Shown here one piece after another: positions 1 through 43,358 of a DNA stretch of 43,358 nt. The translations under genes and the position numbers were made by a program. Each line of letters begins with the position of its first letter. The stretch's first letter is position 1. Source of the stretch: an uncultured Croceitalea sp. (GTDB lineage: Bacteria > Bacteroidota > Bacteroidia > Flavobacteriales > Flavobacteriaceae); contig CALBVX010000119.1 of the NCBI GenBank assembly GCA_937969515.1, positions 1 through 43,358 on the forward strand, written 5' to 3'. The notes beneath the pieces are model-generated. The model was not told the DNA's origin. It saw only the letters and a program-made list of their open reading frames with translations, and did not search any database.

Positions 1-1
1 T

Positions 2-280
2 GGTGGATATAACGATTGGCAAGACCGTGCCGGGAGGTACCGTTCTTTAGGTGATGGTCAAATTGATTTCAAGACCATCTTTTCAAAACTAACACAGTAT
101 GGATGTAATGTTTGGGCAGTAATGGAATGGGAATGTGTCATTAAAAGTCCTGAACAAGGTGCGCGAGAAGGTGCGAAGTTTATTCAAGATCATATTATTG
201 AAGCCACTCAAAAAACCTTTGATGATTTCGCCGGTGGAGATATCGATAAAGAAGTATTAAAGAAGATATTAGGTATTTAG
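2..280 (+). CDS. sugar phosphate isomerase/epimerase family protein, C-terminal part
   Basis: This open frame enters from the left edge and stops with TAG at 278-280, so only the last 92 codons are present. The translation contains SLGDGQIDFKTIF, then a stretch around NVWAVMEWEC, and ends DKEVLKKILGI. This matches the C-terminal strands of the xylose-isomerase-like TIM barrel family (sugar phosphate isomerases/epimerases, IolE/IolH type), where a late glutamate near a WEC-like segment contributes to metal binding. The two DUF1080 lipoprotein genes follow in the same direction, a frequent pairing in Bacteroidota sugar-processing loci. The substrate cannot be told from this fragment. Confidence 0.65.
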   Translation, partial: GGYNDWQDRAGRYRSLGDGQIDFKTIFSKLTQYGCNVWAVMEWECVIKSPEQGAREGAKFIQDHIIEATQKTFDDFAGGDIDKEVLKKILGI

Positions 281-368
281 TTCCCTAGTACTCTTTAGAG
301 ATGTCGTTCGTAGAAAAAAAATAGATACTGAGGTCTTGATTCCTAATTTTAGCGGAAAAGTAAAATAC

Positions 369-1121
369 ATGAAAAATTTAGCAATTTTCACTATCGTAAT
401 GTTGATGACCTTCTCTTGTAAAGAGAAACAAAAAGCAACTGATATAGAAAGAGAAGTTCTTTCAGAAGAAGACTCATCCGAAGTAAGCAAGTCTGAATGG
501 ATTTCCATTTTTGACGGAACCTCATTTGACGGATGGCATTATTATAGGGCTTCAGAGGTCACCAACCCATGGAAAATCGAAGACGGGGCAATGGTTTTTT
601 ACCCACCTAAAGAAAGAGATGGAGAAAGCTATAACATTGTTACGGATAATGAGTATACCAATTTTACACTCTCTTTGGAATGGAAGATTTCTGAAGGAGG
701 AAATAGTGGTATTTTTTGGGGAATTCTAGAAGATGAAAAATACGGACAACCTTATGAGACAGGGCCGGAAATTCAGGTTCTTGATAATGAAAGGCATCCC
801 GATGCTAAAAACGGTCCTACTCGTCAGGCGGGTGCCCTTTACGATATGGTTCCGCCGAGTGATTCGCAAGCCGTGAAACCTGCAGGGGAATGGAATACCT
901 GTGTGTTAACAGTTAATCATAATACCAACGAAGGCAGTGTTGTTCTAAACGGCAAGGAGATAGGAAGATTCCCTGTAAACGGACCTCTTTGGGATGAAAT
1001 GGTATCCGATTCTAAATTTGCCACATGGGATGGTTTTGGGAAGTATAAAACAGGTAAGATAGGCTTGCAAGATCATGGTGATATTGTAGCCTACCGAAAT
1101 ATAAAAATTAAAGAATTATAG
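369..1121 (+). CDS. DUF1080 (3-keto-disaccharide hydrolase-like) lipoprotein
   Basis: The product is 250 residues. I start at ATG 369 and not at an upstream TTG (336), because translation from 369 gives a lipoprotein signal with a short hydrophobic run and Cys17 followed by KEK. The rest is a jelly-roll domain of the DUF1080 type (Pfam 3-keto-disaccharide hydrolase), with IFDGTSFDGW near the start, GNSGIFWG in the middle, the GPEIQVLDN segment, and LQDHGDIVAYRNIKI at the end. These are hallmark positions of the family. It likely sits in an outer or periplasmic membrane leaflet and acts on oxidised sugars. The next gene is a paralogue starting 3 bases after its stop, so the two are probably cotranscribed. 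Confidence 0.85.
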   Translation: MKNLAIFTIVMLMTFSCKEKQKATDIEREVLSEEDSSEVSKSEWISIFDGTSFDGWHYYRASEVTNPWKIEDGAMVFYPPKERDGESYNIVTDNEYTNFTLSLEWKISEGGNSGIFWGILEDEKYGQPYETGPEIQVLDNERHPDAKNGPTRQAGALYDMVPPSDSQAVKPAGEWNTCVLTVNHNTNEGSVVLNGKEIGRFPVNGPLWDEMVSDSKFATWDGFGKYKTGKIGLQDHGDIVAYRNIKIKEL

Positions 1122-1124
1122 CAA

Positions 1125-1931
1125 ATGAAATACGGTATCATAGTTTTAGGAGTACTTTTTGTTCTTTCAGGTTGTCAAGAGAATACGAATAAGACAAGTG
1201 AAGAGAAAGCAAACTCCATTGAGGAAAATTTAAACGAAAAATATCAAGGTGAAGAACCTACCACCCCTGAGGCAACAGAGATTTATGAGCCAGTCCCTCC
1301 GAAAGTAACAGTTGATTCTAATGGATTGCCAAGCGATGCTATTGTAATTTTTGATGGAACTAACTTGGATGAATGGATTAGTGCAGCGGATAGTACTGCA
1401 GCCAAATGGGAAATAAATAAGGATGATAGTATGACCGTAAAAGATAAATCGGGTAACATACAGACGAAAAGAAATTTTGGCAGTATTCAGCTGCATCTAG
1501 AATGGAAATCTCCCTTGCAAATCATGAATGAAGGTCAGGCCAGAGCAAACAGCGGTGTTTTTATACAGCAACGTTATGAGATCCAGATTTTAGATAATAA
1601 TGACAATCCAACATATACCAATGGTCAAGTAGGTTCTGTTTACAAACAGTCGGTACCTCTGGCGATGGCATCGAAACCGACGGGAGAGTGGAATTCTTAT
1701 GATATTATTTTTCATGCCCCAGAATTTAAGGAGGAAGCGCTAAGTAAGCCTGCTTATGTAACCGTACTTCACAACGGAGTACTTATACAAGACCATTTTG
1801 AAATTGAAGGTATTATTAAATATATAGGCTGGCCAAATTATGAAGCACATGGTAAGGCGCCCATAGTTCTGCAAGATCATAGAGATAACAGCCGCGTAAG
1901 TTATCGTAATATTTGGGTGCGAGAGTTATAA
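1125..1931 (+). CDS. DUF1080 (3-keto-disaccharide hydrolase-like) lipoprotein, second copy
   Basis: The product is 268 residues with a lipoprotein signal (lipobox ending LSGC, Cys17). A low-complexity, Glu/Pro/Thr-rich linker of about 50 residues separates the lipid anchor from the DUF1080 domain. Family marks are IVIFDGTNLDEW, RANSGVFIQQRYEIQILD, and the terminal VLQDHRDNSRVSYRNIWV. It follows the first DUF1080 gene by 3 bases. The two share the fold but differ clearly in sequence, so they may have different substrate preference. A role in cleaving or modifying 3-keto-glycosides is known for some family members; for this protein it is inference. Confidence 0.85.
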   Translation: MKYGIIVLGVLFVLSGCQENTNKTSEEKANSIEENLNEKYQGEEPTTPEATEIYEPVPPKVTVDSNGLPSDAIVIFDGTNLDEWISAADSTAAKWEINKDDSMTVKDKSGNIQTKRNFGSIQLHLEWKSPLQIMNEGQARANSGVFIQQRYEIQILDNNDNPTYTNGQVGSVYKQSVPLAMASKPTGEWNSYDIIFHAPEFKEEALSKPAYVTVLHNGVLIQDHFEIEGIIKYIGWPNYEAHGKAPIVLQDHRDNSRVSYRNIWVREL

Positions 1932-1939
1932 TGGTTTAA

Positions 1940-2152
1940 ATGTTTTCAAAGAAAGACAGGATACAATACGCCAACATAAACGCCAAACAAAAAGAGACCT
2001 ATAACTTTCAAAAGTTTTCCTCAGTTTTGGCCAATTATGGTTTCGCTACCCTAAGACTTAATGATGATTGGAATGGAGCTGATTTTAAAGCATAGCGTAT
2101 TAATGGTGAAAATTACTTGAAAATACTTCTGAATGAATTTATGCTGAACTAG
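1940..2152 (+). pseudogene. remnant of a small hypothetical protein gene, interrupted by a stop
   Basis: ATG at 1940 opens a 51-codon frame ending at TAG 2093-2095, with a well-formed protein-like end (residues LRLNDDWNGADF then KA). Reading through that stop in the same frame gives RINGENYLKILLNEF before a second stop at 2150-2152. The run DDWNGADF, then a short gap and INGENYLK, looks like the N-terminal part of a conserved Bacteroidota hypothetical protein that I recall only loosely, so I call this a truncated relic. It fills the gap between the DUF1080 pair and yicC. Confidence 0.45.
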
Positions 2153-2176
2153 CACATAAACTTTAAACTATAAACT

Positions 2177-2193
2177 GCAAATCTTCGATTTGC
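2177..2193. promoter_or_regulatory. 7-bp perfect inverted repeat upstream of yicC
   Basis: GCAAATC at 2177-2183 and GATTTGC at 2187-2193 are exact reverse complements separated by TTC. The repeat ends 2 bases before the -7 box at 2196-2203, a position where a bound protein would block transcription initiation. It could equally be a chance palindrome. Confidence 0.35.
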
Positions 2194-2195
2194 CC

Positions 2196-2203
2196 TACCT
2201 TTG
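2196..2203 (+). promoter_or_regulatory. -7 box for yicC-gmk-nadD
   Basis: TACCTTTG matches the Bacteroidota -7 consensus TAnnTTTG and ends 20 bases before the yicC ATG. No good TTG-type -33 element is visible at the usual spacing. Confidence 0.5.
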
Positions 2204-2223
2204 CCAAAATTTAATCATCTTAT

Positions 2224-3081
2224 ATGATTCAATCCATGACCGGTTATGGGAAGCATGTTGTACAGCTTCCGTCAAAAAAAATCACTATTGAACTTAAGTC
2301 TCTAAACAGCAAAAACCTAGATATCAACGCTAGAATACCACAAGCGTATAGAGAAAAGGAATTGGAGCTTCGAAAATTGATTTCAGAATCCTTAATACGC
2401 GGTAAAGTTGACTTTAGCCTCTATATAGAATTAACAGGTGATGAAACCACAGCTGAAGTAAACGTAGCTATGGTCAAGAAATATATGGAGCAATTACGGG
2501 CTATTGCGAAGGGAGACGAAGTTAAATTACTGGAAATGGCGCTTAAAATGCCAGATACCCTAAAAACGGATAAAAGTGATATTGATCCAAAAGAATATAG
2601 CACTATAAAAACTGCTTTGGTCGAAGCTTTGAAGGCCATCAATATTTTTAGAACAGAAGAGGGTAACGTGCTCGAAGAAGATTTTAAAAATAGGTTAAAA
2701 ACTTTATCAAGGCTATTGGGTCAAGTTAAGGAAATGGACACGGAACGTTTGGATACCATTCGCGAGCGCCTTGAAAAAGCCGTAGCCGATTTAAAGGTAG
2801 AATTAGATGCGAACCGTTTTGAGCAAGAACTTATTTACTACCTAGAAAAGTATGATATTACCGAAGAAAAAGTACGTTTGGCAAACCACTTGGAATATTT
2901 TGAAACTACAATTGATTCCTCTGATTCCAATGGAAAAAAACTAGGATTTATTTCTCAAGAAATAGGTAGGGAAATCAATACTATAGGATCAAAAGCGAAC
3001 TTCGCACCTATGCAGCAACTTGTAGTGCAAATGAAAGACGAATTAGAAAAGATTAAGGAACAAATGCTCAATGTTTTATGA
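2224..3081 (+). CDS. yicC: YicC/YloC family endoribonuclease
   Basis: The product is 285 residues, the normal length for the family. It opens with the signature MIQSMTGYGK and continues with the YicC N-terminal domain (ELKSLNSKNLDI). It ends with the DUF1732 domain, including the conserved LGFISQEIGREINTIGSKA segment at about residues 240-258. Family members are cytoplasmic stress-linked endoribonucleases. The gene overlaps the gmk start by 4 bases (ATGA), so the two are translationally coupled. The yicC-gmk pairing is widespread in bacteria, which supports the call. Confidence 0.92.
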   Translation: MIQSMTGYGKHVVQLPSKKITIELKSLNSKNLDINARIPQAYREKELELRKLISESLIRGKVDFSLYIELTGDETTAEVNVAMVKKYMEQLRAIAKGDEVKLLEMALKMPDTLKTDKSDIDPKEYSTIKTALVEALKAINIFRTEEGNVLEEDFKNRLKTLSRLLGQVKEMDTERLDTIRERLEKAVADLKVELDANRFEQELIYYLEKYDITEEKVRLANHLEYFETTIDSSDSNGKKLGFISQEIGREINTIGSKANFAPMQQLVVQMKDELEKIKEQMLNVL

Positions 3082-3680
3082 GTAAGGGAGGCAAGCTTAT
3101 TATATTTTCGGCTCCATCAGGGAGTGGTAAGACAACCATTGTTCGCCATTTGTTAAACCAGCCAGAATTAAACTTGGCGTTTTCGGTTTCTGCCACCTCA
3201 CGTCCTCGTCGCGGTAAGGAAAAAGATGGTGTTAATTATTACTTTATAACCGCCAATGAGTTTAAAAAGCATATTAAAAATGATGACTTTTTAGAATGGG
3301 AAGAAGTTTATAGAGACAGTTTTTATGGTACTCTAAAGAGTGAGGTAGAACGACTTTGGGCTGAGGGTAAAAATGTGATTTTTGATATTGATGTTGTAGG
3401 CGGACTTCGTATAAAAAAGAAGTTTCCAGAACAGACTTTGGCGGTATTCGTAAAACCGCCCAGTGTAGACGAATTAAAAATTAGACTAAAAAAACGCAGT
3501 ACGGAGAGTGATGATAAGATCAATATGCGAGTCGCCAAGGCTTCTGTAGAATTGGCAACTGCTCCTCAGTTTGATGAAATCATTAAGAATTATGATTTAG
3601 ACATTGCCTTAGAGGAAGCCCATCAATTGGTTGCCGATTATGTGGGTGCTACCTATAAAAATTCTCAAGAAGAGGAGTGA
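3078..3680 (+). CDS. gmk: guanylate kinase
   Basis: The product is 200 residues. It phosphorylates GMP to GDP with ATP in the cytoplasm, an essential purine-nucleotide step. The Walker A loop APSGSGKTT lies at residues 12-20, followed by the GMP-binding region SATSRPRRGKEKDGVNYYF. The lid and adenine-binding region around INMRVAKASVEL is present towards the C-terminus. The start ATG overlaps the end of yicC, and its stop overlaps the start of nadD. There is nothing unusual in length or motifs. Confidence 0.96.
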   Translation: MSKGGKLIIFSAPSGSGKTTIVRHLLNQPELNLAFSVSATSRPRRGKEKDGVNYYFITANEFKKHIKNDDFLEWEEVYRDSFYGTLKSEVERLWAEGKNVIFDIDVVGGLRIKKKFPEQTLAVFVKPPSVDELKIRLKKRSTESDDKINMRVAKASVELATAPQFDEIIKNYDLDIALEEAHQLVADYVGATYKNSQEEE

Positions 3681-4264
3681 TGAAAAAGGTTGGCCTATAT
3701 TTCGGAACATTTAATCCCATACATGTAGGGCATCTAATTATTGCCAACCACATGGCTGAGTTTTCAGATTTAGATGAAGTTTGGCTTATCATTACACCCC
3801 AAAGTCCATTTAAGAAAAAGAAATCCCTGTTGGACAATCATCATAGGTATCAGATGGTTTTTGAAGCCACTGCCGACTATCCTAAACTAAAGCCTAGTAA
3901 AATCGAGTTCGATTTGCCTCAACCCAATTATACAGTTAATACTTTAGCCTATTTAGAAGATGAGTATAAAACGGGCTATCAATTTTCACTAATAATGGGC
4001 GAGGACAACTTAAAAAGCTTTCACAAGTGGAAAAACTATGAGGTAATTCTAGAGAATTATCATTTATATGTTTATCCAAGAATTTCTGATAAGAAAATAG
4101 ACCACCAATTTAAAGACCACCCTAAAATTCATAAAGTAGCTGCACCAATTATTGAAATCTCTTCAACATTTATAAGAAAGCAGCATGCCCTAGGAATGAA
4201 TGTTAAACCCATGTTGCCCGACTCGGTATGGAAATATATGGATGAGATGAATTTTTATCGCTAA
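3680..4264 (+). CDS. nadD: nicotinate-nucleotide adenylyltransferase
   Basis: The product is 194 residues. It makes deamido-NAD from nicotinate mononucleotide and ATP. The nucleotidyltransferase signature GTFNPIHVGH lies at residues 9-18, and ISSTFIR near residue 160 is the second conserved motif. I prefer ATG at 3680, overlapping the gmk TGA, over the in-frame GTG one codon upstream; an AGAGGAG stretch just before it could serve as ribosome binding site. It is the third gene of the yicC-gmk-nadD operon. Its stop codon interlocks with that of the convergent gene on the other strand (4-base overlap). Confidence 0.94.
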   Translation: MKKVGLYFGTFNPIHVGHLIIANHMAEFSDLDEVWLIITPQSPFKKKKSLLDNHHRYQMVFEATADYPKLKPSKIEFDLPQPNYTVNTLAYLEDEYKTGYQFSLIMGEDNLKSFHKWKNYEVILENYHLYVYPRISDKKIDHQFKDHPKIHKVAAPIIEISSTFIRKQHALGMNVKPMLPDSVWKYMDEMNFYR

Positions 4265-5013
4265 TTAGCCTTCATTCGATTTCCGTGTATAACTTTATTA
4301 TTATCTAATATTTCAAGAGGTATAACGTTTTTCATCTTAGCAAAGGCGAGGGTTAGCGAACTATCCTGAATGTCATCGAGAACCCATTTACCTTCATTGT
4401 ATTCTAAAATCCATATTTTTTCTTCATCATCATAACTATTTTTCCCTTTGACGACCTTATGGGTTTCTCTATTTACAAGATAATCTTTAATTGTTGCTTC
4501 AATGGAAAAAGCAATTCTAGAACCATTAAGATTTTCCTCATTTGAAATTTCTAAATAAAGAGGTTTTACTTTTTTAATCTTTTCTACTTGGCAAATATTT
4601 CTCAAATTTTCTTTTTTCCATTGATCAAGAACTACAAGTTGTTGATTCTGCCAGTACCAACTAGAAACATATTCAGAAACTTCTTGCATTTTTTCGTTGT
4701 TCCACGCTACATATACTCTGCTAAAAATATTTCTACAAGTTTTATCTAAATTTAACCAAGAAAAGTCTTTGTTAATTTTAGAAAGAACCAATAATTGTTT
4801 TTTAGTTTTTCTTACACCTATAAATTCCCTTATTTGTGTATAAATGATTAGAGGAAGAAAAATAATAACAATAAGTGATAGGATAGCTTTACCCCACCAA
4901 GTTTTAAAGATTGCTTTAACAACAGTTCCTCCTGGACCGGCATAAACGGGGTCTATGTCGAAAAAGAAAAATAGAATTAATAAAATAAGAATATGGAATT
5001 TAAAATTTTTCAT
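4261..5013 (-). CDS. Tim44-like domain membrane protein
   Basis: The product is 250 residues. The N-terminal signal-like hydrophobic stretch (residues 7-25) ends at AGPGG, and a second membrane helix lies at about residues 42-62. The soluble part resembles the Tim44-like (NTF2-fold) domain: an aromatic segment FSRVYVAWNNEKM, a WYWQNQ run, a middle strand pair, and a terminal IWILEYNEGKWVLDDI typical of the family's WxLxxI ending. Bacterial members are membrane-anchored proteins of unclear role. It stands alone between convergent nadD and the divergent metalloprotease gene. The domain call rests on pattern only. Confidence 0.55.
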   Translation of the reverse strand: MKNFKFHILILLILFFFFDIDPVYAGPGGTVVKAIFKTWWGKAILSLIVIIFLPLIIYTQIREFIGVRKTKKQLLVLSKINKDFSWLNLDKTCRNIFSRVYVAWNNEKMQEVSEYVSSWYWQNQQLVVLDQWKKENLRNICQVEKIKKVKPLYLEISNEENLNGSRIAFSIEATIKDYLVNRETHKVVKGKNSYDDEEKIWILEYNEGKWVLDDIQDSSLTLAFAKMKNVIPLEILDNNKVIHGNRMKAN

Positions 5014-5116
5014 AGGTCAAAAACTTAGATGTTTAAAGTAATAGCAGCCTAGTAAAAATAATAATACTTTCTTGATAAGTCATATTCTTACTATCTTCCC
5101 TAAAATTCAATTTAGA

Positions 5117-7600
5117 ATGTACAAGATACTATCCTTTTTTTGCGTATTGGTAATAATTACGGCGCCAAGAGTTGAAGCTCAAAAAAAGTCTAGAAAAAAA
5201 TCCAAACAGGCAACCGAAGCCGATGCGAAACCAAAATCTAATAATGGAATAAAACCTTATACCAAGGTCATTACAAAGGAGGCAGTTTCAGACGAGGGTG
5301 TATTTACTATCCATCGAATTGCAGAAGACTATTTCTATGAAATTCCTTTTGAGCAGCTTAACAAAGACATGCTTTGGGTAAGTCGTATCGCCCAGCTACA
5401 AAATGGCTTGGGGGGCGGCTATGTAAATGCCGGCTCCAAAACAAACGAACAAGTGGTGCATTGGGTACGCTTTCGAGATAAAATTCTATTAAAATCAAAG
5501 TCTTTTGTAAATGTTGCCGATAGTACCAAAGCTATCAGTAATTCGGTAAAAGTAAATAATTACGAACCTACTTTACATGCTTTTGATATCAAGGCTTTTA
5601 ATGCTGATTCATCTGCGGTAGTAATTGATGTCACTAAATTTTTTACATCAGATATCGCGGCGATAAGTGGGCTCTCGGCTAGACTCAGAAAAGACTATAA
5701 AGTCAAAAAATTAGATGGTTCAAGAAGCTTTATCAATAGCATAAAAAGCTTTCCGCAGAACGTTGAAGTAAAGCAAGATTTTACGTATGACGCCTCAGAA
5801 CCACCAAGTTTTAGAAGCACCCAGTCAATAAGTATTCAAATGAATCAGTCTATGATTCTACTGCCAGAAGACCCTATGCAACCAAGAATCTATGATCCTA
5901 GGGTCGGATTTTTTACTGTTTCTCAGTACGATTATGGGAGTGAAGCCCTCAAAGCAGACCGAAAAACATATATACGAAGATGGCGTTTAGAACCAAAAGA
6001 TCCCGAAGCCTATGCTAGAGGAGAATTGGTGGAGCCCATAAAGCCCATAGTATATTATTTAGATCCTGGCACACCTGAAAATTTACAGTCTTATATAAAA
6101 CAAGGCATAGAAGACTGGCAAAAACCTTTTGAAACAGCAGGTTTTAAAAATGCGATCATTGCCAAAGACGTGCCAACAAAAGAAGAAGATCCTGAATTTA
6201 GCCCTGAAGATATAAGGTATTCTGTTGTTCGCTATGTCGCAAGTACGACGAGAAACGCAGTTGGCCCAAGTGTTTCAGACCCCAGAAGTGGAGAAATCAT
6301 AGAAAGTGATATTATTTGGTATCATAACCATTTACGAAGCTATCGCAATCGCTATTTATTAGAGACCGGAGCGGCAAATCCTTCAGCTAGAACCTTAAAT
6401 ACCTCAGAAGAGGAAATCGGTGAAATGATGCGTATGGTGATTGCGCATGAGGTGGGTCATGCACTTGGTTTTCCGCACAATATGGCGGCCAGTTATGCCT
6501 ATCCTGTAGATTCACTTAGAAATGGAGCGTTTACCCAAAAAAACGGGATAGCTGCAAGTATTATGGATTATGCGCGCTATAACTATATAGCTCAGCCAGG
6601 GGATGAAAATATACGATTTGTGCGTCAAATGGGGCCATATGACCACTATGCGGTAAATTGGGGGTATCGGTGGCTTTCAGCGGAAAATGCAGATGCTGAA
6701 AGACTAACTCTCAATTCTTGGGTGTTAGAAAAAGCAGATGACCCTAAATATAAATTTGGTAGGCAGTCCAGTCGTTTTGACCCTCAATCACAAACCGAAT
6801 GCATCGGTGATGATCCTATCAAAGCGAGTACTTATGGTTTGAAAAATTTAAAATATGTTGCGGCCAATTTACCAAGTTGGACGTCAGATGTAACTAATGA
6901 TTACCAAGATTTGGAAGAATTATATGGGGAGTTGTTAGGAGTTTATAGCAGATATGCGGGTCATGTAACCAATACGGTTGGTGGTGTTTTCGAGAATATT
7001 AAAACCCCCGAGCAAGAGGGGCCTGTATACTCTAATTTTGATGCTGCAGGTCAAAAACAGGCTATAAAATGGCTGCATGTTAATATTTTTGAAACGCCTG
7101 AATGGATTTTAGATAAGGCAATTTTACAGAACATTGACCATGCTGGATATTTTGAAAAAGTTCGAAGATTACAAGTACGGCAATTGAACTCATTACTAAG
7201 TTTTGAGCGATTGGGAAGACTTATTGATGCAGAAAGTTTAAATGAACCCTATTACAGCGCGATACAAATGCTCGTAGATTTAAGAAATGGACTTTGGAAA
7301 GAAACCCCTAGGGGAACCAGTGTTGATTTGTACCGAAGAAATTTACAGCGTTCCTATGTAGACAGAATGACTTATTTAATGACCGAAGAGCAGCAACCCA
7401 ATAGGTTTGGGCGACAGGGCTTTGAAGGACAAATAGCTTATAATACCAATACTTCAGATGTGAGAGCTTTGGTAAGGGGAGAGCTAAAAGCATTAAAAAC
7501 CAAATTGAAATCGGCTAAAAATGGTAGCATTAACAGAGAAACAAGGTATCACTATGAAGATGTCATAGCTAGAATTGATGCTATTTTTGAGGCTGAATAG
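5117..7600 (+). CDS. secreted zinc-dependent metalloprotease (DUF5117/DUF4953 type)
   Basis: The product is 827 residues. I start at ATG 5117, which gives a clean signal peptide ending VEAQ at residue 22; an upstream TTG at 5072 would bury it. Residues about 80-300 fit the DUF5117 region. The zinc motif HEVGHALGFPHN begins at residue 444 and has the HExxHxxGxxH pattern of metzincin-like peptidases. About 25 residues later comes ASIMDYARYNY, where the methionine is positioned like a Met-turn. The C-terminal third matches the DUF4953 region. It is probably periplasmic or extracellular. It stands alone between divergent and convergent neighbours. The family is common in Bacteroidota, but its substrates are largely unknown. 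Confidence 0.85.
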   Translation: MYKILSFFCVLVIITAPRVEAQKKSRKKSKQATEADAKPKSNNGIKPYTKVITKEAVSDEGVFTIHRIAEDYFYEIPFEQLNKDMLWVSRIAQLQNGLGGGYVNAGSKTNEQVVHWVRFRDKILLKSKSFVNVADSTKAISNSVKVNNYEPTLHAFDIKAFNADSSAVVIDVTKFFTSDIAAISGLSARLRKDYKVKKLDGSRSFINSIKSFPQNVEVKQDFTYDASEPPSFRSTQSISIQMNQSMILLPEDPMQPRIYDPRVGFFTVSQYDYGSEALKADRKTYIRRWRLEPKDPEAYARGELVEPIKPIVYYLDPGTPENLQSYIKQGIEDWQKPFETAGFKNAIIAKDVPTKEEDPEFSPEDIRYSVVRYVASTTRNAVGPSVSDPRSGEIIESDIIWYHNHLRSYRNRYLLETGAANPSARTLNTSEEEIGEMMRMVIAHEVGHALGFPHNMAASYAYPVDSLRNGAFTQKNGIAASIMDYARYNYIAQPGDENIRFVRQMGPYDHYAVNWGYRWLSAENADAERLTLNSWVLEKADDPKYKFGRQSSRFDPQSQTECIGDDPIKASTYGLKNLKYVAANLPSWTSDVTNDYQDLEELYGELLGVYSRYAGHVTNTVGGVFENIKTPEQEGPVYSNFDAAGQKQAIKWLHVNIFETPEWILDKAILQNIDHAGYFEKVRRLQVRQLNSLLSFERLGRLIDAESLNEPYYSAIQMLVDLRNGLWKETPRGTSVDLYRRNLQRSYVDRMTYLMTEEQQPNRFGRQGFEGQIAYNTNTSDVRALVRGELKALKTKLKSAKNGSINRETRYHYEDVIARIDAIFEAE

Positions 7601-7610
7601 ATACCTGTAA

Positions 7611-8318
7611 TCAGTTTTTAGACAGGATATCAGTACCCAAATATTTGTCATCTTTGTTGTAATACCAAGCTCTTGACATGGGCATATTTATTCCATGAAC
7701 ATTTTCTAGACCTTTAAGTAGAATGTATTCTCCATCGTTTTTTGTTTCGTCATGGAAGAACTGGTAGACTTCCATGGCAAAAGTGCTTGGGTCAAAATAA
7801 AAATACCATGTGTCCTTGCCCACTCCTTCTGAATAATTTACTTTTAAGACAAGATATTCTTTTCCTTTAAAGGTTCTTTTTTCGACCTTGGGTTCTACAA
7901 TTGTTCCAGGGTCTTTTAATTTCATGGGCAGACCATACAAGTAAGTATAATAATCTTTCATCATCATACCACGTTCGCAGCTTAATTGAAGTCTTTTAAT
8001 ATCCTTCTCATTAATTTTTGAGCTACCGTTTAAAGACATGCCGCAGCTATCTTTTTCAATGAGGTAGGCATAAGAATCATTTTCTTTGACTACATCCAAT
8101 ACAAATTCTTGCCTAGGTAAATTTAGATGGATTTTACTAACTCTATCACTAGAATTAGGGGTTTCCATAGTAACTTGAAATCCGCCTTTAAAGGTGGGCC
8201 AATTCCCTTTAGGGTCATGAAATTCAATAGCTTTATTCAAGAGTTCATCTCCTGAAATTTCTTGGGTATATGAAACAGTGTAAAAAGCGAAAGCAAAAAA
8301 CAGTAGCGATAACCGCAT
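7611..8318 (-). CDS. DUF6503 family exported protein
   Basis: The product is 235 residues from ATG 8318, giving a signal peptide of about 19 residues ending SYTQ. A longer frame to 8366 would overlap the upstream phosphate transporter and lacks a signal. The body contains LLNKAIEFHDPKGNWPTF and VTMETPNSSDR near the N-terminus, which I associate with DUF6503, a family of exported Flavobacteria proteins with a lipoprotein-carrier-like beta fold. A CDxxLxL-type pattern is absent. It starts 10 bases after the transporter stop, so it is likely in the same transcript. No function is established. Confidence 0.6.
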   Translation of the reverse strand: MRLSLLFFAFAFYTVSYTQEISGDELLNKAIEFHDPKGNWPTFKGGFQVTMETPNSSDRVSKIHLNLPRQEFVLDVVKENDSYAYLIEKDSCGMSLNGSSKINEKDIKRLQLSCERGMMMKDYYTYLYGLPMKLKDPGTIVEPKVEKRTFKGKEYLVLKVNYSEGVGKDTWYFYFDPSTFAMEVYQFFHDETKNDGEYILLKGLENVHGINMPMSRAWYYNKDDKYLGTDILSKN

Positions 8319-8328
8319 AGGTCTAAAA

Positions 8329-10602
8329 TTATTTTTCAATTCTGGCAGGCTCAACAGAGCTATCATGTTCTGTATAATATAGCTCTAAAAGCTTCATGGT
8401 AGCCTCAATCATATCCTTACTTTCGGTTAGAAGTGAGAAATATAACGAAGTGTTTTTTGGACTTGATTCCTCCGTACGTGTTCTAGCTACTTGTGTTTCT
8501 ATTTTGTCGGATACCAAATCAAAATACTCTTGCTTTTTATTCAGAAGGGCTCCGATATTTTGAAAATTTCTACTACTGAATATATCGGTACTATCTTTTA
8601 AAAGTCCTTCTAAATGATTATCCAAATCTTTTAGTTCTTTAATTTGATTGTATTTCAATTTACGATGATTGTTGTTGACATGGGTGTAACTGATCTTAGC
8701 GATATATTCTAGCGATTGTGCCAAATCTTGCAAATGGCCTAGCATAACAATATAAAAGTTACTTGCCCCACCGACGCTCGATTCATCTAAATTTTTAATA
8801 AAATAATAGATATTATCTTGAAGGCCGTCAACCTCTTTTGAGAGTTTAGACATTCCTTTTTTATTCTTTTTAAGATCATCAATATTGTGTTTTGCCAACC
8901 CATTGATAGAGCTTGTATAAATCTTGTTGCTTCGCTTTATAACGTTACCAATGTTATCGGCACTTTCTTCAATGACCCCTTGAATAGAGCTGCTCTCAGC
9001 TCTTCTTAAGCTGTCTTCAGCTTTGGTGACCTTGGTTTTCTTGTTATGAGCGATATAATTGCGTAGTAAAAGTCCTGCAGCTAAAACCAGTAGAACCAAT
9101 AAGGCAACAAAACCACCGAAATGAAGGATAGTGGCAATAATAGCCGCAGCAGTAAAAGCGCTAAATGCAGTAAAAAACCATCCGCCAATTACATTAAGTA
9201 CCCCGGCAACCCGATATACCGCGCTTTCGGCCCCCCAAGCACGATCTGCCAAAGAGGTTCCCATGGCGACCATAAAGGTCACATAAGTAGTAGAAAGAGG
9301 TAATTTCATTGAGGTTGCAATCGATATTAATACACTGGCGACCATTAAATTTACCGCCGCCCTTACCAAATCAAAAGCAGGCAAATCTTGTACCTTGCTT
9401 TTTGGAACATAGGTGTAGGGCACCGCAAATCGTTTGTCTATTTTATTTTTTAGGTTTTCAGGTAAAATTGTGGAGAAACCTTCAAAAGCAGAAACACTAA
9501 GTTTTACGATTTGTCGTGAAATAAAATTAGGCTGAAATCTTTCATCGCCCTCATCTTGTCTGGCAAGATCAACACTGGTTTTCACCACACTTTTTGCCTT
9601 TGAAGAAAACCATAATGTTACGACCATTACCCCGCCAGATAAAAGCAATAATAAAGTTGGGGTTCTTACTGCTGCAGATAAACCTTGCATATTAAATTCA
9701 GATGCGGCGATTCCTGAACCTTGCCAATCTTGAAAAGATTGTAGCGCTGCAATGGGCACCCCAATAAAATTTACAAGATCGTTACCGGCGAAGGCCATGG
9801 CCAGGGCAAAGGTGCCCAAAATAATAACGACCGTATAAATATTCCATTTTAAAAATGTTGAAAAAATCCAAGAAAGCAATGTCCAGAAAAATAAATTGCC
9901 GACAATGAACAGTTCTGGAGATTCGCTAATGAACTGGGTTATAGATTCATCAAAAATAGCGGCGCTCTTAAGGCCTTTTACGATGATAAAGTAAATAATG
10001 GCAGTTATCGCCAGACCACCAAAAATAGACTCTACCCATTTTGGTTGGTTTTTATATTGAAAAGAGATGAGAACCCTTGAAATAAATTGCACTATTGCCC
10101 CTATGGTAAAGGCGATAAAGACCGAAAGCAAAATTCCGAAAATAATTTGGGTGGCTTTCTCGGTATTTATATAATTGTTGAGGTCAGAAAAGCTTCCTTC
10201 GATTCCGTAGATTTTAATAAGCGAGATCGCCACAGCGGCCCCTAATAGTTCGAATACGATGGATACCGTCGTAGAGGTTGGCATACCGAGGGTATTAAAA
10301 AAATCGAGGAGCAGAATATCGGTAATCATTACGGCCATGAAAATGAACATAATTTCTTCAAAAACAAATTCCCCCGGATTGAAAATACCTTTTCTAGCTA
10401 CTTCCATCATACCACTAGAAGACATTGCCCCAAGTGCAATACCTAAACTTGCAACAATCATTACAGTTCTAAAAGTGACGGCTTTCGAACCTATGGCAGA
10501 ATTCAAAAAATTAACGGCATCGTTACTAACGCCAACAACTAAGTCGGTTATTGCTAAAAGACCAAGTGCAACAACCATAAAAATGTAGATATTCTCACCC
10601 AT
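8329..10602 (-). CDS. inorganic phosphate transporter, PiT family, with PhoU-like C-terminal domain
   Basis: The product is 757 residues. The membrane part (residues about 1-500) carries both PiT repeats. The first has GVSNDAVNFLNSAIGSK and MPTSTTVSIVFELLGAAVA; the second has AGNDLVNFIGVPIAALQS and PLSTTYVTFMVAMGTSLADR. These contain the conserved asparagine-aspartate and STT positions that bind phosphate and the coupling ion. Residues about 520-757 are soluble, mostly helical and charged, resembling a PhoU-type four-helix bundle. This tail makes the protein longer than the usual 400-500 residues and suggests built-in regulation of uptake. The DUF6503 gene follows. Confidence 0.9.
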   Translation of the reverse strand: MGENIYIFMVVALGLLAITDLVVGVSNDAVNFLNSAIGSKAVTFRTVMIVASLGIALGAMSSSGMMEVARKGIFNPGEFVFEEIMFIFMAVMITDILLLDFFNTLGMPTSTTVSIVFELLGAAVAISLIKIYGIEGSFSDLNNYINTEKATQIIFGILLSVFIAFTIGAIVQFISRVLISFQYKNQPKWVESIFGGLAITAIIYFIIVKGLKSAAIFDESITQFISESPELFIVGNLFFWTLLSWIFSTFLKWNIYTVVIILGTFALAMAFAGNDLVNFIGVPIAALQSFQDWQGSGIAASEFNMQGLSAAVRTPTLLLLLSGGVMVVTLWFSSKAKSVVKTSVDLARQDEGDERFQPNFISRQIVKLSVSAFEGFSTILPENLKNKIDKRFAVPYTYVPKSKVQDLPAFDLVRAAVNLMVASVLISIATSMKLPLSTTYVTFMVAMGTSLADRAWGAESAVYRVAGVLNVIGGWFFTAFSAFTAAAIIATILHFGGFVALLVLLVLAAGLLLRNYIAHNKKTKVTKAEDSLRRAESSSIQGVIEESADNIGNVIKRSNKIYTSSINGLAKHNIDDLKKNKKGMSKLSKEVDGLQDNIYYFIKNLDESSVGGASNFYIVMLGHLQDLAQSLEYIAKISYTHVNNNHRKLKYNQIKELKDLDNHLEGLLKDSTDIFSSRNFQNIGALLNKKQEYFDLVSDKIETQVARTRTEESSPKNTSLYFSLLTESKDMIEATMKLLELYYTEHDSSVEPARIEK

Positions 10603-10734
10603 ACTAATTCTTGAAAGTAAGCAAAAATGCCATTATAATTTGGCTTATAGGTTAATAAAATGTTACCAAATACCCCGTAAAAATAGCTCTTAAAAAGACA
10701 AAGGAACTTATCTTGGCATAAAATTATACCCTAG

Positions 10735-12093
10735 ATGAATTGGGAAGACTTACTTTCATTAAAACGATTTGGAGACACCGCAAAGAGACTTAGAAAAGAA
10801 CAGGACGAAACTCGTCTCGGTTTTGAGGTGGACTATGACCGCATAATTTTCTCTTCGGCTTTTAGAAGTTTGCAAGACAAAACCCAAGTGGTACCTATGC
10901 CCATAACCGTTGGTTCAAGAAAAGAGTTCGTTCACACCCGTTTAACGCATAGTCTTGAAGTATCCGTTGTAGGTAGAAGTCTGGGTCGGGTCGCTGGTAG
11001 AATGTTATTGCACAAATACCCTGTATTAAAGGATAAGCTTGGATATCAGTTTAATGATTTTGGGGCTATAGTAGCGGCGGCTAGTTTGGCACATGATATT
11101 GGTAATCCGCCTTTTGGGCACAGCGGTGAGAAAGCCATAGGAACTTACTTTAAATCTGGTAAAGGGGGCAAACATAAAGCAGCCCTATCTGCAAAAGAAT
11201 ACCAAGACCTCGTAGATTTTGAAGGGAACGCCAATGGTTTTAAGTTGCTTAACGAATCTCGAAATGGCGTTGAGGGCGGACTAAGATTGAGTTATGCCAC
11301 CCTCGGGGCTTTTATGAAATACCCCAAAGAATCATTGCCCAAGAAACCATCAAAAAATATTATCGATAAGAAATTTGGGTTTTTTCAATCTGAAAAGGAG
11401 TTTTTTTTAGATGTTGTTAATGAATTAGGCCTAAGAAAGAATACGAATAATCCTGAAATCGGGTATCACCGACATCCACTCACATTTTTGGTCGAAGCCG
11501 CTGATGATATTTGTTACACCATTATTGATTTTGAAGATGGTATTAATCTGGGTTTTATTTCTGAGGAGTTTGCCCTGGAATACCTCATAAAGCTGGTGAA
11601 AGATACTATCAACACCAAGAAATATCAAGCGATGCGCTCTATGAGCGACCGCCTGAGTTATCTTAGGGCATTGGCCATTAGTACTTTGATCAAAGACGCT
11701 ACGCGTATTTTTGAAGAAAACGAAACCGAAATATTAAAAGGTAATTTTGATGCTGCCCTATTGGATAAAAGTGCCTATAAAGCGCAGATAACGGATATTA
11801 TAAATCTAAGTATTCAAAAAATATATCAATCTTCAGAGGTTTTAGAAAAAGAGCTTGCTGGGTATAAAATTATCTCTGATATATTAGAAGTTTACACCAC
11901 GGCACTTATCAATAAAAAGGAGGGTCAAGAGACCAGTTATGATAAATTGTTAATCAGATCCTTGCCAGAAAAATATCAAAATACAGATACCACGGTTTAT
12001 CACCTACTTTTAAATACCAGTTGTTTTGTGGCAAGTCTTTCAGATAGTGCTGCTGTTTATATACATAACAAACTTATGGGGAAGCAATTATAA
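10735..12093 (+). CDS. dgt: deoxyguanosinetriphosphate triphosphohydrolase (dGTPase, HD domain)
   Basis: The product is 452 residues. It hydrolyses dNTPs, classically dGTP, to nucleoside and triphosphate. The N-terminal FSSAFRSLQDKTQV and HTRLTHSLEVS (first HD-domain histidine at residue 72) are typical. The HD pair lies at residues 120-121 in SLAHDIGNPPFGHSGE, and a second set of conserved residues appears around EAADDICYTIIDFEDG. Length and motif order fit the bacterial dGTPase family. It is divergent from the phosphate transporter and convergent with the DUF3078 gene. No strong promoter box was found upstream. Confidence 0.92.
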   Translation: MNWEDLLSLKRFGDTAKRLRKEQDETRLGFEVDYDRIIFSSAFRSLQDKTQVVPMPITVGSRKEFVHTRLTHSLEVSVVGRSLGRVAGRMLLHKYPVLKDKLGYQFNDFGAIVAAASLAHDIGNPPFGHSGEKAIGTYFKSGKGGKHKAALSAKEYQDLVDFEGNANGFKLLNESRNGVEGGLRLSYATLGAFMKYPKESLPKKPSKNIIDKKFGFFQSEKEFFLDVVNELGLRKNTNNPEIGYHRHPLTFLVEAADDICYTIIDFEDGINLGFISEEFALEYLIKLVKDTINTKKYQAMRSMSDRLSYLRALAISTLIKDATRIFEENETEILKGNFDAALLDKSAYKAQITDIINLSIQKIYQSSEVLEKELAGYKIISDILEVYTTALINKKEGQETSYDKLLIRSLPEKYQNTDTTVYHLLLNTSCFVASLSDSAAVYIHNKLMGKQL

Positions 12094-12102
12094 CTGATAT
12101 TT

Positions 12103-13200
12103 TTAAAACGAATAATTAAAGCCTACGCCCAAGAATTGTCTGAACTGTATACGCGGTTCGCCCTGGTCTGTAATCGTTCCGTCATCAGCGACAACTTCAT
12201 CAAATTTGATATCATCATCGTAGATAAGATGTGTGCCTATATTTGCCTTTACGTTCTCGTTTACGGTTAGGGTAAATGCCATTTCCCAGTCTACATCAAC
12301 ATTCCCGAAACTTCTGAGGTAGTCGGTGTAGAGATTGACTCTATGATTGAGTGAAACGTTTTTGAATATTTCTTTTTCCCATGTATTCGTAATCAGAAAA
12401 CCAACTTCCATAAAAACCGAATCTCCCTTGTCTACGCCAAACGCGCCTTGTTGCGAAAGCCTTTCGTCTAAAACGAAGGTTGCTTTTTGCGTAAATGGAG
12501 AAATGTATAGATTAAATTTTTTTCCTTCAGGAATATAGGATGTTCCCGCACCAAGAAACAAATAGCCTGGGGCCATAAACCTTGAAATTGGCGTGGTTCG
12601 ATCTGGGTACTTAAAACCATTGGAAAACTGGGTGTTGAAATTCATTTTAACGGAATAGTACCAACTGCTTAGGGTATCTCTTCTAAAACCAAAAGTCGAA
12701 GATAGTTTTACTAGATCATCAGTTTTGCGAAGTTTTCTGCCTTCTTGTGCATTTATTCCATAGCGGAGCCTAAGTTCATTATCCCAATTGATATATCTGA
12801 ATTTGTAGTTTCTGACAAAGTTCAGATTTCCTAGTGCAGAAATGGAGTTATCGCCACCGGCATTCCAGTTTACAAAAGCTACTTCGTTAAGATTGATTCC
12901 GAAATCATTTTTAATATCCCAAAAAGAGGTAGGTACAAATTTTTTAGGCTTTTTTAATAAAGGTTTTGTAGCGTTAAATGAATATTTAGGACTTCTAAGT
13001 TTAACGCCCCTTAAGATGTTTTTAATTTTTTTCTGTTCCCATCGAATCACATGGGTTTCTATCTCGGTCGTATCTGAAGGAATAGTGTCTTGAACCGTAT
13101 TTTGGGCTTCAACAGAAAAAACGCCAAGCATAAAAAGCACTTGTAGTATTAAGAGGTTTCTATTGAAACTCTTCAAGATATGTTTTAATTGCTTTAGCAT
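12103..13200 (-). CDS. DUF3078 outer-membrane protein
   Basis: The product is 365 residues from ATG 13200, which yields a signal region with the hydrophobic stretch LLILQVLFMLGVFSVEAQ. Starting there overlaps the end of dxs by 41 bases; longer starts would overlap more. The body has the DUF3078 signature LNEVAFVNWNAGGDNSIS and alternating aromatic strands, and it ends in Phe (GVGFNYSF). That is consistent with a beta-barrel outer-membrane protein. Its position directly behind dxs in the same direction is a common Flavobacteriaceae arrangement. Function is unknown. Confidence 0.82.
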   Translation of the reverse strand: MLKQLKHILKSFNRNLLILQVLFMLGVFSVEAQNTVQDTIPSDTTEIETHVIRWEQKKIKNILRGVKLRSPKYSFNATKPLLKKPKKFVPTSFWDIKNDFGINLNEVAFVNWNAGGDNSISALGNLNFVRNYKFRYINWDNELRLRYGINAQEGRKLRKTDDLVKLSSTFGFRRDTLSSWYYSVKMNFNTQFSNGFKYPDRTTPISRFMAPGYLFLGAGTSYIPEGKKFNLYISPFTQKATFVLDERLSQQGAFGVDKGDSVFMEVGFLITNTWEKEIFKNVSLNHRVNLYTDYLRSFGNVDVDWEMAFTLTVNENVKANIGTHLIYDDDIKFDEVVADDGTITDQGEPRIQFRQFLGVGFNYSF

Positions 13201-14926
13201 TGAGGCCACAAATATCATATAATTCTTCGACTGTACCTTGTTGTACAAAGGTATCATCAATACCTAAAACTTTAATAGTGCCTTGATAGTTTAAAACATT
13301 TGCTTGATCTAGAACTGCGCTACCAAATCCACCAATTTTACAACCGTCTTCTATGGTAATTACATATTCAAAATTTTCGAATATGCTTTTTAGTATATTC
13401 AAATCTAATGGTTTTGCAAATCGCATATCATAATGTGCAATAGTATCCGTCTTTGAAATATTTTCTATGGCTTTTTGAACTTCATTTCCGATATGCCCTA
13501 ATGAAAGAACGGCTATTTTATTTCCTTTTTTTACCTGCTTTGCAGTGCCAATTTCAATTTCAGAAAAAGATGTTCTCCACGCTATAGTAGTGCCCCTACC
13601 TCTTGGATATCTTATGGCTATTGGGGCATCAAGTCCTTTTTGAGCAGTATACATGATATTTCTAAGTTCACCTTCGTTCATAGGGGCAAAAATGATAAGA
13701 TTGGGAATGCACCTTAAATATGCCAAATCAAAAACCCCATGGTGGGTAGGGCCATCTTGGCCTACGAGTCCTGCGCGGTCTAAACAGAAAATAACGGGCA
13801 GGTTTTGCAATGCGACATCATGTATAATCTGGTCATATGCACGTTGCAAAAAGGTAGAATAGATATTGCAGAATGGAACCAGACCCTCTGCCGCCATGCC
13901 AGCAGCCAAGGTAACTGCGTGTTGTTCTGCAATACCTACATCAAAAGCCCTTTCGGGTAGTTCTTCCATCATATATTTTAAAGAACTTCCAGTGGGCATG
14001 GCAGGAGTGACACCTATGATGTTTTTATTCTTTTTAGCCAATTCTACTATAGTGTGTCCAAAAACATCTTGATATTTTGGCGGTTCTTGCTGAGGACTTT
14101 TCTTTTGGAGCTCCCCGGTGAGTTTGTCAAATTTTCCTGGAGCATGATAAGCTACCTGATTTTCTTCAGCTTTTTTTAGCCCTTTGCCCTTGGTAGTAAT
14201 GATGTGTAAAAGGCGAGGACCTTGAACTGATTTTAAACGCTCCAATTCTTTCAATAAAACTGGTAAATCGTGCCCATCAATTGGACCGGAGTAATTAAGG
14301 TTCAAGCATTCAAAGATATTCTCCTCTTTTGCAGTACCTTTTTTAACATTGGTCAGGTATTTTTTTAATGCCCCGACACTGGGGTCTATACCTATGGCAT
14401 TATCGTTTAAAATAATAAGCACATTGGCATTGGTCACCCCTAAATGGTTGAGCCCTTCAAAGGCCATTCCGCTTGCTATTGATGCATCACCGATTACCGC
14501 AATGTGTTGCTTTTGGGTGTCGCCTTTTAATTGTGAGGCCATTGCCATACCCAAAATAGCAGAAATAGAGGTTGAACTATGACCCGTACTAAAATCGTCA
14601 TATGTACTTTCACTTCGTTTTGGAAAACCACTTATGCCGTTTAGTTGCCGATTAGTATCGAAAATTTCTTTTCTTCCAGTCAAGATTTTATGCCCATAAG
14701 CTTGGTGCCCCACATCCCAAATCAGTTTGTCGTTTGGGGTTTCAAAAACATAATGCAATGCAACCGTCAATTCCACAACGCCTAGACTTGCTCCTAAGTG
14801 GCCTTCTTTTGTAGCAACTACATCAATTATAAATTCACGCAATTCTTTGGCCAGTTTGGGCAATTGTTCTTTTTTCAATTGCCGTAGGTCATTAGGGAGT
14901 TCAATATTTTTGAGAAGTTTTTTCAA
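13160..14926 (-). CDS. dxs: 1-deoxy-D-xylulose-5-phosphate synthase
   Basis: The product is about 588 residues. This thiamine-diphosphate enzyme condenses pyruvate and glyceraldehyde 3-phosphate, the first step of the MEP isoprenoid pathway. Family marks are DVGHQAYGHKILTGR, the TPP motif GDASIASGMAFEGLNH through NDN, the pyrimidine-domain GIAEQHAVTLAAG, and DRAGLVGQDGPTHHG. An ATG exists at 14962, but a -7-like box TATTTTTG lies inside that extension (14940-14947). The TTG at 14926 opens KKLLKNIELPNDL, which fits homologues better, so I favour TTG with moderate confidence. It overlaps the DUF3078 gene. Confidence 0.93.
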   Translation of the reverse strand: MKKLLKNIELPNDLRQLKKEQLPKLAKELREFIIDVVATKEGHLGASLGVVELTVALHYVFETPNDKLIWDVGHQAYGHKILTGRKEIFDTNRQLNGISGFPKRSESTYDDFSTGHSSTSISAILGMAMASQLKGDTQKQHIAVIGDASIASGMAFEGLNHLGVTNANVLIILNDNAIGIDPSVGALKKYLTNVKKGTAKEENIFECLNLNYSGPIDGHDLPVLLKELERLKSVQGPRLLHIITTKGKGLKKAEENQVAYHAPGKFDKLTGELQKKSPQQEPPKYQDVFGHTIVELAKKNKNIIGVTPAMPTGSSLKYMMEELPERAFDVGIAEQHAVTLAAGMAAEGLVPFCNIYSTFLQRAYDQIIHDVALQNLPVIFCLDRAGLVGQDGPTHHGVFDLAYLRCIPNLIIFAPMNEGELRNIMYTAQKGLDAPIAIRYPRGRGTTIAWRTSFSEIEIGTAKQVKKGNKIAVLSLGHIGNEVQKAIENISKTDTIAHYDMRFAKPLDLNILKSIFENFEYVITIEDGCKIGGFGSAVLDQANVLNYQGTIKVLGIDDTFVQQGTVEELYDICGLNAKAIKTYLEEFQ

Positions 14927-14983
14927 AGCCTGTAAAAAGCAAAAATACCCATATTTAAGCACTTAATGTTGCATTCAGATTTG

Positions 14984-14991
14984 TAGTTTTG
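14984..14991 (+). promoter_or_regulatory. -7 box for tadA
   Basis: TAGTTTTG fits TAnnTTTG and ends 23 bases before the preferred tadA start at 15015. No -33 element is obvious. Confidence 0.4.
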
Positions 14992-15014
14992 AAGTCTTAT
15001 GTTCTATGTATTGT

Positions 15015-15464
15015 ATGGAAAATCCTTTTGACGATAATTATTTTATGAAGAAAGCCCTGCAAGAGGCAGAAATGGCTTTTGAACGTGGAGAAGTTCCTGT
15101 AGGAGCGGTAATCGTAGCTAAAAATAGAATAATCGGTAGAGCACATAATCTTACCGAACAACTACATGATGTTACAGCTCATGCAGAAATGCAGGCCATT
15201 ACTTCGGCAGCTAATTTTTTAGGTGGAAAGTACCTTACGGGATGCACTTTATATGTAACCCTAGAACCTTGCCAAATGTGTGCTGGCGCCCTGTATTGGA
15301 GTCAAATCTCGAAAATTGTTTACGCAGCTTCAGATCTGGAAAGAGGATATAGCGTAATGGGAACTACGCTTCACCCCAAGACAGAAGTGGTTTCAGGTAT
15401 TCTTGAAAAGGAGGCTTCTGAATTGTTAAAACGTTTTTTTATTCAAAAACGTAATTTAAACTAA
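15015..15464 (+). CDS. tadA: tRNA-specific adenosine(34) deaminase
   Basis: The product is 149 residues from ATG 15015 (MENPFDDNYFMKKAL). An ATG three codons upstream is possible, but this start fits the family. The enzyme converts A34 to inosine in the tRNA anticodon. The zinc-deaminase motifs are HAEMQAI (metal His and catalytic Glu) and PCQMCAGAL (two metal cysteines), with GEVPVGAVIV near the N-terminus. Length is normal. The gene is divergent from dxs and convergent with the cold-shock gene, with a terminator-like hairpin between them. Confidence 0.94.
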   Translation: MENPFDDNYFMKKALQEAEMAFERGEVPVGAVIVAKNRIIGRAHNLTEQLHDVTAHAEMQAITSAANFLGGKYLTGCTLYVTLEPCQMCAGALYWSQISKIVYAASDLERGYSVMGTTLHPKTEVVSGILEKEASELLKRFFIQKRNLN

Positions 15465-15494
15465 ATAAAAAAACCCTAGTGTTGACCAGGGTTT
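15462..15494 (-). terminator. rho-independent terminator of the cold-shock gene
   Basis: AAACCCT at 15471-15477 pairs with AGGGTTT at 15488-15494. Read on the minus strand, the hairpin is followed by a T-rich run (TTTTTTTATTT). This places it 26 bases behind the cold-shock gene stop and only a few bases after the tadA stop. Confidence 0.6.
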
Positions 15495-15520
15495 ACCATG
15501 TAATAAAGTACAATATTGTA

Positions 15521-15712
15521 TTAGATTACCTGCACTTGGGCAGCAACCATTCCTTTTCTTCCTTCTTCTTCTTGGTATTCTACTTTGTCGCCTTCATTTA
15601 ATTGAATGCCGTTCAATGCTGTTGCATGAACAAAAATGTCTTGTCCGGTATCATCATTTGTAATGAAACCGAATCCTTTTGATTCGTTGAAAAATTTTAC
15701 TGTGCCAGTCAT
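15521..15712 (-). CDS. cold-shock protein, CspA family
   Basis: The product is 63 residues, a single cold-shock domain that binds single-stranded RNA and DNA and acts as an RNA chaperone. RNP1 is KGFGFI and RNP2 is DIFVHA, both intact, with the usual MTGTVKFFNESKG opening. It is monocistronic. The 5' leader towards the next upstream gene is about 80 bases and AT-rich, as is common for cold-shock mRNAs, but no specific element was recognised. A hairpin with a T-run follows the stop. Confidence 0.95.
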   Translation of the reverse strand: MTGTVKFFNESKGFGFITNDDTGQDIFVHATALNGIQLNEGDKVEYQEEEGRKGMVAAQVQVI

Positions 15713-15793
15713 TAAAAAAATATAATTGTTGAGACTCTAAATTAATACAATTCCATAAGAAGCGTATAAAATCGCCTGCAATTTTCGTCATAA

Positions 15794-16051
15794 TTATTGA
15801 TTTCCAGTCTTTTGGCGCTCTTTTTTCTGCATTTTTTCAATATTTTCCTTAGTTAACATATAATCTTTCATTTTTTTGCCTTTACTCTCTTTGTAAAGAA
15901 ATAAAGGCATTGCAATAAGAAAGAGTCCTACAGTACCTGAGCCAATAAACTTATTGGCCAAAAGGGTGTCTTGAGATTTTATGGTAAACCCGTAAATTAT
16001 TGCTGTAAAAGATGCTATTACTATTAAAACGATAAGATGTTTGAACTTCAT
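15794..16051 (-). CDS. small two-helix membrane protein
   Basis: The product is 85 residues. Two hydrophobic helices (about residues 5-23 and 38-53) are followed by a highly basic cytoplasmic tail (KGKKMKDYMLTKEN and a Lys/Gln-rich end). It begins 2 bases after the ClC stop, so it is translationally linked to that gene and belongs to the tail of the aspS operon. I recognise no named family. A role as accessory subunit of the ClC protein is speculation from the spacing alone. Confidence 0.7.
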   Translation of the reverse strand: MKFKHLIVLIVIASFTAIIYGFTIKSQDTLLANKFIGSGTVGLFLIAMPLFLYKESKGKKMKDYMLTKENIEKMQKKERQKTGNQ

Positions 16052-16053
16052 TA

Positions 16054-17835
16054 TTAACTGGAATAATTAATTAATTTTCTTCTGTAGGCCGTCAGCAATT
16101 TCGATTTTGAAATAAAACCGACGTATTTTCCCTCTTTGATAACGGGTAAATTCCATGCCCCGCTATCTTGAAATTTAGACATCACCTTTTTCATGGAATC
16201 TTCAGCGTAAAAAATATATTCTGGTGGGGCATGCATGACATCTTTGACAAATAGTGTCTCGTACATTTCGGTATTAAACATGAACTCTCGTATATCATCT
16301 AAAAGCACAATGCCTACCATTTTCTTGTCACCGTCCAAAACGGGAAAAATATTACGGGTAGATTTTGAAACTGATTTATGCAACATTTCCCCTAAGGTCA
16401 TCTCTGGATTTACGGGTTTAAAATTTGTTTCGATAACATCATCTAACTGCATTAAAGTGAGTACCGTCTGGTCTTTATTATGTGTTAATAAAGCTCCTTT
16501 TTGTACAAGTTCTTTGGTGTAAATGGTGTAATCTAAAGTATTTTTTGTGATAAGGTATGATATGGAAGCTGTAATCATCAAAGGAACAAATAGTTCATAA
16601 CCTCCGGTAATTTCTGCAATAAGAAATATAGCGGTCAACGGGGCATGAATTACCCCGGCGATAAGTCCGGCCATTCCTATTAGGGTAAAATTACTTTCAG
16701 AAACATCAAACCCAAGTCCAAGATTGTTGATCACTTTGGCAACAACATTGCCTAAAGCGCTCCCCATCACCATTGTAGGAATAAAAACACCACCGGCACC
16801 ACCTGCGGCAAAAGTAGTCGTCATGGCAATGGCTTTAAAAACAGTAATGCCGAACAATAATAAAATTACGACCCAAATACTGTCTAAATAGGTGTCAAAA
16901 GGAGTTTTGCCTAGCGCTTTTATGTGATTTCCTTCCAAAAGGTTATTGATAAAGCCAAAACCTTCACCATAAAGTGGCGGAATAAAGTAGAGCATGATAC
17001 CAATGGCAATTCCACCAACTAATAGTTTGTATTTAGGACTTTTAAGCGGTTTAAATAGTTGAAGTATCCAAAAGTACATCTTGGTAAAATAGATAGATGC
17101 AAAGGCGGTTCCTACGCCAAGAACGACATAAAACAAGGTGTCATTCAACTCAAACCCTTCGGTTAAACTAAAATTAAAGAGCACCTCGTTGCCCAAGAAA
17201 AAATAGGATGTTAACACCCCAGAGATCGATGCCAGCAATAAGGGCAGTACGGAGAGCATTGTAAAATCTAGGCTAAATACCTCAACGGCAAAAACGATAG
17301 CCGCTATAGGCGACTGAAAAATTGATGAAATTGCACCGGCAGAGGCACATGCTATTAATAATGAACGCGTTTTTGCATCAATATGAAATAATCGGCTAAT
17401 GTTGGAGCTCAATGCAGAACCAGATTCTACTGCAGGGCCTAATAAACCAACCGAACCTCCAAAACCGACCGTCAATGGTGCCGTTAGCAGTGGGGTATAT
17501 ATTTTTTTAATTGCCAATAAGCCCTTGTTTTTGGACAAAGAGAATAGAATAGAAGAAACCGCGTGCCCCAAAGGATGTTTGTGTACATACTTTACATAGA
17601 GATATACCAAAGTAAGGCCGATTACGGGTAATATGAAGTATAGCTGATTCTCTGAAATTGCGATACCTTTTTCTAATAATGCCTGAATAAAAAAAGTTAG
17701 GTTTTTTAGGGTAACCGCTGCCAGACCAGAAATTAAACCGACAACAAGGCTCATTAAATGCACAAAAGTTTTGTTGGAGATGTTTTTATATCGCCATTTT
17801 AGAAACTTTTTTAGTAAGCCTTTGGTGTTAGGCAT
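16054..17835 (-). CDS. ClC-family chloride channel/transporter with CBS domains
   Basis: The product is 593 residues. A ClC membrane domain (about residues 20-430) is followed by a CBS pair (about 440-590, including VKDVMHAPPEYIF). Family motifs are GGSVGLLGP (residues 126-134), GGAGGVFIPTMVMGSALG, and GLIAGVIHAPLTAIFLIAEI. In antiporters the first motif reads GREGP with the gating glutamate; here it is GLLGP, with Leu at position 132. The proton-pathway glutamate of the next helix aligns to Val186 (FAVEVF), while the preceding Glu185 is kept. It therefore looks like an uncoupled anion channel. It lies 25 bases behind the TPR gene and probably shares its transcript. Confidence 0.88.
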   Translation of the reverse strand: MPNTKGLLKKFLKWRYKNISNKTFVHLMSLVVGLISGLAAVTLKNLTFFIQALLEKGIAISENQLYFILPVIGLTLVYLYVKYVHKHPLGHAVSSILFSLSKNKGLLAIKKIYTPLLTAPLTVGFGGSVGLLGPAVESGSALSSNISRLFHIDAKTRSLLIACASAGAISSIFQSPIAAIVFAVEVFSLDFTMLSVLPLLLASISGVLTSYFFLGNEVLFNFSLTEGFELNDTLFYVVLGVGTAFASIYFTKMYFWILQLFKPLKSPKYKLLVGGIAIGIMLYFIPPLYGEGFGFINNLLEGNHIKALGKTPFDTYLDSIWVVILLLFGITVFKAIAMTTTFAAGGAGGVFIPTMVMGSALGNVVAKVINNLGLGFDVSESNFTLIGMAGLIAGVIHAPLTAIFLIAEITGGYELFVPLMITASISYLITKNTLDYTIYTKELVQKGALLTHNKDQTVLTLMQLDDVIETNFKPVNPEMTLGEMLHKSVSKSTRNIFPVLDGDKKMVGIVLLDDIREFMFNTEMYETLFVKDVMHAPPEYIFYAEDSMKKVMSKFQDSGAWNLPVIKEGKYVGFISKSKLLTAYRRKLINYSS

Positions 17836-17860
17836 TATTATGAACCTAGTTTATCTAAAA

Positions 17861-18667
17861 TTAGCCTTTTATTTGAGATTTTAATTCTTCTAAGTCTGAT
17901 AAATAGATTTGACGTAGCGTTTCTACGTAAGGCCTCTGATTATAAAAACCTTCTTTAAGATCAATAATTGCGGCTTCTATTATAGGGAGTGCTTTTTCAG
18001 ATTGTTCTTGTTCTAAGAATATTTTTGCTTTGTAATATTTGGCATCTGCGGTTTGCTTAAAATAAGATATTGCTTTATCAAAATCTTTTAAAGCATTTTC
18101 ATGATCTCCAGATTCATAATAGGCAATGCCACGGTACAAGAAAGCTTCCAGTTCTACCCAGTCTTCACCTGTATCCTCAGTCTCTTTTGTAATGTGTTTG
18201 TTCCAGTAAGCAATTGAGTTTTCATAGTCTTTTAAACCTAAATAGGCTATTCCTCTCCAAAAGTCTACACTATGGCCTTGTGGATGGTCAATATGTGGTG
18301 TTAGCGTATCCGAAGCATTAAAATCTGCGATTGCTTTTTTGTAATCTCGGTAAAACCAGAGGTAATTATACCCTCGATATGCTTGCCAAGCTACTGAATC
18401 ATATCGCACTGCTTTATCTATCCATTTTTCCCATTCGTGGGGAATCCCTCTTTTCAGATATGGAATAGATAACTCTCTTGCCGCTTCGGCATATGTTGAA
18501 TCTAACTCAAAAGCATAGGCAAATGCATTCATTGAACCAGTTGTTCCTTGATGAAACACTTTTTGCCCAAAGTTAAAAGCGTCCTCAATTTTTTCTTCTT
18601 TAGACTTGCAAGAAATTAACATCATTGCAATAGTAAGACTAAGGAAGTATCTCTGTAATTTCTCCAT
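17861..18667 (-). CDS. TPR-repeat lipoprotein
   Basis: The product is 268 residues. The lipoprotein signal ends LISC (Cys20), followed by a Lys/Glu-rich stretch. Tetratricopeptide-like helix pairs run through the protein, e.g. AFAYAFELDSTYAEAARE, the RDYKKAIADFNASDTL segment and GDHENALKDFDKAISYF. It presumably acts as a periplasmic or outer-membrane protein-binding scaffold. Its first 29 bases overlap the end of the upstream gene, indicating coupled translation. There is no enzymatic motif. The partner is unknown. Confidence 0.75.
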   Translation of the reverse strand: MEKLQRYFLSLTIAMMLISCKSKEEKIEDAFNFGQKVFHQGTTGSMNAFAYAFELDSTYAEAARELSIPYLKRGIPHEWEKWIDKAVRYDSVAWQAYRGYNYLWFYRDYKKAIADFNASDTLTPHIDHPQGHSVDFWRGIAYLGLKDYENSIAYWNKHITKETEDTGEDWVELEAFLYRGIAYYESGDHENALKDFDKAISYFKQTADAKYYKAKIFLEQEQSEKALPIIEAAIIDLKEGFYNQRPYVETLRQIYLSDLEELKSQIKG

Positions 18668-19193
18668 TTTCTATACGGTATGAGATATACATGTAAGAAT
18701 CCACTTTTTCATCTCTAATGATATTTGGATTCCATTCGCTTAACTGTGTGGTTAGATCAAATAATTGTTCTTTTAATTCTGTTGTAAATTTTTTAGGTTT
18801 TAGATTTAAGTCGTTCTCATGAATAACATATCTTCCAGTTTTACCTTTGCAGTTGATGACAAATCTTATGTTTAGGTATCCAGAATCAGTATAAGCCTTA
18901 TTCTTATAGTTTTCTAGAACGAATTTTCGAAGCCCATTTTTCCCGGTAATATAAGTAGCCCTTTTAGGATTGTAATAGTCGTAAATATATTCGTTACATG
19001 TTTGAAAATCCTCTGAAAGTAAGGATTTTTCCCTATCTATATATGCTATTCGATGTTCATGCTCATTTTGGGAAGGCGTGTATTTTTCATTGAAAGTATA
19101 CCAAGCAAAAAGATAAAGTCCACCAAATACAAGTCCTACTATACCTAGAATAATAAATGAAATTTTTCTAATTTTTTTCCAGTTTGTAGGCAT
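18639..19193 (-). CDS. single-pass membrane protein with TonB-C-like end
   Basis: The product is 184 residues. A basic N-terminus is followed by one transmembrane helix (about residues 11-31), then a periplasmic part. The C-terminal half has the rhythm RFVINCKGKTGRYVI, then KEQLFDLTTQLSEWNP, then YMYISYRIENGEI. That is reminiscent of the small alpha/beta fold at the end of TonB-like proteins; the resemblance is weak. It starts 8 bases behind aspS and overlaps the TPR lipoprotein gene, so these form one transcription unit. No function can be assigned. Confidence 0.6.
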   Translation of the reverse strand: MPTNWKKIRKISFIILGIVGLVFGGLYLFAWYTFNEKYTPSQNEHEHRIAYIDREKSLLSEDFQTCNEYIYDYYNPKRATYITGKNGLRKFVLENYKNKAYTDSGYLNIRFVINCKGKTGRYVIHENDLNLKPKKFTTELKEQLFDLTTQLSEWNPNIIRDEKVDSYMYISYRIENGEITEILP

Positions 19194-19201
19194 ACAATAG
19201 G

Positions 19202-20950
19202 TTAAATATCCATCTTCAAATTTAGCTCTTTCAACTGTTCCTCATCAAGGTTTGCAGGAGCATCAATCATCACATCGCGACCATTGTTGTTTTTAGGAAA
19301 AGCAATAAAATCCCGTATCGTCTCTTGTCCGCCAAGTATAGATACTAGTCTATCCAATCCAAAAGCAATACCGCCATGTGGTGGGGCACCGTATTGAAAT
19401 GCATCCATTAAGAATCCAAATTGTGCCTTTGCCTCTTCTGGTGTAAAGCCTAGATGTTTAAACATAGTAGCTTGGGTTTCTTTATCATGAATACGGATGG
19501 AACCTCCGCCAATTTCATTACCGTTTAAGACCAAATCATAAGCATTGGCTTTTACCTCTCCAGGATTGGTATCCAATAATTCCAATTGACCTGGTTTTGG
19601 CGAAGTAAACGGATGGTGCATGGCATGGTAGTTGCCAGTTTCTTCATCAAGTTCCAACAATGGAAAATCGATGACCCATAACGGAGCAAACTCATCAGCT
19701 TTTCGGAGCCCCAAGCGTTCTGCCATTTCCATACGTAAGGCGCTTAATTGGGCCCTTACTTTAGTTGTATCACCAGATAGCACACAAATTAAATCTCCTG
19801 CATTTGCCCCGGTAACTTCTGCCCATTTGGCCAAGTCTTCTTGGTCATAAAACTTATCTACCGAAGATTTATAAGAACCATCATCATTGCATCTGCAATA
19901 CACCATGCCCAATGCACCAACTTGGGGTCTTTTTACCCAATCGATAAGCTTATCGATTTCTTTTCGGGTATAAGAATTACCCCCTGGTACCGAAATACCC
20001 ACGACAAGTTCTGCAGAATTAAAGATATTAAAGTCTTTATGCTGGGCAACGGCATTCAGTTCGCCAAATTCCATTCCAAAGCGGATATCCGGTTTGTCGT
20101 TTCCATAGCGTCTCATGGCCTCATCAAATGTCATTCTAGGGAAACTACTGATTTCTACCCCTTTTATTTCTTTTAAAAGGTGTTTGGTCAATCCTTCAAA
20201 CGTATTTAAGATATCTTCTTGTTCAACAAAAGCCATTTCACAATCAATCTGGGTGAATTCCGGTTGTCTGTCGGCCCTTAAATCTTCATCCCTGAAACAC
20301 TTTACAATCTGAAAATACTTATCCATTCCACCGACCATCAATAATTGCTTAAAGGTTTGCGGCGATTGGGGCAAGGCATAAAATTGACCTTCGTTCATTC
20401 TACTCGGCACTACAAAATCTCTTGCGCCTTCAGGAGTGGATTTAATTAAGTAAGGAGTTTCAACATCTATAAACCCTTGGTCAGAAAGGTATTTTCTAAC
20501 TTCCATAGAGACTTTATGCCTAAAGATGAGGTTTTCTTTTACCGGATTTCTACGAATATCGAGATACCGATATTTCATTCGAATATCTTCACCGCCATCG
20601 GTTTCATCTTCAATGGTGAAGGGAGGTAATAAAGATTCGTTTAGTACGGTTAACTTTGAAACCAAAACCTCTATTTCCCCGGTCGGAATATTTTTATTCT
20701 TAGAAGCACGTTCGATAACTTCACCCTTGATTTGAATTACGGTCTCCCGCCCTAAAGTTCTGGTCAACTCAAGTAGCTCTTTAGAAGTGCGATCTTCATC
20801 AAAAACAAGTTGGGTAATGCCATAACGATCTCTCAAATCTATCCATGCTACAAAACCTTTATCCCTTATTTTCTGAATCCAACCACTTAAGGTAACTTCT
20901 TGTCCTATGTGTGAAGCGTTCAATTCGCCGCAGGTATTACTTCTATACAT
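19202..20950 (-). CDS. aspS: aspartyl-tRNA synthetase
   Basis: The product is 582 residues, a class II aminoacyl-tRNA synthetase charging tRNA-Asp. It contains the N-terminal anticodon-binding OB domain ([20 protein letters not shown]), motif 2 [18 protein letters not shown], the bacterial insertion (GAD) domain, and motif 3 [11 protein letters not shown] near the end. Length is close to the usual 585-590. It heads a minus-strand operon continuing through two small envelope genes to the ClC gene. A TACCTTTG -7 box lies 19 bases upstream of the ATG. Confidence 0.96.
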
Positions 20951-20969
20951 GTGCCTATTTTATGATTGG

Positions 20970-20977
20970 CAAAGGTA
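20970..20977 (-). promoter_or_regulatory. -7 box for aspS operon
   Basis: On the minus strand TACCTTTG matches TAnnTTTG, 19 bases before the aspS ATG. It is the same octamer as the yicC box. A -33 element is not clear. Confidence 0.5.
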
Positions 20978-21194
20978 ATTAGTTCAATTCTTTTGTAACA
21001 CCAATATTTAGACAGATTTTAAGGTGTAAACGGAGAAATACCTACAACTTATCGATTTTTTCTTTCTATTACGGGTTCGTAAATGAGGCTATAAATTTTA
21101 TACATATAATTGCAAATCAGATAGTTAAGATTCTAATGTAAATTTAATGTAAATTATTTGTTACTTAAATATGTATTTAAGGTAAAATAATTTG

Positions 21195-21202
21195 TATGTT
21201 TG
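21195..21202 (+). promoter_or_regulatory. -7 box for the MORN-type gene
   Basis: TATGTTTG fits TAnnTTTG and ends 38 bases before ATG 21241, inside a very AT-rich 290-base intergenic region. The rest of that region (20978-21194) showed nothing recognisable. Confidence 0.45.
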
Positions 21203-21240
21203 TATCGTTAATGTAAAGGAAGCGCAATTTAAATCCCAAA

Positions 21241-21594
21241 ATGATGAAGCAAGCGATATTAATTTTAGCAATAGTATTTTCAGCACAGATATATGCACAA
21301 GACATTAAGCCTACTTTTGAAAAAGAAGGTAAAATGGTAAAGGCAACTTATTTTCATGACAATGGAGAAGTAGCTCAAACAGGTTTTTTACTTGACGGTA
21401 AATTACATGGGCAATGGTTTATGTACAATGTAGAGGGTAAAAAAATTGTTTCAGGAAGGTATGAAAATGGTGTACGTTCAGGGAAATGGTTTTTTTGGAA
21501 GAACGATATTTTAAAGGAAGTGGATTTTCAGGATAATAAAATCGCTTACGTAAAAGATTGGAATAACGCTCAAGTTGTTTCTGTGGACAAATAA
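21241..21594 (+). CDS. exported MORN-repeat (YwqK-like) protein
   Basis: The product is 117 residues. A signal peptide of about 20 residues ends AQIYAQ. It is followed by short repeated beta-hairpin units of the MORN type: YFHDNGEVAQTGFLLDGKL, then HGQWFMYNVEGKKIVSGRY, then ENGVRSGKWFFWKND. Such repeats occur in exported Bacteroidota proteins often labelled YwqK-like antitoxin, a label I would not take literally. An ATG directly follows the first, so the start may be one codon later. It is monocistronic, with a strong bidirectional terminator behind it. Confidence 0.8.
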   Translation: MMKQAILILAIVFSAQIYAQDIKPTFEKEGKMVKATYFHDNGEVAQTGFLLDGKLHGQWFMYNVEGKKIVSGRYENGVRSGKWFFWKNDILKEVDFQDNKIAYVKDWNNAQVVSVDK

Positions 21595-21605
21595 AATTTT
21601 TAACG

Positions 21606-21650
21606 AATAAAAAAAGCCCCGTGATTTTACATCACGGGGCTTTTTTTATT
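21606..21650. terminator. bidirectional rho-independent terminator
   Basis: The arms at 21606-21625 and 21631-21650 are perfect 20-base reverse complements around the loop TTTAC. The GC core is GCCCCGTGAT/ATCACGGGGC, and the outer parts are A-runs and T-runs, giving a U-tract on either strand. It serves both the MORN-type gene and the convergent efflux operon. Confidence 0.92.
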
Positions 21651-21663
21651 GAACCTTTTAAGA

Positions 21664-24600
21664 TTAAGCCGCTACGGCTATTTTTTCTTCGTTGGACGTA
21701 TTTTTCTTATAACTTCCCTTAATCCTTAATTTTATACGGTACACTATATTGAATAAAACCGGAACTATAATCAAGGTTAAAAAGGTAGCCACTATTAATC
21801 CGAAGATGACCGTCCATGCCAATGGCCCCCAGAAAATCACATTATCACCGCCCACATAGACCTGCGGGTCAAATTGTCCGAAAAGTGTAATAAAGTTGAT
21901 GTTTAATCCTGTGGCTAGTGGAATTAACCCCAACACCGTTGTAATTGCAGTTAATATCACTGGTCGTAACCTAGCTTTTCCGCCTTTGATAATAATATCG
22001 GTTACCTCTTCACGAGACAACAATTCGCTATCAGATATACCTATGTTCACCTTTTTTCGATCAATCAATATTTGGGTATAATCCAGTAGAACTACACCGT
22101 TGTTGACCACAATTCCCGCTAATGAAATGATACCCATCATCGTCATCATGATTACAAAGGGCCAACCTGTAGCTACAATTCCACCAAAAACCCCGATGAA
22201 ACTTAGAAATATGGCCATCATAATAATCGCAGGTTTTGAGATGCCCCCGAATTGGAAAATTAAAATAAGCATGATCAAACCTAAACCAGAGAAGAAAGCA
22301 CCCATTAAAAATGCTTGCTGTTTCGCCTGTTCTTCAAGTTCACCAGTGTAGTCGATTTTAACCCCAGCAGGCATACCCTTAAAGTTTTCCATTTCTTTTT
22401 TGATCTGGTCAACTATAATATTGGCATTACCGCCTGGTTTTAAGCCTGAATATACGGTTACTACACGTTGCCCATCTATATGTTTTATTGCATTGAACGA
22501 AGAAGTATTTTTTCGTGAAGCAACTGCAGAAATGGGTATTTCTTTGATTTGCCCCGTAGCAGGATCCCTAAAAATCATATTCTGGTTAAACAAGGCACTG
22601 GTATTGTAGCGCAGATCTTCATTAAAACGCACATTAATGTCGTAGTCTTCACCATCTTTTTTGTAAACGCCGGCTTTGTTACCAAACAAAGATCTTCTTA
22701 GTTGTTGCCCTACTTGTCCAACAGATACGCCTAGTTCACCAGCTTTTTGACGATCAACAAGTACCTCCATGCCAGGGCTGCTTTTATTTACATCGACTTT
22801 TAGGCCTTCCATACCATCAATACTTTTTGAGTTGATGAAGATGCGCATTCGCTCAGCAACGTTTATCAAAGTATCATAATTCTGACCTATTAATTCAATG
22901 TTCACGGGATAGCCAGCTGGTGGACCCACGGCGTCTTTCTCCACAGAAATCGTAACCCCAGGATATACATCGGCCAATGCATTTTGTATGCGAAGCCTTA
23001 GTTTTTCGGTATCCAAACCTTCCCTGAACTTAAATTCTTGCATAGAAAGCGTAATCTTGCCTCGGTGTGGCATCTCGGCTGCTGAACCTCCTTCTGTAAA
23101 AGGGTTTTCAGCCCCTTTTCCTACTTGTGAAACTCCAGTATCCACCAAATAGTTTTCACCATCGGTTTTTAAATATTGTTGATCATCAATGATATCGTAC
23201 ACACGCTCTTCAATATCCTTGGTTAAGATATTGGTCTTATCAATATCGGTGCCTTGAGGATATTCGATATAGACGTATATTTCCTTGGGCGTATTATCAG
23301 GAAAGAACTCCACTTTGGTACGTTGGCTGCCTACCGAAGCCCCAAAGGTCATAAACGCGGCTACCAATAAGATCATGGTTACTCCAAAATACCAATACAC
23401 GTTCTTACCGCGAAGCGCATGTTTCAATCTTTTTTCATACCAGTTTTCCAGACGTACCAGACTATTTTTTTGGAAACGGGTCGACCAAGGTTTTAGAAAG
23501 TATTTATAAATCCAAAACAAGATTGCAACAACGATCATTAACGTACCCAGACCACGTACTGGACCTCCTAACAGTAGGATAAAAAGTCCGAAACCACCTA
23601 GTATGGCACTAATTTTAATCAGTTGTTTTCTAGTCAGGTTTTTTTCACCGACCTCCATAAATTGCGATACCAACATCGAATTCATAAAAATCGCTACGAA
23701 TAATGAGGAACCAAGTACAACTGAAAGTGTGATAGGGAAGTAAATCATAAACTCACCCATAATGCCAGGCCACATTCCCAATGGAACAAAGGCAGCTACG
23801 GTAGTCGCAGTCGAAATAATAATGGGGATGGCGATTTCGCCAATTCCTTTTTTGGCAGCTTCTTTTCTTGACATACCTTCTTGTTCCATCAAACGATATA
23901 CGTTTTCAACAACTACGACCCCATTGTCCACAAGCATTCCCAGACCCATGATGAGTCCAAAAAGAATCATAGTGTTCAGGGTGTAGCCCAATGCCGAAAG
24001 AATCATAAAAGACATGAACATGGACATTGGAATGGCGAACCCAACAAAAAGTGCATTTCTAAACCCTAAAAAGAACATCAATACGGTGACCACCAAAATG
24101 ATCCCGAAGATGATATTATTCACTAAGTCGTCAACCTGGTTTAAAGTAGTACTGCTACTATCATTGGCAAAAGTAACCTCCAAATCTCCTGGAAGCGTGT
24201 CTTTTTGCGCTTCGGCAACGATATCACGGATTTTTTCAATGGCAATCACATCATTTTTGCCCGATCGTTTTTTAATATCAAGCATCACAACGCTTTCACC
24301 CATCTCACGTGCGTAAGTGTTTTTGTCCTCTTCTTCAAAAGTTACCTTGGCGATATCTTTTAAATAGACCGTTCCATTTTCTGATTTCACCACAAAATCG
24401 TTCAATTCAGATGGTTTTTCGATTTCCCCCGTGATTCTTATGGTTCTTCTTTGTCCACTAGTGATGAGGTTACCGGCAGACATGGTCATGTTTCCATTGC
24501 CGATGGCCTGTATAACATCATCAAAATTGATTTTGGCAGCCATCATTTTATTGATATCCACCGCAACTTCAACCTCTTTCTCTTGCGCACCGCGAATATC

Positions 24601-25167
24601 AACCTGTTTGACTTCCTCTAAATTCTCAATTTCGTCTTCAAGATATTCAGCAAACTCCTTGAGTTTTTCAACGGGGTAGTCCCCTTTTAAATTTACATTT
24701 AGAATGGGGAAAGACTCGGCAAGATTCAGGTCAAAAACGTTAGGCTCTACCTTAGCGCCATTAAAAATGGGCCAGTCTTCGCCCGCTTTCTCGGCATCTA
24801 CCTCGTCTTTTACCTCTTGCTTGGCATTTTCAACGGTAATGTTTTCATCAAACTCAACTACGACCATAGAATAATCTTCTTGTGAAGTAGAGGTCATCTC
24901 TACGTAATTACTTACGTTCTTTAGTCGCTCTTCAAGAGGATCGGTAATCAATCGTTCCATATCCTCGGCAGTGTTGCCAGGATAAATGGTGCTTATGTAA
25001 ATCTTGGTCTCCACGGCCTCGGGAAATTCCTCCCTTGGCATCGCAAAATAAGATGAGATTCCAATAAAAAGGAAGATACCTATCATCACGTAGATGACCG
25101 ATGGATTATCTATGGCCCAAGAAGAGAGCTTAAACTCTTTGTCGGCATTTTTTTTGGCTTTGTCCAT
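21664..25167 (-). CDS. RND efflux transporter permease (AcrB/HAE1-like)
   Basis: The product is 1167 residues, somewhat longer than the usual 1030-1050. It is the inner-membrane proton-driven pump of a tripartite efflux system. The N-terminal helix begins SSWAIDNPSVIYVMIG, followed by pore-domain sequence (YPGNTAEDMERLITDPLEE). Helix 4 carries the proton-relay aspartate in GLGMLVDNGVVVVEN, and the second half repeats the pattern with GIISLAGIVVNNGVVLLDY. It is the last gene of a tetR-tolC-adaptor-permease operon, starting 3 bases after the adaptor stop. The substrate class (drug, bile-type compound, lipid) cannot be read from the sequence. Confidence 0.94.
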   Translation of the reverse strand: MDKAKKNADKEFKLSSWAIDNPSVIYVMIGIFLFIGISSYFAMPREEFPEAVETKIYISTIYPGNTAEDMERLITDPLEERLKNVSNYVEMTSTSQEDYSMVVVEFDENITVENAKQEVKDEVDAEKAGEDWPIFNGAKVEPNVFDLNLAESFPILNVNLKGDYPVEKLKEFAEYLEDEIENLEEVKQVDIRGAQEKEVEVAVDINKMMAAKINFDDVIQAIGNGNMTMSAGNLITSGQRRTIRITGEIEKPSELNDFVVKSENGTVYLKDIAKVTFEEEDKNTYAREMGESVVMLDIKKRSGKNDVIAIEKIRDIVAEAQKDTLPGDLEVTFANDSSSTTLNQVDDLVNNIIFGIILVVTVLMFFLGFRNALFVGFAIPMSMFMSFMILSALGYTLNTMILFGLIMGLGMLVDNGVVVVENVYRLMEQEGMSRKEAAKKGIGEIAIPIIISTATTVAAFVPLGMWPGIMGEFMIYFPITLSVVLGSSLFVAIFMNSMLVSQFMEVGEKNLTRKQLIKISAILGGFGLFILLLGGPVRGLGTLMIVVAILFWIYKYFLKPWSTRFQKNSLVRLENWYEKRLKHALRGKNVYWYFGVTMILLVAAFMTFGASVGSQRTKVEFFPDNTPKEIYVYIEYPQGTDIDKTNILTKDIEERVYDIIDDQQYLKTDGENYLVDTGVSQVGKGAENPFTEGGSAAEMPHRGKITLSMQEFKFREGLDTEKLRLRIQNALADVYPGVTISVEKDAVGPPAGYPVNIELIGQNYDTLINVAERMRIFINSKSIDGMEGLKVDVNKSSPGMEVLVDRQKAGELGVSVGQVGQQLRRSLFGNKAGVYKKDGEDYDINVRFNEDLRYNTSALFNQNMIFRDPATGQIKEIPISAVASRKNTSSFNAIKHIDGQRVVTVYSGLKPGGNANIIVDQIKKEMENFKGMPAGVKIDYTGELEEQAKQQAFLMGAFFSGLGLIMLILIFQFGGISKPAIIMMAIFLSFIGVFGGIVATGWPFVIMMTMMGIISLAGIVVNNGVVLLDYTQILIDRKKVNIGISDSELLSREEVTDIIIKGGKARLRPVILTAITTVLGLIPLATGLNINFITLFGQFDPQVYVGGDNVIFWGPLAWTVIFGLIVATFLTLIIVPVLFNIVYRIKLRIKGSYKKNTSNEEKIAVAA

Positions 25168-25170
25168 AAT

Positions 25171-26361
25171 CTATTTCTTGGCTGTATTTTTAGAATTTAG
25201 AACTTTCACTTGTTGATTGTCCCTCACACTTCGAGCACCTTCAACGATAATATTATCACCAGCTGAAAGACCTGATAGTACTTCTACGTAATCTCCCTGG
25301 GTTTTACCCAATTGTATGATTGTTTTTTTGGATACCAATTCAGTTTCCGAACCATTTTCTTTGGTCAAGTACACATATTGTTCACCCAATGCATTTTCAG
25401 ATACGACGCTTTGTGGAATCAATATTGCCTCATCACTGGTGTAATCGTTGATTTTTGCAATTGCGGTAAGGTTCGGCTTAATCTTTCCTTCTTTATTTGG
25501 GACAGGAATTTCAACACTGAACGATCTGTTTCCGGGGTTAATAAAGTTACCTGTCTGCCTAACTTTTGTAGTTACGCTATCACCCAAGACCGGGAAATAT
25601 ACTTGAACCATTTTGCCGGGTGTAACATTGGCCAAATGAGCCTCAGGTACTTCTACCTCAATGTACATATCGCTTAGGTTTACAATTCTGAAAACTTCAG
25701 AGCCTGGTCCAGGGCTGACCACTGTTCCTTGATCTTTGATTACATCGTCTATAATTCCCGAAAAAGGAGCACGAATAGAAGATTTACCTACTTGACTTTC
25801 TAGTTGCTTAACAGCACTTTGTTGCGCTTCATATTGGGTTTTTGCCTGTAGGAACTGTATTTCTGAGCCTATGTTTTGGTCCCATAGTCTTTTTTGGCGC
25901 TCAAATGTGGTTTTTGCCAATGCTTGTTGGGTCTTTAACTGTGCCAATTGACTAGAAAGCCCACCATCGTCAATAGAGGCTAAAAGCTGTCCTTTTGAAA
26001 CCCGTTGTCCTTCTTTGACATAAACACGATAAAGCGTCCCCGCCATTTCTGGGTACACTAGGACGTTTTGGTCTGTCATCACATCGCCTTGCAATTCTAG
26101 ATAATGGTTAAATACTTGTTTTTCTACCTGCATTGTGGATACCAAGGGTAATTTTGCATTATCATCCAGTTCACTGATAGCTGAGTCCAGTTGTTTAACC
26201 TGGTCCTCCAAAGCTTTTAGCTCTTGGTTCATAGCAGTTCTTTTGGCACGCATGGCGCTCAAGTCCTTACTCGATATGACGTCCTCAACAGAACCGCTGG
26301 CACCTCCACCACAAGAGGCGATCAAGATGCCTAAGATTGATAGTTGAATTATTTTTTTCAT
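25171..26361 (-). CDS. RND efflux periplasmic adaptor (HlyD/AcrA-like) lipoprotein
   Basis: The product is 396 residues. The lipoprotein signal ends LIASC (Cys17), followed by a Gly/Ser run. An alpha-helical hairpin region (residues about 30-65) precedes the lipoyl half-motif GTLYRVYVKEGQRVSKGQLL. A second helical hairpin, SSIRAPFSGIIDDVIKDQG (the second lipoyl half) and the beta-barrel domain follow. It links the RND pump to the TolC-like channel. It lies between tolC (27-base gap) and the permease (3-base gap) in one operon. Confidence 0.93.
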   Translation of the reverse strand: MKKIIQLSILGILIASCGGGASGSVEDVISSKDLSAMRAKRTAMNQELKALEDQVKQLDSAISELDDNAKLPLVSTMQVEKQVFNHYLELQGDVMTDQNVLVYPEMAGTLYRVYVKEGQRVSKGQLLASIDDGGLSSQLAQLKTQQALAKTTFERQKRLWDQNIGSEIQFLQAKTQYEAQQSAVKQLESQVGKSSIRAPFSGIIDDVIKDQGTVVSPGPGSEVFRIVNLSDMYIEVEVPEAHLANVTPGKMVQVYFPVLGDSVTTKVRQTGNFINPGNRSFSVEIPVPNKEGKIKPNLTAIAKINDYTSDEAILIPQSVVSENALGEQYVYLTKENGSETELVSKKTIIQLGKTQGDYVEVLSGLSAGDNIIVEGARSVRDNQQVKVLNSKNTAKK

Positions 26362-26388
26362 TGTCTTTATGTTTAGTAGTTGATGAGT

Positions 26389-27759
26389 TTATTGATTTGT
26401 ATTCAAAATATTTTCGAGTTTGGTCTTGCGATTGATGACATCGACCATTGAACGTAAATATTCTTGTTGCGTAGTATAAAGTTGCGTCTGTGCTTGTCGC
26501 AGTTCAAAACTAGTGGCTAGGCCTTCAGCATATTTCACCTGATTTTTGTTTTCAATACGTTCCGCTAAGTTGAGATTGTCCTTTGTTGTTTGGTATTGCT
26601 CAATGGCAAATACGTAATCACTCTTTGCACTTTCGTGCTGAAGCATTAATTGCGATTGGGCCTGGGTCAACTGTGTTTTTGCTTTTTCGAAGGCAATTTT
26701 TGCTCGCTGCGTAGAGGCACTTCTTCCCAATGAGCTGAAAATTGGGATGCGTAAATCAACGCCTAACGTAGAGAAACCGAACCAATCTTGCCCACTATCA
26801 AAAAAGGTAAAATTGTCACCAAATGAAAGACCTCCGTAATTTACAAATGCATTTAGGGTAGGCAAGGCCCTGCTCTTGGCCAATTTTAGTTCTAGTTCTC
26901 GCTGTTCGTTTAGGTTTTTAACAATTTTAAAATCGGTGTTATCCTCTAAAAGAAATTGAGTGCCCAACAAGCCGAAATCTATTTGTTGTTGGGTAAGTTT
27001 ATCCAAGTTTTCGGTTAAAACGGTAGGGTTATCCAAAGGAAGCCCCATCATTAAGTTGAGCATCTGCATGGTGATTTTTTCCAACCTCCTTGCATTTTTC
27101 AGTTGATTGTCGATCGATGATAAAGTTATCTGTAATTGATCAACACTTTCTTCATCACCAAGACCGTTCTCATAGATTTTTTTGGTCTCATACAGGTTGT
27201 CTTCAAGTGTCTTCTTATTCTTTTCCAAGATAAGTGCATTTTCTTTGGTCAAAAGCACATTACCATATGCCTCAACCACTGCCGTTTTAACTTCTAAATC
27301 GGTCTTTTCCTTAAAGTTTTTGCTATATCGCAGAAAAGCCTGTGTGGCCTGCACACCAACAATATAAGAACCATCAAAAATTTGTTGGCGAAGGGTGGCT
27401 GTCGCATTCATAGATTGTGGTTGGCCAAAAATTATGGGTACAAAAACATTAGGGTCTTGCTCTACACCAGGAGGTAAAAATTGTTCTGGAATTAGAATAG
27501 ATGGGAACTGAGATTGTGCTTGCTTCAGCTGGTTTTGATAAGAAACCGCACCTTCTATCTGAGGTAGACCCGTAGCAATGGTCTCCCACTTTTGTTTTTG
27601 GGCATCCACCAAATCACGTCCTGCATTTATCGCTTCGTAATTATGCTCTAAAGCATAGGCAACAGCTTCATCTAAAGAAAATGAATTGTCTTTTTCTTGT
27701 GCCATTAATGGTACGGACCATACTAATTGGATGAACAGTAGTTTTGTAAGTGTTCGCAT
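26389..27759 (-). CDS. TolC-family outer-membrane efflux protein
   Basis: The product is 456 residues with a signal peptide ending LMAQ at about residue 20. Long amphipathic helices contain the two repeated TolC halves, e.g. FSLDEAVAYALEHNYEAI near the start and VKYAEGLATSFELRQAQTQL near the end. The latter is the typical outer-membrane efflux protein motif before the final helix. Its ATG directly abuts the TAA of the regulator gene, so the two are coupled. It supplies the exit duct for the RND complex encoded downstream. Confidence 0.93.
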   Translation of the reverse strand: MRTLTKLLFIQLVWSVPLMAQEKDNSFSLDEAVAYALEHNYEAINAGRDLVDAQKQKWETIATGLPQIEGAVSYQNQLKQAQSQFPSILIPEQFLPPGVEQDPNVFVPIIFGQPQSMNATATLRQQIFDGSYIVGVQATQAFLRYSKNFKEKTDLEVKTAVVEAYGNVLLTKENALILEKNKKTLEDNLYETKKIYENGLGDEESVDQLQITLSSIDNQLKNARRLEKITMQMLNLMMGLPLDNPTVLTENLDKLTQQQIDFGLLGTQFLLEDNTDFKIVKNLNEQRELELKLAKSRALPTLNAFVNYGGLSFGDNFTFFDSGQDWFGFSTLGVDLRIPIFSSLGRSASTQRAKIAFEKAKTQLTQAQSQLMLQHESAKSDYVFAIEQYQTTKDNLNLAERIENKNQVKYAEGLATSFELRQAQTQLYTTQQEYLRSMVDVINRKTKLENILNTNQ

Positions 27760-28365
27760 TTATTCTTGGTTTGAATTGATGATTTCATTTAGTTTTTTTC
27801 GTCCTTTGGGCGTAACAATGCCACGTAGGTGGTATTCTAGGTAATTATCCATTAAATACGTCATGGGAAACTTTTGATGGGGAAATAAAGACTCTTCCTT
27901 AATGCTGGTAACACCACTAAAATAAATACGCGCGATAAAATCGACATCTAGATTAGCCCTGTAGATACCTAAATCGACACCTCTTTTTACATTATCTACA
28001 ACACACTTTTGCATTACTTCAAACTGCTTGTTCTTTAAATTGTGATGCAGTTTTGGATAATACTTTTGTAGTTGATAGCTGGGCGATGATTTTTCTTCTT
28101 TTAACTGGACCATCACAAACTTTTTTATCTCGTAAAGTTCCTCAATGGGATTTTTCTTTAGAGAGATAATGTAGTCTATACCATCTGAGATAGCACAAAA
28201 AACGCACATGGTACACTCTTCAACTAATTTGGTCTTGTTCTCAAAATGGGAATAGATAGTTTTTTTAGATATGGCCATTTCATTGGCCAAATCGTCCATA
28301 GTAACGCTTTTAAAACCTAGGTTTAAGAATAGGTCAGTTGCTCTCTGTAAGATTTTTTCTCTCAT
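27760..28365 (-). CDS. TetR/AcrR-family repressor of the efflux operon
   Basis: The product is 201 residues from ATG 28365; the longer frame to 28404 is excluded because the promoter lies within it. The N-terminal helix-turn-helix reads REKILQRATDLFLNLGFKS, then VTMDDLANEMAISKKTIYSHF, a standard TetR DNA-binding domain. The C-terminal ligand domain contains a Cys pair (ECTMCVFC) near residue 60, possibly a sensing feature. It is the first gene of the efflux operon. A palindrome overlapping the operon's own promoter (28388-28415) is the likely binding site, implying autoregulation with release by an efflux substrate. Confidence 0.92.
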   Translation of the reverse strand: MREKILQRATDLFLNLGFKSVTMDDLANEMAISKKTIYSHFENKTKLVEECTMCVFCAISDGIDYIISLKKNPIEELYEIKKFVMVQLKEEKSSPSYQLQKYYPKLHHNLKNKQFEVMQKCVVDNVKRGVDLGIYRANLDVDFIARIYFSGVTSIKEESLFPHQKFPMTYLMDNYLEYHLRGIVTPKGRKKLNEIINSNQE

Positions 28366-28375
28366 AATTGAGGTG

Positions 28376-28405
28376 CAAATGTAAGACGGAAACTTTAGGA
28401 ACAAA
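28376..28405 (-). promoter_or_regulatory. promoter of the tetR-efflux operon
   Basis: On the minus strand a TTTG at 28402-28405 is followed, after 18 bases, by TACATTTG at 28376-28383. This is close to the ideal Bacteroidota arrangement (TTTG, about 19 bases, TAnnTTTG). The start codon comes 10 bases later, so the mRNA leader must be very short. Confidence 0.75.
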
Positions 28406-28415
28406 AAAAGTTTCC
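28388..28415. promoter_or_regulatory. TetR operator palindrome
   Basis: GGAAACTTT at 28388-28396 and AAAGTTTCC at 28407-28415 are perfect reverse complements with a 10-base spacer. The palindrome covers the -33 element and most of the promoter spacer, the expected position for a TetR repressor acting on its own operon. Confidence 0.72.
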
Positions 28416-28597
28416 AAGGTTTTGCATTTTTTTAACATAACCTTAATTTTCTTTCTTTTTATGTTGAATTTCATCATTATGACGATTTTGAATTTCAGAA
28501 TTGGACCGGAACGTTGATTTTTGGTTTAAACTCCAGAAAAAAGATTTGAATCGATATTTAGCCTGCCTTGAATTAGTACCTTTCTTATCTTCTACCA

Positions 28598-29017
28598 TTA
28601 TGATATATTTTCGTTTCGCTTACGTTCCATATAATCTTGATACGCTTTTTCGCCCTCTTCTTGCCAAAATGCATCATAATGTTTCCAGTCAGAAAAATCA
28701 TTCCGCCAGCTGCATTTTTTTTCTTCAAATCTTTTTTTATTGATTTTCTTCTTACCGCCAGGTCCGTCGGAATCACCAAAGCCAAAACCAAAAATTATTT
28801 TGGCCAGCACAATAAGGCCCAATGCTTTCCAGTAGTCTATGGTTGGGAGGGCAAAAAGTTCAGGCATTAGCCAGTTCCATAGCAACATGAAAACGTAATT
28901 CATGAGCAGTAAAAATGCTATGGCAAGAACGATGAAAAAGAATATTTTCACCCCTTTGGTTACGTAGTACTCTGCTCTGCTTTTCATGCGTTTTTCTAAA
29001 TGATTTTTGTAATCCAT
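28598..29017 (-). CDS. small membrane protein paired with an ECF sigma factor
   Basis: The product is 139 residues. A basic N-terminus (about residues 1-22) is followed by two hydrophobic helices (about 25-50 and 62-80) containing LLWNWLMPELF and ALGLIVLAKIIFG. A charged Lys-rich segment and an acidic/aromatic tail (FSDWKHYDAFWQEEGEKAYQ) follow. It starts 11 bases after the sigma factor stop. The NWLMPELF plus AKIIFG pattern recurs behind ECF sigma genes in Flavobacteria as I remember them. An anti-sigma or sigma-controlling role is plausible, but no classical anti-sigma domain is visible. Confidence 0.65.
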   Translation of the reverse strand: MDYKNHLEKRMKSRAEYYVTKGVKIFFFIVLAIAFLLLMNYVFMLLWNWLMPELFALPTIDYWKALGLIVLAKIIFGFGFGDSDGPGGKKKINKKRFEEKKCSWRNDFSDWKHYDAFWQEEGEKAYQDYMERKRNENIS

Positions 29018-29028
29018 AATCTTGAATT

Positions 29029-29556
29029 TTATTTTTTTAGTTCTAGTTCTTTATACAATATTGATAAGGCCCTATGTCTTCGAGACATTAGGGTGCCTTG
29101 TGCTATTCCGGTTTCCTCAGAAATCTCCCTATAAGTATACCCTTCAAAATCAACCGCAATGATGATATCGCGATAGGCAGGTGTTAGTTGCAGAATAGCT
29201 TTTTTAAGGTTTGCTTTTAAGTTTTCTGAATATTCTTGGTCCATACTTTCATAGAAAACTTCTGCAAAATCAGACCATAGTTGTTCCAAGGTTTTTTCAT
29301 CATATATGCGCTCTTTTTTGACCCGCATTACATCAATAATCTTATTGCGTATGGCACTATAGACAAACCCTCCAATGTTAGTTATGGGCAGGGCATCTTT
29401 TGGTCTCGAAAATATTCTTAAGGCAACATCTTGTATAATATCATCGGCATCACTCTCTGAGGTGTGTTCTATCTTTGAACGCACATACCCTTTGAGTGCA
29501 TTGTACTCTTCTTTAAAGAAGTTGTTTAGGTTGTTGTTTTCTTTTCGAGAAACCAT
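29029..29556 (-). CDS. ECF-type RNA polymerase sigma factor
   Basis: The product is 175 residues. Region 2 contains DADDIIQDVALRIF (polymerase binding and -10 recognition). Region 4 has GYTYREISEETGIAQGTLMSRRHRAL, the helix-turn-helix that reads the -35 element. Length fits the ECF group. It is the first gene of a two-gene unit with a small membrane protein. No anti-sigma factor of the FecR or zinc-binding type is next to it. No TAnnTTTG box was seen upstream, so it may be driven by its own class of promoter. Confidence 0.9.
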   Translation of the reverse strand: MVSRKENNNLNNFFKEEYNALKGYVRSKIEHTSESDADDIIQDVALRIFSRPKDALPITNIGGFVYSAIRNKIIDVMRVKKERIYDEKTLEQLWSDFAEVFYESMDQEYSENLKANLKKAILQLTPAYRDIIIAVDFEGYTYREISEETGIAQGTLMSRRHRALSILYKELELKK

Positions 29557-29675
29557 TTAAGGTTTTTGCTATTGGTCTTCTTTTGTTAAGACGATGATTT
29601 TGATTTCTATTGCATTTAAAGGCAATTTTTCTACTCAAATACGACGCTTTTAAGGTCTATTTGTAACAATGCGTG

Positions 29676-29683
29676 TATTTTTG
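29676..29683 (+). promoter_or_regulatory. -7 box for the polyprenyl synthase gene
   Basis: TATTTTTG fits TAnnTTTG and ends 15 bases before ATG 29699. The TTTG at 29660-29663 is too close to serve as its -33 element. Confidence 0.4.
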
Positions 29684-29698
29684 AGCAAAATTTGAAAG

Positions 29699-30673
29699 AT
29701 GCAGCCCATAGAATTCTATAGAGATGAGTTCATAAATTATCTTGAGAAAAAGGTTCAAACAAAAGAACCGCACAACCTATACGAACCTATTGATTATATT
29801 TTAGGTCTTGGTGGAAAGCGATTACGACCTGTGCTTGCACTATTGACGACAGAATTATTTGAAGGTGATTATAAAAATGCTTTGGATGCGGCTCTGGCGA
29901 TTGAGGTGTTTCATAATTTTTCTTTAGTGCATGACGATATCATGGATGACGCCCCTTTACGAAGAGGAAAGGCAACGGTACATGAAAAGTGGGATATTAA
30001 CACAGGTATTCTTTCGGGCGATGCCATGCTCATTAATTCGTATCAGTATTTTGAAGGATATTCAGATGCCACTTTTAAAGAGTTGGTACAGCTTTTTAGT
30101 ATAACCGCTATTGAGGTCTGTGAAGGCCAACAGTATGATGTAGATTTTGAAACCAGGGATGATGTTACCATACCTGAGTACCTTAAAATGATTGAATACA
30201 AAACCGCTGTTTTGGTCGCTGCCGCTATGAAAATGGGTGCAATTATAGCAGGCGGCTCAAAAGAAAACCAGAATTTGGTTTATGAGTTTGGTAGAAACTT
30301 GGGAATTGCCTTTCAGTTGCAAGATGATTATTTGGATGCTTTCGGAGATCCAGAAACCTTCGGCAAACAAGTTGGTGGCGATATTATTGAGAATAAGAAG
30401 ACATTTTTATATTTAAAAGCCTTAGAATTGTCAAGTGCTGCTGAGCGAGAGACCTTATTGCATCTTTATTCGATAGCGCCAAGTGACCCCACAGAAAAAA
30501 TTGAGGCTATAAAAACTGTTTTTGAACAGAGTGGTTCGGTAAATATGACAAAGAAAGAAATTGAAGGCTATACGCAGCGTGCTTTTGAGTGTTTAAAACA
30601 GCTAAATCTGCCAGAAGAACGAAAAGAGATTTTAAAAATTTTTGGCGAGAACTTAATGCAGAGAACGGTTTAG
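29699..30673 (+). CDS. polyprenyl (probably geranylgeranyl or farnesyl) diphosphate synthase
   Basis: The product is 324 residues, a trans-isoprenyl chain-elongating enzyme. The substrate loop GLGGKRLRPVLALL is followed by the first Asp-rich motif LVHDDIMDDAPLRRG and the second, FQLQDDYLDAFGD. The first motif has no two-residue insertion, and the fifth residue before it is Phe. In characterised archaeal-type synthases a bulky aromatic there limits the product to about C20. That fits a precursor for the carotenoid branch represented by the lycopene cyclase nearby. Its stop codon interlocks with that of the convergent lipoprotein gene. Confidence 0.9.
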   Translation: MQPIEFYRDEFINYLEKKVQTKEPHNLYEPIDYILGLGGKRLRPVLALLTTELFEGDYKNALDAALAIEVFHNFSLVHDDIMDDAPLRRGKATVHEKWDINTGILSGDAMLINSYQYFEGYSDATFKELVQLFSITAIEVCEGQQYDVDFETRDDVTIPEYLKMIEYKTAVLVAAAMKMGAIIAGGSKENQNLVYEFGRNLGIAFQLQDDYLDAFGDPETFGKQVGGDIIENKKTFLYLKALELSSAAERETLLHLYSIAPSDPTEKIEAIKTVFEQSGSVNMTKKEIEGYTQRAFECLKQLNLPEERKEILKIFGENLMQRTV

Positions 30674-31536
30674 TTATTTTCTATTGTCATCGAAAAATTG
30701 TCCACATAAATAGTTAAATCCTCGGCATTCGGATTTGCAGTTGCCCCTACCTGAATTCTTTCATAAACAACAGGTTGCTGTAACTCAAAATCGATATTGT
30801 TTTCTGCGAATACATCACGAAATACTTGAGCGTTTGGCATGTTCATTCCATCTTGCGATAAAATTTGGTCTCCATTTAAAAATACCTTGTTCGCACCATC
30901 TTCATTAGGTGAGAGAACCAATTCCCATCTAATGGTTACCCACTCTTTCCTTGGAAACTTAAAGGAGGACTGCCTTAGGGTCGTACCTGCAATTTTTCCT
31001 CGTTCAATAGCTAAATAATCATCACCGCCAGACAGCATTAGACGAATTCCGGGACACTTGTTATCACCATCTACAGATGGATCCGCATCTACTTCAGGAT
31101 CCCAACAAGAACAACACTCTAAATCTAAGAGAAAAAGGTTTTCAAGGTTTGCGTCAGAATCAATATAATAATCTGCTTCAATGGTCACTTTACTATTTGT
31201 TGCTGCACTGAACCCTCCTTTTTCTATATCGGCCTTGGATAAAATCTCATCTGATTGCTTTGATTGAATAACGAGTGACTGATTTCCGTCACTTACTATA
31301 TTTGAAGATAAACCTAAACTATTTGTGTCACGGTTTGGACTTATCAACTGCACCGTCGTCCATCGCGAATTATCGTTTGGAAATAGCAGTGAAAAGTCGT
31401 TAGAACTTGTCTCAAAACTATCTTCAAAAACAAAATTGGCGTTAGTTTCTAGGTTTTCCTCTTCATCGATTCTTTCTGCGTCATTTGAACATGAAAAAAC
31501 AAGAAAGACTAATGGTACAAAAAATAAATTTTTCAT
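30670..31536 (-). CDS. surface lipoprotein with jelly-roll, polysaccharide-lyase-like domain
   Basis: The product is 288 residues. The lipoprotein signal ends VFSC (Cys16) and is followed by SNDAERIDEEE, an acidic stretch resembling Bacteroidota surface-export signals. The rest looks like a concanavalin/heparin-lyase-type jelly roll: FVFEDSFET at the start, WVTIRWELVLSPNEDG and GDQILSQDGMN later, and a terminal LTIYVDNFSMTI. An unusual loop (residues 141-161) has four cysteines and six acidic residues. Glycan binding or cleavage is inferred from fold resemblance; the catalytic residues are not identified. It lies 40 bases behind lycopene cyclase. Confidence 0.55.
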   Translation of the reverse strand: MKNLFFVPLVFLVFSCSNDAERIDEEENLETNANFVFEDSFETSSNDFSLLFPNDNSRWTTVQLISPNRDTNSLGLSSNIVSDGNQSLVIQSKQSDEILSKADIEKGGFSAATNSKVTIEADYYIDSDANLENLFLLDLECCSCWDPEVDADPSVDGDNKCPGIRLMLSGGDDYLAIERGKIAGTTLRQSSFKFPRKEWVTIRWELVLSPNEDGANKVFLNGDQILSQDGMNMPNAQVFRDVFAENNIDFELQQPVVYERIQVGATANPNAEDLTIYVDNFSMTIENN

Positions 31537-31576
31537 AAGAACCAGCTTGTTAGTATAAAACGAGTATCAAGTCGCC

Positions 31577-32725
31577 TTAGTATCTAAGCAACCGTTTAAA
31601 CAAAGCCTTTACAAAGGGTGATTTTGGGCATGCCCAAATGATTTGAAGTTCTTCCCAAAAGGTAGTTTCCTCATCCAAGAACTTTAATATCAATTGTGGT
31701 TTTCTTTTTTTGAACATGGCCTCAAAAATAGAACCTCCTAAATGGTTGTCACTTTGCAGAATATCGAGTAGCAATAGGTCGTAATACCAAAAACGTGTTT
31801 TTTTTGAGAAATCGGATAAAGATTTACCCGATTTTAAGTAAGCGACCAACTCTTTTACTTTTTTGGTAGAATTGTAGAAGGTATAGCCAGTGCTGGGCTT
31901 GGCCCAACCACCGGCAATACCGATATTTAAAATATTTTCAGAATTGCCCTTGAAAAAGTCAAAACAGGTCATCGGTATATTGCCTTGTTCGACCTCGGTA
32001 ATGGTATATTCAGCTACGGCCAGTTTATCTTTTAAATACGATTTTATCGCATTTTCATATTCCTCTTTTTCTAAAGTGTTTTCTGAAAAAAGCGTGTATT
32101 CTACCAAGGCGTGAGTTTCCGAAAAAGGCAAAACATACATGAAACGGGTATTTTCTTTTTGGGGAATGGAAAAATCCATAAAGGTAGCTTGGTCAGCATT
32201 GAACAGAGGCTTCTCCGTTTTTATAAACCAACCCAAAAAGTGTTGTTGTAGTACTGGATATTTGGTTTGATTTAAAAGCTTTTTGTAATCAAAAACGCTA
32301 TTAAATACTTTTTTTGCGATATATGAAGAACCCTCGGTTTTCACCTGCACCTCAGCTTCTTTCTCTACTATTACACTAACGCTTTCTTGGATAAAGGTAA
32401 TATTGGCATAGCTTTTTACCTTTTCAAGATAGTATTCATAAAAATCAATACCTCTAAGCATTTTGTATTGATACGGATCTATTGAAGTGGCTAGTGAGAG
32501 CTCATTACCTGCAAAATAAATTTCTGGCCAGGTTTTATGAAGAATAGCATCAAATTCACCAGGTCCTTTTTCCCAAAAGCACCAAGTGCGGTCATTACTA
32601 TTTTTTATATCCTTGTCAAGAATTAAAATGCTTTTATCAGAGAAGAAATCATCACGCCCCAGGGCATCTGCTAATAGCAATCCGGAAGCGCCTGCACCGA
32701 TGATGATATAATCGTAGTTGGGCAT
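31577..32725 (-). CDS. crtY: lycopene beta-cyclase
   Basis: The product is 382 residues, the usual length for bacterial CrtY. It cyclises the ends of lycopene to beta-carotene, the precursor of zeaxanthin-type pigments in marine Flavobacteriaceae. The N-terminal dinucleotide-binding motif IIIGAGASGLLLAD is followed by NDRTWCFWE, typical of CrtY/CrtL, and GIAGGWAKPSTGYTF in the middle. The latter matches the conserved G(G/A)xxxPSTGY segment. No other carotenoid gene is adjacent except the short-chain prenyl synthase convergent to it beyond one gene. Confidence 0.88.
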   Translation of the reverse strand: MPNYDYIIIGAGASGLLLADALGRDDFFSDKSILILDKDIKNSNDRTWCFWEKGPGEFDAILHKTWPEIYFAGNELSLATSIDPYQYKMLRGIDFYEYYLEKVKSYANITFIQESVSVIVEKEAEVQVKTEGSSYIAKKVFNSVFDYKKLLNQTKYPVLQQHFLGWFIKTEKPLFNADQATFMDFSIPQKENTRFMYVLPFSETHALVEYTLFSENTLEKEEYENAIKSYLKDKLAVAEYTITEVEQGNIPMTCFDFFKGNSENILNIGIAGGWAKPSTGYTFYNSTKKVKELVAYLKSGKSLSDFSKKTRFWYYDLLLLDILQSDNHLGGSIFEAMFKKRKPQLILKFLDEETTFWEELQIIWACPKSPFVKALFKRLLRY

Positions 32726-32766
32726 TGGTTAAAAATACAAATTAAAAAACCACAAATGCATTATAG

Positions 32767-33522
32767 CTAGCTTTGGATCTCTATCTCATTTTCTAAATCT
32801 TTTATCAATTCTTGATATTCGGAGCTTAGGTTTATTCCTTTTAGTATTACATCATTCATTTTATTAAGAAGTAAAATATACATGTTTTTAATTTTGAATG
32901 ACGTAAAGGCTTTATTATAAAGCGTTTTGTCTCTCTCTTCTTCTAGGTATGTTCTGTCTCTGAGTCCAGCTAAAACAGTTGGGTCAATTTCATAATTGTT
33001 GATGTAATACTCCTCTAAATGTTCTTTGGTGTACGCCGTAATTTCATCTTCACTTTCTTGATAGTCTTTTACAATATCATACAATTTTGATATTCTATTC
33101 TTTAGGGTTTCATTAGCTACCAATTCTATTTTGCCTGAATTTATCATCGCATTATAAATTCCTGTCGAGGGATCAAAGGTGTGGTTTCTAACATTAATCT
33201 TAATCAACGAATCTAAATGTGTGTTGGGGAGGTTTGAAACATCAGTAAAAATAACATCTTGTAGGCTTTTGTTTCTCAATATTTGGGCATTAAAAATAGT
33301 GTCAAACTCTGTGCTATTAATTTTAATAGCCCTGTGCAAACTCTTTAGGGTTTTTACTTGCTCTTCTTTTAGCTGCTTTTTTTCGTTCCAGTTGTCAATT
33401 TGTAAAGCAATCAAAATTCCGATGACCACCAGTATAATTTCACCAATGGCGTAAATTAGATAGCTGCTAAATTTGTTTTCAGTGAGTAATCGTCTTCTTA
33501 TTTTTCTAAAGAATTTTATCAT
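32767..33522 (-). CDS. DUF6090 family membrane protein
   Basis: The product is 251 residues. It opens with the basic MIKFFRKIRRRLL, then the single membrane helix (about residues 20-41) containing AIGEIILVVIGILIALQID, followed by NWNEKK. This N-terminal pattern defines DUF6090, abundant in Flavobacteria. The rest is helical and charged, with a likely coiled coil. Function is unknown. It is 41 bases upstream of crtY in the same direction, but nothing links the two functionally. Confidence 0.82.
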   Translation of the reverse strand: MIKFFRKIRRRLLTENKFSSYLIYAIGEIILVVIGILIALQIDNWNEKKQLKEEQVKTLKSLHRAIKINSTEFDTIFNAQILRNKSLQDVIFTDVSNLPNTHLDSLIKINVRNHTFDPSTGIYNAMINSGKIELVANETLKNRISKLYDIVKDYQESEDEITAYTKEHLEEYYINNYEIDPTVLAGLRDRTYLEEERDKTLYNKAFTSFKIKNMYILLLNKMNDVILKGINLSSEYQELIKDLENEIEIQS

Positions 33523-33678
33523 CGGGTAATTATTGTTTTTTTAATTAAGGGGGAACAATTTTGGTTACGGAGTGTTGCGCCGGTATAATTAATTCAATTT
33601 TTTAAAGAGTAGTCTAGACAGGTTTAAAGATAGGTTTTAAGTGAGGTTTGGTTCAAAAAATTTATGTGAAATTGATTT

Positions 33679-33966
33679 TTATCCATTTTCGTATTCGGTT
33701 CGAGTAGGGGGAAAGACCATTTTAATTCGTCGTATGATTTCCGAGCGATTTTGAGCCCATTTAGGGTAATCAGTCCATTCACCTTCACTTTTAAAGTAAA
33801 TGACATGATTTATTTTGCCAAGTAGTAATTCTCCGTCAATTTCAATGGACTTCCATTCTCCGTCAACTTTTTGCTCATAGCTAATAGCGTCCCTACCTTT
33901 TTTTGACACCTTCCAATTTTTTGGCTCTTTTTTGCCCTTAAATCGCCTTAGAATTGTTATTGCCAT
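33679..33966 (-). CDS. small hypothetical protein
   Basis: The product is 95 residues and not recognised. It is basic, with beta-rich segments such as SYEQKVDGEWKSIEIDGEL and VIYFKSEGEWTDYP, and it has no signal peptide or membrane helix. The ATG at 33966 is plausible, but no promoter box is clear. It stands alone between DUF6090 and the decayed nucleotidyltransferase, where the accessory region begins. It could be real or a chance frame; the repeated GEW motif and good amino-acid balance favour real. Confidence 0.5.
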   Translation of the reverse strand: MAITILRRFKGKKEPKNWKVSKKGRDAISYEQKVDGEWKSIEIDGELLLGKINHVIYFKSEGEWTDYPKWAQNRSEIIRRIKMVFPPTRTEYENG

Positions 33967-34027
33967 TATAATCGTAATTATTAATCAACTGTAAAGAACT
34001 AAGCTATGGCTTTTATAGGTGTCATTG

Positions 34028-34481
34028 TCAAATGCTACTTTTTTTGTTTGATACTATTTTGACTTTTTCAACCAGTTTATTCAGAATGGGATGAGGGTCG
34101 TAAATTATTTTAAGTCCATCCGATACTACTTTGTGTATTCCTTCATCAAGTTTTTTCATGTCAGCCCATGCTATATCAGCAAATGAGAATTCAATCTCAA
34201 TTTTACTTTTTAGGAAAACATCTGTAGACCAAACTCTACCATATTACTTATCCTCAAAGAAATCTAGTCTTTCATTGATTTTATTGAAATCAAAACTGTC
34301 AATCCAGTTAGTATTTTATATCTCAACTTGTCATTAACAACGATTTATACATCTATATCAGAATCAGCCCTTGCGTTCCCTCTGGCATAAGAGCCACAAA
34401 GTCATACACCAAAAATCCTTGGGTTATTTTCAGCAAACACTTGCATTAAATCCAATATTTATCAAGCTTGTCAGGGTCCAT
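34028..34481 (-). pseudogene. decayed nucleotidyltransferase gene
   Basis: Read on the minus strand from ATG 34481, the pieces are MDPDKLDKYWI, a stop, then after a frame change VFAENNPRIFGV, a TGA where Trp is expected, and LCGSYARGNARADSDIDV. Further frame changes and a stop lead to VFLKSKIEIEFSFADIAWAD and DEGIHKVVSDGLKIIYDP. GSYARGxxxxxSDIDV is the Pol-beta-like nucleotidyltransferase active-site motif. Several stops and shifts show it is dead. The flanks (33967-34027 and 34482-34666) hold nothing else I recognise. Confidence 0.8.
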
Positions 34482-34666
34482 TGATACTTCGTCAGTTCCG
34501 GTTCAATTTTCACCTTAGGATTCCGACTAAAATTTCCTGAGGGAATAATTCATAGGATTATTTCGCTAAACAATTTAGCCGCAAATTAATAATTTGATTT
34601 TGCCGTGTAACCGCCAAACTCTTAATATCTTAATCAGTAATGTTTTATACGTTGTTAATAATCGTT

Positions 34667-35416
34667 TTATTCAGATTCTTTTGCTTTTCCTTTTGTGAAG
34701 GGTATCATCATGGGTGTCTTCTTCATATATGATAAATACTTAGATTTGAAATCTTTCTTCAAATCTTTTTCTTCATAAAGAGCTCCAATAAAGAAGTAAG
34801 CAGTTAAAAGAATGGCAAATACCAAATGTGTTGCAGACATCGTAGGGGTAAACCATAAGCCGATGATTCCCCCTAAATACAAAGGATGCCTTGTATATTT
34901 ATACAATGAAATTACTTTAAACTCTAAATTGGTATATGGCTTATTTAATAGCTCTAAATAGGTTTGTCTTAGACCAAATAAGTCAAAATGGTTAATCAAA
35001 AATGTACTAACAAATAAAATTATCCAGCCTAAAAAGAAAAAGGCATATAATATATAAAACAATATACTTCCTTCTTCAACTGTCCATATATTGCCCCCAA
35101 TAGGCTCCCAATTCCATATTAGAACAAATAGTAAAATTCCTGCTTGCAGCACATAAGTACTTCTTTCTATGGGTTTTGGTAAAACTTTAGTTATCCAATT
35201 TTTAAATGGTTTCCTAGCCATTACACTGTGTGGTATTGCAAATAGCAATACAAGCGCAATATTTTTTAGAATAGCATAGTAAAACGGCACTTCTGGGCTT
35301 CTATCAATTGATATTTCAGGTATTAGATGACTTATAGATAAAATCCAAAATAATAGAGAAGCAAAGCCAATGAGGTAGCAAATAATTGAGTAGATGAACA
35401 TTAATAGCGTTTTCAT
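34667..35416 (-). CDS. mddA: methanethiol S-methyltransferase-like integral membrane protein (NnrU/ICMT fold)
   Basis: The product is 249 residues from ATG 35416. It has five to six membrane helices. Sequence marks resemble MddA, the enzyme that methylates methanethiol to dimethyl sulfide using S-adenosylmethionine: PHSVMARKPFKNW, RSTYVLQAG, STFLINHFDLFGLRQ, YTRHPLYLGG, TPTMSATHLVFA, and EEKDL. The RHPLYLG and EE elements are the cofactor-binding part shared with isoprenylcysteine methyltransferases. An AraC-type regulator gene lies about 100 bases upstream in the same direction and may control it. The family assignment is from memory of motifs, so a related NnrU-type methyltransferase remains possible. 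Confidence 0.68.
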   Translation of the reverse strand: MKTLLMFIYSIICYLIGFASLLFWILSISHLIPEISIDRSPEVPFYYAILKNIALVLLFAIPHSVMARKPFKNWITKVLPKPIERSTYVLQAGILLFVLIWNWEPIGGNIWTVEEGSILFYILYAFFFLGWIILFVSTFLINHFDLFGLRQTYLELLNKPYTNLEFKVISLYKYTRHPLYLGGIIGLWFTPTMSATHLVFAILLTAYFFIGALYEEKDLKKDFKSKYLSYMKKTPMMIPFTKGKAKESE

Positions 35417-35518
35417 AATATTTAATTGAATTAATAATGAGACAAAATTCAATCAAATATGTAAGTAGCAGTTTGCTGAGATGTTCTAAAAATGTTCTCT
35501 AAGGTCCAATTTGAATAG

Positions 35519-36388
35519 CTATAAACTGGCCTTTAGTTTCCTAAACTTATTTGGAGGCAAAAGGTATTTTTTTTTAAAAGCTTTAATGAAATGTGATGTA
35601 TTTTTAAAACCACTTTCATGACAAATTTCATTGATATTCATTTGCGTACTGGTCAGTAATAACTTACCATGATCGAGTCGTCTATTAATGAGCCATTTTG
35701 ATGGCGTTGTTTCAAAACATTTGTTGAAATCTCTCTTAAAACTTGAAAGACTTCGGCCTGATAGTTTTGCAAAGGCATCAATAGGTAGGTCATATTGAAA
35801 ATTATTGATCATGACTTGTTCAATATTCGCTTTTTTATGATCCGCGATATCAAGTAATACGTTAATCAATGTTCTATTATTCTTGTTTAAAGTGATGGTA
35901 TATATCAATTCTTTAAATTTCAGTTCTACAAGTTCGGGAGGTATGGGCATATCCATAGTAAGATATTGTAAAATACTATTTATTAAAGTCTGGTATGAAC
36001 TGTTTGAGTGAATTTTGTATACGCCATCAAATTCAGATTCAACGTTCGATACGTTAGAATTTAAATGATTTTGCAAAACAAAGTTTCTAATGAAATCATC
36101 ATTCATAAAAAACAACATGACGCAATAGTCTTCATCAAGATATTGCTTAGTCGAATACACCCCTTTTTTAACAAATAGTGTATCTCCTGCAGTAAGACAA
36201 TGGGTTTGTCTAGGGGTTATCCAATCCTTTCGTCCACTAATAACATAGGTGATTAGATGAGATTTTGTCCATAATTGAAATTCTTCAACGTTGAGCGGGC
36301 ATTTATATTCAACCAAAAGGAAGTCATTTCCGATGTGCTTATTGAATTTAGGATGCTTTTTAAAAAATTCGTAAACATCTACGGTCAT
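35519..36388 (-). CDS. AraC-family transcriptional regulator
   Basis: The product is 289 residues. An N-terminal cupin-like sensing domain (ITPRQTHCLTAGDTLFVKKG) is followed by two C-terminal helix-turn-helix units. The first is around FAKLSGRSLSSFKRDFNK; the second, INEICHESGFKNTSHFIKAF, precedes PNKFRK. It resembles the AraC gene at 37455-38294 in layout. A structured repeat begins 17 bases upstream of its ATG, so its promoter must lie inside or across that repeat. It probably controls the methyltransferase gene behind it. Confidence 0.88.
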   Translation of the reverse strand: MTVDVYEFFKKHPKFNKHIGNDFLLVEYKCPLNVEEFQLWTKSHLITYVISGRKDWITPRQTHCLTAGDTLFVKKGVYSTKQYLDEDYCVMLFFMNDDFIRNFVLQNHLNSNVSNVESEFDGVYKIHSNSSYQTLINSILQYLTMDMPIPPELVELKFKELIYTITLNKNNRTLINVLLDIADHKKANIEQVMINNFQYDLPIDAFAKLSGRSLSSFKRDFNKCFETTPSKWLINRRLDHGKLLLTSTQMNINEICHESGFKNTSHFIKAFKKKYLLPPNKFRKLKASL

Positions 36389-36405
36389 AAACCTTTAAAA
36401 TATTT

Positions 36406-36733
36406 TAACGCCGCGCTATGCGCAGTCCGGCTAATTTTAAGGAAATATAGCAAAATCAAACCAACTATGTATCGGATATTTATCATCCTTATAAATTCGC
36501 TATATGGTTCGTCAAGGAGTTTGCTTTAGCGGAGGTATTCTTGTTGATTTGGTGCCTGCTCATCTTTGAAGGGGTATTGGGCTTAAAATTAGACCTACCA
36601 CCGAGAGCAGCGACCGATGAACACCCTTAAAATAAAAGTAACAGTGAATGAATTGCGGTTTAGCGTACTGATATGTTTTGTTGATAGGCTAGCGACGATT
36701 TTGGCAATCAGTCTCTCGTATTACAATATACTT
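36406..36733. repeat. structured intergenic repeat, copy 1
   Basis: This is a non-coding stretch of about 330 bases, alignable end to end with 41622-41956 in the same orientation. It opens with TAACGCCGCGCT, then shares CTAATTTTAAGGAAATATAG and a 130-base block (36573-36702). That block differs at about 15 positions from 41804-41934 by hand count. Middle sections differ. Copy 1 fills most of the 414-base gap between the PEBP-like gene and the AraC gene. No protein frame of note was found. It may be a MITE-like or REP-like element. Confidence 0.8.
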
Positions 36734-36741
36734 GTTTAAAT

Positions 36742-36771
36742 GAAAAACGGTTCGAGTTTGCACCCGAACCG
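36742..36771 (-). terminator. rho-independent terminator behind the PEBP-like gene
   Basis: CGGTTCG at 36748-36754 pairs with CGAACCG at 36765-36771. On the minus strand the hairpin is followed by TTTTTC. It lies 31 bases behind the stop of the PEBP-like gene. Confidence 0.72.
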
Positions 36772-36802
36772 CTATTGCTTTTATATCTTGTTAGAGACAG
36801 TT

Positions 36803-37360
36803 TTATTTCTTACTTCTTTGATAATAAGTAACAATACTCGCCTTAGCCAATGTATTGTTCCATAAGTAATAGCCAACTACTGCAGGGTTTGTACTTTCAT
36901 TAAGACCAAGTTTATCTGTTTTAAGAGCGTAAATTGTGATTATATATTGGTGTAAACCGTGTCCTTCAGGAGGGCAAGGACCTCCATAACCAGTTGCTCC
37001 ATAATCTGTAATACTCTGAATAACACCTTCAGGTGTTAAGTTTAGTTTTGTATTTCCAGCTCCAGCTACTAAATCGTTAGTGCTTACTGGAATATCAAAT
37101 ACTACCCAATGCCACCATCCGCTGCCAGTTGGTGCATCTGGGTCGTACATAGTTACTGCAAAACTTTTAGTTCCTGCAGGTGCATTTTTCCAAGATAACT
37201 GAGGGGACTGATTTTCGCCAGTACAGCCAAAGCCATTGAATTCTTCGTTAATTGTTGCTTGTCCACCTAAATCATTACTTGATACAGTAAATGTGTTTTG
37301 TCCGAAAACGAAAGTTGAAAAAAAAATTAATACTGTTAAGATTTGAAATGATTTTATCAT
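36803..37360 (-). CDS. YbhB/YbcL-type PEBP (Raf kinase inhibitor-like) exported protein
   Basis: The product is 185 residues. A signal peptide ends VFGQ at about residue 21. The phosphatidylethanolamine-binding fold shows GENQSPQLSWKNAPAGTKSF, then TMYDPDAPTGSGWWHWVVFD, then a GPCPPEGHGLHQY segment near residue 130; these form the anion-binding pocket. Bacterial members are periplasmic or cytoplasmic proteins of unclear function. It is monocistronic, with its own terminator, a -7 box and a palindrome upstream. The neighbouring AraC gene reads in the same direction. Confidence 0.92.
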   Translation of the reverse strand: MIKSFQILTVLIFFSTFVFGQNTFTVSSNDLGGQATINEEFNGFGCTGENQSPQLSWKNAPAGTKSFAVTMYDPDAPTGSGWWHWVVFDIPVSTNDLVAGAGNTKLNLTPEGVIQSITDYGATGYGGPCPPEGHGLHQYIITIYALKTDKLGLNESTNPAVVGYYLWNNTLAKASIVTYYQRSKK

Positions 37361-37390
37361 AATATTTGTTTTTAATTATTAATTACGATG

Positions 37391-37398
37391 CAAATCTA
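37391..37398 (-). promoter_or_regulatory. -7 box for the PEBP-like gene
   Basis: On the minus strand TAGATTTG fits TAnnTTTG, 30 bases before ATG 37360. No -33 element is obvious. Confidence 0.45.
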
Positions 37399-37418
37399 AA
37401 CAGCAATTGAGGCTGTTT
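37398..37418. promoter_or_regulatory. 7-bp inverted repeat upstream of the PEBP-like gene
   Basis: AAACAGC (37398-37404) and GCTGTTT (37412-37418) are exact reverse complements with a 7-base spacer, sitting in the -10 to -33 interval of the predicted promoter. It is a candidate regulator site. Confidence 0.35.
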
Positions 37419-37454
37419 GTTAATCAGAAAAGTTCAAAAAGTATTGATAAAAGT

Positions 37455-38294
37455 TCAGTTTGATTGGTACTGTTTTGGAGTGACTCCGAATTTTGTTTTA
37501 AAAGCTTGAATAAAATTAGATAAGTTTTCATATCCAATTTCTTCAAAAATATCTGAAGGTCTTTTTGATTCGTTTTTTAGAAGAAAAGCTGAGTGTTCTA
37601 GCCTTTTATCTTGAAACCACTTGCTAGGTGACCTCTTGAAGTTTTTCTCAAACTCTCTCTTGAAAGTTGATACACTCATATTTGATAAAAATGAAAGCTC
37701 TTTTATTGTGAGTTTATTGAGTCTGTTGCTTTCAATTGTTTGAATGAACTTTTGATTTTGATTATCACTATTATTAACCAAAGAATAAAGAAAATCTAAA
37801 CCTTTCAAGTCTACAAGGTAAAGCATTATTTCCTCGAGTTTTGTTTTCAACATATTTTCTTGAATCGACTTAGAAAATTTCGATATATCTAAAAGGCTTT
37901 CAACAAATCTCTTTATAAATGAATCATACTTGAACGAATAGGTTGAGTACAGTTTTTTGGAATTAGAAGTCTCTAATTTAAATTTTCGCAAAAATTTAAA
38001 AACTTCTTCGTCCGAAAAGAAAAATAGAACACTGCGATAATGTTCTGAATCATTAGAGAGCTTCTCTGTCATTAAACAGTGCCCAGATTTCATTAATAGA
38101 AATTGAGAATTATCTATTGCATAGGCCGAATTATCAAAAAACACTTCTTTAGTTCCTTCTTGGAGAAAGCTAAAGGTATTTTTATTTAATAAGATTTGTT
38201 GTTTCGATATTTCAGTGATGCTTTCATAATCATAAACCTCAACAGATTTAGAAGAACTCAAATTTAATTCGTCTGGTAATGTAATAGTTTTCAT
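37455..38294 (-). CDS. AraC-family transcriptional regulator
   Basis: The product is 279 residues. The N-terminal sensing part (about residues 1-170) includes EGTKEVFFDNSAYAIDNSQF. The DNA-binding end has two helix-turn-helix units: ELSFLSNMSVSTFKREFEKN, and IFEEIGYENLSNFIQAFKTK before GVTPKQYQ. Layout and motif wording parallel the AraC gene at 35519-36388, so the two are probably related. It lies upstream of the PEBP-like gene in the same direction, which is its simplest target. It is AT-rich like the rest of this region. Confidence 0.88.
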   Translation of the reverse strand: MKTITLPDELNLSSSKSVEVYDYESITEISKQQILLNKNTFSFLQEGTKEVFFDNSAYAIDNSQFLLMKSGHCLMTEKLSNDSEHYRSVLFFFSDEEVFKFLRKFKLETSNSKKLYSTYSFKYDSFIKRFVESLLDISKFSKSIQENMLKTKLEEIMLYLVDLKGLDFLYSLVNNSDNQNQKFIQTIESNRLNKLTIKELSFLSNMSVSTFKREFEKNFKRSPSKWFQDKRLEHSAFLLKNESKRPSDIFEEIGYENLSNFIQAFKTKFGVTPKQYQSN

Positions 38295-38414
38295 TGGGTT
38301 CTCTAATTGTCTCTAACGGTCTTGTGTTCGAAACGTATTGTATAAATAAACAAAAACCTCTCGAAAAGCCTGTAATTGCTCTGTTTTGTAAACGTTTTTA
38401 CCATTAGTTTTTAT

Positions 38415-38882
38415 TTAGTGTAAGTAGGAATTGAGCATCCAAAGCGTTTTCTCCGTTTGAGAAATATAATCACTCATTAAACTGACAGTTCCTTCATCGT
38501 TCGCTTCACTTGCCAAGTCTAAGATATTTCTTTCTTTTTTAATTAGAATAGAGAAGTTTTTCACAACAATATTAATTCCTTCAGTCCCATTTGTTACGCT
38601 TTTCACTTCCTTAATATTAGATGTATCAAGATAGTCCGTAAATGTGTGTAATGGCTCTCCTTCTAATGTTAATATTCTTTCAGCTATTTCATCCACTTTG
38701 ATAACAGCATCATTATAAAACTCTTCAAATTTTAAATGTAACTCAAAGAATTCTCTCCCTTTGATATTCCAATGTAGTCCTCTCAAATTTTGATAAAACA
38801 GCTGATAGTCGGCCAACAGTTGATTTAACTTTTTATTGAGTTCTTCAGCTTTTATCTTATCTATTCCTATTAAGTTTTTCAT
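38415..38882 (-). CDS. dps: Dps-family DNA-protection ferritin
   Basis: The product is 155 residues, the normal miniferritin length. It forms a dodecamer that oxidises and stores iron and protects DNA under starvation or peroxide stress. The ferroxidase ligands fall in LRGLHWNIKGREFFELH (His37 and His49) and KVDEIAERI (Asp64, Glu68), all in canonical spacing. It is the last gene of a minus-strand series with the sulfurtransferase (106-base gap). No TAnnTTTG box is seen in the gap, so read-through from upstream is possible. Confidence 0.93.
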   Translation of the reverse strand: MKNLIGIDKIKAEELNKKLNQLLADYQLFYQNLRGLHWNIKGREFFELHLKFEEFYNDAVIKVDEIAERILTLEGEPLHTFTDYLDTSNIKEVKSVTNGTEGINIVVKNFSILIKKERNILDLASEANDEGTVSLMSDYISQTEKTLWMLNSYLH

Positions 38883-38988
38883 TTTAGGTTATTTTTATTT
38901 TTGAAATTGGATATCCACAATTTTTTCTGTCTCAAACGATATAAACTATATAGTACTTAAAGTTCCCTCATCACCACTTCTCACAAAT

Positions 38989-39861
38989 TTAAAGGGATTG
39001 AACTATTGGTCTAGTTGGGTCGAGCTTCCAAACACTAAATGATCCATCAAATAAACTAGATTCAATTCCTAAACTTGCCAAAGCCAGCATTGCAACTGTA
39101 CCTGAATAACCAGAGCCACAAGAGCAAATTATTTTTTTAGTTCGCCAATAAGGAATCGTTCTGTCAAATAATTCAGTAATCTCAGAAATTTCAATAAAAA
39201 GCCCCGTGTTTTTATCTAAAAGCGAATTATATGCAGCATTAATTGCTCCGGGAATATGACCAGTTCGAAGATCCTCAGATTTTCCGTCATAACCTGCTTT
39301 GCCACGTCCATCCAAAACACATGAATTACCTTTTTCAGCTATGAAATCTTCGAGAGTTTTTCTCAAATGATATTTGGGTTTTGGTTCAAATGAACCTTTT
39401 GCGATTTTTGTTATTTCTTTAGAAACAGAGAAGCCTTGTTTTTTCCAGTAATTAAAACCTCCATTTAAAACTTGCACATTATTAAAGCCCCAATAACGCA
39501 TTGCCCACCATATTCTACCAGCGAACATATGATGGTAATTATCATAGAGAATTACTTTATCTTCTTCATTAATACCTAAGTCTATAAAAGATTGCTCAGC
39601 TTCTTTAAATGATGATAATTGAGCTAAACTGGGTATAACATCTTTTTCTATAAACTCTTTTCTCCAGTCAAGAAATTTTGCTGTTGGAATGTGTTCGTCT
39701 TCATAATCAGAATACAGTGAGGTTGGTTCTGTTCCCCAAATACCTCTTACGTCGAATATTTTAACATTAGGTTCTCCTATAATATTATTTAATTCTTTGG
39801 CTGTAATTAACGGTGAGACCAATTTCTCACCGTTAATTATATTTAAATTCTCAATACTCAT
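38989..39861 (-). CDS. two-domain rhodanese-type sulfurtransferase
   Basis: The product is 290 residues with tandem rhodanese domains. The first runs from about residue 18 (VKIFDVRGIWG) to about 125, the second from about 155 to the end. The catalytic Cys248 lies in the loop CGSGYSG. A CGSG loop is closer to 3-mercaptopyruvate sulfurtransferases than to the CRKG loop of thiosulfate sulfurtransferases. A perfect 15-bp inverted repeat overlaps codons 8-19, so the first residues may be a leader and translation could start later (TTG at codon 14). It lies in an apparent operon behind the RidA-like gene. Confidence 0.88.
   Translation of the reverse strand: MSIENLNIINGEKLVSPLITAKELNNIIGEPNVKIFDVRGIWGTEPTSLYSDYEDEHIPTAKFLDWRKEFIEKDVIPSLAQLSSFKEAEQSFIDLGINEEDKVILYDNYHHMFAGRIWWAMRYWGFNNVQVLNGGFNYWKKQGFSVSKEITKIAKGSFEPKPKYHLRKTLEDFIAEKGNSCVLDGRGKAGYDGKSEDLRTGHIPGAINAAYNSLLDKNTGLFIEISEITELFDRTIPYWRTKKIICSCGSGYSGTVAMLALASLGIESSLFDGSFSVWKLDPTRPIVQSL
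39804..39839. promoter_or_regulatory. perfect 15-bp inverted repeat in the sulfurtransferase start region
   Basis: The arm at 39804-39818 (TAATTAACGGTGAGA) is the exact reverse complement of 39825-39839, with the 6-base loop CCAATT. In RNA it would form a very stable hairpin spanning codons 8-19 of the sulfurtransferase. It has no T-run and so is not a typical terminator. Confidence 0.6.
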
Positions 39862-39897
39862 TTTTAATATGATTAAGTTCTAAATAAGAAAGAAGTG

Positions 39898-40389
39898 TTA
39901 TTCTGGTTTATAAACCTCAACTTCTATTTCAATCATAAACTCAGGTAAAGCCAATTCTTTAACACCTAACCAGGTAGATTTTGGATATTGATTTTCCGTA
40001 TATAATGATTTTCGATATTCTAAATTATTCATAAATGCTGCCATATCTGTTGTATACACGTTTTCAACAATTATATCATCAAATGTACAGCCATAATGTT
40101 CTAGCATTTTTTGTATATCTGCATAACAATTTTTCATTTGCTGCGAATAATCGCCTACTGCCGTAGGTTTCCCAGAGGCATCCATACTGACAGCTCCAGA
40201 GGCTTTAATATGATTACCAATTTTTATTGCAAATGAATATCCAAATCCATTTTCTACTTCTTTTGATCTTAATTGAAAGTGCTCTGTTTTTTCTGTCTTT
40301 TTTCCCATTTGTTTATCGTTTTTATTTTGTGCTGTAACAGACCCAATTGTTAATAACATAATTGCTAAAATTTTCACTGTTTTTTTCAT
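39898..40389 (-). CDS. exported RidA/YjgF-family protein
   Basis: The product is 163 residues. The signal peptide ends VTAQ (cleavage near residue 20), unusual for a family whose best-known member is cytosolic. The RidA core follows: IKASGAVSMDASGKP, QMKNCYADIQKMLEHYG, and IVENVYTTDMAAFMNN. The position of the deaminase arginine (PARS in RidA) reads YPKSTW, so that Arg is missing. This fits the Rid subgroups that lack imine deaminase activity. It lies 11 bases behind the oxidoreductase gene and 36 bases before the sulfurtransferase, in one operon. Confidence 0.88.
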   Translation of the reverse strand: MKKTVKILAIMLLTIGSVTAQNKNDKQMGKKTEKTEHFQLRSKEVENGFGYSFAIKIGNHIKASGAVSMDASGKPTAVGDYSQQMKNCYADIQKMLEHYGCTFDDIIVENVYTTDMAAFMNNLEYRKSLYTENQYPKSTWLGVKELALPEFMIEIEVEVYKPE

Positions 40390-40400
40390 GATTATAGTTT

Positions 40401-40916
40401 TTATTTAAATGTATTTATATATGCTAATGTATTTTCTTGTATTGATTGCTCAGAAGGATTGAACATTGCACCATAGAAAACATGAAGTTTATCAACGATA
40501 CAACCACAATATTGAAAGCTTAATTTAAAATCGTTTAATAAGTCGGATACACTAATTGCAGAGGTAGCATCGTAAGATTCCTTTTTACCTCCTGTGGAAA
40601 CGGCAAAGTGAATTTTTTTACCTTTTATTTTATCTCCACTAGGACCAAAAGCCCATCCGTAGGCAAGTACTTCATCTATATATTTTTTTAATGCGAATGG
40701 TGTGCTAAACCAGTGGAACGGAAACTGAAAAATTATTTCGTCATGTGCTGACAGTAAATTTTGTTCATCGGTAATATTAAAATCAAGATTTGGATAGTTG
40801 TCATATAATGAGTGGATTATAAAATCATCTGGATACTTTTTTAATTCATTAATCCATGAATTATTTACTTTCGATTCTTCTAAATTTGGATGGGTTATTA
40901 CTATTAATTTTTTCAT
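40401..40916 (-). CDS. NAD(P)H-dependent oxidoreductase (flavodoxin-like, KefF/MdaB type)
   Basis: The product is 171 residues. This flavoprotein quinone reductase family reduces quinones by two electrons and so limits redox cycling. The fold starts with KKLIVITHPNLEESKVN (phosphate-binding loop). FQFPFHWFSTPFALKKYIDE is the family signature, and GKKIHFAVSTGGKKESY follows. It is the first gene of the operon with the RidA-like protein, sulfurtransferase and probably dps. A -7 box sits 27 bases upstream. The Crp/Fnr gene lies 104 bases upstream in the same direction. Confidence 0.9.
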   Translation of the reverse strand: MKKLIVITHPNLEESKVNNSWINELKKYPDDFIIHSLYDNYPNLDFNITDEQNLLSAHDEIIFQFPFHWFSTPFALKKYIDEVLAYGWAFGPSGDKIKGKKIHFAVSTGGKKESYDATSAISVSDLLNDFKLSFQYCGCIVDKLHVFYGAMFNPSEQSIQENTLAYINTFK

Positions 40917-40943
40917 CTGTACTGTTTATTTAAATTATAAATA

Positions 40944-40951
40944 CAAATGTA
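40944..40951 (-). promoter_or_regulatory. -7 box for the oxidoreductase operon
   Basis: On the minus strand TACATTTG fits TAnnTTTG, 27 bases before ATG 40916. It overlaps the small palindrome ATACA-AA-TGTAT (40941-40952), a possible regulator site. Confidence 0.45.
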
Positions 40952-41020
40952 TAATCAGTATATAACAGAAAAGTTAATCTATGATAATAAACTAAATTGA
41001 ATACTTATTTAATAATTAAG

Positions 41021-41605
41021 CTAAGAATCTCCTTTTGCTATTTCTTTTCTAATCCTACTTAGGCTTTCTTTGGTAATTCCTAAATATGAAGCAATGTGGT
41101 AGTTTCTAACATTTTGCTCAATTTCTGCATACGTATTCACGAATTGGATATATTTTTCTTTGGCAGAATAGCTTAATGAAGCGATGGTTCTTTTCTGAAA
41201 ACTAGCAATAGTATTTTCAAATTTTAACCTGAAGAAGGTTTCTAACTCGGGAAAATTGTTAAACAAAATATCTCTACCGTTTTTTGTCAATTTGATAAGT
41301 ATTGAATCCTGAATGCACTCAATATTCATAATAGCTTTTCTTCCTTGGAAGTAACCTGGATAATCACTAATCCACCATTCTTTTATTGCAAACTGCAATG
41401 TGTGTTCTTTTCCTTGTTCATCAATGAAGAAAGACCTTAAGCACCCAGAATAAATGAAATATTTATTTGAAACAGATTCTCCTTGTTTAATAAGAAGCTC
41501 TCCTTTTTTACAATTCACTTTAGTTAAATGGTTTGCAAGCAGGAGTATTTTTTCCTCTGACAAATCTACTTCTTTAAAAATATTATGGATTAATGATTTT
41601 TCCAT
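41021..41605 (-). CDS. Crp/Fnr-family transcriptional regulator
   Basis: The product is 194 residues from ATG 41605; a TTG three codons upstream is less likely. The N-terminal cyclic-nucleotide-binding-like domain (KKGELLIKQGESVSNKYFIY) is followed by QFAIKEWWISDYPGYFQG, typical of Bacteroidota Crp-like proteins. The C-terminal helix-turn-helix is around HIASYLGITKESLSRIRKE. No cysteine cluster for an iron-sulfur centre is present, so it is unlikely to be an oxygen sensor of the Fnr type. It may control the divergently unlinked but codirectional stress operon behind it. Copy 2 of the structured repeat begins 16 bases upstream of its ATG. Confidence 0.88.
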   Translation of the reverse strand: MEKSLIHNIFKEVDLSEEKILLLANHLTKVNCKKGELLIKQGESVSNKYFIYSGCLRSFFIDEQGKEHTLQFAIKEWWISDYPGYFQGRKAIMNIECIQDSILIKLTKNGRDILFNNFPELETFFRLKFENTIASFQKRTIASLSYSAKEKYIQFVNTYAEIEQNVRNYHIASYLGITKESLSRIRKEIAKGDS

Positions 41606-41621
41606 TTTATGCAATTAATGG

Positions 41622-41956
41622 TAACGCCGCGCTTTGTACGACAGCTGCGTAAGCAGTGCGCGGGTTGCAGCGTTGGGAGCTAATTTTAAGGAAATATAGC
41701 AAAATACTTTTAAGGATGTCATGTGAATTGGACTTCCTTATTCTCACATGACATCGTTCGCCAAGTAGTCCGCGCTAGCGGACGTATCCTTGTTGTATTT
41801 TGCGGTATTGGGATTAAAATTAGACGTACCACCGAGCGTAGCGACCGATGAACACCCGTAAAATAAAAAGCAACAGTGAATAAATTGTGTTATAGCGTCC
41901 TGATATGTTGCGTTGATAGGCTAGCGGCGATTTTGTTAAATAGTCCCTTTAATCTA
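41622..41956. repeat. structured intergenic repeat, copy 2
   Basis: This is the second copy of the approximately 330-base repeat at 36406-36733, in the same orientation and fading out around 41950. It contains three readable hairpins: CTGC-GTAA-GCAG near 41650; a 12-bp stem at 41715-41726 with 41744-41755; and GTCCGC-GCTA-GCGGAC at 41768-41783. Its 131-base conserved block is 41804-41934. With the following palindrome it fills the 490-base gap between the Crp/Fnr gene and the insertion sequence. No protein frame is evident. Confidence 0.8.
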
Positions 41957-41979
41957 TGTATTGAGCAATCTGACAGAGC

Positions 41980-42050
41980 GCGGCGATGATGTAACATTTC
42001 TAAAATTATGGGAATTGAACGTAGTGAGATGTAGTGATTTTAGTCGCCGC
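41980..42050. repeat. interrupted inverted repeat beside the insertion sequence
   Basis: GCGGCGA (41980-41986) pairs with TCGCCGC (42044-42050), and inside it CTAAAAT (42000-42006) pairs with ATTTTAG (42037-42043). The inner arms adjoin the outer arm on the right but are 13 bases away on the left. It ends 8 bases before the insertion sequence terminus. Confidence 0.5.
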
Positions 42051-42096
42051 AGGCGAATTGTCTTGTCCTGAAATATGGCTACAGGTTAAAATTGAT

Positions 42097-42951
42097 TTAC
42101 GCTGTTAATTTATATACCATATTAGGTGTATTATAGTTTAAAGATAAATGTAATCTAATTTCATTGTATAGATTGATTGCATTTTTTGTTGCACGCTTAG
42201 CGTGTTTTAAGCTATCAAAGGTTTGGTCGAGATAGAATTCGTCTTTTAAGATTCCGTTTACCCGCTCTGCCATGGCATTTTCGTAGCAATGGTTTTCTTC
42301 GGTCATACTGATAGCAATGTTGTTTCTTTTTAGAATTTGGGTGTATACATTACTACAGTATTGTATACCTCTATCGGAATGATGAATAATTCCATCGATG
42401 TTTTTAGCTTGGCATAAGGCTTTTTTTAAAGCCCTCACACAGCCTTTTAACTCCAAACTGTCACTTATGTCGTAGCCCACTATTTTGCGGCTGTGCATAT
42501 CTGTAATGAGTGCTAGATAGCAGAATCCTTTTATGGTTCTAATGTAAGTGATATCACTGACCCAAACTTGATTGGGTTTGGTAACCTCTAGGTCTTTGAC
42601 TATGTTTTTGTACTTATAGAACCTGTGCAATGAGTTTGTTGTTCTTGAGCTATATTTTTTTCTAAGTGTAAGCATATCGTATTTTCTAAGAATGTTGAAC
42701 AAGGTATCTCTACCAATTTTTAGATTGGCATTAGAAAACTCAGCGTCTAATGATTTGGTAAGTTTTCTAACACCTTCCCTAGGAAGGGATTTGCGTCTAT
42801 TCTTGACTATTTCTACAACCTTTTTCTCCATCTCCAAACGCTTGTCTTCTCTACGTTTGTATTTGTAGTAGGCATCACGTTTAAGGTCTAAAGAGTTGCA
42901 AACATTAGCTAAAGAAGCAAATCCCTTTGACTTTTTCCTGGCTTTTATCAA
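42097..42951 (-). CDS. IS3-family transposase OrfB (DDE integrase domain)
   Basis: The product is about 284 residues. An HTH_21-like N-terminal part is followed by the retroviral-integrase-like catalytic core with the DDE triad: VSDITYIRT, HHSDRGIQYCS, and ENAMAERVNGILKDE. The tail LHLSLNYNTPNMVY is typical of the family. The frame has no convincing ATG start; it begins with TTG and is open upstream into the slippery run, so it should be expressed as an OrfAB fusion through -1 frameshifting. All catalytic residues are present, so the element may be active. Confidence 0.93.
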   Translation of the reverse strand: MIKARKKSKGFASLANVCNSLDLKRDAYYKYKRREDKRLEMEKKVVEIVKNRRKSLPREGVRKLTKSLDAEFSNANLKIGRDTLFNILRKYDMLTLRKKYSSRTTNSLHRFYKYKNIVKDLEVTKPNQVWVSDITYIRTIKGFCYLALITDMHSRKIVGYDISDSLELKGCVRALKKALCQAKNIDGIIHHSDRGIQYCSNVYTQILKRNNIAISMTEENHCYENAMAERVNGILKDEFYLDQTFDSLKHAKRATKNAINLYNEIRLHLSLNYNTPNMVYKLTA

Positions 42952-43319
42952 GGCTTGATATTTAGCTTTTTTTTTAGTTCTAGAACAGATTTATAACCAA
43001 GCTGTTCTGCAGCTACCTCTAGATAGGATTCATCGATTAAAGCATCCATATCCTTTTTCAAGAGCAGTTTTTTAAGCTGTTCAATTTCCTTTTGAAGCTG
43101 TTTAATACGAGTTATTTCGTCTTTTGTTTTCACGGTTACTCTGGTGTTCATTAGGTCTTTACGATTGTACTTCTTGATCCATTCGTTAATGGTAGAAGAG
43201 TTGATACCATAAGCCTTACCTAATTGATACTTGTTTAGTTTTCCAGTGGTAAGTTCGTCTAAAATTTTGAGTTTAAAAGATTCTGAATAACGTCTAATTA
43301 CTTTGTCATTTTTGTACAT
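42948..43319 (-). CDS. IS3-family OrfA (helix-turn-helix, leucine zipper)
   Basis: The product is 123 residues. The helix-turn-helix is around GKLNKYQLGKAYGINSSTIN, followed by a coiled coil (EITRIKQLQKEIEQLKKLLL) typical of IS3 OrfA, which binds the terminal repeats and dimerises. It ends LELKKKLNIKP just past a run of nine A and one G. The ATG at 43319 lies 40 bases inside the right terminus. OrfA and OrfB overlap slightly. Confidence 0.92.
   Translation of the reverse strand: MYKNDKVIRRYSESFKLKILDELTTGKLNKYQLGKAYGINSSTINEWIKKYNRKDLMNTRVTVKTKDEITRIKQLQKEIEQLKKLLLKKDMDALIDESYLEVAAEQLGYKSVLELKKKLNIKP
42966..42975 (-). other. programmed -1 frameshift site of the insertion sequence
   Basis: On the minus strand nine A residues are followed by G (an A_AAA_AAG type heptamer). 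Slipping back one base converts the OrfA frame KKKLNIKP-stop into KKKAKYQAL, which runs on into OrfB. This is the standard IS3 way to make the fused transposase. Confidence 0.82.
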
Positions 43320-43358
43320 AATTGTAAAAATTATGTAGCCTTTATTCAGGACGGGGCA

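Follow-up and report, generated by a model that had tools for sequence, protein, structure and literature searches.

The XerA, XerC and XerD recombinases act at a single dif site. Integrons are described as recombining their attC sites as the bottom strand (PMC8946536), as depending on an additional integrase domain that is essential for recombination, and as rare in Bacteroidota. It appears from sequence comparison that many Bacteroidota, the phylum that also holds the reported integrons of this group (In0 elements, Salinibacter ruber), carry an integron-like gene-capture system with a recombinase of a different kind from that of known integrons; our searches of an open-access library found no description of it. 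Its likeness to integrons lies in tandem short genes in one orientation, in cassettes whose 5' end complements their own 3' site, in hairpin sites with two paired boxes that are predicted here to fold better as the bottom strand, and in a tyrosine recombinase beside what may be a distinct junction. However, the recombinase scores under the cut-off for integron integrases and does not have the insert specific to IntI, the cassette ends span 14 bases with a fixed G.T position, and one class of sites, termed M here, reaches ~360 nt. Because the recombinase does not possess the domain specific to integron integrases, the flavobacterial system is filed as integron-like rather than as an integron.

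The 43,358-nt stretch of DNA analysed here (the window) comes from an uncultured Croceitalea sp. and contains two non-coding repeats in direct orientation, just where the original prediction had placed them (36406-36733 and 41622-41956). Both belong to the family M, and we consider it probable that they are long structured recombination sites of the integron-like cassette system. In a global alignment the two spans match at 252 of 371 columns, of which 292 are ungapped, and score 234.5 as against at most -82 among 200 shuffles. The repeats are thus related, but the ~89% identity first estimated is slightly high: we measure 86% when only aligned bases are counted and 68% when all columns are, and likewise 86% (113/131) in the 3' block of ~130 bases. 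The exact edges also shift, since the opening TAAC of the repeat spans is part of the neighbouring cassette end. M copy 1 starts at 36410 and is homologous to about 36716, its 3' arm being absent by inspection, and M copy 2 has terminal arms GCCGCGCT/AGCGCGGC. Pfam confirms all the gene assignments made beforehand (PEBP, AraC, Dps/ferritin, rhodanese, RidA, flavodoxin-like oxidoreductase and cNMP-binding/Crp). Read on the minus strand, the order is M copy 2, cassette B, cassette A, M copy 1 and another AraC gene:

42097..43319, minus strand: insertion sequence with two ORFs, abutting the remnant beyond M copy 2
41985..42060 (right edge approximate), minus strand: probable remnant of the short segment that trails M in relatives (body of a putative ORF-less cassette), interrupted by the insertion sequence; from comparison with L036 and the G001 and G003 copies
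41626..41984, minus strand: M copy 2, 359 nt, structured attC-like site in cassette (gene) orientation; R1 match 120.5 bits, arms 10/12, family covariation
41690-41803: core of M copy 2, folding on the plus strand
38397..41625, minus strand: cassette B (Pfam); ends TTTACCATTA[G]TTT and, as reverse complement of the right end, GTTACCATTA[A]TTG (9/10, G/A, 2/3)
41612..41625: right inverted end of cassette B, adjoining M copy 2 directly
41021-41614, minus strand: Crp-like gene of cassette B (Pfam)
40401-40916, minus strand: flavodoxin-like gene of cassette B (Pfam)
39898-40389, minus strand: RidA gene of cassette B (Pfam)
38989-39861, minus strand: rhodanese gene of cassette B (Pfam)
38415-38882, minus strand: Dps gene of cassette B (Pfam)
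38397..38410: left inverted end of cassette B, with one mismatch at its first base
38318..38396, minus strand: 79-nt attC-like site of the ordinary type (usually 116-122 nt), separating cassettes A and B; AAC/GGTCTTGTGTTCGAAACGTA resembles an ordinary site in L033
36790..38317, minus strand: cassette A (Pfam); ends GTTAGAGACA[G]TTT and, as reverse complement of the right end, GTTAGAGACA[A]TTA (10/10, G/A, 2/3)
38304..38317: right inverted end of cassette A
37455-38294, minus strand: AraC-type regulator gene of cassette A (Pfam)
36803-37360, minus strand: PEBP gene of cassette A (Pfam)
36790..36803: left inverted end of cassette A
36717..36789, minus strand: what is probably left of an ordinary site, by inspection, with cassette A on one side and M copy 1 on the other; right end ...GCTATTGCTTTTATATCTT/GTT
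36410..36716, minus strand: M copy 1, 3' arm missing, core 36441-36553; R1 match 91.0 bits, alignment
35519..36388, minus strand: AraC-type regulator gene, start 21 nt from M copy 1 (Pfam)

Cassette A qualifies as strict and cassette B as anchored, and all genes lie on the predicted strand. One end of cassette B is imperfect, its end score being matched somewhere in the block by 9 of 300 shuffles. The stretch 38305-38346 matches G001:C3:3368-3409, in the array of L033. The cassette-end search of the window yields no far end for the AraC gene after M copy 1; a strict 316-bp hit inside that gene (35764-36079) is taken as chance. The recombinase of this genome lies on another contig, C157, together with a complete cassette.

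The same ends delimit cassettes elsewhere. They are inverted copies of GTT-N7-R-NNN with a fixed asymmetric mismatch: among 58 end pairs with 10+3 matched bases, G stands against A at position 11 in 43, with no mismatch in 11 and another in 4, as compared with five end pairs, none of them G/A, in a reversed-sequence control. This mismatch predicts the direction of the gene. Among 95 cassette units, 81 of 88 have their ORF on the predicted strand, in tandem arrays of short genes in one orientation with a site at each 3' end (alignment A4 comprises 76 of 87 unit ORFs, 11 short, duplicate or doubtful ones being omitted). Each cassette begins with a sequence complementary to the core of the site at its own 3' end, and this also holds for cassettes A and B. 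Ordinary sites between strict units are hairpins of ~118 nt (116-122 nt in 30/36) with two covarying boxes, 269 of 360 cells being Watson-Crick as against at most 201 after shuffling, and they show a marked strand asymmetry, the bottom strand being predicted more stable than the top in 34 of the 36. Cassettes are common to different genera and their homology ends at the predicted cassette ends, which lends comparative support to the view that a recombinase moves them.

What, then, is M? The window repeats are not the only two copies: the genome of the window has five and genome G138 has 18, and two congeners give 12 and 14 matches, so that they are, as first proposed, members of a family and not a fresh duplication. 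M occurs in only 10 of 199 Flavobacteriaceae genomes, the cassette system being far wider, and gives no match in either the plasmid or the phage collection. From 61 box hits 54 cores were kept (14 were flagged as spurious or shortened, and seven of those restored at fixed length), 49 of which make up alignment A1. MAFFT with RNAalifold recovered only four pairs from these 49 because the first stem is poorly aligned, and we used instead a nearly ungapped subset of 30 (A2), from which most of the divergent copies (Saonia type and others) are absent. The aligned cores reveal a structured family with strong covariation, located in the gene-cassette arrays of relatives too. A terminal-arm scan of 52 copies, five of them outside A1, found AAC in 48, though clear arms in only ~20 of those 48.

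The likeliest reading of M is that of a long attC-like site belonging to a cassette without an ORF, one that has spread through the arrays and stands directly 5' of genes. It is possible, if rather unlikely, that M is instead mainly a 5' regulatory element, a promoter or mRNA leader, that the cassette system merely distributes, much as the regulatory RNA reading of the original prediction had it. An ORF of at least 100 aa, starting within 160 nt and reading away from M, lies on one side in 45 of 48 copies, on the other in 1 of 47 and at random points in a fraction of 0.325, and the conserved box toward the gene reads TTTTGCTATATTTCC, which we take to resemble a Bacteroidota promoter. However, since all cassettes share one orientation, any ORF-less cassette would sit 5' of a gene. 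Moreover, in the M stems G.T exceeds A.C on the strand opposite the mRNA (77 versus 34 and 42 versus 13), although counted by columns the bias is small (24 versus 20 and 14 versus 7), and this weakly favours folding of the other strand. Many cassettes have no M, and Rfam, with which the window alone was searched, returns no family at cut-off; tRNA and tmRNA genes are likewise absent from the window. As a cassette site M may also drive the expression of downstream genes.

Less probable still is a MITE-like nature of M, as a non-coding transposable element in its own right that happens to prefer cassette sites as targets. The many copies per genome and the inverted terminal arms speak for it, and insertion sequences of other kinds do sit in such arrays. 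Of the MITE-like reading in the original prediction, however, only the frequent repetition of M holds, and the position of M ties it to the cassette system: in genome G001 a segment bounded by cassette-type ends (GTTCGAGTC[G/A]ATT) comes next, and after it an ordinary site, as an ORF-less cassette predicts, and no transposase with M-like ends was seen.

The arrays adjoin a ~380-aa tyrosine recombinase that is XerA/IntI-like. The 20 recombinase loci, chosen by hand among the hits, not at random and for the most part at a distance from contig ends, hold 48 cassette-end pairs in 17 loci (three of the pairs join repeated cassettes of L178 crosswise, and at least one more pair in that locus is probably due to chance), as against one pair in one of 20 control loci, 16 from the same genomes and four from G001, G003, G256 and G244. 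Beyond Flavobacteriaceae, 20 loci likewise picked from the top hits gave 19 pairs in 11. A strict cassette lies within 700 nt of the recombinase in only 19 of 48 loci, the nearest being ~4-5 kb away in L119 and L114/L031; by reading, 17 of the 19 junctions differ from an ordinary site, often ending ATATAAACAA/GTT. Unlike the reported Bacteroidota integrons, though some In0 elements may carry it too, the recombinase is found in 188 of 299 Flavobacteriaceae genomes and beside arrays in most sampled loci. Its best profile is NF040815 XerA (218.6 bits, cut-off 220) and its solved relatives are XerA (5hxy) and the XerC-like 4a8e. Unlike XerA, XerC and XerD, it has ~90 added N-terminal residues, for which Pfam gives no match, and is tied to cassette arrays rather than to a single dif site. 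Between two matched stretches it has 23 residues where IntI4 has 66. One plasmid homologue bears the NCBI label 'site-specific tyrosine recombinase/integron integrase'.

It is hard to see in these arrays an ordinary integron array that lacks its own IntI (CALIN) and is mobilised by a standard integron integrase elsewhere. The array architecture and the bottom-strand hairpins are integron-like, but none of 59 genomes has a match to TIGR02249 (integron integrase) above cut-off, the recombinase of L111 reaching 202 bits where 265 are needed; a different recombinase adjoins the arrays, and the cassette ends are longer than integron ends and follow their own rule. A segmental duplication, or a single gene, of which the window repeats would be leftovers with no role in mobility, we reject as next to negligible, their direct orientation and 86% identity notwithstanding, given copies in many genomes, covarying structure and cassette ends.

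Of the three readings first offered, that of a recombination or cassette boundary is the one supported: the block divides into a pair of cassettes whose inverted ends match, separated by a site of cassette type, relatives have the same element in their arrays, and such arrays adjoin a tyrosine recombinase. It is appealing to propose, with slightly more confidence than doubt, an as yet unrecognised Bacteroidota platform of the integron type, whose XerA-like recombinase, lacking the IntI domain, exchanges cassettes as single strands folded as the bottom strand, while G.T pairs (A.C on the other strand) in sites and ends set the strand, and ORF-less M spreads and may bring a promoter. In the explanation given above as probable, the recombinase sits by a short attI-like junction, followed by gene cassettes that each close with a hairpin site. 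In an excised circle the inverted cassette ends would complete the stem of the cassette's own hairpin, the fixed mismatch placing A opposite C on the gene strand and T opposite G on the bottom strand, which pairs better for that reason. The putative mechanism is binding of the recombinase to the bottom strand in its folded form and an exchange at GTT with a second site, so that each event would insert or release a single cassette. M would belong to a small cassette without an ORF that became inserted behind many ordinary sites and would therefore lie directly 5' of the next gene. The arrays, the end rule, the conserved structure, the strand asymmetry and the association with the recombinase are seen in the sequences, and from them we infer recombination, the strand used and the nature of M as a cassette.

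If true, an integron architecture run by a recombinase without the extra domain would revise views both on the rarity of integrons in Bacteroidota and on the need for that domain, and would offer a natural system for testing what single-strand recombination requires of its recombinase. It would also give access to a large and so far unread store of accessory and defence genes, the 14-base end rule making such cassettes findable from sequence alone.

As to the block itself, recombination between the two repeats, suggested earlier as a means to remove it, could in principle delete all 5.2 kb, but the units appear to be single cassettes. The whole block is absent from seven other genomes of the genus, five of which match short fragments and two nothing. 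We also considered whether the window Crp and RidA correspond to a Chryseobacterium plasmid cassette, and rejected this, Crp being 30% identical and RidA without meaningful match. The right flank of the block is an insertion sequence near the contig end, presumably of the IS3 family, by reading of its protein rather than by search.

The two window repeats, here called M, are real and lie in direct orientation, as the original prediction held, and both lack a conserved ORF. When 36406-36733 is aligned with 41622-41956, 252 of 371 columns match (86% over the 292 ungapped columns), far above shuffles. The idea that only these two copies exist anywhere can be discarded: the assembly that contains the window, 174 contigs totalling 2.09 Mb at 54% completeness, carries five, of which two are in the window, two on contig C31 and one on C25, and relatives hold more. 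Repeat matches occur in six of 59 genomes, its own included, with 12 in genome G001 and 14 in genome G003, while R1, a search model of M, found matches under strict filters in 10 of 199 Flavobacteriaceae genomes, with at most 18 copies each. In several relatives the copies are spaced ~1-3 kb apart, with short genes in between.

What lies between the elements follows a rule. In arrays of Pseudozobellia and G001, the stretch that follows an element reads as the reverse complement of the stretch ahead of the next one. Integron cassettes obey the same rule, their 5' ends being complementary to the ends at their own 3' sites. Scanning the window and 32 loci (33 sequences in all) for GTT...AAC inverted repeats located cassette ends of the form GTT-N7-R-NNN, with 10 matched bases, one mismatch and three matched bases. 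Among 58 pairs with 10+3 matches, position 11 sets G against A in 43, shows no mismatch in 11 and has another mismatch in 4; the reversed sequence yielded five pairs, none of the G/A type. The N7 stretch varies between cassettes and is concordant inside each. ORFs of 50 aa or more are present in 88 of 95 strict units (cassettes whose ends obey the rule). Which way the mismatch points predicts gene direction, the longest ORF lying on the expected strand in 81 of these 88. Medians are 197.5 aa for the ORF, 756.5 nt for the cassette body and 28 nt from the 5' end to the start codon.

The ordinary sites separating cassettes are themselves structured. We analysed, in gene orientation, 36 sites flanked by two strict units: 30 measure 116-122 nt (median 119) and the rest 140-193 nt. 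Their two boxes pair and covary, with 269 of 360 cells Watson-Crick, compared with a mean of 170.6 and a maximum of 201 in 2000 shuffles, and fractions of 0.20-0.40 in slid registers. In the cassette ends, the fixed mismatch reads A.C on the gene strand and T.G on the bottom strand. Ordinary sites resemble them in this: at two further positions, A stands opposite C on the gene strand, and T opposite G on the bottom one, in 24 of 36 sites each. Predicted stability is greater for the bottom strand in 34 of the 36 sites when they are folded whole (mean -20.8 versus -17.5 kcal/mol; Wilcoxon p 2e-7); for the arms alone, this holds in 27 of 36. The folded bottom strand is the substrate of integron recombination (PMC8946536).

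M likewise proved to be the structured module that had been predicted, by pairing and covariation over its cores. A 35-pair structure drawn by hand leaves 92.4% of cells paired across 30 cores (83.6% shuffled; only 36-42% in slid registers), with 103 double-change cells against 39.6 shuffled, a value reached in none of 500 shuffles; two other counts, of pairs showing a double change (reached in 71 of 500 shuffles) and of additional pair types (179 of 500), are not above shuffles. For 23 R1 matches, all fitted to the model and 20 of them not used in building it, 92.0% are paired, with 104 double-change cells against 34.1. Clear terminal arms, present in ~20 of 48 copies, fall into compensating types (GCCGCGCT/AGCGCGGC, TACAGCGCTAAA/TTTAGCGCTGTA, GACCTGCTAAAC/GTTTAGCAGGTC). 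On the bottom strand of the genes, M stems hold more G.T than A.C (77 versus 34 and 42 versus 13), a difference that is small when counted by columns (24 versus 20 and 14 versus 7). On one side of M, 45 of 48 copies have an ORF of 100 aa or more that begins within 160 nt and points away from the element; on the other side 1 of 47 has one, and random points in the same loci give a fraction of 0.325. In G001, a short segment behind M, with an ordinary site next to it, carries ends GTTCGAGTC[G/A]ATT, which obey the cassette rule except that the mismatch is at position 10; because of this, M and the segment are read as a probable ORF-less cassette, M being its site. An array on a Pseudozobellia thermophila contig (locus L037, genome G018) has long sites of another type (AACGGCCAGACGGC...) that still hold the box GAAATATAGCAAA and the block GAGCGAAGCGACCGATGAACACC, both known from M.

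The window can be parsed accordingly into the following features (+ strand coordinates).

35519-36388, AraC gene
from 36410, M copy 1
to 36789, remnant site between M copy 1 and cassette A
36790-38317, cassette A (PEBP, AraC)
38318-38396, site between cassettes A and B
38397-41625, cassette B (Dps, rhodanese, RidA, flavodoxin-like, Crp)
41626-41984, M copy 2
to ~42060, remnant beyond M copy 2, then an insertion sequence

The ends of cassette A match at 10 of 10 bases, G/A and 2 of 3 bases, and scanning the whole window gave a single other match, of 316 bp and inside a gene. Cassette B, located by searching for a partner of the end adjoining M copy 2, scores 9/10, G/A and 2/3, which 9 of 300 shuffled 10-mers reach somewhere in the block. 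Its left end, however, sits 79 nt past the end of cassette A; this stretch resembles at its left end an ordinary site of locus L033, matches G001 there and has a match in genome G004 too. All seven genes of the two cassettes are on the predicted strand. The suggestion of a recombination or cassette boundary is backed by ends, site, orientation and relatives. The array looks old, since it has a short site, one imperfect end, a truncated M copy and an insertion sequence at its edge. The whole block was absent from the seven other genomes of the genus searched.

At loci L111, L115, L116, L117, L118 and L120, a tyrosine recombinase (~355-390 aa) and a strict cassette end are 50-920 nt apart; at L119 the recombinase is 4.3 kb from the nearest strict cassette, and in G001 (L114/L031) a 290-aa frame is ~5 kb from the first. 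At E<=1e-40, the L111 protein matches 188 of 299 Flavobacteriaceae and 94 of 296 Bacteroidota genomes. Around the recombinase, in loci of up to 20 kb, we found 48 strict G/A pairs (17 of 20 loci) versus one in 20 control loci, with other mismatch types numbering one and two and the reversed sequence giving none in either set. Twenty recombinase loci outside Flavobacteriaceae held 19 pairs, in 11 loci, and one of another type, with none in reversed sequence. A strict cassette within 700 nt is absent in 29 of 48 recombinase loci. By reading, the first junction beside the recombinase is unlike an ordinary site in 17 of 19 loci, a frequent end being ATATAAACAA followed directly by GTT. In the window's own genome, the recombinase on contig C157 is adjoined by a complete cassette encoding a DMP19/MORN protein, with ends GTTAGCTGTA[A]TGC at 1782 and GTTAGCTGTA[G]TGC (reverse complement) at 3112. 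One single-contig genome (G249) has six recombinase matches, which suggests several platforms or paralogues. At L040 (~4478-4707), an M-type element continues without a gap into a 58-aa open frame that is the C-terminal end of a tyrosine recombinase gene, which looks like a recombinase copy truncated at this point.

Is this an integron? Two papers place Bacteroidota (PMC8618304) and the Bacteroidetes/Chlorobi group (PMC2426708) among integron bearers, and a third counts an additional domain among the defining features of IntI (PMC9668308). The curated integron integrase cut-off was reached in none of 59 genomes, with weaker matches in 58. The array-linked recombinase has Phage_integrase and SAM-like domains, its N-terminal ~90-100 residues being without a significant Pfam match. 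The L111 protein scores highest with archaeal XerA (218.6 bits; cut-off 220), second with the integron integrase (202.4 bits, below the cut-off of 265), then with XerD and XerC. Between two matched stretches, IntI4 has 66 residues and the L111 protein 23, so that the insert is absent from the latter. Since the array-linked recombinase lacks the IntI-specific domain, the cassette system is filed as integron-like rather than as an integron, and we infer its mechanism from architecture. Searches of open-access PMC papers yielded no description of it.

As a sign of mobility, some cassettes are common to different genomes, with homology ending near the predicted ends (23 comparisons, including three self-overlaps of one locus and reciprocals).

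L119 14587-15348 (G138) and L040 (G003): 89%, 880 nt, +6 to +124; one cassette and one site
L159 and L164: 85%, 862 nt, -2 to +10
L097 5003-5714 (G138) and L111 14081-14798 (G003): 78%, 729 nt, 0 to +11
L160 and L041: 80%, -10 to -24

Other homologies overrun or end early, among them L166 versus L169 (99%, extending 500 nt upstream), L031 versus L106 and L240 versus itself. One cassette (ends GTTATGTACA) occurs in triplicate within an array (L178 4128-7236), its copies 93-99% identical. A set of 76 cassette proteins gave matches to 55 Pfam families at E<=1e-5, each with at most two members, the best 25 including C-5 cytosine methylase, MvaI/BcnI nuclease, the AbiJ N-terminal domain, cation efflux, hydrolases and AraC regulators. 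The best 25 of 124 PADLOC models with matches include PtuA-like ATPases, AriA, a type II methyltransferase and PD-T7-4. A single cassette at L111 10410-13159 combines a C-5 DNA methylase with, by reading of the sequences, a PLD-like nuclease-type protein and a small helix-turn-helix gene, and looks like a restriction-modification set.

The recombinase also matches 69 plasmid records at E<=1e-40, 50 of them from Acinetobacter, with at least 80% of the protein covered in six. Four Bacteroidota plasmids (L267-L270; NZ_CP041688, NZ_CP094530, NZ_CP012644, NZ_CP111080) carry homologues with co-oriented small genes downstream, and strict ends lie near the recombinase in three of them. Neighbouring genes include IS110 in three, an IS91-type element in one and a group II intron in one. 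On the plasmid of Chryseobacterium sp. SNU WT5, the cassette at 9330-10417 holds Crp/Fnr and RidA genes, functions that are paired in window cassette B too.
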